Shown here piece by piece: positions 1-64,000 of a stretch of 64,000 nucleotides of DNA. Each line of letters starts with the position of its first letter. Position 1 is the first letter of the stretch. Under the pieces are notes generated by a model that saw only the letters and a list, made by a program, of their open reading frames with translations, did not search any database and was not told the DNA's origin. The position numbers and the translations under genes were made by a program. Source of the stretch: Candidatus Chloroploca asiatica (GTDB lineage Bacteria > Chloroflexota > Chloroflexia > Chloroflexales > Chloroflexaceae); contig NZ_LYXE01000127.1 in the NCBI RefSeq assembly GCF_002532075.1, positions 1 through 64,000 on the forward strand. The letters are read 5' to 3'.

Positions 1-2
1 GG

Positions 3-302
3 CGTGATTTCAGCGGTGAGGAGCGCTCTGGCATCACCAGTGCGCCGCGCAGTGCGGCGAGTGCCCGCCGCCTGCTGCAGGTCGTGCGCGGTCACTGGCA
101 GATTGAGAACGGCCTGCATGATCGTCGCGATGTCACGTTAGGCGAAGATGCCTCGCAGGTGCGTATGGGCCAGGCCGCACACATCCTCGCTTGCCTCAAC
201 AATGCCGTCTGCGGACTGGCCGCCCGTGGCGGTCAGTCGAACCTGGCCGCGTTACAGCGGTCGATGGCGGCCGCCATCGACCGCCTCTTGTTCCGGGCCT
301 GA
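3..302 (+). CDS. ISAs1-family transposase, C-terminal fragment (cut by window start)
   Basis: The reading frame is already open at base 3 and stops at 300-302, so only the last 99 residues are seen. The stretch VRGHWQIENGLHDRRDVT followed by GEDASQVRMGQAAHILACLN matches the C-terminal end of ISAs1-family (H-repeat type) DDE transposases, where RGHW.IEN.LHW..DV.FGED is characteristic and includes the final catalytic glutamate of the DDE triad (IEN). Whether the element is intact upstream cannot be judged. A likely terminal repeat follows the stop at 304-318. Family assignment is from motif recognition; function as a cut-and-paste transposase is inferred. Confidence 0.85.
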   Translation, partial: RDFSGEERSGITSAPRSAASARRLLQVVRGHWQIENGLHDRRDVTLGEDASQVRMGQAAHILACLNNAVCGLAARGGQSNLAALQRSMAAAIDRLLFRA

Positions 303-303
303 C

Positions 304-318
304 TTTGCATCAGCCCTG
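304..318. repeat. Putative right terminal inverted repeat of the ISAs1-like element
   Basis: TTTGCATCAGCCCTG directly follows the transposase stop codon. Read on the other strand it is CAGGGCTGATGCAAA. Close variants recur as the ends of three small elements in this window: 1615-1629 and 1664-1678, 9447-9463 and 9626-9642, and 16361-16375 and 16556-16570. This supports it being a mobilisable IS end. Confidence 0.55.
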
Positions 319-404
319 CGTAGTTGGGCCGGCTCAGCCTATTGTGCCCTTACATATGCTAAAATAAGCATACGGTGCCCAAACGAACACACAAGGCTAA
401 AGAA

Positions 405-878
405 ATGCCAGAACGAAGCTTTGGACATATAGCTGGACATCTCCCTGGCGCTGAATTCGAGTCGCGGATTGAGCTCTCACGTGCCGGCGTCCATCGGCCG
501 ACACAGGCGGGCATTTCAGGCACAGAGCAAGAAGGAGCTGACTCAATTGTTCTTTCGGGTGGATATGAAGATGATTCCGACTCCGGAGAAGAAATTATAT
601 ATACAGGCCATGGAGGTCGCGATCAAGTTACAGGCCAGCAAATTAGTGATCAGCTTCTTACCCGCGGGAATATGGCACTTGTTTACAGCCAACTTCGTGG
701 ACTACCAGTTCGCGTGATTCGCGGTGCAAGTCATCGTTCGCCGTTTTCACCTCGGAGTGGTTACAGATATGATTTCACAATCTTAGGAATGTTAGGCCAA
801 CTCACAGTCATAACAGGGCATAAGATAAACATTGAACACATTCGATACCATCGTGCCCATTACTACAAAGAAATTTAA
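405..878 (+). CDS. SRA/YDG-domain protein, C-terminally truncated
   Basis: A 157-residue protein whose first ~115 residues match the bacterial YDG/SRA domain: FGHIAGHLPG, then FESRIELSRAGVHRP, AGISG, GADSIVLSGGYEDD, IIYTGHGGRD, LTRGNMAL, GLPVRVIRGASH and SGYRYD. SRA domains bind modified cytosines in DNA, and bacterial versions are often fused to an HNH nuclease in modification-dependent restriction. Here the family match stops after SGYRYD and is replaced by about 35 unrelated residues, so the end of the SRA fold and any nuclease are missing. I read the other frames past that point and found no continuation. ATG at 405 is preferred because it begins just before the domain; a GTG at 375 in frame would add 10 residues. 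The gene is more AT-rich than its neighbours and sits beside an IS end, suggesting transfer followed by decay. Confidence 0.7.
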   Translation: MPERSFGHIAGHLPGAEFESRIELSRAGVHRPTQAGISGTEQEGADSIVLSGGYEDDSDSGEEIIYTGHGGRDQVTGQQISDQLLTRGNMALVYSQLRGLPVRVIRGASHRSPFSPRSGYRYDFTILGMLGQLTVITGHKINIEHIRYHRAHYYKEI

Positions 879-903
879 GATGGATACGTAAACATTTTCC
901 GCT

Positions 904-1512
904 TCAGAGCATTGGTTGTCTGATAATAGTTTTCCATTTTGATGGATCCGCTTTTCTGATGTCACTTAAGTAGATTTCGTGGTGTTTTCCAGTTCGCTTG
1001 CCCCTGGCCTCAATAAACGCGTGGACTTTCTCGATCGTGGGCCCTTCTTCCGAGAATGGGCCGAGATGAAGAATTTGCGCACATGTGCCTTCTGACAGAG
1101 GCTCAAAACGTACGCGTGAGATTGCGGCAGGGTTTTTCTTCTTGCTCACATCGGCAATGGCGCTGTCGATCATTGCTACGGTGACAAAGTCGGGCTGCAT
1201 GATCATCATTGTCCACTTCCAGTTGGCCTTGTCTTCGAGCAAAAACGTTGACATATCGTCTGCCCACCAGAGACCTTCCAGCGGCATGACGCCATAGTCA
1301 ATGGCTAGCGGCCCCTTCTTGATCATGAACTTCACCGCATAAGAAACAGTGAATAGCGCTTCAATCGCATCAGCATATACCTGTGAAGTATTGGGATCAC
1401 CTTCCCCATCGATCATCAAGTAATTCATGGTTGGCACATCAACCTGAACAACCTCCTTTGCTGACGGCTGGTAGAGTTGTTGCAACTCTTTCTTGAGATC
1501 GATCTTCTGCAT
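904..1512 (-). CDS. GyrI-like small-molecule-binding domain protein
   Basis: A 202-residue soluble protein. The N-terminal KIDLKKELQQLYQPSAKEV and PTMNYLMIDGEGDPN, then YADAIEALFTVSYAVKF, a Trp-rich GLWWADD and a late HLGPFSEEGPTIEKVHAFI match GyrI-like (AraC effector-binding-like) proteins of about 200 residues found alone in many bacteria. The fold binds small amphipathic molecules and is used in sensors and gyrase modulators; the ligand here is unknown. The start at 1512 has a GAGGAAAG ribosome site just upstream; an in-frame extension to 1614 lacks such support and runs into a repeat. It is flanked by IS-related sequence on both sides. Confidence 0.8.
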   Translation of the reverse strand: MQKIDLKKELQQLYQPSAKEVVQVDVPTMNYLMIDGEGDPNTSQVYADAIEALFTVSYAVKFMIKKGPLAIDYGVMPLEGLWWADDMSTFLLEDKANWKWTMMIMQPDFVTVAMIDSAIADVSKKKNPAAISRVRFEPLSEGTCAQILHLGPFSEEGPTIEKVHAFIEARGKRTGKHHEIYLSDIRKADPSKWKTIIRQPML

Positions 1513-1608
1513 AGGTTCTTTCCTCAAACTCTCATGCGGTTCATACGCTGTCGGTGTTGTCCATTTATGATACCACGTCAGCAATGGCTTGCTCCAACTG
1601 AGAGCCAG

Positions 1609-1685
1609 CCGCAACAGGACTGATGCAACGTCATCTGCGGACGCTATGTAACGCTACCGGGACGTTGCATCAGCTCTGGTTGCGG
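1609..1685. repeat. Small hairpin/MITE-like element with IS-like ends
   Basis: A 24-25 bp imperfect inverted repeat (1609-1632 against 1661-1685) surrounds a 28-base centre. The inner 13 bp, CTGATGCAACGTC and its complement, are perfect. The arms contain CAGGACTGATGCAAC (1615-1629) and its counterpart at 1664-1678, each differing at two of 15 positions from the terminal repeat after the transposase at 304-318. It may be a non-autonomous derivative of that IS; as RNA it could also act as a hairpin between the two flanking genes. Confidence 0.55.
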
Positions 1686-1786
1686 TGAGGTGCAAGCGCA
1701 CAAATGGTGGTGAGTTTGGTACAATCATGAAACGCACGTGATTTGCCCAGGGATGATCGGATAGATTAGGATTTGTTGCCTTGAGT

Positions 1787-2950
1787 ATGTTTTCTGATCG
1801 TTGGTTTGCGAGCGCACGCTATCTGCTGCTGCTCCTGATGAGCCTTGTAATGCTGGCAGCTTGCACGGGTCGCCCTGTTGGTTCAGCACCACCCACACCG
1901 ACGGCGACGGCTGCACCGACCGCGACGCCCACGACGCCTGCGCCGACGGCGACGGCGACGGCGATGCCCACGCCCACGGCGACAGCGACGGCGACGGCGA
2001 CGCCCGCGCCGACGGCGACGGTGACGGCAACGCCCGCGCCGACAGCAACGCCCGCGCCGACGGCGACGCCCGATCCGGTGGCCGGGTTGACGATTCCTGC
2101 TCTTCGTGCGCTGAGGTATGGCGCGGGGGAGCTTGTGATCGGTGAGCGGTATGCAGGTGGCCCTGGTTATACGACGTATCGTATGACGTATCCGTCGGTT
2201 GATGGGCTGCGCCTGACTGGTCTGTTACATCTTCCCGATGGCACCGGCCCGTTCCCGGTGCTTATTGCCAACCGTGGCTATATTGCGCCCGAGCGCTATC
2301 AGCCTGGGATGGATAGCCGGGTGTTCAGCGACTATGCTGCGCAACGCGGCTATCTTGTGGTTGCCCCCGATTATCGGGGTTACGGCGGCGGCGATGCGGG
2401 TCCAAATGCCTTTTATACCGGGTATTATCTTGATGTGCTCAGCCTGATTCCGCTGGTGCAGCGCCTCCCGATGGCTCGCGAGGGCAAGGTTGGTATGTGG
2501 GGCCATAGTCGTGGGGCGTCCATTACGGTTGCGGCGCTCACGCTCAGCGATCAGCTTGCGGCTGCGGTGGTCTATGCGCCGGCGCCTGCCGATCTCGCTG
2601 TTGATTATGCCCGACGCTTCCAGCAGAGTGGGGGCGATCCGGGCACCGAGACCTGGCCCTTCTCGCCTGAACGCGACCCCGATGCGTATCGCCGCGTGTC
2701 GCCGCTGACCTATCTCGGCACAGCCCAGGCCCCCGTGATGCTGCACCACGGGACGGCGGATACAACCGTGGCGAGTTCGGCTAGCATCGTGATTGCCGAG
2801 ACCCTTCGTGCCGCCGGTAAAGATGTCACGCTCCATCTCTATGAAGCTGGCCCGCACACCCTTACTGGTGCGCAAGAGCAGCTCTATCTCGAACGCTCAC
2901 TCACCTTTTTTGATCAGCATCTACGTGTGCTTGATACCAATGAGAATTGA
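1787..2950 (+). CDS. Secreted lipoprotein alpha/beta hydrolase (prolyl-oligopeptidase-like)
   Basis: A 387-residue predicted lipoprotein. Residues 1-26 form a signal peptide with a lipobox ending LAAC. Residues ~33-97 are a low-complexity linker of Thr, Pro and Ala. The rest is an alpha/beta hydrolase: the nucleophile elbow GHSRG puts the serine near residue 241, with an acid in GTADTTV (Asp near 325) and a histidine in GPHTL (His near 357). The fold resembles S9-type peptidases and dienelactone hydrolases acting on peptides or esters, outside the membrane. The exact substrate is unknown. ATG at 1787 is used; an in-frame TTG lies at 1781. The LysR gene downstream is on the opposite strand. 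Confidence 0.85.
   Translation: MFSDRWFASARYLLLLLMSLVMLAACTGRPVGSAPPTPTATAAPTATPTTPAPTATATAMPTPTATATATATPAPTATVTATPAPTATPAPTATPDPVAGLTIPALRALRYGAGELVIGERYAGGPGYTTYRMTYPSVDGLRLTGLLHLPDGTGPFPVLIANRGYIAPERYQPGMDSRVFSDYAAQRGYLVVAPDYRGYGGGDAGPNAFYTGYYLDVLSLIPLVQRLPMAREGKVGMWGHSRGASITVAALTLSDQLAAAVVYAPAPADLAVDYARRFQQSGGDPGTETWPFSPERDPDAYRRVSPLTYLGTAQAPVMLHHGTADTTVASSASIVIAETLRAAGKDVTLHLYEAGPHTLTGAQEQLYLERSLTFFDQHLRVLDTNEN
1890..2075 (+). repeat. Low-complexity tandem repeat encoding a Thr/Pro/Ala linker
   Basis: Near-hexameric repetition of GCGACG and CCGACG units with occasional CCC/GCC encodes alternating PTA/TAT residues between the lipobox and the hydrolase domain. Such tracts vary in copy number by slippage and act as a flexible spacer lifting the enzyme off the membrane surface. 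Confidence 0.75.
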
Positions 2951-3032
2951 GCAATCTGCATAGGCACTCCCGCCAGCGCGCATTGGAAGGCCTTGTGTGG
3001 CAATCTGTAATCTAAAATCTGCAATCTAAAAC

Positions 3033-3956
3033 CTACGTCAATCCTGCTTTACTCAGGATCGTGCGGGCCACAGGACTGAGCATGTAGTCGTAGAGTTCCT
3101 GGACAGCGCGGGGTTGACCTCGTTCCCGTATCCGGATGAGGAACCAGTCTTGGTGCAGCGGTGGCCCGGCCAAGTCGATGGTGCCGACACCGTCGCTGCG
3201 GCTGGGCAGGCAGATCTTGGGCACAAAGGCGAGGCCAAGCCCTGCCCGTACGCTCTGCAGCACCCCGGTGGCGCTATCGGTCTCGAGCACCGGGTGTAGA
3301 TCCGCTGGCAACACACTCCGCTTGCGTAGCCCTTCTTCGATCGTTCGGCGGAGTGGCGAACCCTGGCGTGGCAAGATCAAGGGCTGTTCGCGCAAGATGC
3401 CCGGCGGAACCTGGGCCTGTTTGAGCAGCGGACTGCCGGTTGCGCCGACCAGGACCAGGTTTTCGCTGCCCAGTTCCACAAGGTCAAGGCCACGTCGACG
3501 CTGCTGTTCTTCCAACACGATCAGGGTGATCTCGCGTTCACCAAGCGCATCAAGCAAGCTGTCAGCCGGGGCGATGATCAATTCCAGGTGAACCGCAGGA
3601 AAGCGGGTATGAAAATCGGCCAGCAGTCGGGGAAGGAGGCGTTCGCCACTATTTGCCGTGCATCCGACAACTATTCGCCCCGCCACTTGGCCTTTCAGGG
3701 CCAGAATCGTTTGTTCGGCCCGCTCGGCTAGTTGGACCAGATCACGCGCATTGGTGAGCAGTTCTTCACCCGCATGGGTCGGTACCATGCGCTTGCCGAC
3801 CCGCCGAAAGAGCTTGATCTCGCCGAGTTGCTCTTCCAGCGCACGGATCTGCTGGCTTACGGCGGGTTGCGTCATGTGTAACGCCAGCGCGGCTGCCGAA
3901 TAACTGCCGGTGTCAACGACCGCTAGAAAGGTGCGCAGGTGAAAGGTGTTGAGCAT
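3033..3956 (-). CDS. LysR-family transcriptional regulator
   Basis: A 307-residue protein of the usual LysR length. Residues 1-60 are the winged helix-turn-helix (FHLRTFLAVVDTGSYSAAA, TQPAVSQQIRALEEQLG, LFRRVGKRMVPTHAGEELL). From about residue 90 comes the periplasmic-binding-like effector domain (GRIVVGCTANSGERLLPRLL, FHTRFPAVHLELI). It begins 4 bases after the stop of the metallo-hydrolase gene upstream and is probably its co-transcribed regulator. CysB/Cbl-like members of the family respond to sulfur or amino acid signals, but the effector here cannot be deduced. Confidence 0.9.
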   Translation of the reverse strand: MLNTFHLRTFLAVVDTGSYSAAALALHMTQPAVSQQIRALEEQLGEIKLFRRVGKRMVPTHAGEELLTNARDLVQLAERAEQTILALKGQVAGRIVVGCTANSGERLLPRLLADFHTRFPAVHLELIIAPADSLLDALGEREITLIVLEEQQRRRGLDLVELGSENLVLVGATGSPLLKQAQVPPGILREQPLILPRQGSPLRRTIEEGLRKRSVLPADLHPVLETDSATGVLQSVRAGLGLAFVPKICLPSRSDGVGTIDLAGPPLHQDWFLIRIRERGQPRAVQELYDYMLSPVARTILSKAGLT

Positions 3957-3960
3957 GCGT

Positions 3961-4890
3961 TTAGCCTGCTGCCCAGATCAAACGGGTATCAATCAGTTCA
4001 AGCCGAGCCTCGCCTTGTTGCTCGAGATAGGTCAGGTGCGCGCCAACGGCCCCGCTGAAAATGGCGTACTGGGCCACTCCGGCGAGGCTGTGCCCGATCA
4101 TCCCGAGCACGCGGCTGGTGATCGTGGCTAGATCGCCCGCTTCATTCAGGGCCGCCCGTACCAGATCCGAGGCCCCGCGCACGGCGACCTCATTGGCGGC
4201 CAGGTGTTCCCCGATCTCCGCCCGTGTCGCCACAGCCCCGTGCCCTGGCACAAACCAATCAACCTCCAGGGAGGCAAGGGCCACCAGCGACGCCAGTTGC
4301 GCTGCGACATCGTGTGTATACGGCACGCCGCCATGCTTCGCCAGCACCGCCGGCCCAAAAAAGCCATCAGCCGCCAGACATACGCTATCCACCAGCACCC
4401 CGATCTGCGCCGGACTATGCCCCGGCAGGCCGATCAACTCAAGTTCAACCCCGGCGATCGTGGTGGTGCGCCTCATCCCTACAGTGACGGTCAGCCAGTC
4501 GTCGAGCAGGTGATGAACGGGCGAGCCAGGGGCAAGCACCCATTTGCCCCGCAAGGCCGCCGGCGGGCACGCCCCACCACTGAGATAGATTGGTTCAAGC
4601 AGCGGATGCTGGATCAACGCCGCCTCGAAGGGCGTCGCATAGACCTGGAGCTCGGGATATTGCTTGAGCAGAAACGCATTGCCGCCGACATGATCGGCGT
4701 GATGATGGGTACTGATGATCGCCCGTGGCGTGAGCCCGGCTGCAACCAGTGCCTTTTTCAAACCGCGTGCGGCATCCTTATCGATCCCACTATCAACAAT
4801 GATGGCTCCACCGTCACCAGTTGCAATCACGCCCAGATTATTGGCCCCGGGCAGGTAGGCAACGCGCCCCGATAATTGCTGTAGTGTCAT
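3961..4890 (-). CDS. Metallo-beta-lactamase-fold hydrolase
   Basis: A 309-residue MBL-fold protein. The zinc motif THHHADHVGG lies near residue 70, preceded by the beta-sandwich start NNLGVIATGDGGAIIVDSG. Later ligands appear in GLPGHSPAQIG, LAADGFFG and VPGHG. This pattern fits glyoxalase-II-like or generic MBL hydrolases acting on thioesters or other labile bonds. The ATG at 4890 overlaps the stop of the DMT transporter (ATGA), implying translational coupling, and LysR follows 4 bases after its stop. Substrate unknown; it may process what the transporter imports or exports. Confidence 0.88.
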   Translation of the reverse strand: MTLQQLSGRVAYLPGANNLGVIATGDGGAIIVDSGIDKDAARGLKKALVAAGLTPRAIISTHHHADHVGGNAFLLKQYPELQVYATPFEAALIQHPLLEPIYLSGGACPPAALRGKWVLAPGSPVHHLLDDWLTVTVGMRRTTTIAGVELELIGLPGHSPAQIGVLVDSVCLAADGFFGPAVLAKHGGVPYTHDVAAQLASLVALASLEVDWFVPGHGAVATRAEIGEHLAANEVAVRGASDLVRAALNEAGDLATITSRVLGMIGHSLAGVAQYAIFSGAVGAHLTYLEQQGEARLELIDTRLIWAAG

Positions 4891-5801
4891 GACGTGCGAT
4901 CCCCTCGCATCAAGATAAACATTGCCCCAAGCAGCAGCGCCGCGCCGAGAAAACCGAGTTGCCCCAGCCGCTCTTGAAAGAGCCACCACGCCAGTACCGT
5001 CGAAGTCAACGGCTCAAACAGGGTCAGAATGCTTGCCACGGTTGCGCTGGTTGTGCGCATCCCTTGTAAAAAGAGGATATAGCCAAAGGCCGTTGGGATC
5101 AAGCCCAGGTGCAACAAGAGTAACCAGCCGAGCGGCGGATAATCGAGCACGAGACCACCGGCGAGCACAAAGGGCAGGATCATCAGCGCACCAGCGGTAA
5201 AGCCCAGACTGATCGGTTGCAACGGATGGTACCGTGGGGCCAGCGCACGACTGGTCATTGTCACAAACGCATAACTAAGCCCAGTACCCAGCGCGAGCAT
5301 TACCCCGATCATCATTTCATTGCGGTCACGCCCCAGATCCGGCCCCCCGCCCACCAGCAACACCGTCCCGACCAGTGCAAGCACCATCGCAACCCCGACC
5401 GTCGCCGTCAACCGCTCCTTCAACAGTGGGGCCGCCAACATTGCCACCATCACCGGGCACGTACAGAGCGCGATCAGCACCGCCACTGTCACCCCAAGCC
5501 GCTCAATCGCCGCAAAATAGGTCACCTGGTAGAGCGCCATCGCCAACCCGAGTCCCAGCATCAGCCAGAAATCGCGCCCCTGAATGCGGAACCCCGCCCG
5601 CCCCAGGGTCACATAGGTTGCCAACAGCAGCACTGGCGAAGCGAGGGCCAGACGAAAAAAGCCCACCGACAGCGGATTGGTCTCTGAAATAAGAAAGAGC
5701 GCCCGCGTCGCAATGCCAACGGTACCCCACAGCGTTGCCGCAATGGCAATAAAAATGACGCCCAGACGCAACTGTCCGGGCGAAACCACACTGGTTGTCA
5801 T
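4887..5801 (-). CDS. EamA/DMT-superfamily transporter
   Basis: A 304-residue integral membrane protein with about ten hydrophobic helices in two EamA repeats, starting LRLGVIFIAIAATLWGTVGI and later VMLALGTGLSYAFVTMTSR. Family members export amino acids or other metabolites, or are of unknown specificity. ATG at 5801 has a GAGG ribosome site; a TTG 27 bases upstream would overlap the preceding gene and is less likely. Its stop overlaps the start of the MBL hydrolase by four bases. It is the first of two DMT proteins in this window (see 12436-13326), which are not close copies. Confidence 0.9.
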   Translation of the reverse strand: MTTSVVSPGQLRLGVIFIAIAATLWGTVGIATRALFLISETNPLSVGFFRLALASPVLLLATYVTLGRAGFRIQGRDFWLMLGLGLAMALYQVTYFAAIERLGVTVAVLIALCTCPVMVAMLAAPLLKERLTATVGVAMVLALVGTVLLVGGGPDLGRDRNEMMIGVMLALGTGLSYAFVTMTSRALAPRYHPLQPISLGFTAGALMILPFVLAGGLVLDYPPLGWLLLLHLGLIPTAFGYILFLQGMRTTSATVASILTLFEPLTSTVLAWWLFQERLGQLGFLGAALLLGAMFILMRGDRTS

Positions 5802-5808
5802 TCCAACC

Positions 5809-6300
5809 TCAACGCTTGACTGGTGCAATCAGGGTCGGCTCAACCTCAAGCAGACTGGCGAGGCGATTCAGACCACCAGAATTAAATGTAACCACATAGT
5901 AAGGTGTCAGCGGAAGCCGCTCGCCCGAACGAAAGCGCAGTTCAACCCGATGTTGCGAACGGCGCAACACGCGCACATCCATCGCCACCAGTTCGCTGAA
6001 CGGACGTTCCAGCACCACCCGCCCGGTCATCCCATAGCGCTGAATCCTGATCAGATCACCGCCCCGGTCAAACGAAGCCAGCACCATCTCGCCGCCTTTA
6101 TGCAGCGCAAAGAGACCGAGGCTGATCAGCAAAGCCAATGCTGTCAACCCACCAATATCAGCCGGGGCGCGGCCATCAACCATGCGTGTGACAATATCCA
6201 CCACACCATAGATCACCAGGCCCACAAAGAGCCAGACCATCAGCGGCAGGTAACGCAGGTTTAGGTTGTAACGATCACCGCTGAGCAGAAACAGGGTCAT
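5809..6300 (-). CDS. Small membrane protein with PH-like C-terminal domain (unknown role)
   Basis: A 163-residue protein with two hydrophobic helices near the N-terminus (LPLMVWLFVGLVIYGVVDI; GLTALALLISLGLFALH) and a polar C-terminal half rich in beta-strand patterns (GGDLIRIQRYGMTGRVV, RSQHRVELRFRSGERLPL). This layout resembles bacterial PH-domain-like membrane proteins, but no family can be named with confidence. ATG at 6300 is chosen for its GGAAGG ribosome site; a GTG at 6309 overlaps that site. It lies 7 bases upstream of the DMT transporter start and is probably in the same transcript. Confidence 0.65.
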   Translation of the reverse strand: MTLFLLSGDRYNLNLRYLPLMVWLFVGLVIYGVVDIVTRMVDGRAPADIGGLTALALLISLGLFALHKGGEMVLASFDRGGDLIRIQRYGMTGRVVLERPFSELVAMDVRVLRRSQHRVELRFRSGERLPLTPYYVVTFNSGGLNRLASLLEVEPTLIAPVKR

Positions 6301-6334
6301 GAGAAGCACCTTCCGGTGAGGTTATTTTTTCTTT

Positions 6335-6371
6335 GTTGGAAAAAAGCCAGTTACGCTGGCTTTTTTCCAAC
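6335..6371. terminator. Bidirectional intrinsic terminator
   Basis: A perfect 16-bp inverted repeat with a 5-base loop. The GC-rich core GCCAG/CTGGC is flanked by A6 and T6, so either strand yields a hairpin followed by a U-run. It lies just beyond the acyl-CoA dehydrogenase stop on the minus strand and upstream of the small membrane protein gene. Confidence 0.85.
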
Positions 6372-6405
6372 AAATGAAGCGGTTATCGGGCGGCAAAGCC
6401 GCCGC

Positions 6406-7545
6406 TTAACGTACCAGTTCGCGACTGATGACCAGACGCTGGATCTCCGAGGTTCCTTCGTAGATCTCAGTAATCTTAGCATCGCGGAAGAAGCGCTCGA
6501 CCGTATATTCTTTGGAATAGCCGTTTGATCCGTGCAACTGAACCGCTTTGGTTGCCACCCACATGGCCGTTTCTGAGGCATAGAGCTTGCACATCGCGGC
6601 ATCTTTAACATAATCAAGGCCATTATCTTTGCGCCAGGCGGCCTCGTACGTCAACAGACGTGCTGCCTTGATCCGCGTCGCCATATCGGCCAGCGTAAAG
6701 CCAACCGCCTGGAACTCGTGGATCGGCTTGCCAAACTGCTCACGGATCTTGGTATACCCAAGCGCCGCTTCGTACGCCCCCTGCGCAATGCCGAGCGCCT
6801 GCGCCGCAATCCCGATGCGCCCCGCGTTGAGGATCGTCATCGCAATCTTGAAGCCCTGCCCCTCTTCGCCGAGGCGACGCGATACCGGAACACGGTAGTT
6901 GTCATAGGCCATCTGGCAGCTATGGGCACTGCGAATGCCAAGTTTGTGTTCCACCTTGATAATGCTGCAGCCAGGCTCGTGGGTGTCAATCAAGAAGGCC
7001 GAAATGCCCTTGACCCCTTTTGAGGGGTCGGTCATTGCCATCAAGATGATCATATCGGCGTGATCGCCGTTCGTGACCCAGTTTTTGATCCCGTTGATGA
7101 CGTAGGTATCGCCCTCCCGCACCGCTGTCGTCTTCTGCGCGGCCGCATCGGAACCAGCGCCCGGCTCAGAGAGCGAAAAGGCCCCGAGTTTCTGTCCCGA
7201 AGCGAGGGGCACAAGCAATTCACGCTTCTGCTCTTCGGTGCCAAACTTCTCGATTCCGTAACAGACGAGCGAATTGTTCACCGAAGCAATCACGCCGAGT
7301 GACGCGTCAACCCGGCTCAGTTCCTCGACCACCATCGCATACGAAATATAATCGAGCCCCGAACCACCATAGTCCTCGTTGACAGCCACACCCATCAAGC
7401 CGAGCTCACCCATCTTGCGCACAAGATCGGTGGGCCAGATGCCCTCTTCATCGCGCTGAGCTGCGGTTGGTGCAATTTCCTTCTCAGCAAATTGACGCAC
7501 CATCTCACGCAGCATCTGCTGATCGTCAGTCGGATGAAACTTCAT
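6406..7545 (-). CDS. Acyl-CoA dehydrogenase
   Basis: A 379-residue FAD flavoenzyme of standard family length. N-terminal helical domain: [24 protein letters not shown] and substrate region: [17 protein letters not shown] and [14 protein letters not shown]-terminal helical domain: [41 protein letters not shown] and the catalytic-glutamate segment [20 protein letters not shown]. This matches short-chain (butyryl-type) acyl-CoA dehydrogenases, which oxidise acyl-CoA to enoyl-CoA and pass electrons to ETF. The start at 7545 has a GAGGAG site 6 bases upstream; a longer in-frame opening upstream is non-coding. A strong terminator follows. Confidence 0.95.
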
Positions 7546-7688
7546 TGTATTCTCCTCATCCACTTCGCTAGCGCTACTGGTCAGGGGAAGCAATGTCCCT
7601 AGACTGTCACTATTGTACCGCAGATTCTGTTCAGGTACGGCGTGGGCTTGCGGCCCTACGTGTGATGCTTGCCTGACCCTGACGACGC

Positions 7689-7723
7689 CGGATGCATCCT
7701 CAGCGTAGCTGAGGATGCATCCG
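7689..7723. terminator. Long perfect hairpin (GTA loop) overlapping the epimerase stop
   Basis: A 16-bp perfect stem (7689-7704 with 7708-7723) closes on the three-base loop GTA, giving the apex GCGTAGC. The stop codon of the epimerase gene (7700-7702) is inside the left arm. There is no long T-run, so termination is possible but not certain; it belongs to a set of GNA-loop hairpins in this window. Confidence 0.6.
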
Positions 7724-8653
7724 ATACCATGCCACTGTCGCTTCCATCGCTTCGGCGAGCGGCGTTGCCTGCATCGCAAAGGTCTGGGCAAAGCGATTTG
7801 CATCAACAACAAAGGGTTGCTCAAACTCGTACATCATCTCGACGGTCTCGCGTGCGCCAGGGATAAAGAGCCCAGCGAGCGCCATCATTGGCTTGCTCAC
7901 GCCACTCACCTTGATCGGGTGACCGACGGTATAGTAGAGCAGTTGCGCAAATTGGCGTTGCGTCATTTCGGGCCGATCACTCGGTACATGCCAGGCCTTG
8001 CCCAGCGCTTCGTCGTGTTCACCAAGAATCACCAATGCACGCCCAAAGTCTTCGATGTAGGTCGCCGTGTGCGGCAGATCAAGCTTGCCGACGAAACTTG
8101 CTGCTTTGCCTTCCAGCGCCGGATAAAAGACGCGCGCCCCAAAGGTCGAGTCAGTCACCCACGGGCCAAAGAAGTCTGAGCCGCGCCCGATGCTAACAGC
8201 CACCTTGCCCGTTGTGTGCGCCTCGAGGGCTGCCTGGCTCATTGCAGCCCGGGTCTTGCCCTTGCGTGTACGTGCAGCATACGGCAGGTCTTCGGTCAAC
8301 GGCTGGCCTCGGGTATCGCCATACATATAGGTATTGTCGCCGATGACCAGGCGCGCCTGGCTGCCCGTCAGACCGGCGATGATCGCGGCTTGCAGGGGCG
8401 GGAATTTCTCCGGCCATGCCCAGTAGTGCGGTTGGGCGCATTGGTAGACGACTGCCGCATCCCGCGTCACTTCGCGCACACAGTCGGCATTGTAGAGGTC
8501 GCCTGCTACGATTGCGACCCCCTCAGGAATTTCGGCCATCTGACCGCTACGACTGACCATTCGTATCTGCTTGCCCCGGCGTATCAGTTCGTTCATCACC
8601 GCACGACCCAGTGGCCCGGTGCCAAAAATAACATGCGTTGTTGCTATATTCAT
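7700..8653 (-). CDS. NAD(P)-dependent epimerase/dehydratase-like SDR protein
   Basis: A 317-residue extended short-chain dehydrogenase-like protein. The Rossmann nucleotide motif is THVIFGTGPLGRAVMNEL, a G-x-G-x-x-G variant, with the basic specificity region RRGKQIRMVSRSG. A GDNTYMYGDTRGQPL segment carries the YxxxK-region tyrosine area, though the classic YxxxK is not intact, so dehydrogenase activity is uncertain. The ATG at 8653 overlaps the TetR stop (TGATG), so it is co-expressed with, and probably controlled by, that regulator. Substrate unknown. Confidence 0.82.
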   Translation of the reverse strand: MNIATTHVIFGTGPLGRAVMNELIRRGKQIRMVSRSGQMAEIPEGVAIVAGDLYNADCVREVTRDAAVVYQCAQPHYWAWPEKFPPLQAAIIAGLTGSQARLVIGDNTYMYGDTRGQPLTEDLPYAARTRKGKTRAAMSQAALEAHTTGKVAVSIGRGSDFFGPWVTDSTFGARVFYPALEGKAASFVGKLDLPHTATYIEDFGRALVILGEHDEALGKAWHVPSDRPEMTQRQFAQLLYYTVGHPIKVSGVSKPMMALAGLFIPGARETVEMMYEFEQPFVVDANRFAQTFAMQATPLAEAMEATVAWYRMHPQLR

Positions 8654-9354
8654 CACTGTACTCCTAACTGAGCGGCAAAAGCCGTTACCTCATGGACAAA
8701 AAAGGCCTCCCCATCACCGACAAGCGGTTGGAGATGGTGAAACATCTCGAGCATGATCGTCCCATGCACCCGTGCCCAGCCACTCATCAGCAGCACCACC
8801 AGGGCGTCGGGCATTTCTATCGCCGAACTCCGCTTCCACGCGGCAATCGCCGTGCTCATCTCGCCCGGAAGGTCTTGGTAGCTCGGGGGAATCTGCAAGG
8901 TACCGGTTTCAAACGTGCTTGCAAAGAGGTGAAAGAGCCCCAGAAAGGGGCGACGGGCCAACGGGATGGTGAGCTCCTCTGGGGCCTGATAGCCCGGAAT
9001 AGGATTGCCATAGATCAACAAAAAGTCGGTAGGATGGCTGATCGCCCAGTGCCGATAGGCCAGGCAGATTGCCATAATGCGGTCAAACGGTGGCTGCTTC
9101 CTGACTGCTGCCTCGGCAGCTTCAGTCGCCTCGGCCAGCGAGGTAAAGGCGTCAATAATCAGCGCTGTGATCAGATCGTCGAGGCTTGGAAAATAGTTGT
9201 AGATCGCCGGGGCGGTGATCGCCATCGCCCGCGCAATGCCGCGCAATGACAACCCTGCGGTGCCATGGGCCGCCATCTGGGCGCGCGCTGTTACCTTAAT
9301 CTGGTTCGCGGTTGCGGCACCATTGCCACGTGCTGCTCGGGCTGCTCTCGCCAT
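8653..9354 (-). CDS. TetR/AcrR-family regulator
   Basis: A 233-residue repressor. The N-terminal helix-turn-helix reads ARAQMAAHGTAGLSLRGIARA followed by ITAPAIYNYFPSLDDLI, and the rest is a helical ligand domain (FDRIMAICLAYRHWAISHP, FLLIYGNPIPGY) of the WHG-type C-terminal family. It is the promoter-proximal gene of a two-gene unit with the epimerase. A palindrome at 9378-9397 just upstream is a good candidate for its own operator, so autoregulation is likely. Inducer unknown. Confidence 0.9.
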   Translation of the reverse strand: MARAARAARGNGAATANQIKVTARAQMAAHGTAGLSLRGIARAMAITAPAIYNYFPSLDDLITALIIDAFTSLAEATEAAEAAVRKQPPFDRIMAICLAYRHWAISHPTDFLLIYGNPIPGYQAPEELTIPLARRPFLGLFHLFASTFETGTLQIPPSYQDLPGEMSTAIAAWKRSSAIEMPDALVVLLMSGWARVHGTIMLEMFHHLQPLVGDGEAFFVHEVTAFAAQLGVQ

Positions 9355-9377
9355 CGTAGGCCTCTCCTTAACAGTAA

Positions 9378-9397
9378 ACAGTGTTTATTTACACTGT
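9378..9397. promoter_or_regulatory. Probable TetR-type operator
   Basis: ACAGTGTTTATTTACACTGT is a 20-bp palindrome with seven matching outer base pairs, 24 bases upstream of the TetR start codon. GTAAACA-like half sites repeat on either side (9374-9380, 9400-9407). Size and location fit the autoregulatory operators of TetR proteins; binding is inferred. Confidence 0.55.
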
Positions 9398-9446
9398 AAG
9401 TAAACACCATGTCGGCGCATTTGTCAAGCCCCCAGGAAGGTAGGGC

Positions 9447-9642
9447 TAGGGCGATTGCATCTTCCTGCCGTGGCCGTCAACGGCTCGGCTCCTGGGGAGC
9501 GAAGGCCACCTTCGTGGCATGATCCAGCCGGCGAAGGCCGGCTTCGCCCTCGGTAGCCGAGGCGTTCACGTCGACGGTGTGGGCGTGTGAGGGCGATTCG
9601 CTAGCCTGGTGGCACGTGCCAAGGCAAGATGCAACAGCCCTG
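9447..9642. mobile_element. MITE-like element A
   Basis: A ~196-bp segment bounded by AGGGCGATTGCATCTT (9448-9463) and AAGATGCAACAGCCCTG (9626-9642), whose complement is CAGGGCTGTTGCATCTT: 14 of 16 positions agree. The interior is GC-rich with hairpins (GCCGGCGAAGGCCGGC; CCTCGG-TAG-CCGAGG) and encodes no convincing protein. The ends match element B at 16361-16570 and resemble the ISAs1-like IS end at 304-318. No clear target duplication flanks it. Confidence 0.6.
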
Positions 9643-9739
9643 CCTGCGCAATCCGCCAGGGTTGCGCCAGATCATCAACCCTGGTATCCTGCCTGTATTG
9701 AGGTTCAATGGGACGCCGCTGCAAGGTTCAGGTAAAGGA

Positions 9740-10537
9740 ATGCCCCAGTTTCATCGCACGTATCGACAGACATCCACGATGCCGCCCTATCAGCGATATG
9801 CGCAGGCCTATGATCAGAGTGGTCAGGTGCGTTTTGCGTTGTTGGTCCACATCTATCTGCGTGAGATTCTCGCCCTGCATCCCGTGCATGGTCGTCGCTT
9901 GCTTGATCTTGCCTGTGGCACAGGCACGCTGGCCTTCTTGATGGCTGAACGTGGATGGAGTGTCGTTGGGGTGGATTCTTCCGCTGCAATGCTGGCGATG
10001 GCTGCCGTGCGCGTGGCCGAGAACCCCGGCGCAACGGTGCAGTTTCTGCAGGGTGATATGCGTACCCTCGCCGAGACGGTGCCGTCGGCCGCTTTTGATC
10101 TGATAACATGTACCTACGATAGCCTGAACTATATGCTGACGCACGACGATCTCGCTGCCTGTTTTGCATCAGCGGCGCTCGCTCTGGCTCCGGGTGGCCT
10201 CTATGTGGCTGATATGAATACGCGCCATTTTCTTGAGGTGGCCTGGGGCACGTGCGCGATCCATGAGCAATCTGGCTATGTCCAGCTTGAACGGAGCCAT
10301 TTCGAGCCGACGTCTTCGATCAGTACGATGCTCTTGACTGGTTTTCTTGGTGATGAGACCAGTGGCTACGAACGCTTCGATGAGCTCCACGTTGAACGGG
10401 CGTATCCGCCTGATGAGGTTGCGGATTTGTTCAAACGCGCTGGCCTCACTGTCGAAGCAAGCTATGATAGTTTTACGCTGAGTTCGCCTGGGCCAGAAAC
10501 CCAGCGGATCTTTTGGGTCGCTCGTAAGCCCCAATAG
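9740..10537 (+). CDS. Class I SAM-dependent methyltransferase
   Basis: A 265-residue protein with the SAM-binding motif I LLDLACGTGTLAFLMAERGW, motif II GVDSSAAMLAMA and post-motif segments LQGDMRTLAETV and DLITCTYDSLNYML. It resembles the small-molecule methyltransferases of the Methyltransf_25 type. The substrate cannot be told. Start choice: ATG at 9740 has AGGT six bases upstream; ATG at 9779 has no visible ribosome site but begins right at the conserved PPYQRYAQAYD. An in-frame ATG at 9629 lies inside MITE-like element A and is unlikely. Confidence 0.85.
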   Translation: MPQFHRTYRQTSTMPPYQRYAQAYDQSGQVRFALLVHIYLREILALHPVHGRRLLDLACGTGTLAFLMAERGWSVVGVDSSAAMLAMAAVRVAENPGATVQFLQGDMRTLAETVPSAAFDLITCTYDSLNYMLTHDDLAACFASAALALAPGGLYVADMNTRHFLEVAWGTCAIHEQSGYVQLERSHFEPTSSISTMLLTGFLGDETSGYERFDELHVERAYPPDEVADLFKRAGLTVEASYDSFTLSSPGPETQRIFWVARKPQ

Positions 10538-10553
10538 GGCTGTTTGGTTTTTC

Positions 10554-10586
10554 GCTGAACCAGTTTACCAGCGAAGTTGGTTCAGC
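10554..10586. terminator. Stem-loop between two methyltransferase genes
   Basis: GCTGAACCA (10554-10562) pairs perfectly with TGGTTCAGC (10578-10586) around a 15-base loop. No T-run follows, so this may be a weak terminator or an RNA structure that decouples ubiE from the upstream gene. Confidence 0.35.
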
Positions 10587-10658
10587 AAAGCTTTCATCGT
10601 GTTGACGCAGCAGACTAGCTGTACTGGCATGCTGCGTTAGTAAAAAAGAAATATCCCT

Positions 10659-11375
10659 ATGACAGTTCTCCCTCCAATTGAAGAAAAAGCTCGTTATGTT
10701 GAGCGTATGTTTGCCCGGATTGCGCCGGGCTATGATCGGGTCAATCGCGTCATGACCTTCGGGCTCGATCAGGGTTGGCGTCGGCGTGTGGTTGAGTATG
10801 TTGCGCCCCCGGTTGGCGGGCGTTCGCTTGATGTTGGTACCGGTACGGGCGATTTTTTGCCTGAACTTGCCGCGTGGAGTCGCGATGGCTTGGCCGTTGG
10901 GGTGGATTTTACGCTGCCGATGATGGTGGCTGGTCAACCAAAACTTGAGGCGCTCGGTGCGCGTTATAGTCAGTTTGTCGGAGGCGATGCGCTCTGTTTG
11001 CCGTTTCCTGATCAGACGTTTGATGCGATTACGACGGGCTTTGTGATGCGCAATGTCACCGATATTCGCCAGGCTTTCGCCGAGATGCACCGCGTCGCTC
11101 GCCCTGGTGCGATGGTCGCATGCCTGGAAGTGGCTCGACCGCGTAATCCGGTGATTCGCCTGGGCCATCGGCTCTATTTTGAAGGCGTGGTTCCCTGGAT
11201 TGGGCAGTTGCTTGGTGGTGATCGCCGCGCCTATACCTATTTGCCCCAGTCGGCCCGCGCTTTTCCTTCCCCCGAGCGCCTCGCCGATCTGATGCGTGAG
11301 GCCGGTTGGAACTATGTTGCCTATCGTCTCTATGGCCTGGGGGCTGTGGCTATCCATGTGGGTGCCCGAACGTGA
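10659..11375 (+). CDS. ubiE: UbiE/MenG-type demethylmenaquinone methyltransferase
   Basis: A 238-residue class I methyltransferase. Hallmarks of the UbiE/COQ5 family: VERMFARIAPGYDRVNRVMT, the FGLDQGWRR segment, motif I SLDVGTGTGDFLPELA, GDALCLPFPDQTFDAITTGF with MRNVTD, and MHRVARPGAMVACLEVARP. It methylates the quinone ring in menaquinone synthesis by SAM; Chloroflexota use menaquinones, so the MenG reaction is inferred. Acts in the cytosol or at the membrane surface. No other men genes are nearby. Length is normal for the family (230-250). Confidence 0.9.
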   Translation: MTVLPPIEEKARYVERMFARIAPGYDRVNRVMTFGLDQGWRRRVVEYVAPPVGGRSLDVGTGTGDFLPELAAWSRDGLAVGVDFTLPMMVAGQPKLEALGARYSQFVGGDALCLPFPDQTFDAITTGFVMRNVTDIRQAFAEMHRVARPGAMVACLEVARPRNPVIRLGHRLYFEGVVPWIGQLLGGDRRAYTYLPQSARAFPSPERLADLMREAGWNYVAYRLYGLGAVAIHVGART

Positions 11376-11391
11376 TTGGTTGGTAACCTAT

Positions 11392-11454
11392 GTTTTCTGA
11401 CTTGTTGCCGAAGGGAGTGCCGGCTGAAGCCGGCACTCCAGAATGCCAGAAAAC
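11392..11454. repeat. Dispersed hairpin repeat, intact copy
   Basis: GAGTGCCGGC-TGAA-GCCGGCACTC forms a 10-bp stem, and the whole is bracketed by GTTTTCTG (11392-11399) and its complement CAGAAAAC (11447-11454). A second, interrupted copy occurs near 35640-35840 with the same AGGGAGTGCCGGC and GCCGGCACTCCAGAAT arms. It sits just upstream of the DUF4230 gene. Confidence 0.65.
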
Positions 11455-11486
11455 GTACGTTACAGAGTACTAACAATGGCAAAACG

Positions 11487-12368
11487 ATGAATGACTATGA
11501 TGCGCGTGAGCAACGCGAAAATATGATGCAGCGCCGCCTCCGTAAGGCGCGTGGCGAAGAGGTGTCTGATGAGTTGGCGGCTGATCAGGACTTTGATGAT
11601 TTTGACGATCCCCGTGCGCCGGGGATGGGCTATGATCAGGCGCCGCCCTATCCTCGCTATCGCCGTGGTTCGGGTAGCGGGGGTGGCTGTGCGCAGGCGG
11701 TGCTCTATCTGACGATCGGTGCCCTTGTGGCCCTGTTAATCGGTTTTTTGGCCTTGAATCAGTTTGCCGGTCGCATTGGTGATCTGTTTGCTGGGGTGCC
11801 TGCGCTTCCCGATGTGGCGACGCTCATTGCGACCCCGACGCCGCAAATTATTACGAGTGCCGCTGTGGTGCAGCGTGTGCAGCAGTTGAGCCGCCTCGAG
11901 ACGGCGTCCTATAGCATTCAGACGGTGATTGATATTCGTCAGGGTAGCAATATTCCCGTGATCGGCGATTTTCTTGAGGGCGATGCGCTGTTGCTTATTG
12001 CGCACGGCACCGTGATCGCGGGCGTTGATCTCAATACGCTGACCACCGATGATGTGACGGTTGCCGCCGATGGTCGGAGTGTGACGCTGCGCTTGCCGCC
12101 AGCGATGATCTTTGCGACGACCCTCGATAATGAGCGTACCCGTGTCTATAGCCGTAGCCGGGGCATCTTTGCTCCAGAAAATAAAGATCTGGAGACCGAG
12201 GCCCGCCGTCAGGCCGAAGAGCAGATTCTGCTCGCCGCCTGCGAAGATGGTGTGCTCAGCAAGGCAACCGAGCAGGCCCAGGTTTCGCTTACCCAGCTCG
12301 TCGGGCTCTTTGACAATATTGTGGTGACGGTTGTTCCAGCCCCTCCAGGCCCGTGCCCCGCCCCCTGA
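11487..12368 (+). CDS. DUF4230-domain membrane-anchored protein
   Basis: A 293-residue protein. Residues 1-65 are charged and cytosolic (RRLRKARGEEVSDELAADQD); one membrane helix follows (AVLYLTIGALVALLIGFLAL). The extracytoplasmic part is a DUF4230 domain: VQRVQQLSRLETASYSIQTV, LLLIAHGTVIAGVDLNTLT, and SVTLRLPPAMIFATTLDNER, then an amphipathic helix with ARRQAEEQILLAACEDGVL. The function of DUF4230 is unknown. The ATG at 11487 starts just after a dispersed repeat; an in-frame upstream extension reads through that repeat and is rejected. A bidirectional terminator follows. Confidence 0.85.
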   Translation: MNDYDAREQRENMMQRRLRKARGEEVSDELAADQDFDDFDDPRAPGMGYDQAPPYPRYRRGSGSGGGCAQAVLYLTIGALVALLIGFLALNQFAGRIGDLFAGVPALPDVATLIATPTPQIITSAAVVQRVQQLSRLETASYSIQTVIDIRQGSNIPVIGDFLEGDALLLIAHGTVIAGVDLNTLTTDDVTVAADGRSVTLRLPPAMIFATTLDNERTRVYSRSRGIFAPENKDLETEARRQAEEQILLAACEDGVLSKATEQAQVSLTQLVGLFDNIVVTVVPAPPGPCPAP

Positions 12369-12374
12369 AGAAGC

Positions 12375-12430
12375 GTTGCGGTTCGGGCAACCAAGGCCTG
12401 CTTTGCTGGCTTGGTTGCCTGAACCGCAAC
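12375..12430. terminator. Bidirectional hairpin terminator between convergent genes
   Basis: The arms 12375-12395 and 12410-12430 (GTTGCGGTTCGGGCAACCAAG type) pair over about 20 bp with one mismatch, around a 14-base loop. It lies between the convergent stops of the DUF4230 gene and the DMT transporter gene. There is no clean T-run, but location and stability fit a shared terminator. Confidence 0.6.
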
Positions 12431-12435
12431 CGAAA

Positions 12436-13326
12436 TCACCCCTTGCTCTGTTCGGCCTGCAAGGCCAGCACGATGCCTGCGAGGAGCAGCACAAAGCCGA
12501 GCAGTTGCAAAGGGGCAAACTGCTCTTGAAAGAGGACGAGCGCAAAGATCGCCGAGCCGATTGGTTCGCCGAGTAGGGCAATCGCAACAAAGGTTGCCGA
12601 GAGGGTCGAAAGCGCGTAGTTCAAGGCGGTGTGCCCCAGCAATTGCGGGCCAAGGGCAAGGGCAAGGATCAGCAGGTAGGCGTACGGTGAAAAGCCGAAG
12701 AGCGGTTGCCCTGCGAGGAGCACCCACACCACCAGCACGACGGCTGCGGTGCTATAGACCACATAGATATACGCTAGAATGCTCAGCCGCCGCCGTAGCG
12801 AGCGTCCGATCAGGAGGTACCCACTGGCCGTCGCTGCCCCAATCAGCGCGAGCAGATTGCCGAGCATCGGGTTGGGTTGAAGGCTCTCGGCGCTGTCAGA
12901 AAAAGAGATTGCGATGGTGCCAAGGAGCGTCAGCCCAATGCCCACCATCGTGCGCCAACCCAGGCGCTCACGGAAGAAGAAAAATGAAGCCAGGGCAATC
13001 CAGAGCGGATTGGTTGCGACTAGGGCAGCACTCGAGGCCACCGAAGTGTAGGCGAGCGAACTGATCCAACTCGCGAAGTGACCCGCCAGAAAAGTACCCG
13101 AGCCAAGCGCCAGCAACAGATCCCGTCGACTCAAGCGTTGCAACTCGGGGCGTGCCCTGGCGAGCACCAGCGGCGTGAGGATCAGCGAGGCGATCACCAG
13201 TCTGCCCGCCGCAATGCTGAGCGACGGGACGCCCGCCGCCTGCGCATACCGAATCATAATCGAAGCCGTCGAAGCGATCAAGACACCACTAAAGAGAATC
13301 AGGTAAGGCCACATCGAACGCTGCAT
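12436..13326 (-). CDS. EamA/DMT-superfamily transporter
   Basis: A 296-residue membrane protein with ten predicted helices and two EamA repeats: MWPYLILFSGVLIASTASIM at the start, LLLALGSGTFLAGHFASWIS, and the second half beginning NLLALIGAATASGYLLIGRS. It ends with a short basic tail. Likely exports a metabolite; specificity unknown. It is followed 7 bases upstream on the transcript by the metallophosphoesterase gene (its start is 8 bases after that gene's stop), so the two are probably co-transcribed. Confidence 0.9.
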   Translation of the reverse strand: MQRSMWPYLILFSGVLIASTASIMIRYAQAAGVPSLSIAAGRLVIASLILTPLVLARARPELQRLSRRDLLLALGSGTFLAGHFASWISSLAYTSVASSAALVATNPLWIALASFFFFRERLGWRTMVGIGLTLLGTIAISFSDSAESLQPNPMLGNLLALIGAATASGYLLIGRSLRRRLSILAYIYVVYSTAAVVLVVWVLLAGQPLFGFSPYAYLLILALALGPQLLGHTALNYALSTLSATFVAIALLGEPIGSAIFALVLFQEQFAPLQLLGFVLLLAGIVLALQAEQSKG

Positions 13327-13333
13327 CGTCAGT

Positions 13334-14200
13334 TCACTTCGTTTCTCGGCTACGTTGAGAGCGGTTCAAAAAATCTTGCACGGCGTCTTCAAGGCTTATC
13401 TTCCCGCTCATAATGCGGTCATGATAGGCTGGTACAAAATCAAAGAGCAGCGATTGTCCCGTCTGGAGTTCACGGATCATGAGCCGACTATGGGCACCGA
13501 TCGCTTCGACCATCCCGCTCGTGTGAAAGAGTTGCTCGGTTGACGCCACATTATAGCGGAGCCGAATAATCTCGGCCTGCCACCCTGTCCGCTGGCGACT
13601 CAGCCGGGCATAGGCGGCCCGTTGATCGCCGTCAAACGGTAGCCCGACCGAGCCAACATTGACCACCAAGGTTGGCCCAAACCGGCGCACAAACGGGGCG
13701 TGGGTATGCCCGACACAAAAGATCTGAGCGCGAGGATCAATTTGTTGCTGCAGCAACTCAGCCGAGGCAAAGGGGTCAATGCCATCGCGATCATGGCGCA
13801 CCGACGCATGGTAGACCATCATCGTTGTCCCGTCGAGGTTGAGGGTGAGATGGGTGGGCAACTCGGCAATCGAGGCGATCTGATTGGCAACTTGACGATG
13901 GGTCCAGGCAATGACCCGACTTACCTCAAAACGTGGGCCGCTCGTGGGGAAATCGAGGCGGCGATGCTCCTCATCATAGTGCAGCACATAGCGCTCGTGA
14001 TTGCCGCGCATCACCAGCCAGCCATGTTCGTCTGCATAGCGCCTCACTAGGTCAAAACAAGCCCCCGAGAGTGGCCCGCGATTCAGTATATCGCCTGCGA
14101 CAATGACCAGATCGGGTTCCCATCGTTCAAGATCCTCAACAACCGCGTGCAACGCGGCCAGATTCCCGTGAATATCCGCCAGAAGCGCAATTTTATCCAT
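13334..14200 (-). CDS. Metallophosphoesterase (calcineurin-like)
   Basis: A 288-residue phosphoesterase with all five metal-binding blocks: LADIHGNLAAL (D-x-H), VAGDILNRGP (GD), MRGNHERY (GNHE), a histidine in MVYHASVRHD and the C-terminal VGHTHAPF (GHTH). It resembles the YfcE/MJ0936 and diadenosine-tetraphosphatase-like groups, which hydrolyse phosphodiesters or phosphomonoesters with two metal ions. An extra C-terminal ~70 residues after VNVGSVGLPFDGD hold no known domain. Start ATG at 14200; divergent from the DHA2 exporter. Confidence 0.9.
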   Translation of the reverse strand: MDKIALLADIHGNLAALHAVVEDLERWEPDLVIVAGDILNRGPLSGACFDLVRRYADEHGWLVMRGNHERYVLHYDEEHRRLDFPTSGPRFEVSRVIAWTHRQVANQIASIAELPTHLTLNLDGTTMMVYHASVRHDRDGIDPFASAELLQQQIDPRAQIFCVGHTHAPFVRRFGPTLVVNVGSVGLPFDGDQRAAYARLSRQRTGWQAEIIRLRYNVASTEQLFHTSGMVEAIGAHSRLMIRELQTGQSLLFDFVPAYHDRIMSGKISLEDAVQDFLNRSQRSRETK

Positions 14201-14252
14201 AGAAAAAGGCTACTCAAGCCAGGGTATGCTTCAGGTCACTCTCTTAGTATAC

Positions 14253-14286
14253 AGCTTCCCGGAAGCTTGCGAAAATATGGTATAGT
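14253..14286 (+). promoter_or_regulatory. Candidate promoter with operator palindrome for the DHA2 exporter
   Basis: AGCTTCC-C-GGAAGCT (14253-14267) is a perfect 7-bp inverted repeat. Fourteen bases on, TGGTATAGT (14278-14286) resembles an extended -10 box. The palindrome occupies the -35 region, where a repressor would block transcription of the exporter starting at 14351. No regulator gene is adjacent. Confidence 0.4.
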
Positions 14287-14350
14287 CAAACCTAGAAATA
14301 TTTGACTGAGCAGATACCCAGTACTCTTCTGTGCGCAAAGGAGGCGGCCT

Positions 14351-15838
14351 GTGACCCGGGGACGTGTCGTGCTGATCACGCTTGGCGTGATGATGAGCCT
14401 GTTTATGGCTTCGATGGAGAGCACGGTGATTGCGACGGCAATGCCAACCATTGTGTCTGAACTCGGGGGAATCCAGAGTTACAGCTGGGTCTTTGCGATC
14501 TATATGCTCACCTCGACCACGGTGGGGCCGATCTTTGGCAAGCTTTCGGATCTGTATGGGCGTAGACCATTGTACATGGTTGCGATTGCCGTCTTTATGC
14601 TCGGCTCGCTCTTGTGTGGTCTAGCGACCAGTATGAGTCAGTTGATCGCGGCGCGTGCGATCCAGGGTGTCGGGGCCGGTGGCTTGTTGCCGCTCGCTTT
14701 CATTATTGTGGGCGATATCTTTACCCTCGAGCAACGCACCAAGGTGCAGGGGCTCTTTTCGGGGGTCTGGGGCGTTAGTTCGATCCTGGGGCCATTGATC
14801 GGTGGCTTTCTTGTTGACCGCGTGGCCTGGCAGTGGGTCTTCTGGATCAATTTGCCGGCAGCGCTCGTTGCCGCAGGCCTGGTCTGGATGGCCTGGCGCG
14901 GTATCCCGCGCCCCGCAGGTGTGCGCCCTGCCATTGATTACGCTGGTGCGATCTTGTTGAGCATCGGGGTGGCTTCGTTGTTGCTGGGCCTCAATGAGTT
15001 TGGCAGCCTCCAGAGCAATGTCTTGCTGATGGTAGCTGTGGCAACGCTGACGGCACTTTTTCTCGTTGAACGTCGTGCCGAGGCCCCGATTTTGCCCCTG
15101 CATCTCTTTCGCTGGCGGCTCTTTGCCGTGGCCTGTGCGCACGGTGTGCTCGCCGGCTGGGTGCTCTTTGGCGGGATGAGCTACGTGCCACTCTTTGTGC
15201 AGGGGGTACTGGGAACCTCGGCGACACAGGCAGGCACAACGCTTACCCCGATGCTGCTCGCGTGGGTGCTGTCGAGCATCGTGGCGAGTCGGCTCTTGTT
15301 GAAGGTCGGCTACCGTACCTTGATTATCACCGGCATGGTCGCGTTTGTCCTTGGGGCTGGCTTGATGGCCCGTGTGAATCCCACCACAACTCAGCTTGAG
15401 ATCATGGTTGCGCTGGCTCTGATGGGCCTCGGGATGGGGGCGTCGATCCCTTCATTCCTGATCGCGGTGCAGAGTAGTGTCAACAAGCCGGATCTTGGCT
15501 CGGCGACCGCGATGCTCCAGTTTTCACGCACGATCGGCGGAACCTTCGGCGTTGCTGTGCTTGGCGCGATCCTTGCGTCGCAGTTGACGGCGATCTTGCT
15601 CTCGTATGGCCTCAGTCCTGATGCAGTGCCCCTTGATGCCCTGATCGGCGAAGGTGCGACTGGTGCCGCTGAGTTGAGTGCGCAGGCCCGCGATGCCCTT
15701 GCATTGGCTATGGGCGTGATGTTTCAGACAACTTTTGTCATTGCGGTACTCGCGCTGCTGGTCGCCTTGCTTACCCCACATACCCAGATCCTGTCGTCTT
15801 CGCAACCCGATCCTGAGCCTGCTATGACCAGCGATTGA
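14351..15838 (+). CDS. DHA2-family MFS drug/metabolite exporter
   Basis: A 495-residue transporter with about 14 membrane helices, the DHA2 (EmrB/QacA) layout. Motif D1-like MASMESTVIATAMPTIVSEL, motif A GKLSDLYGRRPLY and motif C GVWGVSSILGPLIGGFLVD are all present. Members export drugs, dyes or lipids by proton antiport. GTG start at 14351 is set by an AAAGGAGG site with 7-base spacing. The acidic/charged cytosolic tail ends QPDPEPAMTSD. Divergent from the metallophosphoesterase gene. Confidence 0.93.
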   Translation: MTRGRVVLITLGVMMSLFMASMESTVIATAMPTIVSELGGIQSYSWVFAIYMLTSTTVGPIFGKLSDLYGRRPLYMVAIAVFMLGSLLCGLATSMSQLIAARAIQGVGAGGLLPLAFIIVGDIFTLEQRTKVQGLFSGVWGVSSILGPLIGGFLVDRVAWQWVFWINLPAALVAAGLVWMAWRGIPRPAGVRPAIDYAGAILLSIGVASLLLGLNEFGSLQSNVLLMVAVATLTALFLVERRAEAPILPLHLFRWRLFAVACAHGVLAGWVLFGGMSYVPLFVQGVLGTSATQAGTTLTPMLLAWVLSSIVASRLLLKVGYRTLIITGMVAFVLGAGLMARVNPTTTQLEIMVALALMGLGMGASIPSFLIAVQSSVNKPDLGSATAMLQFSRTIGGTFGVAVLGAILASQLTAILLSYGLSPDAVPLDALIGEGATGAAELSAQARDALALAMGVMFQTTFVIAVLALLVALLTPHTQILSSSQPDPEPAMTSD

Positions 15839-15893
15839 ACCAGAAAGGTGCCCGATTTGTGCAAAATGTACAAATAAAAAGCCCCTTGACTTG

Positions 15894-15922
15894 TTGCTTT
15901 TGACTAAAAGATCGGATATACT
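15894..15922 (+). promoter_or_regulatory. Sigma-70-type promoter for the 87-residue protein
   Basis: TTGCTT (15894-15899), a 17-base spacer and TATACT (15917-15922). It lies about 100 bases upstream of the start codon at 16021 and points toward it. Confidence 0.6.
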
Positions 15923-16020
15923 AACTACAACAAGGCGGCAGTGCTGCTGCACAACTCAGGGTTAGGGCAACGGTGCCAGAACTCGTAACCTCGACAATGA
16001 AGACAGAAGGAGATATCACC

Positions 16021-16284
16021 ATGCGGAACGGTAACTACGAGAATCTTTCGGTTGATGCTGTGGCTCGTCGCCTTCCCGAGTCGCGTGAGTACTTGCGTGA
16101 AGCCCGTATCGATCGTACAACGCGTATGTCGCTGCGCGAGGCGGCCAATGCCACCGGGACCAACTCGGATGAACTGCTGGCCCAGATCGAGGCTCGCCTC
16201 CGCCGTGAGGCTCGCCGCACGCACATCCAGCCCGTTGAGTTTGTGATGGTCTACGAAGAAGAAGATGAGATGTCGTTCGTCTAA
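16021..16284 (+). CDS. Conserved-looking small protein of unknown function (87 aa)
   Basis: An 87-residue soluble protein, mostly helical and charged: NLSVDAVARRLPESREYLREARID, then SLREAANATGTNSDELLAQIE and a basic RLRREARRTH before an acidic end YEEEDEMSF. I do not recognise a family. The architecture of a mono-cistronic unit with a good promoter, an AAGGAG ribosome site spaced 10 bases from ATG, and a textbook terminator indicates a real and probably well expressed gene. The central helix pattern could hold a DNA-binding turn (LREAANATGTNSDELLAQ), but this is a guess. Confidence 0.75.
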   Translation: MRNGNYENLSVDAVARRLPESREYLREARIDRTTRMSLREAANATGTNSDELLAQIEARLRREARRTHIQPVEFVMVYEEEDEMSFV

Positions 16285-16308
16285 TTCCTCCTCGTTCACT
16301 GATAACTG

Positions 16309-16341
16309 CGGGCCGTCCAGTCTGGACGGCCCGTTGTTTTT
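16309..16341 (+). terminator. Intrinsic terminator
   Basis: CGGGCCGTCCAG-T-CTGGACGGCCCG (16309-16333) followed by TTGTTTTTA. A strong GC-rich stem with a U-run, ending the 87-residue protein gene. Confidence 0.9.
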
Positions 16342-16360
16342 ATGCTGCCTATCCACGCCC

Positions 16361-16570
16361 CAGGGCGATTGCATCTTCTGTGTATGCATCCCACCAGGGC
16401 ACCCGCAAGGGGTGCCCGTACACCGGGCCCGGCCCCCGGCCCTGTAGGGGCACCCCTTGCGGGTGCCCCGTTGTTGCCGGGGGCCGCCGTTTGCGACGCT
16501 GGTTGCATGCACATGCTGCCACAGAGAGCGTATTTTTTTGTATCCGGTTTCGTATGATGCAATCGCCCTA
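16361..16570. mobile_element. MITE element B with target duplication
   Basis: A 210-bp element with terminal inverted repeats CAGGGCGATTGCATC (16361-16375) and GATGCAATCGCCCTA (16556-16570), matching at 14 of 15 positions. Its flanks are a perfect 10-bp direct repeat ATCCACGCCC (16351-16360 and 16571-16580), the expected target-site duplication. The interior holds complementary GC-rich blocks around GGGGCACCCGCAAGGGGTGC-like sequence and no gene. TIR and duplication length fit ISAs1-type mobilisation in trans. Confidence 0.85.
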
Positions 16571-16649
16571 ATCCACGCCCCAACAGACCTCCAACATCGC
16601 TGGCAAACGTGGTACTATACAACCGTGTCTATGTCGAGAGGAGACCCGT

Positions 16650-17921
16650 ATGGTCAGGCGTGTCGGTGGTATTGCTCAGGCATCACGGTATCAGTTCGCG
16701 AATGGCATGATTGCCCTTGTGCATCGCAATCCCAGTACACCTACGGTCAGTGTGCGCGGTGAGTTGCGCCTGGGGGCGGTTGATGAGCCGGCTTCCGCCA
16801 ATGGCCTTGCGTTGCTGACGGGCGCTGCGCTTATCCGTGGTGCCGGTGAGCGTACTTTTCAACAGTTGGTGGCCGAAACCGAGGCCCGTGGCTGTGGGGT
16901 CAGTGCCGCTGGTGGGCTCCACGCAACGAGTTTTGGTGGGCGCGCGCTGGTCGAAGATTTGCCCCTCATCCTTGAACTGCTGGCCGATATGCTCATCCGT
17001 CCGACCTTTCCGTTTCACGAGGTGACGAAACTGCGCAATCAGTTCTTGATGAGCCTCCGTGAACAAGAAGAAGAGCCGATGACTAGGGCGTCACGGGCGA
17101 TCCACACGTTGCTCTATCCGTCCGAACATCCTTATAGTCGCCTTTCGACCGGGACGCTTATGACGGTGCAGGCCCTGGAGCGTGACGATCTCGTGCGTTT
17201 TCATGGTGCTTATCATCCCCAGGACGCGATCATTGCTGTGGTTGGTGATGTTGAGCCTGATGCTGTCTTTGCGGCCCTGGAACGCCATTTTGGCTCATGG
17301 AATCCCGTTAAATCACCGCCCAAAACGACCCTGCCTGCGGTACCGCCACTGTACGAACCGCAGCGTTGCGATATCGTGATGGAGGGCAAGCTCCAGTCTG
17401 ATGTGATCTGGGCTGTCCACGGTCTGGCTCGCAATGATCCTGATTTTTATCCTGCGATGCTCGCCAATCTGATCCTCGGTCGCCTGGGGCTCGGGGGGCG
17501 GTTGGGCGAAGAGGTGCGGGAGAACCAGGGGATGGCCTACTATTGTTCGAGTAGCCTCGATGCTGATCTGGGCGCTGGCCCTTGGTCAGCCGTGGCCGGG
17601 GTCAACCCTAATGATGTCGAACGGGCGATCGAGGCGATGCTGCACGAGATCCGTCGCTTTGCCCACGAAGGGCCAACCGCACAGGAATTGGCCGATGCAC
17701 GTGATTTTCTTACCGGTATGCTTGTGCTTGGGCTTGAGACCAATGATGGTATGGCTGGAACCTTGCTGGCGATTGAACGCTATCAACTTGGCTTGGATTT
17801 TATTGAGCGCTACCCGGCGTTGCTTGCCACTGTTTCCCACGAAGAGATTCTGGAGGTGGCCCGGCGCTATCTGGGCGGTACTGGCTATGCCCTGGCAGTC
17901 GCGGGGCCTCCGGTGGTCTAA
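16650..17921 (+). CDS. M16-family peptidase homologue lacking the zinc motif
   Basis: A 423-residue protein with the two-domain M16B layout. N-domain: VSVRGELRLGAVDEP and FHEVTKLRNQFLMSLREQEE. Linker and C-domain: RFHGAYHPQDAIIAVVGDVEPDAVFAALERHFGSW and GGRLGEEVRENQGMAYYCSS. The catalytic HxxEH, expected near residue 60 where LLTGAALIRGAGERTF stands, is absent, so it should not be a zinc protease itself. The Arg/Tyr pair typical of the non-catalytic partner (RENQGMAYY) is kept. It therefore resembles the inactive subunit of heterodimeric M16 enzymes, but no active partner is adjacent. GGAG ribosome site precedes ATG at 16650. Confidence 0.85.
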   Translation: MVRRVGGIAQASRYQFANGMIALVHRNPSTPTVSVRGELRLGAVDEPASANGLALLTGAALIRGAGERTFQQLVAETEARGCGVSAAGGLHATSFGGRALVEDLPLILELLADMLIRPTFPFHEVTKLRNQFLMSLREQEEEPMTRASRAIHTLLYPSEHPYSRLSTGTLMTVQALERDDLVRFHGAYHPQDAIIAVVGDVEPDAVFAALERHFGSWNPVKSPPKTTLPAVPPLYEPQRCDIVMEGKLQSDVIWAVHGLARNDPDFYPAMLANLILGRLGLGGRLGEEVRENQGMAYYCSSSLDADLGAGPWSAVAGVNPNDVERAIEAMLHEIRRFAHEGPTAQELADARDFLTGMLVLGLETNDGMAGTLLAIERYQLGLDFIERYPALLATVSHEEILEVARRYLGGTGYALAVAGPPVV

Positions 17922-17968
17922 CGCCAATCCCTTGCACATAATACCAATGACGGTTCGTACCCCCGCAT

Positions 17969-18124
17969 TGTCATGCTGAGTACCATATGGCCGACGGGCC
18001 AGTGGTATGGAGAGAAACCAGTGCGCGTGTGCAGCCTGCATGGTCACCCCGAACGGAGTGAGGGGGCTTCCATGATGATCCGTGCAGATTCCTCACTGAG
18101 CCTGCGGCTTCGTTCGGAATGACA
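17969..18124. repeat. Imperfect inverted-repeat element
   Basis: TGTCATGCTGAG (17969-17980) and TTCGGAATGACA (18113-18124) are inverted at 9 of 12 positions and enclose ~130 bases without a gene, including CACCCCGAACGGAGTGAGG and AGATTCCTCACTGAGCC. It looks like a degraded member of the widespread TGTCATTCCGA-bounded intergenic repeats; only this copy is in the window. Confidence 0.45.
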
Positions 18125-18147
18125 GCGGAGGCGTTGCGATCCAACCA

Positions 18148-18179
18148 TGAATAAGGCATTCTTTGAATAAGGCATTCTT
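18148..18179 (+). repeat. Perfect 16-bp tandem duplication
   Basis: TGAATAAGGCATTCTT occurs twice head to tail just upstream of the 74-residue protein gene. It may be a slippage product or a paired regulator site. Confidence 0.8.
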
Positions 18180-18202
18180 TTTGACGCAAAGAGGAACAAT
18201 TA

Positions 18203-18427
18203 ATGATTGTTGCAGGTACCCGTGATGCCGTGCTGAATCAGGTTCAGATGCTCAGTATTCATGGCACGATCCTCTATGATCTTGTCTATACCCACGTAGG
18301 CGAAACTCAACCGCGTCAGGCTCGCCTCGGTAGTGAGAGTCTTTATGCCGAGCCGCAATCAGGTGATCTGATTCGGGTGCAGTATATGATGAACGTTGCT
18401 ACTACGGTAGCTCGTCGTATGGGGTAG
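18203..18427 (+). CDS. Small protein of unknown function (74 aa)
   Basis: A 74-residue protein beginning MIVAGTRDAVLNQVQMLSIH and containing LYDLVYTHVGETQPRQARLG and GDLIRVQYMMNV. No family recognised. The beta-rich pattern with SESLYAEPQSGDLIRVQ suggests a small barrel. An AGAGGAA ribosome site precedes ATG, and a hairpin with T6 follows at 18489-18511, supporting a separate gene. It lies upstream of the giant surface protein genes but is separated from them by that terminator. Confidence 0.6.
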   Translation: MIVAGTRDAVLNQVQMLSIHGTILYDLVYTHVGETQPRQARLGSESLYAEPQSGDLIRVQYMMNVATTVARRMG

Positions 18428-18488
18428 ATAAGGACTCGATTCCTATCGGTACCCTCTATCATGTGGTTACGACTCGTGCTAAAATAAC

Positions 18489-18511
18489 AGCGCGTATCGA
18501 TGCGCTTTTTT
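18489..18511 (+). terminator. Probable intrinsic terminator
   Basis: AGCGC (18489-18493) pairs with GCGCT (18502-18506) and is followed by a T6 run to 18511. Short stem, so strength is uncertain. It lies upstream of the first surface protein gene. Confidence 0.5.
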
Positions 18512-18580
18512 GGTATATCCTCTGTTGCTCTCCTCCCGATGGTATCGCCGTTGCCCCGGCGGCGGCACAAGGAGTTCGGC

Positions 18581-21500
18581 ATGGCTCCGCGCAGGCACAC
18601 TTTTCTTCTCCTCACGGTCGTTGCTCTGGTCGTTGCTTCGTTTGGTCTGGTCTCCCTGCTTCCCGCGCAGTCTGGTCGTTCCGAGGTGGTCTTTTTTATT
18701 GACACCTTGGAAGATCTTGATGGCGCCAATGGATGTGTGGAACCTGGCCCCGGTCGTACCTGTAGCCTCCGTCAGGCGATTGCGAGTGCGAATGCGCATC
18801 CATCAAGTAGTGATTATAAAGTCATTACCTTCCGTTATTTTACCGATGGCCCGCTCGCAACCGAGGGGGGCATTGTCCGGCTTGATTCCTTGAAGCCGGT
18901 GTTGCCCAAGCTTACGGCGGATCGCGTTGAAATTATTGCGAATGATCTCTTTGGTATTCCCAAGATCCAGCTCGATGGCAATGGCCGCGATGTCGGCTTG
19001 CAACTTGCTGGCAATGAGGGGTTGATCCGGGGCCTCAGTCTCTATGGCTTTTCGGATTTTGGGATTGAGGAATTTCTTGGTTCGGCGATCTATATTACGG
19101 GCAATAATAATCGGGTCGAGCGCTCGTTTATCGGGGTCAATCCGGATGGACAGACACTTCCCGGGCGGCAGAATTTTAGTGGCGTGCGGATCGAGGGCAG
19201 TGCCACTGGCAATGTGATCGGTGGGGCTGGTGGTTCCGGGGTCGCCAACTATATCAGCGGCAATACGCAAAATGGGGTCATTATTCGCAATGCCTCGGGC
19301 AATTTTGTCCAGAATAATTTCATTGGCATTGTACGTGAGAATCAGTCAACAACACTCGTTGCCCGTGGCAATGGGCAGTACGGGGTGCAAATTGCGAGTA
19401 TTAGCAGTAGCCTCAGTACCGATAATGTGATTGGTGGTACGAGTGCCGAACTCGCGAATGTGATTGCTGATAATGGTCAGGCCGGCATTCTGCTGCGCGG
19501 TTCGGGTACCATTACTAATTTTGTTCAGGCCAATTATGTTGGCCTCGATAGTGCGAATAATGATTTCAAGAACCGTGCTGATGGTCTTCTCCTTGAGGCT
19601 GGCGCACGCAATAACCGCATTGGTGGCTCGGGGGCGGCCCCCCTGGTGATCAGCAATAATGTCAATTATGGCATCCATCTGCGCCTCAATGGCGATCTCA
19701 CGCGTGATAACGTGATCGCCGGGACGACCTTTATTGGAACTCGCACCGATGGGGTGACTGCCTTTGGCAATGGTCGCGGTGGGGTGCTGATTGCCCCCGG
19801 GGTGACAGGAACGCAGATCCAGGGTGCTGGCAATAGTCTGCGTATTGCCGCGAATGGTGGGCCCGGCGTGATTGTTGGTGGCCTTGGTGAACTGGCCGCC
19901 AATAATCGGATCGAACAAGCATTGATTGGCTTGGTGCCTGCCCCTGGTGGCTTCCAGGCCCGCCCTAATGCGCTCGGTGGGGTCGCGATCGTTACTTCGA
20001 CGACGACCCTCTTGCACAATAATCGGATTGGCGGCAATACAACCAGTGGGGTGGATATTGGCCCCGGTGCGACTGCTGTGACGTTGACGGGCAATACCAT
20101 TACGGCGAATAGCGCCAATGGGGTGGCGATCCTGCCTGGCGTGACTGATGTGACCTTGACCGGCAATATGATCAGTGCCAATGCGGCCTATGGGGTTCAC
20201 GTTGGGTCCGGGGTTCAACGCACAAGTCTTGCCGGTAATACGGTGGCTGATCAGACCCTTGCTGGCGTCTGGCTCGATGGGGCCAGCAATACAACGCTTA
20301 TAACTAATACGCTGACTGGCAATGCCGCCGGGGGGCTTGTTGTTCAGACGTCTACCAATACGACGATCACCGAGAATGTCTTTGGTGCGAATGATCCGTT
20401 TGGGTTGCGGATCAGTGAGAGTGTGACGACGACGGTTGATCGCAATTGGGTTGGTTTGACGATGGATGCACGCACGGCGTTGGGGAACCTCGGTACGGGT
20501 ATCGAGGTCTTTGATGCGCAGATGACCGCGCTTACCAATAATTTTGTGGCGAGCAATGCGGGCCCTGGGATGGTGATTACCGGTACCAAGACCCGTGCGA
20601 CGAATGTGCAAGGCAATGTCACCGGGTTATTGCGCGATGCCGCTGGTTTCGCCCGGGTGATGAGCCCTAACCTTGGTCCGCAACTCCTTGTCGCCGAGGG
20701 GCCGTATTTGACGATGATCAGTGGCAATACCATCGCGGGTGATAATGATCCGCTCACCGCCTACCCCGGGATCGTGATCTCGGGCACGCAGACCTTCACC
20801 GCGACGGTTGAGGCTAATCGCATTGGTTTTGTGCCCACTGCACCACCTGATGGCGAACCCTTCCTCAGTTTTGGTCATAGCGAGGGGATTGTTGTTGAGG
20901 GTGCGCACTATGTCCAGATTCGTAATAATAATCGTATTCGTCGTAATGATGGGGCTGCAATTCGCCTCACCGATGTGATGTCGGCGACGGTGACTGATCA
21001 TATGGCGGATCGGGCGATCTTTGAGAATGGCCGTGGCATTGTGGTCACAGGTGCGTCGCAGTTTGTGACGCTGGCTCAGAATGAGTTGGTGGCGAATCGT
21101 GGCGATGCAATTGCGCTCGAGACGGTCGGCCAGATCGCCGATGTGTTGGTGCGCGAAAATACGCTACGGGCCAATCAGGGGTTTGGGATTCTGCTCAACG
21201 GCAATGTCCAGCGGGTGAAACTCCCCGGCAATCGGCTCAGTTTCAATCAGGCCGGTGGCATTGATTTTGTGCGTGCAGCTCCTTCGCCCGCCGCAACTAA
21301 TCCTAATCATGATCTTGCCCCGCCTATTATCGATCTCACTGGCACTGATCCGATGCGCTTGCGGGTCTTTGATAATGGTACGTTCCAGGGACGGGTAATC
21401 ACCGCGACGCTCGAACCCGGGGCTTTGCCCGCGCCCCTCGCTGGCTGTGTCACCTGCACGATCGAGGTCTTTCGCCCTGATCCTGAGTCGCTCGGTCAGG

Positions 21501-22807
21501 GTCTGACGTCGCTGGTGACGGTCACCGCTTCGCCCGAAGGTCTCTATAGCGGCCAGTTTGAAAACCTGACCGACACCCTCGAGTTGTTGCTGATCGCCAC
21601 TGATGTGCTCAGCAATAGTTCTGAGTATGGTGTCTTCCCGGTGCGTCGGGGCATGGTCTTCCAGGAAGCAAATCTGATCCGCGAGGCGATCCCCGGTGAG
21701 ACGGTGCTCTTTACGCTTGCCTTGTCGAATACGGGAACCTTGAACCTCGTTGATCTCCAGGTCGATGTTTCGGCTCCGCTTGAGGGCTGGACACTCGTGA
21801 CGAATCCAGTGACGAGTACGCTGCAGACTCTGGCGGATGGCGAAGTCAAGCAACTCACGTTCGCGTTGACGTTGCCCCCAGGGGCACACCCGAATGCACG
21901 CGCTGGTCTGGTCAATGTGCTGAATGTGACGGTTCGCAATGCCTATGGTCCACCAACAACCGCTCGGTTGGAGACACGTGTCCGGGCGCAGCCGATCCTC
22001 CAGGTTGATCCGCCGGTGGCCGTGGGATCTGCCCGACCAGGGGCGGTGGTCGAACATCGGCATACGCTTCGCAATCAAGGCAATGTCGCGGTTACGGCTA
22101 ATCTTGTCGCCGTGACTCGTGATGCCATTGGGATCACCGAGCTCTGGACAACGACGTTGCCGACGACGACGGTGACCCTCGCGCCCGAGACCGAGACGAC
22201 TGTCGCGGTATTGGTGCGCGTGCCGCCTGGTGCCCAGGTGCTCGATCCGCTGGGCAATCCGGTGCAGGCGACGACGAGTGTCACGGCAACGGTGCCAGCT
22301 TTTGAGGGGGCGAATCCGTTGCTCAGTTACCCTGAGTTGACCCTGCCCTTTATGGCGACAACCCGCGTTGGCCTGGCCCCCGATGCTGATCTTGAACGCG
22401 ACGAGACCACCGAGGCTGTGGCGGGCGGTGAGGCGATCTTTACCCATACGGTGTTCAACCAGAGCAACGGGACGGCCTTTTTCTGTCTGGTTGCTTCGAC
22501 GACCAAAGGCAGTACGGTGCGCTTCGAATCGGCCACCCGCGATTTTGTGCTTGATGCGAATGGCTGCTTCCGCCTCGATCTGGTCAATGATGGCAGTCAA
22601 CAGCCACCGCTCTTCCGTGAAGCCCAGTTCCGGGCAATCGTTTCGCTTGATCCGCGTCTTTTGCCCAACGAGCGCGAGCTTGTCACGTTGACCTTGCGCG
22701 AAGCTTCAACCGAGGAAATCATCAGCGATGCAACGCTGGTCAATCAGATCACGATTGTCCGTGGCAATCTGCTTCCGAGGGTGTGGTTACCGCTGGTGCA
22801 AAAATAA
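18581..22807 (+). CDS. Giant secreted CSLREA / right-handed beta-helix surface protein (1408 aa)
   Basis: Residues 1-32 form a signal peptide (TFLLLTVVALVVASFGLVSL). A CSLREA motif follows (TCSLRQAIASANAH near residue 65). Residues ~110-930 are a right-handed parallel beta-helix of ~22-residue coils rich in Asn and Gly (GNNNRVERSFIGVNPDG, NTITANSANGVAI). Residues ~1000-1390 are beta-sandwich repeats with CARDB/NEW3-like text (FTLALSNTGTLNLVDLQVDV, VVEHRHTLRNQGNVAV). The C-terminus RVWLPLVQK matches the end of the next protein. Likely a cell-surface adhesin or polysaccharide-binding protein. ATG at 18581 is chosen for its AAGGAG site and fitting signal peptide; 27 upstream in-frame residues do not look coding. 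It lies 12 bases before the second giant gene. Confidence 0.88.
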   Translation: MAPRRHTFLLLTVVALVVASFGLVSLLPAQSGRSEVVFFIDTLEDLDGANGCVEPGPGRTCSLRQAIASANAHPSSSDYKVITFRYFTDGPLATEGGIVRLDSLKPVLPKLTADRVEIIANDLFGIPKIQLDGNGRDVGLQLAGNEGLIRGLSLYGFSDFGIEEFLGSAIYITGNNNRVERSFIGVNPDGQTLPGRQNFSGVRIEGSATGNVIGGAGGSGVANYISGNTQNGVIIRNASGNFVQNNFIGIVRENQSTTLVARGNGQYGVQIASISSSLSTDNVIGGTSAELANVIADNGQAGILLRGSGTITNFVQANYVGLDSANNDFKNRADGLLLEAGARNNRIGGSGAAPLVISNNVNYGIHLRLNGDLTRDNVIAGTTFIGTRTDGVTAFGNGRGGVLIAPGVTGTQIQGAGNSLRIAANGGPGVIVGGLGELAANNRIEQALIGLVPAPGGFQARPNALGGVAIVTSTTTLLHNNRIGGNTTSGVDIGPGATAVTLTGNTITANSANGVAILPGVTDVTLTGNMISANAAYGVHVGSGVQRTSLAGNTVADQTLAGVWLDGASNTTLITNTLTGNAAGGLVVQTSTNTTITENVFGANDPFGLRISESVTTTVDRNWVGLTMDARTALGNLGTGIEVFDAQMTALTNNFVASNAGPGMVITGTKTRATNVQGNVTGLLRDAAGFARVMSPNLGPQLLVAEGPYLTMISGNTIAGDNDPLTAYPGIVISGTQTFTATVEANRIGFVPTAPPDGEPFLSFGHSEGIVVEGAHYVQIRNNNRIRRNDGAAIRLTDVMSATVTDHMADRAIFENGRGIVVTGASQFVTLAQNELVANRGDAIALETVGQIADVLVRENTLRANQGFGILLNGNVQRVKLPGNRLSFNQAGGIDFVRAAPSPAATNPNHDLAPPIIDLTGTDPMRLRVFDNGTFQGRVITATLEPGALPAPLAGCVTCTIEVFRPDPESLGQGLTSLVTVTASPEGLYSGQFENLTDTLELLLIATDVLSNSSEYGVFPVRRGMVFQEANLIREAIPGETVLFTLALSNTGTLNLVDLQVDVSAPLEGWTLVTNPVTSTLQTLADGEVKQLTFALTLPPGAHPNARAGLVNVLNVTVRNAYGPPTTARLETRVRAQPILQVDPPVAVGSARPGAVVEHRHTLRNQGNVAVTANLVAVTRDAIGITELWTTTLPTTTVTLAPETETTVAVLVRVPPGAQVLDPLGNPVQATTSVTATVPAFEGANPLLSYPELTLPFMATTRVGLAPDADLERDETTEAVAGGEAIFTHTVFNQSNGTAFFCLVASTTKGSTVRFESATRDFVLDANGCFRLDLVNDGSQQPPLFREAQFRAIVSLDPRLLPNERELVTLTLREASTEEIISDATLVNQITIVRGNLLPRVWLPLVQK

Positions 22808-22819
22808 AGGAGGGGCACC

Positions 22820-25800
22820 GTGGCATCACTCAATCGTCGTCTCGCGCTAGTCCTCGTGCTGGCGCTGCTCTTCTCGTTGCTCGCAGCGCTGCCGGTGCCC
22901 TGGTCGATTGTCGCTGCTCAGGAGAATATTGTCGTCAGCAATCTCACTGACCTTGACAATGGTGGGGCCAATGATTGTGGCTCTGATGGGTGTAGCCTGC
23001 GCGAGGCGATCCGCCTGGCGAATAGCCGCACTGGCCCCAATACCATCACGTTTAGCGTGACCGGGACGATCTTCCTGGAAACGGCCTTGCCCATCTTGAC
23101 TGATGACGAGACGACGCTTGATGCGACCAGCGCCGATCCTGCGGGGACGCAGCCCAATGTGACGCTGAATGCCTTGGGCATTGCGCCGGGCTCGCATGGC
23201 TTGCATCTCCAGAGCAACAACAATGTGGTGCGGGGCCTGGCGATTATTCGTGCTCCGGCGGGTATGTCGGCGGATCTCGCTGGGGCGGGCATCTTTCTTG
23301 ATGGTGCGAGCGGCAATCAACTCTATCAGAACTGGCTCGGCCTCGCTGCCGATGGGACGGCCCAGGGCAATCAGGGCTATGGCCTGCTTATCGGCAATGG
23401 GGCGAGCAATAATATCATTGGGGCTGACCGTGATGATCAACGCAATGTCTTGACGTCGAATGTCATGGGCGGCATTCGGATCAATTCGGCGAGCAACACG
23501 GCGTTAAACCAGAATAATCTGATCGAGGGCAACTATATTGGGACGACGCCCGCGGGCGATGCTGCTGGCAACAATGGGACACGCACAGACAGCGCGGGGA
23601 TGAGCCTGGGCGCCGGTGCGGTCAATACGACGATCCGGAACAATGTGATCGGGGGGTTCCCTCAGTCGTTTGGGATTTTTATGCCCGGCCTTGGACAGGT
23701 GTCGACCAACCCGCTCATTGCGCGTGACAACGTGATTGTGGGCAATGCGATCGGGGTGACGCGTGGCGGCACGCCCATTCCGAATAGATTTGGTCTTCAG
23801 CTTGGGAGCAATGCCTATGGTCCGCGCAATACGACGATTGGTGGGCTCGATCCACTTGACCGCAACATCATTGCGGGCAATACCAATTACGGTATTCGTT
23901 TCTTTGATAGCGGGTTTGCCTGGGGCGATGCGACCATTCTTGGCAATCTGATCGGTTTGACTGCCGATGGGACGCCACTCCCGAATGGCACAACCAGTGA
24001 TAGCTCGTCGGGGGCGATCTTCATTGGGTTACTTGGCGGTGGTACTACCCAGTTTCCGCCTGGTCGCGTCACGGTTGGCCCCAAGAATGTGATCGCGGCG
24101 AGCCGTAGTTTTGGCGTTCATGTTCGTTCGAGTAACCATGTCATCAAGGGCAATTATCTTGGTACCAGTGCGTCTGGTGATCGTTCTGAAGCGGGTCAGA
24201 CAGCCTTCGGTGGCGCGAGTATTTTTCTTGAGCATGGTACCGGGGTGACTATTGGCGGGACGACGATAGCTGACCGCAATGTGATTGCGTATGGCGGTGC
24301 GCTGATCGGTGGTGCGCGTGCCGCGATCCTGATCAATCCGGTGGCGCTGGGAACCAATCGCTGCAGCAATGGGACCTGTACAACGAGTGGTCACCTGATC
24401 GAGGGCAACTATCTCGGGGTGCGCCCTGATGGCGTGACGCCGTTGAATGCGGCCTCGCCTTCCGGTACCGAGGGCATGCGGATCTGGCGCACCACCGGCG
24501 TGACGGTGCGCAATAATCTGATTGGTGGGGTTGGCCAGGGTCTTGCCCTGGGCGAACCGAGTGTTGCTGCTGGTGCCGTTACGAATCTCTTGATCGAGGG
24601 CAATCTTATTGGTGCCCCGGCAACGGGCGAGTTGCCGCTTGATGCCAATCTCGCCGCCGCTCCGCGCAATTTCTCGGTTGGCATTCGTCTCTTTAATGGC
24701 TCAAACAATGTAATCCGTCAGAACCTCGTTGCCTATAATGGCTCCGGCCAGAGTTTTGATGTCGTACCTGGTATTTTGATTGGTGCGCTGTTTGATGGAA
24801 ATCTCGCCAGTAATAATGATCTGCTTGGCAATCGTCTGGTGCGCAATGGTGGTGCCGATGCACCCGGTATTCAGATTCGCGGCGCGACTGGCATTCGGAT
24901 TTCGCAGACGACGACCGAGTTTCATCAGGGGCCGGGGATTGCTCTGCTTGAAGGCGGCAATGCCGGGCGTACCCCGCCGACGCTGAATCCGCAGCTGCAA
25001 CAGAATCCCGAGCCTCAACCCCCCAGTGTCACTGGCTTGACGGATCCCGCCTGTGGCCTCGGTTGCACGGTTGAGATCTTTACAACTTCGCGTGGCACCG
25101 AGGCCGACGAGGGGCCGATCTATCTTGCATCGGGCTTAACGCTCGCTGATGGAACCTTCAATATTCCGTTGCCCGTCTGTCAGCGCTATATTAATGCAAC
25201 GGTGACTGATGCTACTGGCAATACGTCGCCTTTTAGTACCCGCATTGACCTCGGAGTTGATAATCCGTGTGCGCCCATTGCGTTTGATCTCGTCGCCGAT
25301 CCGGCTGGTACCGAACGTGCCGTGGCCCCTGGCGAGCAGACAACCTATCTGCATACGCTCAATAATACTTCTCCGATCACCCTGACGTTCTCGGTGGCCC
25401 TGACTTCGACCCAGCGCTGGGCCAATGGGCCAACCCTGGTCACGGTGCCTCCCAATGCGTCAACCGAGATTCCTGTGACGGTGACGGTGCCTGCTACCCA
25501 GGCCGAGGCGGCCACCGAAACGACGAGTGTCCGTGCGCTCGTCGGGACGGCGCGTTCGTCGAATGTGGTGGTGAATACGACGACGGTGCGTTTGCCTGGC
25601 CCCGCCTTCCCTGCGCTCACCGGTCCCCTGACGACGACGCTCGCCGGGCCGACGACGATCTTTACCCATACGGTGAGCAATGTCGGCGATGTGGTTGGTG
25701 ATTTCACGGTCGCTAGTACCGGTTTTGTTGGCGATGCGCCGCCCGGATGGTCGGTGGCGTCGGTGACACCAGCGTCATTTACGCTGACTCCTACGCAGAC

Positions 25801-28800
25801 GATGACGGTCTCTGTGCTGGTCAATACGCCTGGTGCGCCCCCCGCTGGCTCCGTCGTCTTTGGGTTGCGGGCCTTTGTAACGGGTGACGAGGCGCGGGTG
25901 GCTCAGACTGCCAATACGATTATCGTGCCGGTGGTGCGTGGCTTTGCCTTTACCCCTGCGACGCTGCAGCGTGTGACTACTGATCCTGGGGCAACGGCGC
26001 GGTTCACCTATGTCCTGACTAATACCGGCAATGCTGCTGATAGCTTCGCCATTGCGACATCGGCTCCACCGGCTGGCTTGACGCTCACTGGTGTAACTGC
26101 GACGCCGAGTCTGAGCAATCTGGCTACCGGGAGCTCGTCCACGGTGCAGGTGAGCTATGCGGTGGCGGATGATGCGCTCGCCGGGACTTATCCGTTGACG
26201 GTGACGGCGCGTGTCACTGGCGGCGCTGATCCGCCCCCGCCTGCGCCGCGTTCGCTTGAGGTGGTCGTCCTCGGCAGTGGGGCGGTGACGCTTACCCCTG
26301 AGCGTGCCGAGCCGCCCGTCGTTGATCTCGCCGGGGCGACGCAACCGGTTGCGGTGACGACGGTCTTTACGGCGGCCAATACCGGCAATGCGTCGGCACC
26401 GATCCTGCCCGGGCCGGTGACTGGACTTCCCGCTGGCTGGACGGGTGAGGTGACGGGCAATGCCTGTCCGTCTGACCTCCCCGGTCTTGCGCCAGCAGCC
26501 TCATGCCTCTTTACCGTGACAGTCACCGTGCCGCCTACCGCTGATGCCGGGGTTACCGATCTCACGGTCGCGGCCACGGCCGATAATAGCGCCCAGACGA
26601 ATCCGGCTGTGCCTGATGTCACCGATGAAGCCACGCTCCGTGTGCAGGTTGCGGTGGTGCGCGGGGTGGCCCTGCGCCCTGCGAACCTCGCGCAAGCGGC
26701 GTTGCCTGGCGACACGGTGACCTTTGTGCATACGCTCGAAAATACCGGCAATGCACCCGATAGCTATACGCTCACGGTGAGCCAGACGGCGACGTTGCCA
26801 GCCTGGACGCTCAGTCTGACCCCGACAGCGGTGAGTGATCTGGCGCGTGATGGCACACGGACGATCACAACAACGACGGTGGTGCCGGCGAATCTGCTGG
26901 CGGGAGATGTCAAACAGTTGACGGTGCGGGCCGTCGGGGTGAACGATGGGCCGACCGCAGAAGTGACCGCTGTCGTGACGATCGGGTCACTGGTTGCGGG
27001 CGAATTGCTTGACAGCCCGCGTGGCAGCGTTGATCCCGGTGAGACGACGACCTATACGGTGACAGTGCGCAATACGGGCACCGAACGCACCAGGTATACG
27101 CTGGTCTTGAGCGATACGCTGTCGGGATGGCGTTCTGCAGTTGGCCCGGCGACGCCTGCTTTGCCGCCGGGGATGACCGGCACGCTGGTGATCAGTGTGA
27201 CCGCACCGCTTGATGCTCCATCCGACGCTACCAATACAACGCAACTGCGCCTGGTCGAGGATGGTGCGCCCACGGTCATCCTTGATGAACGGGAAGCAAC
27301 TACGCGCATTGGGCCGGTGGTACGCGGCTTCCTCTTTACCCCCGCAACGCTCCAGCGTGTGACCACCGACCCCGGGACAACCGTACGCTTCAGTTACCGG
27401 TTGACCAATACCGGCAATGTGGCCGATAGCTTCACCATTGTTCCTTCGGTGCCGCCTGCCGGGTTGAGTGTGGCGGGGGTTTCGGCAACGCCGAGTCTGA
27501 ATGATCTTCCCGTTGGCGCTGGCTCGACCGTGCATGTAAGCTACACGGTTGGGGTTGGTGTGTTGGAGGGAACGTACCCGTTGACGATCACCGCTCGCGT
27601 GAGCGGGGGCGATGATCCTCCCCCAGATGCCCTGCGTGCCGCTGAGCTTGTGGTGCGTGGGCGTGGTGCGGTCGCACTTGCGCCCACGCTGGCCGAGCCG
27701 CCAGCGGTTGATCTGGCCGGGGCGACGCAACCAGTCGCGCTCACGGTGGTCTTTACGGCAACCAATACGGGCAACGCACCTGCGCCGATCCTGCCCGGGC
27801 CAGTGACTGGTCTGCCGGCTGGCTGGACAGGTGAGGTGACAGGTAATGCGTGTCCTGCTGCGTTGCCTGGCCTGGCCCCGGCGGCGACGTGTCGCTTTAC
27901 CGTCACGGTCTCGATTCCCGCCGATGCTGATGGTGGTGTGACTGATCTGACGGTGGCAGCCACGGCAGATAATAGCGCACGCACCAATCCGACGGTGCCG
28001 GATGCCACTGATGAAGCCACGCTGCGCGTTCGTGTGGCGGTTGAACGAGGCGTCGCGTTGCGGCCTGATGGGCTTGCCCAGTTAGCCGGCCCCGGTCAGA
28101 CCGCGACGTTTGTCCATACGCTCGAAAATACGGGGAACGCGCCCGATAGCTTTAATCTGAGTGTGCTCCAGCCCCAGGCTGAACCAGTCTGGACGGTGGC
28201 GGTGAGTCCTTCGCTGGTCAGCGATCTGGCGCGTGATGGAACCCGTACCATTACCACGACAGCGGTGGTGCCTGCGACGGCACTGCCGGGCGAAAGTGTG
28301 CGCCTGACGCTCCGTGCGGCCGGTGTCAATGCTGGCCCGGTGGCCGAAGTCACGGCGCTCGTGACGGTCACGGAACGGGTCGTGCGTGACTTTGTCTTTA
28401 CCCCCGAGCCACTCCAGCGCCGTACCACGGTTCCTGGCACGACGGTGCGTTTCACGTATGTCTTGACTAACACCGGCAATGGGGTCGATAGCTTTGCCCT
28501 TGATAGCTCGGTGCCGCCTGCCGGCGTGACGCTGCTCGACGTGACGGCAACGCCGAGTCTCGATAATTTGGCGGCGGGAGTCAGTTCCGAAGTTCAGATC
28601 AGGTATGCGGTTGATTCGGCGGCGCTGGCGGGAACCTACCCGTTGACGATCACGGCGCGGGCGGTCGGTGGCCTTGAGCCGCCTGCGCCAGCCGTGCGTT
28701 CAATTGAACTTGTTGTGGTCGCCGGAGGATCGGTCGTGTTGAGTCCTGATCTGGTCGCACCGCCCGAGGTTAACCTTGCCGGGGTGACGCAACCTGTCGC

Positions 28801-30469
28801 GGTGACGGTGGTCTTTACGGCGACCAATACGGGCAATGCGTCTGCGCCGATCCTGCCCGGGCCGGTGACTGGTCTGCCGTCTGGCTGGACGGGTGACGTG
28901 ACGGGCAATGGCTGTCCGTCTGGTCTTCCTGGTCTTGCGCCAGCGGCGTCGTGTCAATTTACCGTGACTGTCACGGTGCCGTCTACGGCGGAGGCTGGGG
29001 TGACGGATCTGATCGTCGCGGCCACCGCAGATAATAGTGCCCAGACGAATCCGACGGTGCCTAATATCACTGATGAAGCCACGCTTCGTGTGCAAGTCGC
29101 GGTGGTGCGTGGCGTTGCTTTGCGCCCTGATAATCTGGCGCAACAGGCCTTGCCTGGCGAGACGGTGACCTTTGTCCATACGCTCGAAAACACCGGCAAC
29201 GTGCCCGATAGCTATACGCTCACCGTGAGCCAGACGGCGACCCTGCCAGCGTGGACAGTCAATCTGACGCCGACCGAGGTGAGTGATCTGGCGCGTGCTG
29301 GTACGCGGACGCTCACGACAACGACGGTGGTTCCGGCGAATTTGCTGGCGGGTGAGGAACAGCGGTTGACCGTGCGTGCGGTCGGGGTGAACGATGGCCC
29401 GGCGGCGGAAGTGACTGCTGTCGTGACGATCGGGTCATTGGTTGCGGGCGAGTTGCTCGACAGCCCCCGTGGCAACGTCAATGTCGGTGGGACAACCACC
29501 AGCTATGCCATCACCGTGCGCAATACGGGGACGGAACGCACCAGCTATACGCTGGTCTTGAGCGATACGCTGCCAGGATGGCGTTCTGAGGTAGGTGTGG
29601 CGACGCCTGCCCTGCTTCCGGGGATGACCGGCACAGTAACCATCAACGTCACCGCACCGCCCGAAGCTGTGCGCGGCGATACGAATACAACCGTCTTGCG
29701 GCTCGTTGAAGCGGGTCTGCCGACCGTCATCCTCGACGAGGGTGAAGCCGTCACGCGGGTCGGGCCGCTCTTTGGCCTTATGCTGACGCCCGATACAGAT
29801 CTGGCCGGTGCGCCCGGGACAGTGGTCGAGAGTCGGCATACCCTGACCAATCTTGGCTCCACCGAAGGGACGTTCCGCTTGCGCGTGGCCGACTCGCTCG
29901 GCTGGTTTACCAACGTCACCCCTGACCTTGTAACCCTTGGTCCTGATGAAGAGATCGAGATCCTTGCCTTGGTACGTATCCCTGAAGGGGTGCGGGCTGA
30001 CACGCCGAATGTTGCGATCGTGACCGCACAACAGCTTGATGCCCCAGTGCTGGTTCAAGCACAGGCTCGGATCGACCTGCGGGCGACCCTGGTTGCCGGC
30101 CTCAAACTCGCCTCGTCACAGGTACGTCGGGTGCAACCAGGGCAAGGCCTGATCAGTATGAGCGATCTTGCGGTGACCAATCTCGGCAGTGGGAGTGATA
30201 CCATCACCCTGACGGTTGTTGGTGAAAGTGACGGCTGGGAGGTTGATCTGAGTCGCAGCAGTGTATGGGTTGATCATACGAGTACTGCCCGCGTTTCGAT
30301 GCGCGTCGTGGTACCTGAACGCATTGCGCCCGGTACCATCAAGACCCTGCGCATCGAAGGGCGCTCGACCAATGACGAAACTGTTACTGATGCGATTGAG
30401 TTATCGCTGATCTACTTTACGGGTGGGCAGACGCCTTCACGCGTCTTCCTGCCGCTGGTGCGCCGATGA
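22820..30469 (+). CDS. Giant secreted CSLREA / beta-helix / sandwich-repeat surface protein (2549 aa)
   Basis: Signal peptide at residues 1-34 (LALVLVLALLFSLLAALPV). CSLREA motif GCSLREAIRLANSR near 55. Beta-helix of ~700 residues (NNVVRGLAIIRAPAG, GNYIGTTPAGDAAGN). From ~residue 820 comes a long series of ~90-130-residue sandwich modules (FTHTVSNVGDVVGDF, FVHTLENTGNAPDSY), including three large repeats described separately. The C-terminus RVFLPLVRR matches the neighbour. GTG start is fixed by AAAGGAGGGG eight bases upstream, 12 bases after the previous stop, so the pair is one transcript. Its stop overlaps aroQ by four bases. Probably an extended stalk-like adhesin; ligand unknown. Confidence 0.88.
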   Translation: MASLNRRLALVLVLALLFSLLAALPVPWSIVAAQENIVVSNLTDLDNGGANDCGSDGCSLREAIRLANSRTGPNTITFSVTGTIFLETALPILTDDETTLDATSADPAGTQPNVTLNALGIAPGSHGLHLQSNNNVVRGLAIIRAPAGMSADLAGAGIFLDGASGNQLYQNWLGLAADGTAQGNQGYGLLIGNGASNNIIGADRDDQRNVLTSNVMGGIRINSASNTALNQNNLIEGNYIGTTPAGDAAGNNGTRTDSAGMSLGAGAVNTTIRNNVIGGFPQSFGIFMPGLGQVSTNPLIARDNVIVGNAIGVTRGGTPIPNRFGLQLGSNAYGPRNTTIGGLDPLDRNIIAGNTNYGIRFFDSGFAWGDATILGNLIGLTADGTPLPNGTTSDSSSGAIFIGLLGGGTTQFPPGRVTVGPKNVIAASRSFGVHVRSSNHVIKGNYLGTSASGDRSEAGQTAFGGASIFLEHGTGVTIGGTTIADRNVIAYGGALIGGARAAILINPVALGTNRCSNGTCTTSGHLIEGNYLGVRPDGVTPLNAASPSGTEGMRIWRTTGVTVRNNLIGGVGQGLALGEPSVAAGAVTNLLIEGNLIGAPATGELPLDANLAAAPRNFSVGIRLFNGSNNVIRQNLVAYNGSGQSFDVVPGILIGALFDGNLASNNDLLGNRLVRNGGADAPGIQIRGATGIRISQTTTEFHQGPGIALLEGGNAGRTPPTLNPQLQQNPEPQPPSVTGLTDPACGLGCTVEIFTTSRGTEADEGPIYLASGLTLADGTFNIPLPVCQRYINATVTDATGNTSPFSTRIDLGVDNPCAPIAFDLVADPAGTERAVAPGEQTTYLHTLNNTSPITLTFSVALTSTQRWANGPTLVTVPPNASTEIPVTVTVPATQAEAATETTSVRALVGTARSSNVVVNTTTVRLPGPAFPALTGPLTTTLAGPTTIFTHTVSNVGDVVGDFTVASTGFVGDAPPGWSVASVTPASFTLTPTQTMTVSVLVNTPGAPPAGSVVFGLRAFVTGDEARVAQTANTIIVPVVRGFAFTPATLQRVTTDPGATARFTYVLTNTGNAADSFAIATSAPPAGLTLTGVTATPSLSNLATGSSSTVQVSYAVADDALAGTYPLTVTARVTGGADPPPPAPRSLEVVVLGSGAVTLTPERAEPPVVDLAGATQPVAVTTVFTAANTGNASAPILPGPVTGLPAGWTGEVTGNACPSDLPGLAPAASCLFTVTVTVPPTADAGVTDLTVAATADNSAQTNPAVPDVTDEATLRVQVAVVRGVALRPANLAQAALPGDTVTFVHTLENTGNAPDSYTLTVSQTATLPAWTLSLTPTAVSDLARDGTRTITTTTVVPANLLAGDVKQLTVRAVGVNDGPTAEVTAVVTIGSLVAGELLDSPRGSVDPGETTTYTVTVRNTGTERTRYTLVLSDTLSGWRSAVGPATPALPPGMTGTLVISVTAPLDAPSDATNTTQLRLVEDGAPTVILDEREATTRIGPVVRGFLFTPATLQRVTTDPGTTVRFSYRLTNTGNVADSFTIVPSVPPAGLSVAGVSATPSLNDLPVGAGSTVHVSYTVGVGVLEGTYPLTITARVSGGDDPPPDALRAAELVVRGRGAVALAPTLAEPPAVDLAGATQPVALTVVFTATNTGNAPAPILPGPVTGLPAGWTGEVTGNACPAALPGLAPAATCRFTVTVSIPADADGGVTDLTVAATADNSARTNPTVPDATDEATLRVRVAVERGVALRPDGLAQLAGPGQTATFVHTLENTGNAPDSFNLSVLQPQAEPVWTVAVSPSLVSDLARDGTRTITTTAVVPATALPGESVRLTLRAAGVNAGPVAEVTALVTVTERVVRDFVFTPEPLQRRTTVPGTTVRFTYVLTNTGNGVDSFALDSSVPPAGVTLLDVTATPSLDNLAAGVSSEVQIRYAVDSAALAGTYPLTITARAVGGLEPPAPAVRSIELVVVAGGSVVLSPDLVAPPEVNLAGVTQPVAVTVVFTATNTGNASAPILPGPVTGLPSGWTGDVTGNGCPSGLPGLAPAASCQFTVTVTVPSTAEAGVTDLIVAATADNSAQTNPTVPNITDEATLRVQVAVVRGVALRPDNLAQQALPGETVTFVHTLENTGNVPDSYTLTVSQTATLPAWTVNLTPTEVSDLARAGTRTLTTTTVVPANLLAGEEQRLTVRAVGVNDGPAAEVTAVVTIGSLVAGELLDSPRGNVNVGGTTTSYAITVRNTGTERTSYTLVLSDTLPGWRSEVGVATPALLPGMTGTVTINVTAPPEAVRGDTNTTVLRLVEAGLPTVILDEGEAVTRVGPLFGLMLTPDTDLAGAPGTVVESRHTLTNLGSTEGTFRLRVADSLGWFTNVTPDLVTLGPDEEIEILALVRIPEGVRADTPNVAIVTAQQLDAPVLVQAQARIDLRATLVAGLKLASSQVRRVQPGQGLISMSDLAVTNLGSGSDTITLTVVGESDGWEVDLSRSSVWVDHTSTARVSMRVVVPERIAPGTIKTLRIEGRSTNDETVTDAIELSLIYFTGGQTPSRVFLPLVRR
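25932..29760 (+). repeat. Three long intragenic repeats in the 2549-residue protein
   Basis: Repeats begin near 25932, 27314 and 28379, each opening with VVRGFxFTP-like residues and then TTDPGATARFTYVLTNTGN. Modules in order are A (VVRGF), B (ATQPVAVTTVFTAANTGNAS), C (RGVALRPANLAQ, FVHTLENTGNAPDSY) and D (GELLDSPRGSV, GTERTRYTLVLSDTL). Copies 1 and 3 are A-B-C-D (~1.38 kb); copy 2 lacks D (~1.06 kb). Long blocks stay alike at DNA level, indicating duplication and recombination within the gene. Confidence 0.85.
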
Positions 30470-30930
30470 AGACGATTGCCGTCATCCACGGACCGAATCT
30501 CAATATGCTCGGGCGGCGCGAACCCGCGATCTATGGGCATACCACGCTGGCTGACATCAATGCCGCCCTGACCGCACGCGCCGAGGCGGCGGGGATGCGC
30601 CTGATCGCTTTCCAGTCCAATCACGAAGGTGCCCTGGTCGACTTCTTGCAAGGCGAGGGGTGGGAGGCCGACGGGGTGATTATCAACCCTGGTGCGTTGA
30701 CGCACTACGGCCTATCGCTACGCGATGCATTGGCCGCGCTGAGCGCCCCGATCATCGAGGTACATATCTCGAATGTCTACCGCCGCGAACCATTTCGCCA
30801 CACCTCGGTCGTTGCGCCAGTTGCCACGGGCCAGATTACCGGCTTGGGCTGGCAGGGGTACATGCTCGCGCTCGAATGGCTCATTCCGACGCTGCTCCCC
30901 CCCTCCCAGGCCACACAACTCAGCACATAA
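30466..30930 (+). CDS. aroQ: Type II 3-dehydroquinate dehydratase
   Basis: A 154-residue enzyme of the shikimate pathway converting 3-dehydroquinate to 3-dehydroshikimate. All family blocks are seen: IHGPNLNMLGRREPAIYG (with the catalytic Tyr region), FQSNHEGALVDFLQ, INPGALTHYGLSLRDAL and EVHISNVYRREPFRHTSV (catalytic His). Length equals the family norm. Its ATG overlaps the TGA of the giant surface protein gene (ATGA), an odd pairing of housekeeping and surface functions. No other aro gene is adjacent. Confidence 0.96.
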   Translation: MKTIAVIHGPNLNMLGRREPAIYGHTTLADINAALTARAEAAGMRLIAFQSNHEGALVDFLQGEGWEADGVIINPGALTHYGLSLRDALAALSAPIIEVHISNVYRREPFRHTSVVAPVATGQITGLGWQGYMLALEWLIPTLLPPSQATQLST

Positions 30931-30956
30931 GGCGGTTTTTTTGACAAGGAGACTGC

Positions 30957-31436
30957 GTGACAGTTCTACGACCAATTACAGAAGCCGAGTACGTAGCCTG
31001 GCTTGAGATAGTTATCCCGGCCTATGCCAAAGACAAGGTTTCCTCTGGCCAATGGCCAAAGGATTCAGCGCTCGATTCAGCTCGAAAGGACTATGCCGAG
31101 CTGCTGCCAAATGGAAAGGACACCGACAAAAACCACATCTTCACCGTTCTAAGCCCAGAAGGGTTTCCGGTCGGAACGTTGTGGTTTGTCGAGCAGGAAA
31201 GAGCGAACAGCCACATCGCTTATGTCTACGACATCTATGTAAAGCCTGAGCACAGAAGGCAGGGTCACGCTTCTCGGGCCTTTCAGGCTTTGGAAGTGGA
31301 AGTTACAAGACTTGGCCTATCGGGAGTCGCATTGCATGTCTTCGGCCATAATCTTGCAGCCCAAGCGCTCTACACCAAGTTAGGCTATGTCGCCACAAAT
31401 ATCAATATGTTCAAACCGGTGCCTGGTGCTACCTAA
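30957..31436 (+). CDS. GNAT-family N-acetyltransferase
   Basis: A 159-residue GNAT protein. The acetyl-CoA site is IYVKPEHRRQGHASRAFQAL, with flanking strands EGFPVGTLWFVEQER and SGVALHVFGHNLAAQALYTKLGY. The substrate is unknown; similar enzymes acetylate small amines or protein N-termini. GTG at 30957 has an AAGGAG site six bases upstream. The stop codon is embedded in an attC-like sequence (31431-31474), as in integron gene cassettes, and the gene is less GC-rich than its neighbours. Confidence 0.9.
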   Translation: MTVLRPITEAEYVAWLEIVIPAYAKDKVSSGQWPKDSALDSARKDYAELLPNGKDTDKNHIFTVLSPEGFPVGTLWFVEQERANSHIAYVYDIYVKPEHRRQGHASRAFQALEVEVTRLGLSGVALHVFGHNLAAQALYTKLGYVATNINMFKPVPGAT

Positions 31437-31474
31437 CACTTGCCTCTGCGGGCAACGTAGCTCGAACGTTAGCC
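31431..31474 (+). repeat. attC-like recombination site remnant after the GNAT gene
   Basis: ACCTAAC (31431-31437, fitting RYYYAAC and containing the gene stop) is followed by TTGCC (31440-31444) pairing with GGCAA (31451-31455), then CTCGAACGTTAGCC, close to the CTCAAGCGTTAGxC end of many attC sites. It departs from the rule at one base (GTTAGCC instead of GTTRRRY), is shorter than usual and has unequal spacers. No integrase gene is in the window. Confidence 0.35.
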
Positions 31475-31663
31475 AGCCCTTTGCAATCTCGGCATGTCGC
31501 GCTACAATGGTAAGTAGAATCCGTTTGGCAAGGTTATGTTATTGATTGGCGCATCAGGAGAAAGAAATGAAGCCTTTTGCTACGTGGCGCACCTGAAGCC
31601 CCCCGTTAGGCGGGCGTCAAGTGACTGTTTGAGGAACGATGCAATGATTCGGAAGGAACGACA
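31475..31663. other. Intergenic stretch with probable gene debris
   Basis: AGGAGAAAGAAATG at ~31557 starts a nine-codon frame (MKPFATWRT) that stops at once, suggesting the head of a lost gene. A GTTAGGC at 31606-31612 fits the attC core consensus, but no matching left half is found. Nothing else is recognised. Confidence 0.4.
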
Positions 31664-31921
31664 ATGCCAACGTTGTCAACGTTCTATGGCATTAAGATCA
31701 CGATGAACTACAACGACCATCTGCCACCTCACTTTCATGCAGAATATCAAGACTTCGAGGCGACCATTGAGATCGCCAGTGGACTGGTTACGGGCAGGAT
31801 GCCCAGACGCGCCTTGAATCTGATCTGGTCATGGTTGGACGAACATCGCGACGAAGTTATGGAAAACTGGGAACGGGCGCAAGCGCGACAAGCACTCAAA
31901 CCCGTGGAACCGCTCCGTTGA
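31664..31921 (+). CDS. DUF4160-family protein
   Basis: An 85-residue protein with the DUF4160 signature: MPTLSTFYGIKITMNYNDH, then LPPHFHAEYQDFEATIEI and ALNLIWSWLDEHRDEVMENW. Function unknown; the PPHFHA motif is invariant. It is followed 10 bases later by a DUF2442 gene, and the two families are commonly paired on mobile or accessory DNA, which has led to the suggestion of a toxin-antitoxin-like or regulatory pair. Confidence 0.92.
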   Translation: MPTLSTFYGIKITMNYNDHLPPHFHAEYQDFEATIEIASGLVTGRMPRRALNLIWSWLDEHRDEVMENWERAQARQALKPVEPLR

Positions 31922-31930
31922 AGAGGTGAA

Positions 31931-32182
31931 ATGTTTATCCATGTAACAAATGTGCAATACCTGGACGGCTATCGGCTCCAACTGCACTTCAACAACGGCG
32001 TTGAGGGTGTTGTCGATCTGGAACCAGAACTCTACGGAGAGGTCTTCGAACCTCTGCGCGATCAGCAGGTGTTTCGGCAAGTAGCTTTGACCAGTCGCAC
32101 GATTGAATGGCCCAACGGCGCTGACTTTGCCCCCGAATTCCTGCTGTCATTGGCGCAGAAGCCCGAACATGTCGCCGCATGA
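31931..32182 (+). CDS. DUF2442-family protein
   Basis: An 83-residue protein with VTNVQYLDGYRLQLHFNNG, VVDLEPELYGEVFEPLRD and RTIEWPNGADFAPEFLL, diagnostic of DUF2442. It is the usual partner of DUF4160 and has a GAGGTGAA ribosome site. Function unknown. Confidence 0.92.
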   Translation: MFIHVTNVQYLDGYRLQLHFNNGVEGVVDLEPELYGEVFEPLRDQQVFRQVALTSRTIEWPNGADFAPEFLLSLAQKPEHVAA

Positions 32183-32625
32183 GCAGCGACGAGCAAGCGG
32201 CCTGATGCGGTCTGCAACAATCCCAACGTGAGCGCAACGGGGAATGCAGCGGGTCTCTGGGCTCAGCCCCGATCCGGACGACGTTGCCTAGGCCGTTGCC
32301 CAACACCCCGTCCAGCCGACCGGCGCATGGGCCTGGGTTCGCATCGAGTGTTCGCGATCACCCGCGGCTGACGTGCGGCTTTGGGCCGCCTCAGCCCGTA
32401 ACGCCATTCCGACGGTTTATCCAAATCCTGGATAGGCGGCAACCGTGCGGCGTCGCACCATACAGGGCCAATTGAGGTGGCATCATCGCGGTATCGCACG
32501 GGTCAGGCTGATCGAGGCCGCAGAATCGCTGTCTCCTTCATGTTGGATCGCACATCCATCACATCCGTACGAGAGCGAGTGTCTGCGATACCTGCGCCGT
32601 GCGCCAGTACTCGCCCACCGCCAGC
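32183..32625. other. ~440-bp gap without a recognisable gene
   Basis: No intact gene with a ribosome site was found on either strand. Frames are interrupted and composition is GC-rich and mixed, as expected of a decayed gene, but I could not identify its family. Confidence 0.5.
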
Positions 32626-32654
32626 TTTACACTACCGCGATCCTGGGCTACAAT
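32626..32654 (+). promoter_or_regulatory. Sigma-70-type promoter of the vapBC-like operon
   Basis: TTTACA (32626-32631), a 17-base spacer and TACAAT (32649-32654), 25 bases upstream of the antitoxin start codon. Confidence 0.7.
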
Positions 32655-32678
32655 TTGCACATATCGCGGGAGGACGCT

Positions 32679-32915
32679 ATGACGACGAAAGCAGTTGAGA
32701 TCCACGAAGCACAGCAGCACCTTGCGGAATTGGTTGCCCAGGTCGCGACCGGAGAGGAAATTATCTTACTGGATGGTCAGATACCCCGCGCGCGCCTGGT
32801 ACCCATCACGCCGCACACTGCACGGCGAGTCCCAGGGTTACATGCCGGTAGTATGACGATGAGCCCCGATTTTGATCAGCCTTTGCCCGATGAGTTCTGG
32901 ACCGGAACACCGTGA
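32679..32915 (+). CDS. vapB: Phd/YefM-type antitoxin
   Basis: A 78-residue protein: TKAVEIHEAQQHLAELVAQV (Phd/YefM DNA-binding fold), GEEIILLDGQIPRARLVPI, and a C-terminal tail (MTMSPDFDQPLPDEFW) of the sort that fills the PIN toxin active site. GGGAGG ribosome site before ATG; the upstream in-frame extension is not preferred. Its TGA overlaps the toxin GTG by four bases, the standard antitoxin-first arrangement. It probably autoregulates with the toxin. Confidence 0.9.
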   Translation: MTTKAVEIHEAQQHLAELVAQVATGEEIILLDGQIPRARLVPITPHTARRVPGLHAGSMTMSPDFDQPLPDEFWTGTP

Positions 32916-33298
32916 AGCTGTTGCTCGATACGCATACGTTTATCTGGTGGGACAGCGATCCTGCCAAATTATCCGCCACCGCGCTGGCGTTATGCAGTGA
33001 TCCCGCCAATGATCTCATCCTCAGTGTCACAAGTCTATGGGAAATGTACATCAAGCACCAGCTTGGGAAATTGAGCCTGCGGCTGCCGTTGGTCGATATT
33101 GTCGCGCATCAACAAGCCACGAATAGCGTGAACGTCTTGCCAATTCTGCCTACGCATGTGTTCGCATTGGATGGTCTGCCGACAGTTCATAAAGACCCAT
33201 TTGATCGCTTATTGGTTGCGCAAGCGAACAGTGAAGACGCGACCTTGGTCAGCGCCGATCCCATTTTCAAATCCTATCCGGTTCGTATGGCTTGGTAA
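32912..33298 (+). CDS. vapC: VapC-type PIN-domain ribonuclease toxin
   Basis: A 128-residue PIN domain: MKLLLDTHTFIWW (first Asp), SVTSLWEMYIKHQLGKL (Glu), HKDPFDRLLVAQA (Asp) and LVSADPIF (last Asp). All four acidic residues expected for the Mg-dependent ribonuclease site are present, so the toxin looks functional. Targets of related VapC enzymes are tRNA or rRNA; the target here is unknown. Confidence 0.93.
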   Translation: MKLLLDTHTFIWWDSDPAKLSATALALCSDPANDLILSVTSLWEMYIKHQLGKLSLRLPLVDIVAHQQATNSVNVLPILPTHVFALDGLPTVHKDPFDRLLVAQANSEDATLVSADPIFKSYPVRMAW

Positions 33299-33316
33299 CG
33301 CCTATGCGAGTTGACC

Positions 33317-33477
33317 ATGAGCATTGCCATCGGCCACTCCACGATTCGCGATTGGGCGTTGGATGATGCTGATGCTGATGCACTGGCTAGATATGCCAAC
33401 AACCCCAACGTTGCGGCGAACCTTCGCGATGGATTTCCGCAACCGAGGATCGTTGGAGCATCCTCGGCACATCGGAC
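33317..33477 (+). pseudogene. RimJ/RimL-like GNAT acetyltransferase, N-terminal fragment
   Basis: From ATG 33317 the frame reads TIRDWALDDADADALARYAN, NPNVAANLRDGFPQP, the N-terminal strand-helix of RimJ/RimL-type acetyltransferases. Then the similarity stops and the acetyl-CoA site is absent. The next part belongs to a different family in another frame, so this is a truncated remnant. Confidence 0.65.
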
Positions 33478-33672
33478 GTGGGTCGGCTCTTGTGTGTTGC
33501 CCATGCTGACAGTTTGCTCACAGGTGAGATTGTTGAACGCCAAAAAGACGCTGTTACTGGTGAGTGGAAGTATCTGGTCAAAGGCGACACGGTTGCAGGC
33601 TATGAAATGACGACCGTTGCAAAAATCAGCCCTACGGGCAAGTTGGTGATCATCACGGTCTATCGGTTATAA
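33478..33672 (+). pseudogene. DUF4258-like protein, C-terminal fragment
   Basis: The frame reads LLTGEIVERQKDAVTGEWKY, VAKISPTGKLVIITVYRL, which resembles the end of small DUF4258-type proteins (mRNA-interferase-like fold of unknown action). The N-terminal half is missing and the GNAT fragment abuts it. No ribosome site supports the GTG at 33478, so it is probably not expressed as a protein. Confidence 0.55.
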
Positions 33673-33813
33673 AGGTGACTTTGCTTTCGATATGCAAACA
33701 GGTAGCCTCGTGCATCACCGTAATGCGGTGTCGTCAAGGTTAATTGGTATTAGTCGGCACTGCTGTTTACAACCCAGATAGGACTGCTATAGCTTGTGGG
33801 GAGGAGCAAAACG

Positions 33814-34062
33814 TCACGTTTCCGTGGGCGGAAGCGACGTGGCGATGTCGTAAACAAGCACCTGCACGTCGAGGCCCTCGCTGGTCAGCAGATCGATCGT
33901 GTACTCGTGGGTGTCCGCTTTGATTGCCGTCTCGACGCCTGCCGGGGCATAGACACGGATGCTTGCTTCTTCTTCGGAAGCACGGGCAATGCGCAGCACC
34001 GCCTCGGGGCAGATCGTTGTGATACGCTGACATAGTTCGGTGATGGCGTCTTCCAGGGTCAT
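33814..34062 (-). CDS. Small protein of unknown function (82 aa)
   Basis: An 82-residue acidic protein: MTLEDAITELCQRITTICPE, then LRIARASEEEASIRVYAPAG and IKADTHEYTIDLLTSEGLDV. Alternating strand-helix pattern suggests a small alpha/beta domain. Family not recognised. Its ATG follows an AGGATCTTCGC leader. It lies downstream of the moeZ-like gene beyond a hairpin, so co-transcription is uncertain. Confidence 0.6.
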   Translation of the reverse strand: MTLEDAITELCQRITTICPEAVLRIARASEEEASIRVYAPAGVETAIKADTHEYTIDLLTSEGLDVQVLVYDIATSLPPTET

Positions 34063-34090
34063 GCGAAGATCCTCTCGTGGGCAATGTAGA

Positions 34091-34120
34091 GGGGCAGATC
34101 TATGTGTGTAGGTCTGCCCC
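34091..34120. terminator. Hairpin at the 3' end of the sulfur island
   Basis: GGGGCAGA (34091-34098) pairs with TCTGCCCC (34113-34120) 15 bases beyond the stop of the moeZ-like gene. No T-run follows on the minus strand, so it is a possible rather than certain terminator. Confidence 0.45.
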
Positions 34121-34135
34121 CAACGAAGGTGCTAC

Positions 34136-35290
34136 CTAATACTTCGCCATTCTCGGATCAACTTCGTCGCTCCAGCGGAGTACCCCGCCGACCAGGTTTT
34201 TGACTTTGCGGAACCCGGCGGCTTTGAGCATCTCGACGGCTTGACCACTGCGGGCCCCGCTGCGGCAGTAGACAACGATTTCGACTGAACTGTCGAGCTT
34301 ATTGATCTGTTCAGGAAGTTGGTCAACCGGAATAAGCAGATCGGTTCCGGCGATGCTGGCGATCTCAACTTCATACGAATTGCGTACATCAAGCAGGAAC
34401 GGTCGTTCGGGCGTCTCAAGCAATGCCGCCAATTCGACCGGGGTAATCTCATACTGGCTACTCAAGGTCTGTACCTCAGGGGCAATGCCGCAAAATTGTT
34501 CATAGTCAATCAACTCGGTGACGGTTGGGTGGTCACCACAGACGGGACAATTGACATTGCGGCGCAGCTTCAACTCACGAAAACGCATCTCAAGGGCATC
34601 ATAGAGCAGCAAACGTCCGATCAGCGGCTCACCAATGCCGGTGAGCAATTTGATCGCCTCAGTTGCTTGCAGCGTGCCAATCACTCCAGGCAAGACACCG
34701 AGCACGCCTCCTTCCGCACACGATGGTACCAGACCAGGAGGCGGTGGTTCGGGATAGAGGCAGCGATAGCACGGCCCGCCATCTTTGGGTGAAAAAACGG
34801 TGACCTGCCCCTCAAAACGAAAAATGCTGCCATAGACATTCGGCTTGCCGAGCATCACGGCGGCATCGTTGGTCAGATAACGAGTTGGAAAATTGTCGGT
34901 ACCGTCAATAATTATATCGTAAGGCCGCATCAGGTCAAGTGCGTTCGCCGAGGTGATTGGGGTCTCGTAGGTCGTCACTTCAACCAGCGGATTCAGATCG
35001 TGGAGGCGCCGTCGGGCCGACTCGGTCTTGGCAACCCCGACCGTCGAGGTACCGTGGACAATCTGGCGCTGCAGGTTGCTCTCGTCAACCACGTCGAAGT
35101 CAACCAGCCCGATATGGCCGACGCCCGCCGCAGCGAGATAGAGCGCCAATGGTGAACCGAGACCACCGGTACCGATCAGCAAGACACTGCCCTGCTTCAG
35201 GCGGCGCTGGCCCCCCATCCCCACTTCGGGCATAATCAAATGGCGACTATAACGCCGGATCTCTTCATTCGACAAGACTGGTGGTGCCAT
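34136..35290 (-). CDS. moeZ: MoeZ-like sulfur-carrier adenylyltransferase/sulfurtransferase
   Basis: A 384-residue fusion of a MoeB/ThiF E1-like domain (residues ~1-265) and a rhodanese domain (~280-384). E1 part: RYSRHLIMPEVGMGGQRRL, the ATP loop GTGGLGSPLALYLAAAG, IIDGTDNFPTRYLTND, and zinc cysteines in CYRCLYPEP and NCPVCGDH. Rhodanese part: LLDVRNSYEVEIA and the persulfide loop VVYCRSGARSGQAVEML. Such proteins adenylate the C-terminal Gly of a ubiquitin-like sulfur carrier and convert it to a thiocarboxylate, as MoeZ does for mycobacterial CysO. The gene lies directly after the CysO gene (TGA two bases before ATG). ATG 35290 is preferred over an in-frame GTG at 35296 because of the GGAGG spacing. 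Confidence 0.92.
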   Translation of the reverse strand: MAPPVLSNEEIRRYSRHLIMPEVGMGGQRRLKQGSVLLIGTGGLGSPLALYLAAAGVGHIGLVDFDVVDESNLQRQIVHGTSTVGVAKTESARRRLHDLNPLVEVTTYETPITSANALDLMRPYDIIIDGTDNFPTRYLTNDAAVMLGKPNVYGSIFRFEGQVTVFSPKDGGPCYRCLYPEPPPPGLVPSCAEGGVLGVLPGVIGTLQATEAIKLLTGIGEPLIGRLLLYDALEMRFRELKLRRNVNCPVCGDHPTVTELIDYEQFCGIAPEVQTLSSQYEITPVELAALLETPERPFLLDVRNSYEVEIASIAGTDLLIPVDQLPEQINKLDSSVEIVVYCRSGARSGQAVEMLKAAGFRKVKNLVGGVLRWSDEVDPRMAKY

Positions 35291-35292
35291 GC

Positions 35293-35568
35293 TCACCTTC
35301 CTCCAGCAATCGCAGGAATAATCGAAACCGTCTCGCCATCCTTGAGCGGGGTCGCTTCGCCCTGCAGGTAGCGAATATCCTCGTCGCCGACATAGACGTT
35401 AACAAAACTGCGCAGCTTGCCGCCATCAAAGATATGCTTGCCAAGATTGGGATAGTGTTCGACGAGGCGTTGCAGCAGCGCCCCGACCGTCTCGGCTTCA
35501 AAGGCCACCGTCGCGTTATTCCCTGCATACTGGCGCAGGGCCGTGGGAATCGTAATGGTAATCGCCAT
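35293..35568 (-). CDS. cysO: CysO-like ubiquitin-fold sulfur carrier with Gly-Gly-Arg tail
   Basis: A 91-residue MoaD/ThiS/CysO-fold protein. It resembles mycobacterial CysO along its length, especially FVNVYVGDEDIR (FVNIYVNDEDVR in CysO as I remember it) and the end SIIPAIAGG. Mature carriers end in Gly-Gly, whose carboxylate is activated; here one extra Arg follows before TGA (bases 35293-35298). A masked tail of this kind, as in QbsE or HcyS, must be cut before thiolation. An AAGGAG site precedes ATG. Neighbours are the MoeZ-like activator, a JAMM peptidase and a CysM-type synthase, which together make up a CysO cysteine pathway. Confidence 0.9.
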   Translation of the reverse strand: MAITITIPTALRQYAGNNATVAFEAETVGALLQRLVEHYPNLGKHIFDGGKLRSFVNVYVGDEDIRYLQGEATPLKDGETVSIIPAIAGGR

Positions 35569-35639
35569 TGGTCTCTCCTTAATCTAGGCTGGCCGTTTTT
35601 GCCAGCCTAAACCTCAGTCGTGTCTAACGTAAGCTTGCT

Positions 35640-35840
35640 GACATGCTGCCAAAGGGAGTGCCGGCTTCAGCCGGCTAATGGTCTTCCAGAAATTAATCCG
35701 GTATAGCCCGCGCAGGCGGGCTTCGCTTCCCCTAGCCGAGGGCTTTAGCCCTACGGCATCGGGCGGATAGCGGATCATTTACTGCAAAACCATAAGCCGG
35801 CACTCCAGAATACCAGAAAATGTACGTTCCAGACTAGTAA
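35640..35840. repeat. Interrupted copy of the dispersed hairpin repeat
   Basis: AGGGAGTGCCGGC (35653 on) and GCCGGCACTCCAGAATACCAG (to ~35816) are the two arms of the repeat seen intact at 11392-11454, but ~110 bases separate them. The inserted part contains its own hairpins (GCCCGCGCAGGCGGGC; AGCCGAGGGCTTTAGCCC) and no gene. It splits mec from cysO in the sulfur island. Confidence 0.6.
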
Positions 35841-35864
35841 GCGTAAACAGTGCCCCAAAAATCT

Positions 35865-36338
35865 CTACCGCCCATCTTCAAGGACCAGAGTCTCCTCGAC
35901 AAAGGCTTCGCCGCCATCAAGTAGACACCACGACGCAAGGCTGGTTGCCTGTCCAGCCTCAACGGCTTGGATCGCAAAGGCAAAGCCTGGGCCGGCGATG
36001 GCCTGAGCCCCGATGCGATCGCGTTCCGAGGGTGTCGGTGGATGATCGGGATGCGAATGGTAACACCCAACGATGTCGAGCCCCCGTGCCTGCGCGGCGC
36101 GGTCGGCGCGCATGTAATCGCGGGGATCAAGGTAGAACCGATCCCGTCGTGAGGTTGGATCATCGGTCTCCGCCAGGCTCATCTGGCCTGCCCAGCGGTT
36201 TTCTACCGGAAAGGCTTCGCTGACGACTTTATCTTCACCGTCGAAGTGGCCGAGCAGCAGGCCGACACACTCATCAGGGTACGTTGCTTCGGCGTGGCGG
36301 GCAATGGTGTTCGCCGCCTCAGAGGCTACACGGATCAT
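35865..36338 (-). CDS. mec: JAMM/MPN+ metallopeptidase, Mec-like
   Basis: A 157-residue JAMM domain protein. Catalytic Glu is in YPDECVGLLLG, and the zinc ligands are in GCYHSHPDHPPTPSERD, giving H-x-H-x10-D. This is the length and layout of mycobacterial Mec, which releases cysteine from CysO-cysteine by hydrolysing the bond after Gly-Gly. QbsD and HcyD of the same family remove extra C-terminal residues from their carriers. Either role, or both, fits here since CysO ends in GGR. Its ATG directly follows the cysM stop, so the two are cotranslated. Confidence 0.92.
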   Translation of the reverse strand: MIRVASEAANTIARHAEATYPDECVGLLLGHFDGEDKVVSEAFPVENRWAGQMSLAETDDPTSRRDRFYLDPRDYMRADRAAQARGLDIVGCYHSHPDHPPTPSERDRIGAQAIAGPGFAFAIQAVEAGQATSLASWCLLDGGEAFVEETLVLEDGR

Positions 36339-37271
36339 TTAGATGCCCGCCCCTTCTATCAGATCGCTATCTTCCCAGAAACGTTCGCTGAGATAGCGGT
36401 TGGCGCTATCGCAGAGAATGGTGACGACCACGCCACGCTCCAGTTCACGCGCTACCCGCAAGGCGGCGGCCACATTTGCCGCCGCCGAGATGCCTACCAG
36501 CAACCCTTCGCGGCGCGCCAGGCGGCGTGCCATTGCGAACGCTTCTTCGCTGCGCACTTCGATCACCGCATCAGGCGCTGCGGGGTTGTAAATGTCCGGC
36601 ACCAGGCGGGTCGAGGCCATATGCTTGACCCCTTCGAGTGCATGATAGGGGCTGTCGGGCTGCACTGCAAGCGCCTGAAGCTGCGGGTTGAGCTCGCGCA
36701 GGCGACGACTGGTGCCCATAAAGGTGCCACTGGTGCCCAGCGCCGCGACAAAATGGGTGATCCGGCCATTCGTCTGTGCCCAAATTTCGGGCGCGGTTGT
36801 CTCGTAGTGGGCCTGTGGATTGGCCGGGTTACTGTATTGATCAGGATAAAAGAAGCGCTCGGGTTGCCCGGCAACCAATTCGCGGATCGTCGTGATCGCC
36901 AGATCCATGCCTTCGCTCGCTTCGGTCAGGATCAGTTCAGCCCCGAGGGCGCGCAGCGTACGAATGCGCTCAGGGCTCGCGTTGGCCGGCAGCGCCAGCG
37001 TGACGCCATAGCCCAGCGCAGCCCCAAGCGTCGCATAGGCAATGCCGGTGTTGCCACTGGTGGCGTCGGCAATGCGCATCCCCGGGCGCAACGCACCCCG
37101 CCGCTCACCGTCGCGCACCATCCATAAGGCAGGCCGGTCTTTGACCGACCCCCCGAGGTTGTACCACTCGGCCTTGCCGTAGACCTCGACCCCCGGGGCA
37201 AGCCCGGTTGTCAGGCGGGTCAAACGCAAGAGTGGTGTGTTGCCAATCAGATCCAGTGGCGTTGTGCGCAT
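36339..37271 (-). CDS. cysM: CysM-type PLP-dependent cysteine synthase
   Basis: A 310-residue fold-type II PLP enzyme. PLP lysine in LGGSVKDRPALW, phosphate-cup ATSGNTGIAYA, QYSNPANPQAHYETTAPEIW, ITHFVAALGTSGTFMGTSRR and C-terminal TILCDSANRYL. Similarity in QY.NPAN and THFVA.LGT.GT.MGT segments to mycobacterial CysM, plus the adjacent cysO, mec and moeZ-like genes, indicates use of thiocarboxylated CysO as the sulfur donor. The acceptor, O-phosphoserine as in mycobacteria or O-acetylserine, cannot be settled: the loop around HALEGVKHM is more like O-acetylserine enzymes and the arginine that selects O-phosphoserine in CysM is not evident. Confidence 0.88.
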   Translation of the reverse strand: MRTTPLDLIGNTPLLRLTRLTTGLAPGVEVYGKAEWYNLGGSVKDRPALWMVRDGERRGALRPGMRIADATSGNTGIAYATLGAALGYGVTLALPANASPERIRTLRALGAELILTEASEGMDLAITTIRELVAGQPERFFYPDQYSNPANPQAHYETTAPEIWAQTNGRITHFVAALGTSGTFMGTSRRLRELNPQLQALAVQPDSPYHALEGVKHMASTRLVPDIYNPAAPDAVIEVRSEEAFAMARRLARREGLLVGISAAANVAAALRVARELERGVVVTILCDSANRYLSERFWEDSDLIEGAGI

Positions 37272-37304
37272 ACCTTTAAACCTTCGCCTCTCAGCGCCTT
37301 TGCG

Positions 37305-37691
37305 TCAATGCCGACGCCGATACGCTTGCACCGCAGCTTTCATCGTGTTCAGGGCCAGCGTTGCGCAGCGCGGTCGGGCACGTACAACCTCGCGCCCCAG
37401 CAGATCGAGCACTTCGTTGTCGTCCATGGCTTCAATGAGCGTTAGCGGCTGGCCCTGGAATTGTTCGCTGAGTAGCGAGGCCGCGGCCTGACTGATTGTG
37501 CAGCCCTGACCCTCGAAGCTGAGCGCTGCGACATGCTCCCCACTGGCCTCAACCTTGAGGTAGATGGTAATCATATCGCCGCAATCAGGAATGCCCCCCG
37601 ATAAGGTAACATCCGCCTCGGCCAGTGGCCCGTGGTGACGGGGATGGTCATAGTGCTCAAGCAGCCGCTCAATAATAGCCTGGCGATCCAT
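37305..37691 (-). CDS. Second SufU/NifU-N-like protein
   Basis: A 128-residue IscU/SufU-fold protein with three cysteines at the family positions: GGIPDCGDM, SFEGQGCTISQAAAS and RPRCATLAL. It has the same layout as the SufU at 40625-41026 but differs throughout. SufU accepts persulfide sulfur from SufS via a zinc site. Having a second one placed among rhodanese and cysteine synthase genes suggests a distinct sulfur client. It lies 33 bases upstream of cysM on the transcript. Confidence 0.9.
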   Translation of the reverse strand: MDRQAIIERLLEHYDHPRHHGPLAEADVTLSGGIPDCGDMITIYLKVEASGEHVAALSFEGQGCTISQAAASLLSEQFQGQPLTLIEAMDDNEVLDLLGREVVRARPRCATLALNTMKAAVQAYRRRH

Positions 37692-37755
37692 TGGTGTCTC
37701 GCTTGGTCATCGTTTCAACCTATGTCGCGGCTGGTAGCAGCGGCAACATCGTACG

Positions 37756-38607
37756 CTACCCCCGTTCGATGGGAAGGCCAACCGCGTTGCCCCATTCGGT
37801 CCAACTGCCGTCATAGTTGCGTACCTGCGGGAAACCGAGCAGATAGGTGAGCACAAACCAGGTGTGGCTCGAGCGTTCGCCAATGCGACAGTAGGTTGTC
37901 ACCTCTTTGTCGTCGGTCACGCCCTGGCTTGCATAGAGCGCCCGCAGTTCGTCGGTACTCTTGAAGGTACTATCCTCATTCACGGCCTGCGCCCATGGGA
38001 TGTTGACCGCAGTCGGGATATGCCCCCCGCGGAGCGTGCCCTCCTGCGGATATTCAGGCATATGCGTGCGTTCGCCGCTGAACTCCTGCGGGCTACGGAC
38101 ATCCACCAGCGCGGTGCCTGCGGCATGCTTGATCTGCGCACGCACTTCGTCGCGGAAGGCGCGGATCGTCGTATCATCGCGCTCGGGGGCGTGGTAAGTG
38201 CCCTGCGGATAGCTCGGCACGACGCGGGTCAGCTCGCGCCCGTCGGCGATCCAACGCGCTCGCCCGCCGTTGAGCAAGCGAACATCCTTGTGGCCAAAGA
38301 GCTTGAAGACCCAGAAGGCATAGGTCGCCCACCAGTTGTGGCGATCCCCATAGAGAACCACGGTTGTATCGTTGCTGATCCCTTTGCTCGCCATCAACTC
38401 AGCAAAACGCGGTGCATCAAGATAGTCGCGCACCACGGGATCATTCAAGTCGCCAACCCAATCAAGTTTGACCGCACCGGGGATGTGCCCTGTCTCGTAG
38501 AGCAACACATCTTCATTGCTCTCGACCAGGCGCACCCCGGGATCGTTGAGATGGTCAGCCACCCAGGTGGTGTCAACTAGCACTTCGGGATGGGCATATG
38601 CATTCAT
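37756..38607 (-). CDS. Thiosulfate/3-mercaptopyruvate sulfurtransferase (tandem rhodanese)
   Basis: A 283-residue two-domain rhodanese. Domain 1 is inactive ([37 protein letters not shown]). Domain 2 holds the active loop [20 protein letters not shown]; the CRxGER form fits thiosulfate:cyanide sulfurtransferases. It transfers sulfane sulfur to thiols or carrier proteins. Location between sufB/Rieske and the cysO cluster suggests it supplies sulfur to CysO through the MoeZ-like protein, or to SufU; this is inference. Confidence 0.93.
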
Positions 38608-38703
38608 TGGAAACTCCTCGCCAAACTCTTCATATTTGAAAGAGGGAAGGCAACGCCCTCCCTCTTTTGCAGTATACCGCTGGTCTGGTGTAAAGTCAAG
38701 TTC

Positions 38704-39021
38704 TTACGTAGAATACTCAACAAATAAGGCGTCACCCTCAGCATAGACGCGATAGGTCTTGACCGGCTTGTAGGCCGGTAACGTGCGCGCCTCGCCGGTA
38801 CGGAGGCTAAAGAGCGCCCCGTGATGCGGGCACTCGACACAGAGCATGTCGGGATCAAGCTCGCCCGCGCTCAACGAGGCATCATCGTGGGTGCAGGTAT
38901 CATCAATCGCAAAGAGTTCGCCCTCAACGCGAAAGACCGCAATCGCATGGCCCTCAACCGTAAAGGCCTTGCCCCCCTCTTCGGGCACCTCCGCCAGCAT
39001 TCCAATCTGAATTGCGCTCAT
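38704..39021 (-). CDS. Rieske [2Fe-2S] ferredoxin-like protein
   Basis: A 105-residue Rieske domain of the bacterial non-haem-iron ferredoxin type. Cluster ligands are DDTCTHDDASL (Cys, His) and CVECPHHGALFSLRTG (Cys, His). Such small Rieske proteins are common in SUF operons of Gram-positive bacteria and Chloroflexota, and presumably donate electrons in cluster assembly. ATG at 39021 preferred to an in-frame TTG at 39024. Confidence 0.92.
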   Translation of the reverse strand: MSAIQIGMLAEVPEEGGKAFTVEGHAIAVFRVEGELFAIDDTCTHDDASLSAGELDPDMLCVECPHHGALFSLRTGEARTLPAYKPVKTYRVYAEGDALFVEYST

Positions 39022-39107
39022 CAACTCTCTTCTTCTTCAACAAGGACGTCATTTCCCCAGCCAGAGGCGAACGCTGCGGGCGTGAGCCCGCTAGCCTTCA
39101 CCAGCAG

Positions 39108-39141
39108 GCTAAGGATGCGGGCGCTAGCCCGCATCCTTAGC
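39108..39141. terminator. Strong hairpin overlapping the sufB stop
   Basis: GCTAAGGATGCGGGC (39108-39122) pairs perfectly with 39127-39141 around GCTA. It covers the sufB stop codon (39137-39139). With no U-run it may act as a processing or partial stop site, lowering expression of the downstream sulfur genes relative to suf. Confidence 0.5.
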
Positions 39142-40552
39142 CTACCGATCCCTCCATCTCCATCTGGATCAGGCGGTTCAACTCGACTGCATACTCCATC
39201 GGCAGCTCGCGGGTGAACGGCTCCATAAAACCAAGCACAATCATCGAGAGCGCATCGGCCTCGGGCAAACCACGGCTCATCAGGTAGAAGAGTTGCTCGG
39301 CACCGATGCGTCCGACGGTCGCTTCGTGGGCGAGGGTGCAGCGATCCTCTTCGATCTCGATGAAGGGGATCGTATCGGAGGCTGACCGCTCATCAAGGAT
39401 CAGGGCGTCACAGTTGACATTGATCTTCGAGCCGTAGGCCCCACGGGCAACTTTGGCGAGACCGCGGTAGGTCGTTTTGCCGCCATCCTTGCTGACCGAT
39501 TTGTTGGTGATGCGGCTCGTCGTCTCGGGGGCCAGGTGAACCATCTTGGCTCCGGCATCCTGATGCTGGCCCTTGCCGGCGTAGGCGACGCTCAACACTT
39601 CGCCCTTTGCTTTGCGGCCCATCAGGTAGACCGACGGGTACTTCATTGTCAACTTGCTGCCGATATTGCCGTCCACCCACTCCATGCTCGCCTCTTCGTG
39701 GGCAACGGCACGCTTGGTCACCAGATTGAAGATGTTGTTCGCCCAGTTTTGGATCGTGGTGTAGCGGAATTTTCCGCCCTTTTTGACGACGATTTCAACG
39801 ACAGCCGAATGGAGCGAGTTGGTCGAATAGATTGGCGCGGTACAACCCTCGATATAGTGCGCTTCGGCTCCTTCATCCACAATGATCAGCGTGCGCTCGA
39901 ACTGGCCCATATTCTCAGCATTGATGCGGAAGTAGGCCTGCAGCGGAATGTCAACCTTGACGCCCTTGGGCACGTAGACAAACGAGCCACCCGACCAGAC
40001 CGCGGTGTTGAGGGCGGCGTATTTGTTGTCAGCCGAAGGAATGATCGTGCCGAAATATTCCTTGAAGAATTCCGGATGCTCCTTCAACGCCGTATCGGTA
40101 TCAAGAAAGATCACACCGAGCTTCGACCACTCTTCGCGCAGCGAGTGGTAGACCACCTCAGACTCGTACTGCGCACCAACACCCGCGAGGAACTTGCGCT
40201 CGGCCTCGGGAATGCCCAGTTTCTCGAAGGTGTCCTTGATCTCCTGCGGCACCGCGTCCCAATCGGTCTGTGGGCGTTCACCGGCACGCACGAAATAGTG
40301 AATCTCGTCGTGGTTGAGGTCGGCAAGCTCGTGGTTCGCCCACATGCCTGCCAGGGGCACCGGCTTCTTATTGAAAATATCGAGCGCACGCAGGCGTCGC
40401 TTTAGCATCCACTCGGGCTCATCCTTCATCCCCGAAAGTTCCCGGACGACCCGCTCGTTCAGCCCCTTGGGCGCCTTGAACAGATAGTTCTCTTCGTTCC
40501 GAAAACCGTACTTGGTGTAATCAAACTGGAGATTGGTTGCTTCTGCGACCAT
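39137..40552 (-). CDS. sufB: Fe-S assembly scaffold SufB
   Basis: A 471-residue SufB of normal length. Diagnostic parts: [40 protein letters not shown]-type region, [30 protein letters not shown] (essential Cys), a CDAL-type end [20 protein letters not shown] and [20 protein letters not shown]. It forms the SufBC2D scaffold where sulfur from SufU and iron are joined into clusters. It is the last of the core suf genes on the transcript. Confidence 0.97.
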
Positions 40553-40624
40553 TGTCTATCCTCCTGAAATATGTCTTGTTGCTAGCGTACCACGCAAACT
40601 GCACGTATCCGCTCGAATGTCTGT

Positions 40625-41026
40625 TTACAGATCGTCGTCGTCCTCATTGAGATGATCGATGCCATAGAGCCCGGCTTTCAGTGCTTTGAGTGAGAGCAGC
40701 GCACACTTGAGCCGCGTCGGATTGCGGGTGAGCGGAATGCCGATCAGATCGAGCAGTTCCTCTTTGCGAAAGACCTTGGCATCCTCGACCGACATCCCCT
40801 TGAGCTCATCGGTCAAGAGCGAGGCCGAAGCCTGGCTGATCGCACATCCGCGCCCCTCAAAACGTACATCAGTAATGATGTCATGCTCGATCAATAATTC
40901 AATCCGTACCCGATCACCACAGAGTGGATTATGTTCTTCATGCGAAATATCCGGGTCTTCGAGGCGTCCAAAATTATGCGGATATTTCGCATGTTCAAGG
41001 ATCTGTTGTTGATAGAGATCGTCCAT
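40625..41026 (-). CDS. sufU: Sulfur-transfer protein SufU
   Basis: A 133-residue SufU with the typical start MDDLYQQQILEHAKYPHNFG, and three cysteines: NPLCGDRVR, EGRGCAISQASAS and LKCALLSL. It binds zinc and takes the persulfide from SufS. The gene is 14 bases after sufS. Confidence 0.95.
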   Translation of the reverse strand: MDDLYQQQILEHAKYPHNFGRLEDPDISHEEHNPLCGDRVRIELLIEHDIITDVRFEGRGCAISQASASLLTDELKGMSVEDAKVFRKEELLDLIGIPLTRNPTRLKCALLSLKALKAGLYGIDHLNEDDDDL

Positions 41027-41040
41027 ATTCTGGCCTGTTC

Positions 41041-42279
41041 TTATTGAAAGAGCTTGCTCGCTTTTTCGAGGCCGACCGCCAGCCGATCCACTTCTTCGGG
41101 CAGATTATAAATATAGAAGCTCGCGCGAGTGGTTGCTGGCACATCAAAGTGGCGATGCAGTGGCTGCGTGCAATGGTGGCCTGCCCGCACGGCAATGCCC
41201 TGTCCATCGAGAATAGCGGCGACATCGTGGGGATGCACACCCGCGAGTGTAAAGCTAAAGGCACCTCCACGTTGCTCAGTCGTCAACGGGCCATAGAGGG
41301 TCAACCCTGGCACATTGCCCAGTCGCTCGAGCGCGTAGGCCATCAATTCGACCTCGTGCTGATAGATCGCCTCCATCCCGATAGCGCTGAGGTAATCAAT
41401 CGCTTCGCCCAGCGCGATCGCCTCGCCAATTGCGGGCGTTCCCGCTTCAAAACGTGCCGGCACATCGGCATACGTACTCTGTTCAAGCTCGACCACCTTG
41501 ATCATCGAGCCGCCCCCGAGGAACGGTGGCATGGCCTCAAGCAACTTGCGCCGCCCCCAGAGCACCCCGATGCCGGTGGGGGCACACATTTTATGCCCGC
41601 TGAAGGCGAGAAAATCGCAACCGAGTTCGGTGACATTGACGGGCATATGCGGCACACTCTGGGCACCGTCTACTAGCATCACTGCCCCAACCGCGTGCGC
41701 CCGTTCGGCGATCATCCGCACTGGGTTGATCGTTCCAAGCATGTTGGACTGGTGTGTCAGCGCAACTAATTTGGTCTGTTCCGTTAATTTCTGGTCAAGC
41801 TCTTCGAGGACGAGCCGCCCTTCGCCATCAATGCTGAGGTAATCGAGGATGGCTCCGGTACGCTGCGCGATCATCTGCCAGGGCACGATATTCGAGTGAT
41901 GTTCCATCAGCGAGAGCAGGATGCGATCGCCGGGACGCAGATTGGTTGCGCCCCAGGTTTGGGCCACCAGATTGATCGCTTCGGTCGTATTGCGGGTAAA
42001 GATGATTTCGCGCTGACTGGCAGCCCCGATGAAGCGTGCCACCTTGCCCCGTGCACGCTCGTAGGCAAAGGTGGCCTCTTCGCTGAATTTGTAAACCCCC
42101 CGATGCACATTGGCGTTGTAGCGGCGATAGTAATCTTCCAGGCAATCAATCACCTGCCGCGGTTTCTGCGACGAGGCCGCACTGTCGAGAAAGGCCAGCC
42201 GATGACCATGCACCTCTTGCTGGAGGATCGGGAACTCACGCCGAATCGCCAGGACATCGAATTGGGTTAACGTTGACAT
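41041..42279 (-). CDS. sufS: Cysteine desulfurase SufS
   Basis: A 412-residue group II cysteine desulfurase. PLP lysine in FLAFSGHKMCAPTGIG, RHRE-type start IRREFPILQQEVHGHRLAFLD, TRNTTEAINLVAQTWG and the active-site cysteine in RAGHHCTQPLHRHF. It removes sulfur from cysteine to give a persulfide passed to SufU. ATG at 42279 is used; a 19-residue in-frame extension overlaps the sufD end and is not family-like. Confidence 0.97.
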   Translation of the reverse strand: MSTLTQFDVLAIRREFPILQQEVHGHRLAFLDSAASSQKPRQVIDCLEDYYRRYNANVHRGVYKFSEEATFAYERARGKVARFIGAASQREIIFTRNTTEAINLVAQTWGATNLRPGDRILLSLMEHHSNIVPWQMIAQRTGAILDYLSIDGEGRLVLEELDQKLTEQTKLVALTHQSNMLGTINPVRMIAERAHAVGAVMLVDGAQSVPHMPVNVTELGCDFLAFSGHKMCAPTGIGVLWGRRKLLEAMPPFLGGGSMIKVVELEQSTYADVPARFEAGTPAIGEAIALGEAIDYLSAIGMEAIYQHEVELMAYALERLGNVPGLTLYGPLTTEQRGGAFSFTLAGVHPHDVAAILDGQGIAVRAGHHCTQPLHRHFDVPATTRASFYIYNLPEEVDRLAVGLEKASKLFQ

Positions 42280-42319
42280 AACCACTCGCTTCGCAACTGG
42301 TAGGCTTTGGCCCCAGTGC

Positions 42320-43528
42320 CTAGATCTTCGCTTCAATCACCGCTTCGAGTTGGTGTCGCAGCGCTTCAACCGGGATCGTATCGAGGGCCGGACTAAAGAA
42401 GCCCATGACGATCATACGGCGTGCTTCATTTTTGCTGAGCCCGCGGGTCTGCATGTAGAAGATCTGCTCTTCATCAACATCGCCGCTGGTCGAGGCATGA
42501 CCGCCCTTGAGCACACTGTTGGTGTCAATCTTGAGCCCCGGGATCGAGTCGTTGCGGGCCCCCGGTTTGAGGTGCAGCGCATGCTCTTCGAGGCGCGTGC
42601 TGGTGGCCGCTGATTCGTGCTCGATCTTGATCATTCCATCAAAGATACTGTAGGCCGTATCGTTGACCACCGTTTTGAACTGCATAAAGCTCTCGGCGTT
42701 GTGGCCGACGTGACGCAGCCAGGGGGCGGTGAGCAGTATCTGGGAGCCATTGGCAAAGGTGGCCCCGAGCCAGTTGACGCGTGAGCCATTGCCCTTGAGC
42801 GTCGTCTCGGCTTCGATATGCTGCACTTTTGCCCCGAGCGCCAGCGAGGTCCACTCAAGCGATGCGTTATTGCCAAGCACAGCCTTTTGTCCACCGATAT
42901 GATAGACCCCATCGCCCCATTGTTGCACACTGATAAAGCGCAGGGTGCTATTGGGGCCAGCGATCAGTTCGGTAGTCGGCGCGGCCAGCGCCTGTTCGCT
43001 GCGATCCGCCGAGATAAACTCTTCGATCACCGTTGCGCTAGCGTTGGCTTCCAGGATCACCAGGGTGCGCGGCATGATCATGTGGTGGTCGGCAGGCAGT
43101 GTGTACCGCACATGGATCGGCGTATCGGCAGCGACATTTTTTGGCACATAGAGCAAGACGCCATCAGACCAGAGGGCGGCGCGCAAGGCGCTGAATTTGT
43201 GGTCAAGTGGCGCAACCGCACTATCCATATGCGCTTTGATCAGTTCTTCGTGGCTATTGAGTGCCTGCCGCAGTGATTTGAAGACGACGCCCTGCTCGGC
43301 TAGCGACGCATCCCAGATCAATTCGGTGCCAACGGTGCCGCTGAGGGTCAGGGCATCAGGTGCCAACCCGCTCAGGTCAGTCCGGCGCCACTCGGGTGGC
43401 CCTGACTGGGCAAAGAAGGTCCACGCCTCGTGACGGCGCTCGGCAAGCCAACCTGGCTCGTGCGCAGCGTGCGCCTGCTCGACAATCAGGTCGGCGGTCA
43501 GGTCTTTCAGTGTAATGCTTTGCTTCAT
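42320..43528 (-). CDS. sufD: Fe-S assembly protein SufD
   Basis: A 402-residue SufD. It lacks the SufB N-terminal extension. Landmarks: VLLYVPKNVAADTPIHVRYT, MPRTLVILEANASATVIEEF, LKPGARNDSIPGLKIDTNSV, GHASTSGDVDEEQIFYMQTR and LSKNEARRMIVMGFFSPAL. It partners SufB and SufC in the scaffold. The start is 1 base after the sufC stop. Confidence 0.96.
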   Translation of the reverse strand: MKQSITLKDLTADLIVEQAHAAHEPGWLAERRHEAWTFFAQSGPPEWRRTDLSGLAPDALTLSGTVGTELIWDASLAEQGVVFKSLRQALNSHEELIKAHMDSAVAPLDHKFSALRAALWSDGVLLYVPKNVAADTPIHVRYTLPADHHMIMPRTLVILEANASATVIEEFISADRSEQALAAPTTELIAGPNSTLRFISVQQWGDGVYHIGGQKAVLGNNASLEWTSLALGAKVQHIEAETTLKGNGSRVNWLGATFANGSQILLTAPWLRHVGHNAESFMQFKTVVNDTAYSIFDGMIKIEHESAATSTRLEEHALHLKPGARNDSIPGLKIDTNSVLKGGHASTSGDVDEEQIFYMQTRGLSKNEARRMIVMGFFSPALDTIPVEALRHQLEAVIEAKI

Positions 43529-43529
43529 C

Positions 43530-44309
43530 TTACGCTGCTCCAGCTAGTTCCTCGCGGAGCCAGTCGTAGCCCTTCTCTTCCAGCTCCAGGGCCAGTTCGG
43601 GGCCGCCATCACGCACGATGCGTCCGTCCATCATCACCGAGACAAAGTTGGGTTTGATATAGTTGAGCAGGCGCTGATAGTGCGTGATCACGAGGGCACC
43701 TAGCTCTGGCCCGGCGAGGCGATTGACGCCCTCAGCGACGATGCGCAGCGCATCAATATCGAGCCCCGAGTCGGTCTCGTCCATCACCACCATCCCTGGC
43801 TTGAGCATGGTCATCTGCAGGATTTCGAGGCGCTTCTTCTCACCACCGCTGAAACCTTCGTTGAGGTAGCGGCGGGCAAAGCCTTCGTCCATCTCGAGGG
43901 TCTTCATTCCCTCACGCAGCATCTTACGGAATTCCGCCATCGGAATAGCGGTCGCTTTGGGATCTTTGCCCTCCTCGGCCCGATGCGCATTGATCGCGGC
44001 GCGCAGGAAGTTCGCGACGGTCACCCCAGGAACGGCCACCGGGTACTGGAAAGCTAGGAAGAGACCCAGCTTGCTCCGCTCATCGGCTTCCAGTTCAAGA
44101 ATATTCTGCCCGCCATACCAGATCTCACCAGCGGTTACTTCGTAGTCAGGATGCCCGGCAATAACATGCGCGAGCGTGCTCTTGCCACTGCCATTCGGAC
44201 CCATAATGGCGTGAATGGTGCCGCCGCGTATGGTCAGATTGACGCCTTTGAGAATCTCGTTGTCGCCAATGTTTGCGCAGAGATCCTTGATGACCAGATC
44301 GTTGCTCAT
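43530..44309 (-). CDS. sufC: Fe-S assembly ATPase SufC
   Basis: A 259-residue ABC ATPase of the SufC type. Walker [17 protein letters not shown], SufC-specific [19 protein letters not shown], signature [14 protein letters not shown] and Walker [17 protein letters not shown]. It powers conformational change of the SufBCD complex. GAGGAG ribosome site before ATG at 44309; an upstream in-frame ATG (44333) lacks family similarity. Confidence 0.97.
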
Positions 44310-44338
44310 GTGCTCCTCATTACAAAAAATCAAAACCC

Positions 44339-44995
44339 TTACTCAGACTGAACTGGTACAAGCGGAATTACTCCGCTTTGCACCACAAAACGACAGGTGT
44401 GCGACCCTTCCCGGATGGTGCTCTCAAGCTGTAATTTCTCGCCAAGGACAAACTCGATCATCTGCCGCTCCATCGAGCAGACTTCAGGATGATCTTGGGC
44501 AATGTCATAAAACGGACACGCAAAGAGGCGAATGCTGTCGCCACTCTCGGCTACTTCAGCCGGGACACCGCGCTGTTCAAGCAGGCGGCGCAACTCACCA
44601 AGACGTTCAGGCACATCGCTGCCTGCCATGCGGTCGGCATACTCGTTGGCCAGACGTCGGCTCACCCGTTCAAGCAGTTCACCGACTTTATCAGGCCCTT
44701 CGAGCGCAATCAATTCACGTAACAGGCCATTGATCAGGCGATCGTACTGCTTGGGAGACCGGCTATGGGCTTCGTCGCTGAGCATGTAGATTAGGCGCGG
44801 TCGCCCTGGTCCATATCGCTCGGCGCGTACCGTCACGAGCCCCTCGGCCTGTAGGTGAACGAGATGTTCACGTGCAGCAGTGGTGCTGACCCCAAGCACC
44901 GTCGCCAGTTCTTTCACGGTTGCCTCGCCCTGACGCTGCAAGTGTTGCAGGATCTGGCCCGAGGCGCTGGTTGTGGCATAACCGATGACGGGCAT
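44339..44995 (-). CDS. sufR: Fe-S sensing repressor SufR
   Basis: A 218-residue DeoR/ArsR-like winged-helix regulator: [40 protein letters not shown], then [16 protein letters not shown]. The cluster cysteines are in [19 protein letters not shown], with a third in GSHTCRFVV, the spacing expected of SufR. Holo-SufR represses suf; loss of its cluster relieves repression. ATG 44995 is used since the family begins right there; an upstream in-frame frame reaches 45055. It is first in the operon behind a near-consensus promoter at 45095-45123. Confidence 0.93.
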
Positions 44996-45094
44996 TGCTC
45001 TTGTTCGCCTCTTGCAAAGGCCATTGCCTTCGCTATGGCCCCACCTGGGGCGCATGATGAACTCGCTGAGTATGTGTGTTGAATGTATAGAAGC

Positions 45095-45123
45095 ATTGTA
45101 CCGACCTCACTTCTTTTTGTCAA
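45095..45123 (-). promoter_or_regulatory. Near-consensus promoter of the suf operon
   Basis: On the minus strand: TTGACA (45123-45118), a 17-base spacer and TACAAT (45100-45095), 100 bases upstream of the sufR start. SufR binding nearby is expected, but no clear operator palindrome was found. Confidence 0.85.
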
Positions 45124-45144
45124 TAAAAACGGAAAATACCTTTT

Positions 45145-46167
45145 TTATTCAAAACGGCGGCGATTTTTGAGGCGTGCTTCGGCTTGGAGGTCGGCAACGC
45201 GATCGGTTTCATCCACAATTTCCCCGGTGATCACTTCGAGCACATCTTCAAGCGTGATTACGCCGGCCACCCCGCCGTATTCGTCAATGACCACCGCGAG
45301 GTGCTGGCGCGTCTGGCGAAAGACTTCGAGCAGGCGGTCGGCGCGGACGCTCGCCGGAATCAGATTCGCTGGCCGCATAATCGTGGTCACGAGTTCGTCG
45401 CCCCGCCCTTCGAGCAGGGCCGCTAGGATCTCTTGACGCAACGCAATGCCCCGTACTTCGTCAATCGAGTCGCCAATGACCAGCATGCGTGTGTGCTCTG
45501 AGGCGAGCACGCGCTCACGCGCTTCGGCCAGACTCTCGTCGGCATAGAGGTACGAAAGGCTGACCCGCGGGGTCATAATATCTTCGGCAATGGTATCGTT
45601 GAGCCGGAAGACACGCTCGATCATCTCAGACTCATCGCGCTCAATGATGCCCTCCTGTTGCCCGATCCGCGCCAGGAGCCGGATCTCGGCTTCGGTGGTG
45701 GTCGGTGCCTTCCAGGTGCCCACAATCGGCGCAACCAGGCGCTCGATCATCCAGACAAGTGGCGTGAGCAACATCGTCAGCGTTGCCACCGGGCGTGCCG
45801 CCACCAGTGCAATTGGCTCAGAATAGCGCTCCCCAAGATTTTTGGGGATAATCTCGGCAAAAATAATCACCGCCAGGGTCAACCCGGCGGAAAAGGCTCC
45901 AATCCATTGGCTGCCAAAGACCGTTGTGGCCAGATCACCAACGATAATGCTGCCACCAATATTGGCAATGTTATTCAAAACCACAATCGTGCTGATGGGC
46001 CGCCCCATATTTTCACGGATCTTGAGTAGGGTCTTTGCCGAAATGCCCCCACCTTCGGCGAGTTGGCGTACGCGCACCAGGTTGGTCGAAAAGAAGGCCG
46101 CCTCGACCCCCGAACAGAGGGCCGAGCTGATGAGAACCAGGGCAATGATGAGAAAGAGTTGCTCCAT
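45145..46167 (-). CDS. CNNM/CorC-like membrane protein with paired CBS domains
   Basis: A 340-residue protein. Residues 1-190 are the DUF21 (CNNM) membrane domain with four helices: LFLIIALVLISSALCSGVEAA, STIVVLNNIANIGGSIIV, LTLAVIIFAEIIPKNLGERY. Residues ~195-325 are two CBS domains (DIMTPRVSLSYLYADESL, VVIDEYGGVAGVITLEDVLE), which bind adenine nucleotides. The usual CorC_HlyC C-terminal domain is missing: the protein ends after a basic tail. Relatives handle Mg or other divalent metals. It is the next gene upstream of sufR on the same strand. Confidence 0.93.
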   Translation of the reverse strand: MEQLFLIIALVLISSALCSGVEAAFFSTNLVRVRQLAEGGGISAKTLLKIRENMGRPISTIVVLNNIANIGGSIIVGDLATTVFGSQWIGAFSAGLTLAVIIFAEIIPKNLGERYSEPIALVAARPVATLTMLLTPLVWMIERLVAPIVGTWKAPTTTEAEIRLLARIGQQEGIIERDESEMIERVFRLNDTIAEDIMTPRVSLSYLYADESLAEARERVLASEHTRMLVIGDSIDEVRGIALRQEILAALLEGRGDELVTTIMRPANLIPASVRADRLLEVFRQTRQHLAVVIDEYGGVAGVITLEDVLEVITGEIVDETDRVADLQAEARLKNRRRFE

Positions 46168-46191
46168 ACGGTGGTGCTCCGAATGCTTTGT

Positions 46192-47148
46192 TTAGGTACG
46201 CCCCACGCCAAGCAGGTAGGTGTAGAGCCCGATGCCCGAGCCGATCGCGACGGCATATTTGATCGCTACCGGTAGAGCTGAGGGTGAGATAAACGCTTCG
46301 ATCATGCCCGCAATGATCAAGAGGGGAATACAGCCGAGGATCAAGATCAGGGCGCGGCGTGCGGCGACCACCAGCGCCCCCCGGCGGGTCAACAGGCCAG
46401 GGCGTAGGATCGCCCAGCCGAGTTGCAATCCGGCCCCCCCCGCGATAAAGATGACACTCAGTTCCACCACCCCATGCGCGGCAATGAACCCCCAGAGATT
46501 GCCGGCAAAAGCAAAGCGCTGGGCGGCTCCGGCGATAATGCCGAGAAAGAGCCCATTCATGATCAGAATATAGCCCGTATAGAGGCCCAGCGTTACGCCT
46601 CCCGCAAAGGCGCGAAAGGCGACGCCAATGTTATTGGTCATGATTTCCGCCGAGGCGAGCGAGCGTCCTTCTTCGTTGATGCGCAGCCACCATTCGTTGC
46701 CGGCCTGCACCTCGCCTACCACAAATTCAGCTCCAGGCATCAGTATCCCGGCCAGCGCCGGATCATTCATGGTTAGGCCAAAGCCGATCAGCGCTGGTAC
46801 CAGGAACATCAGACAGGCGATCAGCGTGGCTCTCCATGTGGCGCGAAACGTCTGCGGGAGATCGGTGCGGAAAAAGGTGCGGATCCGCGTTGTGCCACCA
46901 GCCCCACTCTCGCGATAGATGGCGCTATGCCCACGGGCGACTAGGCCATTGAGAAAGCCTACAATGGCGTGCCCAGGCAGATCGCGGCGGGCTGTCGCCA
47001 GGTCGGCGGCAGCCTGCCGATAAAGCCGCCCGAGTTCACGTAGTTCGCTCGCCGATAGCCCAGCCAGGCCAGCCCCGGCCTGTTCAATCAGGTGCTCGAG
47101 GCGCTCCCAGTTGGCCCGACGCTGCGCAATAAACTCATCGTGGCGCAT
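46192..47148 (-). CDS. SpoIIM-like integral membrane protein
   Basis: A 318-residue protein. N-terminal helical part FIAQRRANWERLEHLIEQAG and RLYRQAAADLATARRDLPGH matches the DUF95/SpoIIM N-terminus of non-sporulating bacteria. Then come several membrane helices (LIACLMFLVPALIGFGLTM; FLGIIAGAAQRFAFAGNLWG; AAHGVVELSVIFIAGGAGLQ). Role outside sporulation unknown, often near RDD and MoxR genes. ATG 47148 overlaps the kinase gene end by 14 bases. Confidence 0.88.
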   Translation of the reverse strand: MRHDEFIAQRRANWERLEHLIEQAGAGLAGLSASELRELGRLYRQAAADLATARRDLPGHAIVGFLNGLVARGHSAIYRESGAGGTTRIRTFFRTDLPQTFRATWRATLIACLMFLVPALIGFGLTMNDPALAGILMPGAEFVVGEVQAGNEWWLRINEEGRSLASAEIMTNNIGVAFRAFAGGVTLGLYTGYILIMNGLFLGIIAGAAQRFAFAGNLWGFIAAHGVVELSVIFIAGGAGLQLGWAILRPGLLTRRGALVVAARRALILILGCIPLLIIAGMIEAFISPSALPVAIKYAVAIGSGIGLYTYLLGVGRT

Positions 47149-47953
47149 AGGCTCTGATGATTGTTCCGCTCTCCAGAGGGCTTCCACTCACCGCTGCCGT
47201 CAGATTGCCCGGGGTCGGGCCAATCAAGTGGACTTCAAGCCCGGGGCAGGCTGTCACGAGCCGCCACATCAGTTCGAGCTTGCTCCGCATGCCGCCGGTC
47301 ACATCGACCCCGTGCGACCCAGAGGCTCCATGCAGTACCGTTGCGAGGTTGTCGGCACTGATCACCGGGATGCGGGTCGCTTCCGGATCACGGTGCGGGT
47401 CAGCCGTATAGACCGCATCTTCGCCTACGAGAATGATCCGGTTGGGGGCGACGTTGCTGCTCAGCGCCAGATGGGCTAGCAGCAACTCGGTTGAGATGAT
47501 GGCGGTTCCTTGCTGATGATCAAAAGCGACATCACCGTGGATCACAGGCAGCAAGCCCTCTTGCAGGGCGTGCTCGATATGGTCTGTCGCCCACGATGCA
47601 ATCTGGCCGCCCTCGGCCCAGAGCGTGGCCGAGGGCTGGAACGCCATCGCGGGCAGACCAGCGTCGAGCAGGGCTTCAACCACAATGCGATTGAGGCGCA
47701 GCGCGGCACTGGCGGTCATCGCCAACCCGCATGGCTCGACCCCGGCAGCGCGACCGCGATGCACCCCGTAGCGGGTCGCCGCGACATGCCCAAATGAGCC
47801 ACTTCCATGCCCCAGAAGCACGCGCACCTCGGGCCTGAGTTGGCGGGCCACCGCTAGTTCAGCCGCCAGTTGCCGGATCACCGGCAGATCGGCCGCCTCC
47901 TCGCCGCGCTTATCAGTAATGACGGAACCACCAAGTTTGATAAAGGTATACAC
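47135..47953 (-). CDS. ipk: Isopentenyl phosphate kinase
   Basis: A 272-residue amino-acid-kinase-fold protein with the IPK hallmarks: IKLGGSVITDK, LGHGSGSFGHVAATRYGVH (catalytic His), IVVEALLDAGLPAMAFQPSA, PVIHGDVAFDHQQGTAIIS, LVGEDAVYTADP and DVTGGMRSKLELMWRL. It phosphorylates isopentenyl phosphate to the diphosphate, final step of the alternative mevalonate route described in archaea and in Roseiflexus. GTG start at 47953. Next to it a UbiA prenyltransferase uses polyprenyl phosphates; a link through isoprenoid supply is plausible. Confidence 0.93.
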   Translation of the reverse strand: MYTFIKLGGSVITDKRGEEAADLPVIRQLAAELAVARQLRPEVRVLLGHGSGSFGHVAATRYGVHRGRAAGVEPCGLAMTASAALRLNRIVVEALLDAGLPAMAFQPSATLWAEGGQIASWATDHIEHALQEGLLPVIHGDVAFDHQQGTAIISTELLLAHLALSSNVAPNRIILVGEDAVYTADPHRDPEATRIPVISADNLATVLHGASGSHGVDVTGGMRSKLELMWRLVTACPGLEVHLIGPTPGNLTAAVSGSPLESGTIIRAYAPR

Positions 47954-47986
47954 ACCGTACCTGATGGCTACACGGGCGCAAGCCCG

Positions 47987-48967
47987 CTAAAAAAAGAATA
48001 ACACCCCAAGCACTGTGATCCCCCACAGCACCACACTGCTCGCCAACGGACGATCACGTAGCAACAGATCTTCGGGAGCGCCACCTTCACCGCGTTGATA
48101 GATCAGATAGAGATACCGGAAGATCGCGTAGATCACAAACGGAATCGTCATCATCAACATCGGGTACGGTTCCTGAGGGGCCACCGGGGCCAGAAAAGCG
48201 GTAATGCTGTAGGCCATAATGATGCTTGCCGTCACAATTGACATCATCTGGTCGAGCATTGGCACCGAATATTCCTGCAGAATCCGGCGATGCTCACCCG
48301 CGCCTTGCTCAAGCAGCGTCAATTCGTGGCGCCGTTTGCCAATGCCGAGGAAGAGCGCCAGCAAGAGCATGCAGAGCAGCAGCCACGGGGTAATCTGGAT
48401 ATCCAGGACGGCGGCACCAGCTACGGCGCGCAAAACAAAACCAGCCGCAAGCACGAGGATATCAAAGATAACCACATTTTTGAGCCAGTAGGTATAGAGG
48501 AAGCCCTGAATGACAATATAAAGCACGAGCACCGCAAGGAAGTCGAGATCGAGCGGGGCGGGTAGGGGATCACGATCAAGCACGATGGCGAGCGGAATGA
48601 TGGCAAGCATCAGCACAACTGCCGCAGCGATGCCGATGCGCGGATCGAGACGCCCTGACGCAAAGGGACGCTCGCGTTTTTTAGGGTGAGCGCGATCCTT
48701 CTCGATATCAACGAGATCATTGACCAGATAAATGGCACTGGCGGCCATCGAAAAGGCGATGAACGCCCCGATCACCCGCAAGAGCGGTCCAGGTCCCGCG
48801 TCACCCCAGAATTGCCAGAGGCGATCCTCAGAAAAGGCCAGGGCCGCAAAGACAAAAGCGTTTTTTACCCACTGCCGTGGACGCATCGCTCGCAATAGTT
48901 CGCGCAAGGGGTTAACGGTTCCCGTTGTGAGCGTGGTCGTCGCACGATCGGTCGAAACATTATTCAT
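47987..48967 (-). CDS. UbiA-family prenyltransferase (decaprenyl-phosphate phosphoribosyltransferase-like)
   Basis: A 326-residue membrane protein with about nine helices. RAMRPRQWVKNAFVFAALAF, then SAIYLVNDLVDIEKDRAHP and KKRERPFASGRL carry the Asp-rich NDxxDxxxDR site that binds Mg-diphosphate. This variant resembles 5-phosphoribosyl-diphosphate:decaprenyl-phosphate transferases of the DprE pathway. The donor and product here are inferred. ATG 48967 is used; a longer in-frame extension crosses the promoter area. Confidence 0.88.
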   Translation of the reverse strand: MNNVSTDRATTTLTTGTVNPLRELLRAMRPRQWVKNAFVFAALAFSEDRLWQFWGDAGPGPLLRVIGAFIAFSMAASAIYLVNDLVDIEKDRAHPKKRERPFASGRLDPRIGIAAAVVLMLAIIPLAIVLDRDPLPAPLDLDFLAVLVLYIVIQGFLYTYWLKNVVIFDILVLAAGFVLRAVAGAAVLDIQITPWLLLCMLLLALFLGIGKRRHELTLLEQGAGEHRRILQEYSVPMLDQMMSIVTASIIMAYSITAFLAPVAPQEPYPMLMMTIPFVIYAIFRYLYLIYQRGEGGAPEDLLLRDRPLASSVVLWGITVLGVLFFF

Positions 48968-49119
48968 ACAGCGTAACAGTGCTACTGTGGTATCATGCCT
49001 CAAGATTGTATATACTATGCACAGGGGATTGTACTGCATATCTACGCTATGCGTCAATCACCTTCAGCATGGGGACAGGGCTTGTGCAAAGGTGTTGGGG
49101 TTGCGCCCCAAACCCCAGT

Positions 49120-49162
49120 TTTTGGTTCGTTTTGGCGGCGAAGCCGCCAAAACGAACCAAAA
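49120..49162. repeat. 20-bp perfect hairpin with GAA loop
   Basis: 49120-49139 pairs perfectly with 49143-49162 around GAA; the apex is GCGAAGC. A smaller GGGGTTGCGCCCC hairpin lies at 49097-49109. No gene is present in the surrounding 250 bases (48968-49217), which separate divergent ubiA-like and rdgB. Confidence 0.8.
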
Positions 49163-49217
49163 CATCTCGCAGAGCAGCGAAGCCGCCCCAAGGCGGGCCT
49201 AGCCTAGAAACAAACGT

Positions 49218-49811
49218 ATGCAAGAACTCTTGATCGCAACGCGTAATCCCGGTAAGCTACGTGAGTTTGCGGCGATCTTTGCCGGGCTCGATCTGCAGTT
49301 GCGGACGCTGGATGAGCTTGGTATTGTTGATGAAGTGGCTGAGACGGGGGCTACGTTTGCCGCCAATGCGACCCTCAAAGCTGAACAGTATCGTGACCTG
49401 AGCGGTTTACCGACGCTTGCCGATGATAGTGGCCTCGAAGTGGCGGTGCTCGATGGGGCCCCAGGCGTCTATTCGGCGCGCTATGGCGGCGTCACCGGCG
49501 AGGCCCAGTTGCGCTACTTGCTGGATCAGTTGCGCGATGTACCCTGGCATGCTCGCCTCGCTCGGTTTGTCTGCGTGATTGCTCTGGCCCATCCCTCGCA
49601 TCCAACCGAACTGGTGGAAGGGGTGCTGCCAGGAGTGATCGAGTGTGAGCCAAAAGGCACCGGGGGCTTTGGCTATGATCCGCTCTTCTATCTGATTGAT
49701 GAAGATAAGACGATGGCTGAATTGCCCCCCGAACGGAAGAATGCCATCAGCCATCGTGCCCGCGCTGCCCACGCCGCCCGTGCGATCCTCGCTCACTGGT
49801 TCACTCCATAG
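49218..49811 (+). CDS. rdgB: XTP/dITP pyrophosphatase (HAM1/RdgB)
   Basis: A 197-residue house-cleaning enzyme that hydrolyses deaminated purine triphosphates to monophosphates. Family blocks: LLIATRNPGKLREFAAIF, TGATFAANATLKAEQYRDLS, LPTLADDSGLEVAVLDGAPG, YSARYGG, GTGGFGYDPLFYL and MAELPPERKNAISHRARA. Cytosolic. Confidence 0.97.
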   Translation: MQELLIATRNPGKLREFAAIFAGLDLQLRTLDELGIVDEVAETGATFAANATLKAEQYRDLSGLPTLADDSGLEVAVLDGAPGVYSARYGGVTGEAQLRYLLDQLRDVPWHARLARFVCVIALAHPSHPTELVEGVLPGVIECEPKGTGGFGYDPLFYLIDEDKTMAELPPERKNAISHRARAAHAARAILAHWFTP

Positions 49812-49829
49812 GAGCAAGGCGCTGAAAAC

Positions 49830-49863
49830 AATCACCGCGAAGCCCTGGGGCTTCGCGGTGATT
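49830..49863. terminator. Bidirectional hairpin between rdgB and rpmB
   Basis: AATCACCGCGAAGCC (49830-49844) pairs perfectly with 49849-49863 around a 4-base loop, between the convergent stops of rdgB and rpmB. A-rich and T-containing flanks give modest U-tracts. Confidence 0.7.
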
Positions 49864-49929
49864 CGGTGGAAAATTCCTATTGCATCGGCTCTGGCGTTCG
49901 GCTATAATAGGCAACGCTGTGGCCGGTGC

Positions 49930-50115
49930 TTAACGAACTTTAGACATCGTACGAATACACTGCGTACACGCCTTGACCTGTACCGACGAACCGTCGTTGT
50001 TGGTGATGGTTGTCTTCTGAATGTTGGGCCGCCACATCCGGTTTGTACGACGTTTCGAGAAGCTGACATTGTGACCGAAGGATGGCTTTTTTCCGCAGAT
50101 TTGACACTTTGCCAT
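49930..50115 (-). CDS. rpmB: 50S ribosomal protein L28 (zinc-ligand type)
   Basis: A 61-residue L28: [33 protein letters not shown] and [12 protein letters not shown]. Cys pairs CQIC and CTQC form the zinc-binding C+ form of the protein. Single-gene unit with its own promoter (50251-50279) and a shared terminator. Confidence 0.97.
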
Positions 50116-50250
50116 TGGGTAACTCCAGGCTTTTGTTTACAAGGATTTCAGGATACTGGTTTTTTCTTACGAGCGACGGTTAGCATGTTGCGTATCCGCG
50201 CACAAACAGATATCCGCACACCTTGTTCAATAGATGCACATCTCTGCGAG

Positions 50251-50279
50251 ACTATACCATACTGATGGATCTTTGGCAA
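50251..50279 (-). promoter_or_regulatory. Promoter of rpmB
   Basis: Minus strand: TTGCCA (50279-50274), 17-base spacer, TATAGT (50256-50251), ~140 bases upstream of rpmB. It lies in the 224-base region divergent from the degV-like gene; the long leader could hold regulatory RNA structure. Confidence 0.6.
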
Positions 50280-50339
50280 ACCAATGCTTTTGGGTGCGCT
50301 TTGCGATGAGGTTGTAGGGCAGATGGGTAGGTTCTTTTC

Positions 50340-51194
50340 ATGACCAAGATTAAAATTGTCACCGATGGATCGGCGGATATTCCTCCTGATATAGCCCATG
50401 AATTGGGTATTGAGGTCGTGCCAATTCTCGCTCATGTTGACGAGAAGGTGTATCGGGTTGGTGTCGACCTGAGTGATGATCAACTCTATGATCTTATTGT
50501 GAGTGGTCATCACCGGGTGCGGATGGCAACTCCTTCCTCTTCGGTCTTCGAGCAGGTCTATCGGAGCATGATCGGGACGGTGGATTATGTTTTTTCGATC
50601 CATCTGGGTACCCGCCTTGGTTCGGTGCTTGGTGAGGCGGTCGCCGCCAAGCAGCGCCTCCCTGCCAGTACGACGCGCTTGCAACTGGTTGATAGCAAGT
50701 CGGCGTCGCTCGGCCTCGGTTCGGTGGCGATCAGTGCCGCCAGCGCCGCTGCGGATGGAGCCCATCCCGAGGAGGTCAGCCGTTTGATCCACGCGACGAT
50801 CCGCCATACGCATGTGGTCTTTTTTGTCGATACGATGGAGTACCTTGAGGTCACTGGTCGCCTGACGCTCGCTGGGTCGGTGCTTGGCTCGATGCAGCGC
50901 ATCAAGCCGCTGATGATCCTCGATGAGGGCGAGATTGTACCCTACGAGCGTACTCGTACGCGCGCGAAGGCGATCGAGGGCCTCTTTACGTTTGTTGAGG
51001 ATTTTCCCCGTGTCCAGGATGTGATCGTGCTCTATGCGACAACCCCCGAAGATGTTGAGAAGTTGCTGGAAAAGCTCGATCCTATTTTTCCTCGTGAACG
51101 CGTGCAGGTGGCGCGCTTTGGCCCCGCCGTTGCCGCACATCTCGGCCCCGGTGCGATGGGGGTGACGGTCTTTGAGGGTTTTGAAGAGGGTTAG
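50340..51194 (+). CDS. DegV-family fatty-acid-binding protein
   Basis: A 284-residue DegV protein: KIVTDGSADIPPDIAHELGI (start of the lipid-binding fold), VRMATPSSSVFEQVYRSMIG (T-x-S ligand loop), VFSIHLGTRLGSVLGEAV and VVFFVDTMEYLEVTGRLT. Relatives bind single fatty acids and, in Gram-positives, deliver them to fatty acid kinase FakA. No fakA is adjacent. Directly upstream of recG (22-base gap). Confidence 0.95.
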   Translation: MTKIKIVTDGSADIPPDIAHELGIEVVPILAHVDEKVYRVGVDLSDDQLYDLIVSGHHRVRMATPSSSVFEQVYRSMIGTVDYVFSIHLGTRLGSVLGEAVAAKQRLPASTTRLQLVDSKSASLGLGSVAISAASAAADGAHPEEVSRLIHATIRHTHVVFFVDTMEYLEVTGRLTLAGSVLGSMQRIKPLMILDEGEIVPYERTRTRAKAIEGLFTFVEDFPRVQDVIVLYATTPEDVEKLLEKLDPIFPRERVQVARFGPAVAAHLGPGAMGVTVFEGFEEG

Positions 51195-51215
51195 GGCGTC
51201 GCTACGTTGGGGGTT

Positions 51216-53762
51216 ATGCAGGATCGCGACCATATTATTAGCCTCGGCCGTCTCCTCGCCGCTGAGTTGCGCCGGGGGTGCGATGATACCGCTGCCGAGC
51301 TCGGCCTCGACCACTTCCTTGCGCAGTGGCAGGCTCAGGCTGATGGTGCGCTCGATCTCCCTGCCGTTCAGGCGACCTTTGCTCTGCTCGCTGATTATGG
51401 GGCTCAGTCGGTTCTCGAGCGCCGTGCCCGCGTGACCCGCGCGGTCGAGGATCTGCGCGGGCTCTTTCGTCACGAGACTGCGCCTCCTCCCCCCGCGCCA
51501 CCAGCCAAAAAGAAGCGTACGCGTCCGCCCGCTTCGCCTCCTCAACCTCCTGCTCCTGTTCGCACTGCCGCCGATCTCGCGCTCGCTGATTCCCTCGATC
51601 TGGTGCCGGGGATCGAGCGCCGTGACGTCACTGCGTTTCGTCGCCTTGGCCTCAAGACCGTTGAGGATCTGCTCTACCATGTGCCCCATCGCTACGATGA
51701 TTTTTCGTCGCAGCACGGCATTGCCGATCTCGAAGTCGGTGCGGTTGGTACGCTTATTGCTGAAGTAAGCGATGTCCGGCTCGTCGGCGGTGGGCCGCGC
51801 TCGCGCGTTGAGGTGACGTTTAGTGATACGAGTGGGTCGATCCGGGCGGTCTTTTTTAATCAGCCCTGGTTGCCGAAACAGTTGACCGTCGGACGCCAGA
51901 TTGTGCTCAGTGGCAAGGTGTCGTCTTATCAGGGGTTGCGCCAGATGACGGGGCCGACCTGGGAGCCGTATGTGCCTGATGGGACGATGCTCCATACTGG
52001 GCGTCTCGTGCCAGTCCATCCGCTCAGCAAGGGGCTGCATGAGCGCAATGCGCGTAAGACGATTAAATTTGTTGTTGATGCGATGTCGTCTCGCATCGTC
52101 GATCATCTGCCCGAAATGAGTCGGCAGCGCTGCAATCTGTTGCCCCTCGGTGAGGCGTTGGCGCAGATCCATTATCCCGATACGCCCGAGCAGTTGCAAC
52201 AGGCGCGTACCCGCCTCGGGTTCGATGAGTTCCTCTTTATTCAACTCGGGGTGCTGCAACGCAAGTTGCTCTGGCAGGGCGAACTTGGCTATCAGTTGGC
52301 GTTCCTCCCCGATCTCCACCAGCAGTTGCTCGATCATGTTGGCTTTCGTTTGACCAATGCCCAGCAGCGCGTCCTTGATGAGATCTTCCGCGATATGGCC
52401 CGGCCCCTCCCGATGGCCCGTCTGCTCCAGGGTGATGTTGGTTCGGGCAAGACGGTGGTCGCGGCGGCGGCCCTCGTGCAGGCGATTGGCAATGGCTTTC
52501 AGGGGGCGTTGATGGCCCCCACCGAAATCCTGGCTGAACAGCACTACAAGGGGCTCAAGCGGTTGCTTGGCAAGCTTGCCGTGCCCCGGGCCGCGCGCCA
52601 AGAGGCGGAAGGTGAGACGTGGAAGGATCGCCTTGAGCCTGAAGAGGCCGCAAAACTCGCCGAGATCAAGGCGCTGCTCGGGATGACCGATGAGGAAGAT
52701 ATGGCCGGTCAGGGTGTTCGGGTCGCGCTCTTGACCGGGAGCCTCGGCATCAGGGCGCGCCGACGGGTGCTCGAGGGTGTTGCCAATGGTGAGATTGATC
52801 TGGTTATCGGGACGCACGCGCTCATTACCGAAGGAGTGCGGTTTCAGTCGCTTGGTCTGGTGGTCGTTGATGAGCAGCATCGCTTTGGCGTCGAGCAACG
52901 TCAACGTCTGCGTGATAAGGGCTTTAATCCCCATTTGCTTGTGATGACCGCGACGCCGATTCCGCGTACCCTCACAATGACCATCTATGGCGATCTCGAT
53001 ACGTCGATCCTTGATGAGTTGCCCCCGGGCCGTGAGCCGATCCGTACGCGCTGGGTGCGCAAAGCAGAACGCTCGAAAGCGTATCGCCATCTCCGCCGTG
53101 AAATCGAGCAGGGCCGCCAGGCTTTTGTGATCTGTCCCCTCGTCGAAGAGAGTGAGAAGGTCGATCTGCCGTCGGCGGAAGAGATGTACGAAACCTTGCA
53201 AGGCTCGGTCTTCCCCGATCTGCGTGTGACCCTGCTGCACGGGCGGATGTTGCCACGCGAGAAGGACGAGGTGATGCTGGCGTTTCGTGACCACGCCTAC
53301 GATATCATGGTCGCAACGGCAGTGATCGAGGTTGGCATTGATATTCCCAATGCCTCGACAATTCTGATCGAAGGGGCTGAACGCTTTGGTCTGGCCCAGT
53401 TGCACCAGTTTCGTGGCCGCGTCGGACGGGGTGCACACAAGAGCTATTGCATCCTGATCAGTGACAAAGATGATAATGCGATCACGCGCCAGCGCCTCGA
53501 AGCGATGGAACAGACCAACGATGGCTTCAAGCTCTCGGAAGTTGATCTGCAACTTCGTGGCCCCGGTGAGTTTTTTGGCACGCGCCAGAGCGGAACCCCC
53601 GATCTGAAGGTCGCTCGCCTGGCTGATACCCGTCTGCTCTATGCCGCTCGCAATGAAGCTGAGTTGATCCTGAACGATGATGTCCGTTTGAGCAAGCCTG
53701 AACATGCCCTTTTGAAACAGAAAGTAGACGCCTTCTGGGCCGAGGCCGCGAAGGCGGGATGA
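51216..53762 (+). CDS. recG: ATP-dependent DNA helicase RecG
   Basis: An 848-residue RecG, longer than the usual ~690-780 because of a ~110-residue N-terminal extension and linker (PPPPAPPAKKKRTRPPASPP). Wedge/OB domain follows (TVEDLLYHVPHRYDDFSSQH, VEVTFSDTSGSIRAVFFNQP). Helicase motifs: ARLLQGDVGSGKTVVAAAAL (I), MAPTEILAEQHYKG (Ia), VVDEQHRFGVEQRQ (II, DEQH) and MTATPIPRTLTMT (III), with LIEGAERFGLAQLHQFRGRV (VI). A charged insert lies between Ia and Ib (EAEGETWKDRLEPEEAAKLA). It remodels stalled replication forks. ATG 51216 preferred to TTG at 51207. Confidence 0.96.
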   Translation: MQDRDHIISLGRLLAAELRRGCDDTAAELGLDHFLAQWQAQADGALDLPAVQATFALLADYGAQSVLERRARVTRAVEDLRGLFRHETAPPPPAPPAKKKRTRPPASPPQPPAPVRTAADLALADSLDLVPGIERRDVTAFRRLGLKTVEDLLYHVPHRYDDFSSQHGIADLEVGAVGTLIAEVSDVRLVGGGPRSRVEVTFSDTSGSIRAVFFNQPWLPKQLTVGRQIVLSGKVSSYQGLRQMTGPTWEPYVPDGTMLHTGRLVPVHPLSKGLHERNARKTIKFVVDAMSSRIVDHLPEMSRQRCNLLPLGEALAQIHYPDTPEQLQQARTRLGFDEFLFIQLGVLQRKLLWQGELGYQLAFLPDLHQQLLDHVGFRLTNAQQRVLDEIFRDMARPLPMARLLQGDVGSGKTVVAAAALVQAIGNGFQGALMAPTEILAEQHYKGLKRLLGKLAVPRAARQEAEGETWKDRLEPEEAAKLAEIKALLGMTDEEDMAGQGVRVALLTGSLGIRARRRVLEGVANGEIDLVIGTHALITEGVRFQSLGLVVVDEQHRFGVEQRQRLRDKGFNPHLLVMTATPIPRTLTMTIYGDLDTSILDELPPGREPIRTRWVRKAERSKAYRHLRREIEQGRQAFVICPLVEESEKVDLPSAEEMYETLQGSVFPDLRVTLLHGRMLPREKDEVMLAFRDHAYDIMVATAVIEVGIDIPNASTILIEGAERFGLAQLHQFRGRVGRGAHKSYCILISDKDDNAITRQRLEAMEQTNDGFKLSEVDLQLRGPGEFFGTRQSGTPDLKVARLADTRLLYAARNEAELILNDDVRLSKPEHALLKQKVDAFWAEAAKAG

Positions 53763-53769
53763 ACATTTC

Positions 53770-54921
53770 ATGCATACTCTTTCCCTGCCAGCGTTGCCAG
53801 GAGGTGCGGCGGTGGTCACACGGTGGCTCGTTGACCCTGATGCCCATGTGACCCTGGGCACGCCCCTCGTGATTGTGGTTACGTCGTCGGTCGAGGTGCT
53901 CATTCCTGCCGCTACGACCGGGCGCCTGTGCGATCCTGTGCCCACTGGGATGCGCGTGGCGCCCGGTGCGCTCCTGGCTCGCATCGAGGCGCTGGCCGAG
54001 ACCGAGCCTGCGTCGGCCTTGCCTGCTACCCCTGCGCGCTGCAAAGCGACGCCGCTGGCTCGCCGCATCGCGCTGGCGCACGGCATCGCGCTGGATCATG
54101 TCACTGGCAGTGGCCCGCACGGCCAGATCCGGGCCGCTGATCTGCGTGCCCTGCTCTCCCCGCCCGCGACGGTCGTTGCCGCGCATGCTCCTGGAGAGAC
54201 CGGGGAGGATGGGCAATGGCAGCCTCAGGATGGTACGCATCTTCCCCTCACCGATAATGAGCGAGAGCCTAGTTGCGCTGATGCGGCACCGCAACCAGCA
54301 CTCACCCCGACCTTCACCGATCTTGAACCCGACCTGCGTCCGGTTGCCACCCTGACAATGGAGTTTGACGCAACGGCCACACTCGCACAAAGTGCCGCTT
54401 TGCCTGCGCATCTGGTGCGCCTGGAAGTTCGTCCAGCCATCGCTCCGCTGGTTATCGAAGCGCTTGCCGCGTTGCTTCCGGCCTATCCGTTGCTCAACGG
54501 TGCGCCTGGTAAAGATGGCAACCTTGTCTTGCGGCGGCGCGTGCACCTTGCCATTGGCCTGCCAGGCACCGCGCACTACCAATGGCATCTCGTGCATGAT
54601 GCCGGCGATCTCAATCAGCGCGGCCTGATCAGAGCCCTCGCGCACCAGTCGGCTTCCGCGCTCGATGAGGCCACCTTTGCCGTCGTTTTTCAGCCCGAAG
54701 GCGCTGCTGCTTGGCAAGGCATGCCGCCGTTGCCGCATTGCCTGGCTGCAGTGAGTGTCACGCCTCCGGTGCGCCGCCTGATTGTCGTCAACGACAGCCT
54801 GGTGATTCGGCCTGTTGGCGTATTGACCATCAGCTACGATGCCCGTATCATTGATGAGCAACTGGCGAACACCTTTCTGCGTACCCTCTGTATGCACCTT
54901 GAAGCGCCGTCAACGCGATAA
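53770..54921 (+). CDS. Degenerate E2-like (2-oxo acid dehydrogenase acyltransferase) protein
   Basis: A 383-residue protein with E2 architecture: N-terminal lipoyl-like fold (residues 1-75), peripheral-subunit-binding domain (CKATPLARRIALAHGIALDH, VTGSGPHGQIRAADLRALL at ~95-135), a polar linker and a C-terminal acyltransferase-like domain. The lipoyl lysine is lost: VVTSSVEVLIPAATTG stands where ETDKVTVEIPAP-type sequence carries it. The catalytic HxxxDG is also lost: ISYDARIIDEQLA instead of xxDHRxxDG. It should not work as an acyltransferase. It starts 7 bases after recG and ends 9 before hisS, so it is fixed in a housekeeping operon; perhaps a scaffold or structural protein. Confidence 0.8.
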   Translation: MHTLSLPALPGGAAVVTRWLVDPDAHVTLGTPLVIVVTSSVEVLIPAATTGRLCDPVPTGMRVAPGALLARIEALAETEPASALPATPARCKATPLARRIALAHGIALDHVTGSGPHGQIRAADLRALLSPPATVVAAHAPGETGEDGQWQPQDGTHLPLTDNEREPSCADAAPQPALTPTFTDLEPDLRPVATLTMEFDATATLAQSAALPAHLVRLEVRPAIAPLVIEALAALLPAYPLLNGAPGKDGNLVLRRRVHLAIGLPGTAHYQWHLVHDAGDLNQRGLIRALAHQSASALDEATFAVVFQPEGAAAWQGMPPLPHCLAAVSVTPPVRRLIVVNDSLVIRPVGVLTISYDARIIDEQLANTFLRTLCMHLEAPSTR

Positions 54922-54930
54922 AGTAGAGAC

Positions 54931-56232
54931 ATGGCAAAAGTACAAAATATCAAAGGCATGCGCGACCATTTGCCCCAGGCAATGTTGCTCCGGCAGCACA
55001 TCCTGACGGTGGTGCAACGCGTCTGCGAACGTCACGGTTTTGATCCACTGCAAACACCGGTGATCGAGTATGCCGAAGTGCTTGAAGGCAAACTCGGCGA
55101 CGACGAGAAGCTCATCTACCGGTTTGAAGATCACGGCGGGCGGAGTCTGGCGCTCCGGTATGACCAGACAGTGCCCCTGGCCCGGGTGGTCGCGCAGTAC
55201 GCCGGCCAACTCGCCTTCCCGTGGCGTCGGTACGCCTATGGGCCGAGTTACCGTGGCGAACGTCCGGCCCGTGGGCGCTACCGCGAGTTTTATCAGTTTG
55301 ATGCCGATATTGTCGGGAGCAGTTCGCCGCTGGCCGACGCCGAGATTGTTGCCCTCTTGAGCGAGGCGCTCGCCGAACTCGGCTTTCCCGACTTTGTCAC
55401 CTTGCTCAACCACCGCCAGGTGATTGGCGGCATCGCCCGTGCCAGTGGCCTCGATGAAGCAGCTGCGGGTGGCGTCTACCGGGCCATTGACAAATTCGAC
55501 AAACTTGGCGCAAGCGGGGTTGGCGAGGAACTTGTACGGATGGGCGTCAACACCACCGCAACCGAACAGATCCTTGCCCTGGTGCAGACCGAAGGTTCAC
55601 CTGCGACCGTGTTGGCGACCCTGCGCGAGCACCTGGCTGGTGACGAGCGAGCCGTGGCCGCCCTCGACAACCTGCACGCAATCATCGCAGCACTTGAGGC
55701 AATGGGTGTCCCCCCCGAGCGCTACCGTATAGCCCCACGGCTCGCCCGTGGGCTCTCGTACTACACCGGCCTCGTCTTCGAGACCATTACCCCGCACTGG
55801 CCAGAAGGCTCACTGCTCGGCGGTGGCCGCTACGACGAACTGATCGGCCAGTTTGCTGGACGAGCGATTCCGACGGTCGGGCTTGCCTTTGGCCTTGATC
55901 GCCTGCACGACGTCATGGAAGAGCTAGGGCTTGGGCCGAGGCTGAACACAACCGCGACGGCCTTTGTCACGATCTTTGGGCATGACCTGGCTGGCGAAGC
56001 GATGGCACTTGCCAGCGAATTGCGCGCCGGCGGGGTCAACACCTTGTTGAGCCTTGATCCAACCCAGGGTCTGGGCAAACAATTCAAAGAGGCCGACCGT
56101 AAAAGCGCCCGCTATGCCCTCGTGCTTGGCCCCGACGAACGCGACCGCGGCGAAGTTGTGATCAAAGACCTGCGCGACGGCAGCCAGCGCAGCGTCGCCC
56201 GCGCAGACGTTGTCGCCGCATTGACCCCGTAG
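54931..56232 (+). CDS. hisS: Histidyl-tRNA synthetase
   Basis: A 433-residue class II synthetase of family length. KVQNIKGMRDHLPQ, motif 1 region TPVIEYAEVLEGKLG, motif 2 RGRYREFYQFDADIVGSS, the His A box ARGLSYYTGLVFE, motif 3 GLAFGLDRLHDVMEEL and the anticodon domain KSARYALVLGPDERDRGEVV. Charges tRNA-His. Start 9 bases after the E2-like gene. Confidence 0.97.
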   Translation: MAKVQNIKGMRDHLPQAMLLRQHILTVVQRVCERHGFDPLQTPVIEYAEVLEGKLGDDEKLIYRFEDHGGRSLALRYDQTVPLARVVAQYAGQLAFPWRRYAYGPSYRGERPARGRYREFYQFDADIVGSSSPLADAEIVALLSEALAELGFPDFVTLLNHRQVIGGIARASGLDEAAAGGVYRAIDKFDKLGASGVGEELVRMGVNTTATEQILALVQTEGSPATVLATLREHLAGDERAVAALDNLHAIIAALEAMGVPPERYRIAPRLARGLSYYTGLVFETITPHWPEGSLLGGGRYDELIGQFAGRAIPTVGLAFGLDRLHDVMEELGLGPRLNTTATAFVTIFGHDLAGEAMALASELRAGGVNTLLSLDPTQGLGKQFKEADRKSARYALVLGPDERDRGEVVIKDLRDGSQRSVARADVVAALTP

Positions 56233-56470
56233 GGGCACGGCTTGCCCGTGCCCCTGCCGCGCCGCCGTGCCCCTGCCGCGCCGCCCGTGCCCGGCGTGGG
56301 GGTCACGGCACCGCCGTGCCCCTACCGCGCCGCCGTGCCCCTGCCGCGCCGCCGTGCCCGGCGTGCGGGGCACGGCTTGCCCGTGCCGTGCCGCCCGTGC
56401 CCCTGCCGCGCCGCCGTGCCCCTGCCGCGCCGCCGTGCCCGGCGTGCGGGGCACGGCTTGCCCGTGCCCA
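56230..56470. repeat. GC-rich tandem repeat array
   Basis: About eight imperfect copies of an 18-20 bp unit near CCGTGCCCCTGCCGCGCCG, plus two ~60-bp higher-order copies carrying GTGCCCGGCGTGCGGGGCAC. It begins at the hisS stop and ends at the DUF952 stop, and can form many hairpins (GGGGCACGGCTTGCCCGTGC). Not protein coding on either strand. Confidence 0.85.
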
Positions 56471-56474
56471 CCTG

Positions 56475-56777
56475 TCACGGCGCAAACAGACGTACTTCCA
56501 CCACCGCATCAAGGTTCAGCGGCCCATAGAGGTGCGGGAAAAATTTGCCTGGTTCCGACTCCTCATAGCGCAATGCAGCCGTAAGGCGATCAACTTCCAC
56601 CACAAGCAGCACCATGTTGGGCTGATGCTTGTAAAAACGCTCGACCACCCCGGGCAACTGTGCCTCAGTGGAAAAATGGATAAACCCCTCGCTATCCAGC
56701 GATGGAGGTGCATAGAACCCCAAGCGTTGTGCCTCGGCCCAGGCTATTGCATGGGCGAGGTGAAGGATCGTTGTCAC
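56475..56777 (-). CDS. DUF952-family protein
   Basis: A 100-residue protein with the DUF952 pattern: ILHLAHAIAWAEAQRLGFYA, SEGFIHFSTEAQLPGVVERF, LLVVEVDRLTAALRYEES and FFPHLYGPLNLDAVVEV. The fold is related to glutathione/ADP-ribose-handling proteins in structure, but function is unknown. GTG start at 56777 with an AAGGAG site seven bases upstream. Confidence 0.93.
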   Translation of the reverse strand: MTTILHLAHAIAWAEAQRLGFYAPPSLDSEGFIHFSTEAQLPGVVERFYKHQPNMVLLVVEVDRLTAALRYEESEPGKFFPHLYGPLNLDAVVEVRLFAP

Positions 56778-56856
56778 AGAGAAACTCCTTGAAACGGTAG
56801 GGCTGACGCCCTAGAAACCAGTGCCTATAGGGTAGCCCCAAACCTTGGCACGACTC

Positions 56857-56891
56857 GGGCTGATTGTCAAGCGTAGCTTGACAATCAGCCC
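56857..56891. repeat. 16-bp perfect hairpin with GTA loop
   Basis: 56857-56872 pairs with 56876-56891 around GTA (apex GCGTAGC), between the DUF952 gene and the ABC transporter promoter. It shares its apex with the hairpin at 7689-7723 although the arms differ. Confidence 0.8.
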
Positions 56892-56910
56892 ACAATCCGG
56901 TAGACTCCCG

Positions 56911-56939
56911 TTCTGTCACCCAACAAAAAAGTGTATAAT
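56911..56939 (+). promoter_or_regulatory. Promoter of the branched-chain amino acid transporter operon
   Basis: TATAAT (56934-56939) is a perfect -10 box; TTCTGT (56911-56916) at 17-base spacing is a weak -35. Weak -35 and the palindrome just after suggest regulation. Confidence 0.6.
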
Positions 56940-56947
56940 AGGGCTAT

Positions 56948-56966
56948 GTGTGGTACCCTACCACAC
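56948..56966. promoter_or_regulatory. Operator-like palindrome at the start of the leader
   Basis: GTGTGGTA-CCC-TACCACAC is a perfect 8-bp inverted repeat starting 9 bases after the -10 box; CTATGTG (56944-56950) and CACATAG (56972-56978) extend a larger inverted pattern. It could be a repressor site or a 5' RNA hairpin. Confidence 0.55.
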
Positions 56967-57048
56967 AGTGGCACATAGTTTCTCACACGTCAACGCTGAA
57001 TCCAAACCTGCCCTACGTCAGGGCCAACAACACCGAAAGGAGGTGTCT

Positions 57049-57072
57049 GTGCCTGTGCCGTTATCTCGATGA
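57049..57072 (+). CDS. Possible leader peptide (7 codons) in the transporter 5' leader
   Basis: AAAGGAGG (57036-57043) is an ideal ribosome site five bases before GTG, followed by Pro-Val-Pro-Leu-Ser-Arg and TGA. Its Val and Leu codons could report amino acid supply, but it has only one of each and no clear terminator/antiterminator pair follows, so function is speculative. Confidence 0.35.
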   Translation: MPVPLSR

Positions 57073-57169
57073 GCGTCAGTCAGGTGTGGGTTGGCAACCC
57101 TGGGTTACTATGATGTTCGTGTCGTTTCCGATACAGTAGCTTACAGATTGTGTAAGGAGTCCTACGTTT

Positions 57170-59602
57170 ATGAAGCGTGTAAGTCTTTTGGTTCTCATTG
57201 CACTGCTCGGGGCGCTCATCGCGGCCTGTGGTGGTGCTCCCGCAGTCCAGCCGACAGCGGCTCCAGGTGCGACCGCTGCGCCTGAGCAGCCCACGACGCC
57301 TCCGGCACCACCGAGTGCTGGTGCGACGATCAAGATTGCTTCACAGAGTCCCCTTAGCGGCCCGCAGGCCGCGCTTGGTACGGGTATTCGCAATGGTGCC
57401 CAGTTGGCGATTGAGCAACTGGCTCAGCCGTTGATCGATCTCGGTTTTACGGTCGAACTGGCCCCGTTTGATGACCAGGCTCGTGCTGAGGTTGGCTCGG
57501 CCAATGCCAAGAACATCGTCTCGGATCCCGAGATTATGTGTGTCGTTGGTCACCTCAACTCGGGCGTGGCGCTAGCCTCGCTGCCCGATTATCAGAATGC
57601 GTCGTTGGCGATGGTGTCGCCGGCCAACACCAACCCGAACATCACCGAAGGTGGCTATGGCGTGGCCTTCCGCGTCGTTGGTCGCGATGATGTGCAGGGT
57701 ATCGTGGGTGAGCAGTTTGCCCGCGAAGAGCTTGAGGTTGAGTCGGTCTATATCATTCACGATACGACCGCGTATGGCCAGGGTGTGGCCGAGTTCTTCC
57801 GCCTCGCGGCTGAAGAGAATGGCATGGAAGTGCTGGGCTTCGAGGGGACCGAGGAGCAGAGTGATTTCTCAGCGATTCTGACCCCGATCCAGGCCGCGAA
57901 TCCTGACCTGATCTACTTCGGTGGGCTCTATCCGCAGGCTGGCCCGCTCTTCCGCCAGGCTCGCGACCGTGGCATCGCGGCGCAGTTCCTTGGCCCGGAC
58001 GGCATGGATAGCCCCGAGTTGGCGACGCTGGCGGGTGATGCCGTTGATGGGATGCATTACACCTCGGTGGCCGCACCGGTGAGCCAGTTCCCCAATGCTG
58101 CCCAGTTTGCGACGGACTACCAGGCGCAGTTCAATGGGACGGCAACGCCCTTCTCGGCGCAGGCCTATGATGCCGCTGGTATCTGTATTACTGGTATTGC
58201 CGCTGCTGCCGAGGCCGCTGGTGGCGTGCCGACCCGTGCCCAGGTGCTTGAAGAGTTGAAGGGTCTGGCCGGCTACGAGGGCATTACGGGCGACTATACC
58301 TTCAATGAGAATGGCGACCCGAACCCGGCAACCTACTTTGTGCTTCAGGCCAATGTTGCTGATTGGAATGCCAATGCGTTGATTACCCGCCTCGAAATTG
58401 CTCCTCCAGGATCTGAGAGTACGACGACGCCTCCTCCTGCGGCAACCGAGGCTGAGCCGCTGGTTGATTTGATTGCTGCGCTCGGGGCTGAAGTTGTCGA
58501 TTTGAACCTCGGCACGATCAAGCTTGCGTCGCAGAGCCCCCTTAGCGGCCCGCAGGCCGCGCTTGGTACCGGTATCCGCAATGGTGCCGAATTGAGCGTC
58601 GAGCAGTTGAATGAGTTGCTGGCCGATGCTGGTGTGACGTTTGAGTTGGCCCCGTTTGATGATCAGGCTCGTGCTGAGGTTGGCTCGGCCAATGCCAAGA
58701 ACATCGTCTCGGATCCCGACATTATGTGTGTCGTTGGTCACCTCAACTCGGGCGTGGCGCTGGCCTCGCTGCCCGATTATCAGAATGCGTCGTTGGCGAT
58801 GGTGTCGCCGGCCAACACCAACCCGAACATCACCGAAGGTGGCTATGGCGTGGCCTTCCGCGTCGTTGGTCGCGATGATGTGCAGGGTATCGTGGGTGAG
58901 CAGTTTGCCCGCGAAGAGCTTGAGGTTGAGTCGGTCTATATCATTCACGATACGACCGCGTATGGCCAGGGTGTGGCCGAGTTCTTCCGCCTCGCGGCTG
59001 AAGAGAATGGCATGGAAGTGCTGGGCTTCGAGGGGACCGAGGAGCAGAGTGATTTCTCAGCGATTCTGACCCCGATCCAGGCCGCGAATCCTGACCTGAT
59101 CTACTTCGGTGGGCTCTATCCGCAGGCTGGCCCGCTCTTCCGCCAGGCTCGCGACCGTGGCATCGCGGCGCAGTTCCTTGGCCCGGACGGCATGGATAGC
59201 CCCGAGTTGGCGACGCTGGCGGGTGATGCCGTTGATGGGATGCACTACACCTCGGTGGCTGCACCGGTGAGCCAGTTCCCCAATGCTGCCCAGTTTGCGA
59301 CGGACTACCAGGCGCAGTTCAATGCCGCTGCGACCCCCTTCTCGGCGCAGGCCTATGACTCGGCTGCCTTCTGTGTGGCCGGTATTCTCCAGGCTGCCGT
59401 TGATGCCGCTGCTGCCCCGACGCGTGCCCAGGTGGTTGACGCGATCCGTGGCTTGCCGACCCTTGGTGGCATTACTGGTGACTACAAGTTCAATGAGAAT
59501 GGTGATCCCGAGGTTGCGACCTACTTCGTGCTCCAGGCCAACATTGTTGACTGGAACGAGAATCTCCTGATCACCCGGTTGGATATTGCGCCGCCGCAAT
59601 AG
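57170..59602 (+). CDS. Branched-chain amino acid type binding lipoprotein with two tandem binding domains
   Basis: An 810-residue lipoprotein (signal LLVLIALLGALIAAC; Pro/Ala/Thr linker to ~residue 44). Two Peripla_BP_6/LivK domains follow, about residues 45-415 and 441-810, each starting IKxASQSPLSGPQAALGTGI. Normal LivK proteins have one domain (~380 residues). The second copy is offset by exactly 396 codons; 57472-58132 and 58660-59320 are almost identical in DNA, while the C-terminal parts of the domains have diverged (YDAAGICITGIAAAAEAAGG against YDSAAFCVAGILQAAVDAAA). It should capture amino acids or similar ligands for the LivHMGF transporter downstream; either domain could dock. Confidence 0.92.
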   Translation: MKRVSLLVLIALLGALIAACGGAPAVQPTAAPGATAAPEQPTTPPAPPSAGATIKIASQSPLSGPQAALGTGIRNGAQLAIEQLAQPLIDLGFTVELAPFDDQARAEVGSANAKNIVSDPEIMCVVGHLNSGVALASLPDYQNASLAMVSPANTNPNITEGGYGVAFRVVGRDDVQGIVGEQFAREELEVESVYIIHDTTAYGQGVAEFFRLAAEENGMEVLGFEGTEEQSDFSAILTPIQAANPDLIYFGGLYPQAGPLFRQARDRGIAAQFLGPDGMDSPELATLAGDAVDGMHYTSVAAPVSQFPNAAQFATDYQAQFNGTATPFSAQAYDAAGICITGIAAAAEAAGGVPTRAQVLEELKGLAGYEGITGDYTFNENGDPNPATYFVLQANVADWNANALITRLEIAPPGSESTTTPPPAATEAEPLVDLIAALGAEVVDLNLGTIKLASQSPLSGPQAALGTGIRNGAELSVEQLNELLADAGVTFELAPFDDQARAEVGSANAKNIVSDPDIMCVVGHLNSGVALASLPDYQNASLAMVSPANTNPNITEGGYGVAFRVVGRDDVQGIVGEQFAREELEVESVYIIHDTTAYGQGVAEFFRLAAEENGMEVLGFEGTEEQSDFSAILTPIQAANPDLIYFGGLYPQAGPLFRQARDRGIAAQFLGPDGMDSPELATLAGDAVDGMHYTSVAAPVSQFPNAAQFATDYQAQFNAAATPFSAQAYDSAAFCVAGILQAAVDAAAAPTRAQVVDAIRGLPTLGGITGDYKFNENGDPEVATYFVLQANIVDWNENLLITRLDIAPPQ

Positions 59603-59617
59603 CTTGTACGCTGTGGT

Positions 59618-59655
59618 CAAGCGTGTGTACCAGGCGTGTCCTGGTCACACGCTTG
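59618..59655 (+). terminator. Hairpin after the binding protein gene
   Basis: CAAGCGTGTGTACCAGG (59618-59634) pairs with CCTGGTCACACGCTTG (59640-59655) with one bulged T, 16 bases past the stop. No T-run: a likely attenuation or mRNA-protecting structure that raises binding protein over permease levels. Confidence 0.6.
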
Positions 59656-59700
59656 CTCACCTCCACTCCTGGCCTTGTGCGGTGCTCCGCACAACAGTTT

Positions 59701-59731
59701 GTCGTGCGTGCGGTCAGGCCGTACGCACGAC
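59701..59731 (+). terminator. Second hairpin before livH
   Basis: GTCGTGCGT (59701-59709) pairs with ACGCACGAC (59723-59731) plus inner CGG/CCG. It sits 22 bases ahead of the livH start and could block readthrough or ribosomes. Confidence 0.5.
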
Positions 59732-59752
59732 ATATATAGTCTGGTGAGGTTC

Positions 59753-60925
59753 ATGGCTGCGGAAGCAAACGCCCAAACGTCAGCTCAAGCTGTTCGACGC
59801 CCCATCGTTGAGACTCTGCGAACCGTCTTTGGCCCGCTTGTCCAGTTGTTGATCTTTGTAGTTGGCAGTGCCGTCGCGTTGAGTTTGTTGGTTATCTTGC
59901 TGTCACTGGTGCAACTTGGCGCACGCCCCGATCTTTTGACCCGTACGCTGACCATTCTCCCGCAGGTGCTTATTGATGGTCTGGTGCGCGGGTTTCTTTT
60001 TTCGACCATCGCGCTCGGCTATACGATGGTCTATGGTGTGCTCGAGTTTATTAACTTTGCCCACGGTGAGATCTTTATGGTGGGTGGCGTCACCGGGGCG
60101 GCGGTGGGGTTGTTTCTGGCGAGTATTGGTCTCCTGGAAGGGATGAACCCTCTGTTCTTTGTGCTGCTGGTGGTGCTGATCGGGATGATCGTCAGTGGGA
60201 CGCTGGCCGTGACCGTGGAACGAGTCGCCTATCGCCCATTGCGAGGTACGCCGCGTCTGGTGCCGCTGATTTCAGCCATCGGGGTGTCGCTGGTGCTCCA
60301 GGATGTTGTGCGCTTGATTATGACCAATTCCCCGATGGGTTTCAATGCGCGTTATAATGCCCCTGATTTTGGCCCGCCGATTCGCCTCTTTGAGATGACC
60401 CTTGGTGATCGCCCCGTGCCGATTATTATTAGTCCCAAGGCGTTGGTCTTCATTAGCGCTGCGGTGATTATGCTCATTGTGCTCAATTATCTGGTGAATG
60501 CAACCCGTCTTGGCAAAGCTATTCGGGCGACCGCACAGGATATGCCGACAGCAAGTTTGATGGGCATTAATGTCAATCGCATTATTACCCTCACCTTCTT
60601 GATCGGCGGGGCTCTGGGTGGTGCCGCTGGGGCGCTCTTTGGCCTCAATGTCGGGACGGTCAATCCTTATATGGGCTTTATTCCTGGTCTCAAGGCGTTT
60701 ACGGCTGCGGTGCTCGGTGGCATCGGCAATATTACTGGTGCAATGGTCGGCGGGTTGGTGCTTGGCTTCCTCGAGGCGTTTGTGGCGTCGTATCTGTCGC
60801 TCTTTACCAATGGTGCCCTCTCTGGAGCTGCCTATGCCGATATTGTTGCCTTCAGTATCCTGATTCTGATCCTGATCTTCCGACCCTCCGGCTTGCTCGG
60901 TGAGTCGACAACGCAGAAGGTGTAG
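59753..60925 (+). CDS. livH: Branched-chain amino acid ABC permease LivH
   Basis: A 390-residue permease with about nine helices, longer than the usual ~300 owing to an N-terminal extension with an extra helix (VQLLIFVVGSAVALSLLVIL). Core: GYTMVYGVLEFINFAHGEIFM, RVAYRPLRGTPRLVPLISAIG, TAQDMPTASLMGINVNRIIT and GLKAFTAAVLGGIGNITGAM. ATG 59753 has GAGG just upstream; an upstream in-frame extension covers the hairpins. Confidence 0.94.
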   Translation: MAAEANAQTSAQAVRRPIVETLRTVFGPLVQLLIFVVGSAVALSLLVILLSLVQLGARPDLLTRTLTILPQVLIDGLVRGFLFSTIALGYTMVYGVLEFINFAHGEIFMVGGVTGAAVGLFLASIGLLEGMNPLFFVLLVVLIGMIVSGTLAVTVERVAYRPLRGTPRLVPLISAIGVSLVLQDVVRLIMTNSPMGFNARYNAPDFGPPIRLFEMTLGDRPVPIIISPKALVFISAAVIMLIVLNYLVNATRLGKAIRATAQDMPTASLMGINVNRIITLTFLIGGALGGAAGALFGLNVGTVNPYMGFIPGLKAFTAAVLGGIGNITGAMVGGLVLGFLEAFVASYLSLFTNGALSGAAYADIVAFSILILILIFRPSGLLGESTTQKV

Positions 60926-60927
60926 CT

Positions 60928-62307
60928 ATGGCGACGATGTCTCCACCAACCAATCTCTGGGAGCAGGTGAAGGCTACATTATCGCGTGGGCCGACCGGCT
61001 ATAGCTTTCTCGGTCTGTATGCAGCGATCTGTACCTGGCTCTTGCTGACGAATCCGCGGACAAGCCTCAATACCGATATTGCCTTTGCCCTTTTTCTGCT
61101 GCTGCTGCTCATTATCTATCGCTCGCAAGTGGCCCTTGGCTTCAAGGTCGTGCTCGGTGGCGCAATGCTGCTGGTCGTCTTGCCGATCTTTGGAACACTC
61201 AATCCCTTCTATATTGATGTGGCGACCCAGGCTGGTATCTTTGTCGCGCTGGCCCTTGGGCTCAATGTGGTAGTCGGTTTTGCGGGCTTGCTTGACCTTG
61301 GCTACGTGGCCTTTTTTGCTGTCGGGGCCTATCTCTGGGGGATCTTGAGTACCGAACAGATGACGCTCATGAATCCGGCCTGGAGCCCAGTGCCGCCGAT
61401 TATGTTCTACCCTTTTATTTTCCTTGGCCTGATCGTCGGAGCGATTTTTGGTGTGCTCCTTGGCCTCCCGGTGCTGCGCTTGCGAGGCGATTATCTGGCG
61501 ATTGTTACCCTTGGCTTTGGTGAGGTGATCCGGGTGCTGGCTAATAACCTTGATCGCCCGATCAATATTACCAATGGTTCGCAGGGTATTCGTGGTATCG
61601 CACGCCCTCCGCTGATTTTTGCCGATTTTGTGCGCGATACCCTTGGCCTCAACCTTGATGACCAGCAACTCTATCAGCAGTTTTTCTACTTTGCGGTGCT
61701 GCTGATTGTGCTGTTGACGGTGGTGGTTGTGAGTCGCCTCAAGCACTCGCGGATCGGACGTGCCTGGGAAGCGATTCGTGAGGACGAAACCGCCGCGATT
61801 GCTCAGGGTATTCCGCTGGTGCGTACCAAATTGCTGGCCTTTGCCGTCGGCGCTTCGTTTGCCGGGGCGATGGGCGTGATCTTTGCCTCCAAGCAACTCT
61901 TCATCAATCCGCCGACCTTCGACCTCATTCGGTCGATCAATATTCTGGCGATGGTCATTCTTGGTGGGATGGGGTCGATTCCTGGGGTTATGCTTGGGGC
62001 CGTGCTGGTGACCATGCTCGATCTGCAGATTTTGCCCCGTTTGGCGAACGTACTGCGTGATCTGCAGCGTGCCGGTGCGCCGATTCCGTCGGCCTTTGAT
62101 CCAACCCAGTATCAGCGCCTCTTCTTTGGTCTGCTGCTGATCTTGATGATGATCTTTCGCCCCACCGGAATTCTTCCTGATGAACGACGTAAGGAAGAGT
62201 TGGTAGATGATCAAGAGGTGGATTTGCCCCTCGATGCTGGCGAAGTTGATGGTGGCGAGCCACCCTCGCCGACCCAGGCCCCGCCCGGTAGTGGCCCAAT
62301 TGCTTAG
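60928..62307 (+). CDS. livM: Branched-chain amino acid ABC permease LivM
   Basis: A 459-residue permease with about ten helices: FVALALGLNVVVGFAGLLDL, GYVAFFAVGAYLWGIL, RLRGDYLAIVTLGFGEVIRV, AWEAIREDETAAIAQGIPL and LAMVILGGMGSIPGVMLGAV. Two-base gap after livH. It ends with a ~45-residue acidic, Pro-rich cytosolic tail (ELVDDQEVDLPLDAGEVDGG). Confidence 0.95.
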   Translation: MATMSPPTNLWEQVKATLSRGPTGYSFLGLYAAICTWLLLTNPRTSLNTDIAFALFLLLLLIIYRSQVALGFKVVLGGAMLLVVLPIFGTLNPFYIDVATQAGIFVALALGLNVVVGFAGLLDLGYVAFFAVGAYLWGILSTEQMTLMNPAWSPVPPIMFYPFIFLGLIVGAIFGVLLGLPVLRLRGDYLAIVTLGFGEVIRVLANNLDRPINITNGSQGIRGIARPPLIFADFVRDTLGLNLDDQQLYQQFFYFAVLLIVLLTVVVVSRLKHSRIGRAWEAIREDETAAIAQGIPLVRTKLLAFAVGASFAGAMGVIFASKQLFINPPTFDLIRSINILAMVILGGMGSIPGVMLGAVLVTMLDLQILPRLANVLRDLQRAGAPIPSAFDPTQYQRLFFGLLLILMMIFRPTGILPDERRKEELVDDQEVDLPLDAGEVDGGEPPSPTQAPPGSGPIA

Positions 62308-62331
62308 CTTGTATGATGCGAGAGGAACCGT

Positions 62332-63111
62332 ATGGCGCTGTTGGAAGCAACCAACGTTACCAAAACCTTTGGCGGCTTGACTGCGGTCAACGATGTGACG
62401 CTGATCATCGAAAAGGGCGTGATCGCCAGTGTGATCGGGCCCAATGGCGCAGGCAAGACGACGTTTTTTAATATGTTGACCGGGATCTATAAGCCCGATA
62501 AAGGGGCGATCCTCTTTGATGGCAAGTCGATCGGTGGGACGCGCCCCGATCAGATTGCGGCCCTTGGGATGCGGCGGACGTTTCAAAATATTCGCCTTTT
62601 TGATAACATGACGGTGCTCGAAAATGTGCTGGTGGGGATGCATACCCGCCTGCGCGTTCCGTTCTGGCAGATTATCGCGAGCGCTCCTGGTGTTCGTCGT
62701 GAAGAGACGAAGGCCCGCGATGAGGCTCGTGAACGCCTTGCTTACGTTGGCCTTGATGCTAAACGCGAAGAGCTTGCCAAGAATTTACCCTACGGTGATC
62801 AGCGTCGCCTTGAGATTGCCCGCGCCCTCGCTGGTGATCCCAAGTTGATTTTGCTCGATGAGCCGACCGCAGGGATGAATCCCCAGGAGACCGATGCCGC
62901 TACGGGTTTGATTCGACGTCTCCGCGATGACCTTGGTCTCACTGTGGTGCTGATTGAACACGATATGCGCCTCGTGATGGCGATTTCTGAGCGCATTTCA
63001 GTGCTTGATTATGGGACGAAGATCGCTGAGGGAGATGCGCATACGATTCGTTCCAATCCGCGGGTGATCGAGGCTTACCTCGGTAAGGGGGCCGCCGGGG
63101 CCGCTGCCTAG
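62332..63111 (+). CDS. livG: Branched-chain amino acid ABC ATPase LivG
   Basis: A 259-residue ATPase: Walker A GPNGAGKTTFFNMLTGIYKP, LivG-type GMRRTFQNIRLFDNMTVLEN, signature-equivalent LPYGDQRRLEIARALAG, Walker B LILLDEPTAGMNPQET and switch IEHDMRLVM. Couples ATP to amino acid uptake with LivF. Confidence 0.96.
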   Translation: MALLEATNVTKTFGGLTAVNDVTLIIEKGVIASVIGPNGAGKTTFFNMLTGIYKPDKGAILFDGKSIGGTRPDQIAALGMRRTFQNIRLFDNMTVLENVLVGMHTRLRVPFWQIIASAPGVRREETKARDEARERLAYVGLDAKREELAKNLPYGDQRRLEIARALAGDPKLILLDEPTAGMNPQETDAATGLIRRLRDDLGLTVVLIEHDMRLVMAISERISVLDYGTKIAEGDAHTIRSNPRVIEAYLGKGAAGAAA

Positions 63112-63215
63112 CTGCCCCGGTAACGTGGCTCGCTCGCCCTGGTGGGGCATCCTGCCCAGGGTACCGGTCGTACGGTGTGCATTGTAGATAAACGATCGGC
63201 TGCATAGAGGAATAT

Positions 63216-63932
63216 ATGGCTCTACTCAAGCTCGAAGATGTCCATACATACTACGGTAAAATTCACGCTTTAAAGGGTATTTCCCTTACTGTCAATAAAG
63301 GTGAGATTGTTACCCTGATTGGCTCGAATGGTGCCGGGAAGAGTACTACCCTGCGGACGATCTCAGGGTTGCTTGTGCCTCGCCAGGGGCAAGTGGTGCT
63401 GAATGATGAGCGGATCGACCGCATTCCATCACACGAGATTGTGAAGCGTGGGATTGCGCAGTCGCCCGAAGGTCGTCGGATCTTCCCGCGTCTGACGGTG
63501 CTCGAAAATCTTGAGATGGGGGCGTATCTCCATAGTACGCGCAGTGTGACCTATCAAGAGGATCTTGAGCGCGTTTTTACGCTCTTCCCGCGCCTCCGCG
63601 AGCGCGTTTCCCAGAAGGGTGGTACCCTCTCGGGTGGTGAACAGCAGATGCTGGCGATTGGACGCGCCTTGATGACCCGCCCTCAGGTGCTCTTGCTCGA
63701 TGAACCTTCCATGGGCCTCGCCCCCGTGCTGGTTGAACAGATTTTTGAGATTATCGAGACGATTAATGCCCAGGGGATGACCGTGCTCCTCGTTGAACAG
63801 AATGCGCTTCAGGCGCTCGGCATTGCCCACCGTGGCTATGTGCTGCAGAGCGGCCGGATTATTCTTGAGGATGAAGCCAAAGCGCTGCGTGAAAATGAGA
63901 CGGTGCAGAAGTCGTATCTCGGCCTCGAATAA
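63216..63932 (+). CDS. livF: Branched-chain amino acid ABC ATPase LivF
   Basis: A 238-residue ATPase: Walker A GSNGAGKSTTLRTISGLLVP, RGIAQSPEGRRIFPRLTVLEN, signature LSGGEQQMLAIGRALMT, Walker B LLLDEPSMGLAPVLVEQIFE and VEQNALQALGIAHRGYVLQ. Last gene of the operon; a 104-base gap with an imperfect hairpin separates it from livG, and a clear terminator follows. Confidence 0.96.
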   Translation: MALLKLEDVHTYYGKIHALKGISLTVNKGEIVTLIGSNGAGKSTTLRTISGLLVPRQGQVVLNDERIDRIPSHEIVKRGIAQSPEGRRIFPRLTVLENLEMGAYLHSTRSVTYQEDLERVFTLFPRLRERVSQKGGTLSGGEQQMLAIGRALMTRPQVLLLDEPSMGLAPVLVEQIFEIIETINAQGMTVLLVEQNALQALGIAHRGYVLQSGRIILEDEAKALRENETVQKSYLGLE

Positions 63933-63946
63933 GACTTGATCTATGC

Positions 63947-63984
63947 CCCAACAATGTGAGCAAAGCTCGCATTGTTGGGTTTTT
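63947..63984 (+). terminator. Intrinsic terminator of the liv operon
   Basis: CCCAACAATGTGAGC (63947-63961) pairs with GCTCGCATTGTTGGG (63965-63979) with one mismatch around AAA, followed by TTTTT (63980-63984), 15 bases past the livF stop. Confidence 0.92.
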
Positions 63985-64000
63985 CTATTCTCCAACTTCC

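Follow-up and report, generated by a model that had tools for sequence, protein, structure and literature searches.

The window analysed here, a stretch of 64,000 nucleotides of Candidatus Chloroploca asiatica DNA (genome G000 in the comparisons below), carries a gene for a putative substrate-binding lipoprotein with two domains, designated D1 and D2, followed by Liv-like permease and ATPase genes. The features of the locus, all on the forward strand, are as follows:

57170..59602, +, CDS of the putative two-domain substrate-binding lipoprotein of 810 aa (open frame from ATG to TAG, two Peripla_BP_6 stretches)
57170..57229, +, putative lipoprotein signal peptide ending in a lipobox-like LIAAC with Cys20 (sequence reading and a simple pattern)
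57230..57319, +, Pro/Thr/Ala-rich tether, residues 21-50 (sequence reading)
57320..58414, +, D1, residues 51-415 (sequence and Pfam)
57461..58135, +, homogenised block, D1 copy, residues 98-322 (two-state fit)
57575..58056, +, longest exact run, 482 bp, with its partner at 58763-59244
58415..58507, +, interdomain linker, residues 416-446, a low-confidence part and then a short predicted helix (AlphaFold model, linker comparison)
58508..59599, +, D2, residues 447-810 (sequence and Pfam)
58649..59323, +, homogenised block, D2 copy (two-state fit, offset 1188)
59753..60925, +, LivH-like permease (Pfam BPD_transp_2; nearest NCBIfam model LivH, 212.7 bits, below its cut-off of 379)
60928..62307, +, LivM-like permease (Pfam BPD_transp_2; nearest NCBIfam model LivM, below cut-off)
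62332..63111, +, LivG-like ATPase (Pfam ABC_tran and BCA_ABC_TP_C; nearest NCBIfam model LivG, below cut-off)
63216..63932, +, LivF-like ATPase (Pfam ABC_tran; nearest NCBIfam model LivF, below cut-off)

The preliminary description of this DNA proposed two full Peripla_BP_6 domains in one frame, and this architecture was confirmed by the open frame, by Pfam and by in-frame alignment, D1 and D2 being spaced by exactly 1188 bp or 396 codons. Peripla_BP_6 (PF13458) matches two stretches of the protein with 314.7 bits (whole-protein E 1.4e-93), above the gathering cut-off of 31.7 bits. The best NCBIfam match is a LivJ/LivK-type model (PRK15404 / NF011933) with 396.7 bits, under the curated cut-off of 477, so the receptor is said here to work like LivK rather than to be LivK. 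The putative lipobox LIAAC (residues 16-20) was recognised by eye and with a simple pattern.

The gene order SBP-LivH-LivM-LivG-LivF, in one direction and named after Pfam and the nearest NCBIfam models, was also found in G001, G013, G022 and G010 among the five two-domain relatives checked, the contig of the fifth (G024) ending first. The start of the LivH-like gene was placed at the ATG at 59753, in an open frame that runs from 59636. The receptor CDS stops at 59602 and the permease frame is separate, and the fusion of binding domains to the permease that characterises importers of the GlnPQ/OpuA type is not seen in the Chloroploca receptor. Upstream lie a DUF952 gene on the opposite strand and hisS. 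An Rfam search at gathering thresholds gave no match to an upstream RNA regulator near the receptor gene. Two further elements of the window are a G+C-rich stretch of repeats, both direct and inverted (56229-56472), that lies between the DUF952 gene and hisS, and a lone Rfam CRISPR-DR28 match at 35704-35727 (39.9 bits, threshold 35), with no array between 34500 and 37000.

Homogenisation of the domain core

The preliminary description also reported a near-identical block, 57472-58132 and 58660-59320, between diverged flanks, and took it for the outcome of gene conversion between older duplicates. The two copies of the block indeed differ by 5 single bases per 661 nt, located in codons 102, 121, 135, 296 and 301, four of the changes being silent and one an E/D replacement. 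A two-state fit placed the tract at domain residues 48-272, with 0.7% difference inside and 30% outside. Divergence of the flanks was borne out with the refinement that it is uneven, since D1-D2 identity is 85% over domain residues 1-25, 62% over 26-48 and 68% over 273-365. At most 160 identical codons follow one another without a break, a length reached in 0/5000 codon-order shuffles (maximum 49); with same-residue codons only, the figure is 156, and none of 5000 shuffles gave more than 76.

An assembly error could leave such a pattern behind, either by merging two diverged copies into a block consensus or by doubling a single domain. The strain assembly is taken to derive from 150-bp paired reads and SPAdes, according to the available text of PMC6180586, and in the related genome G002 the block contains a 446-base N gap, both of which speak for an error of this kind. 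The tract is nevertheless also present in three single-contig assemblies (G043, 0 differences over residues 49-257; G046, 0.9%; G044, 5.1%), and the domain ends differ at 30% of sites, which means that both copies exist. An artefact is thus considered very unlikely.

D1 and D2 were then compared codon by codon in the 12 two-domain genomes, the block being set at domain residues 52-272 and pS denoting the proportion of synonymous differences. The codon analyses and DNA trees were run without D1 of G054, where the frame changes, and without D1 of G007 and D2 of G047, which are cut by contig ends; the same DNA trees also omit the rows of the f2 outgroup. The protein tree includes the partial D1 sequences of G007 and G054. 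This comparison of synonymous divergence along the two halves, suggested in the preliminary description, gave for the Chloroploca asiatica gene a pS of 0.03 in the block and 0.59 in the C-terminal part. Within-gene block pS was 0.03 in G001, 0.04 in G043, 0.10 in G046, 0.13 in G010, 0.17 in G013, 0.20 in G053, 0.21 in G045, 0.25 in G044, 0.30 in G024 and G048, and 0.44 in G022. Within-gene C-terminal pS ranged from 0.40 to 0.61 and exceeded block pS in 12/12 genomes, the two values being near each other in G022 (0.44 and 0.52).

Without any copying, purifying selection alone, if strong on the core of the protein, might keep the blocks alike, and it would account for the core being the most conserved part between species too. 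It is contradicted by the homogenisation of silent sites, given the contrast of 0.03 and 0.59 within the same gene, and by the run of 156 identical same-residue codons; the probability of this explanation is practically negligible.

Between the two Chloroploca genomes G000 and G001 the block pS was 0.18-0.20 in all four domain pairings, and the C-terminal pS was 0.19-0.20 for like domains and 0.61-0.62 for unlike ones. Block substitutions are common to both domains within a genome and differ between the two genomes. This contrast indicates homogenisation of the block, but not of the ends, after the species split. In 9/12 genomes D1 has its own D2 as sister in the tree built from block DNA, the exceptions being G048, G045 and G022, in which the last copying, as judged from the tree, would predate their separation. 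Constraining all D1s together was rejected (p-AU 3.4e-23), as were D2 with the one-domain proteins (1.3e-42) and G000 D1 with G001 D1 (6.0e-4).

The two-state fit found a tract in 12/12 two-domain genomes. Its 5' edge lies at residues 48-52 in 10/12 of them (78 in G001, 73 in G053) and its 3' end at residues 222-289 across the 12. The 99% identity across a limited block, seen in the Chloroploca asiatica strain by itself, would suit one recent local duplication or one conversion event in that strain. Homogenised tracts in all the two-domain genomes, which belong to several genera, and the genome-specific block substitutions of the two Chloroploca are at odds with a single recent event, which is contradicted by the codon comparison, the block tree and the p-AU tests alike and has to be judged extremely improbable.

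The run-length test was also applied genome by genome. With all codons, the observed run was reached in 0/5000 shuffles in 8 genomes, in 11 for G048, 16 for G022, 275 for G013 and 1249 for G024; with same-residue codons, the counts of 5000 were 0 in 5 genomes, 5 for G045, 8 for G044, 32 for G053, 181 for G048, 367 for G022, 1551 for G013 and 2279 for G024. The test was therefore non-significant for G013 and G024 on all codons and also for G048 and G022 on same-residue codons. Within single genomes, these shuffles make a strong case for conversion in some eight of them and a weak one in Viridilinea, G048 and G022. GC3 was computed for 10 genomes and in most of them is slightly higher in the block than in the C-terminal part; this does not hold for G010 and holds only partly for G022 and Viridilinea, and no claim of biased conversion is made.

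Silent-site likeness greater within than between species, next to flanks with an older history, is the pattern of concerted evolution, and it was found here with the exceptions of G048, G045 and G022. The conversion proposed in the preliminary description is supported by the codon comparison, the block trees and the two-state fits as recurrent gene conversion between older domain duplicates, across genera. Concerted evolution of the tuf type in prokaryotes, as presented in the available text of PMC6053082, is alike in that paralogues are closer within than between species through recurrent gene conversion; it differs in that the tuf units are whole separate genes, whereas in the Chloroploca receptor they are domains within one reading frame and the middle of each only is concerned.

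Distribution and origin of the two-domain form

A search for the 810-residue type of protein among relatives, also advised in the preliminary description, found two complete domains in one frame in 12/41 family genomes, Chloroploca asiatica included (G000, G001, G010, G013, G022, G024, G043, G044, G045, G046, G048 and G053; G043, G044 and G046 are the single-contig assemblies). The possibility raised there that relatives all carry a one-domain protein does not agree with these counts, the complete one-domain form being likewise present in 12/41 (G005, G020, G050, G051, G052, G006, G055, G056, G012, G023, G041 and G015). Among the remaining genomes, G008 shows one domain where its contig begins, just a distant one-domain relative and fragments occur in G016 and G049, and seven (G003, G004, G009, G011, G019, G021 and G042) gave no match at E 1e-40, with fragments in G011 at a looser limit.

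Three domains in a frame of 1234 residues were found in G017 only. In this genome (RM2_2_1, L034:7675-11376) the first and third domains are sisters (98/94) and the second is diverged; the form looks like a separate expansion, to judge from its tree position.

The gene is broken or undecidable at the repeat in 6/41 genomes: G002 (446 N), G007, G047, G014 and G018 (contig ends) and G054 (frame change in D1). In G002, a third Chloroploca, the run of N at L033:7984-8429 lies within the block and makes a two-domain gene mimic a one-domain gene of 432 residues, and in Oscillochloris sp. ZM17-4 (G054, L072) the frame change inside D1, be it genuine or a sequencing error, would shrink the annotated protein to 578 residues. 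The risk of collapse or expansion in assembly, noted in the preliminary description, thus does not apply to the architecture, which recurs in 12/41 genomes and in three single contigs, and does apply to other drafts, with the gap in G002 and several contigs ending inside the block.

In a class-wide search with D2, 42/158 genomes matched at E 1e-70. All 12 two-domain frames and the three-domain frame were within Chloroflexaceae, and the 11 matching genomes outside the family had one match each. Among the loci L066-L159, 20/102 matching open frames contained at least two domains, all from Chloroflexaceae, several genomes being counted twice. One-domain relatives with 51-58% identity were also met in records titled Rokubacteria, Armatimonadota and Desulfobulbaceae/deltaproteobacteria (L113-L117, L133, L136), which may be a pointer to lateral transfer.

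The one-domain proteins look like an anchor followed by the linker and D2. This likeness follows from comparisons of sequences and trees. A short helix-like segment precedes the domain in 11/11 complete one-domain core-clade proteins used in the trees (g4, g5, g11); it resembles the interdomain linker and is unlike the start of D1, 25/27 residues matching, as counted by eye, between the G056 segment and the G053 linker. The C-terminal parts of the one-domain proteins group with D2 (96/99 for C-terminal DNA, 81/95 for protein of both flanks), a grouping that the best tree from the DNA of the two flanks lacks (p-AU 0.38). At positions 43, 45, 294 and 319, D1 is like the Roseiflexus-type outgroup and D2 like the one-domain proteins.

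On such a reading either D1 would have been lost several times (about six, counted on the transporter tree) or it would have been inserted several times. Equal-cost parsimony on the transporter tree favours gains, with 4 changes in total including the three-domain form. A comparable short stretch precedes the domain in the f2 outgroup as well, and on that evidence the linker would predate D1. Trees of the parts outside the block are also compatible with an independent duplication in each lineage: on 114 protein columns outside the block, D1 and D2 together were not rejected (p-AU 0.40 for Chloroflexus, 0.13 for Chloroploca plus Viridilinea, 0.12 for Oscillochloris ZM). With the same parts as DNA, D1 and D2 of Chloroflexus were already together (70/95), and their union was not rejected for Chloroploca plus Viridilinea (0.095) or Oscillochloris ZM (0.116).

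Binding pockets, domain ends and predicted function

The nearest solved chains are 4n0q (with leucine), 3ip5 (Atu2422), 1usg (the leucine-binding protein) and 3td9. LivJ/LivK and these related proteins share the Peripla_BP_6 fold with the Chloroploca receptor across each whole domain, and the adjoining Liv-like permease and ATPase genes are a further likeness to LivJ/LivK, but they are one-domain proteins, whereas the receptor has two domains per chain and its identity to them is about 26-31%. Eleven positions, which we take to be those of the LivK pocket, were mapped through the alignment; with this assignment, D1 and D2 agree in every one of the 12 genomes at 10/11 of them, and 9/11 lie inside the block. 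Relative to 1usg, and on the same assumed positions, S79, T102, D121 and Y150 are kept and W18, G100, Y202 and E226 are replaced.

In the AlphaFold model two confident domains (mean pLDDT 86.8) are joined by a linker with pLDDT under 50, and pTM is 0.53. The model suggests an arrangement like beads on a string, D1 and D2 not being fixed to each other. For tethered domains the preliminary description suggested better local ligand capture or two docking states; either may apply, and the model gives no confident packing of D1 against D2. A fixed intramolecular D1-D2 pair was considered and found unsupported, given the pTM, the linker values and the lack of a confident interface.

The binding domains of GlnPQ belong to a fold family other than that of the Chloroploca receptor. 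In GlnPQ of Lactococcus lactis, according to the available part of PMC8025302, tandem domains are fused to the permease and each binds largely independently of the other. The likeness lies in tandem substrate-binding domains with a flexible linker serving one ABC importer; the same text gives the GlnPQ domains as fused to the transmembrane domain and differing in ligand specificity, whereas the Chloroploca receptor is a separate putative lipoprotein with the same pockets. By analogy with GlnPQ, D1 and D2 would bind largely independently, with one specificity and not two.

The best explanation of the locus, to which a probability of about 0.7 is given, is a Liv-type receptor for branched-chain or hydrophobic amino acids with two pockets of the same specificity on one lipid anchor and a recurrently converted core. 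One putative lipid anchor would carry two full Venus-flytrap domains on a flexible linker; both pockets being alike, D1 and D2 would probably bind the same amino acid or acids and hand them to the LivHMGF-like transporter of the neighbouring genes, and the tandem would give more binding sites per anchor. The domain core (about residues 50-270) is rewritten repeatedly by conversion between D1 and D2, helix 1/strand 2 and the C-terminal part remaining distinct. In this picture the architecture, its conservation and the concerted evolution are established, and the lipid anchoring, ligand class, docking and benefit are predicted. Counted against the explanation are the LivJ/LivK-type score below its cut-off, the lack of a confident domain arrangement in the AlphaFold model, the exceptions G048, G045 and G022 in the block tree, the closeness of the two pS values in G022 and the non-significant run-length tests. 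A further point against it is the complete one-domain form in 12/41 family genomes, which means that this importer can do without a second domain. An envelope of diderm-like appearance is described for Chloroflexus aggregans and Ca. Viridilinea mediisalina in the available text of PMC7332563, and by extension the receptor anchor may sit in the cytoplasmic membrane under the outer layer.

Thirteen domain positions have no letter common to the 12 D1s and the 12 D2s, namely 1, 35, 36, 37, 43, 45, 291, 294, 295, 298, 319, 320 and 364 (365 is merely a length difference), and none of them lies between 46 and 290. In the AlphaFold model the first group is near the end of helix 1 and in strand 2 and the second in the C-terminal helices and beyond. 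This distribution, together with a 5' tract edge that is almost fixed in 10/12 genomes, would fit a division of labour in which conversion keeps the pockets the same and the uncopied ends carry a difference in the jobs of D1 and D2, for example one docking on the permease and the other only capturing or handing over. The model, however, has no confident interface, and conversion would be hindered in any case where identity is low, as it is outside the block, so that fixed tract edges need no selection; a division of labour is possible, if on balance unlikely. Its more specific form is doubtful: conversion would split the receptor into a shared ligand-binding core and a private helix 1/strand 2 and C-terminal helices free to specialise, giving a two-step capture-and-deliver device on one anchor kept across genera.

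No paper on this receptor was found among the matches listed for tandem binding domains, Chloroflexus transport proteins, concerted evolution or conversion within genes and Peripla_BP_6 duplications, in a search with many journals outside its scope. Tandem binding domains are already known, as in GlnPQ, and the Chloroploca receptor is a variation on them. For annotation the locus is a warning, as drafts of Chloroflexaceae break, gap or shorten the receptor gene at the repeat. For biology it is a clear case of concerted evolution within one bacterial reading frame and a natural experiment in the evolution of two receptor domains within one chain: across the genera the core is kept identical even at silent positions and the ends are different, which predicts an end-linked difference in role that swapping of the ends could test.
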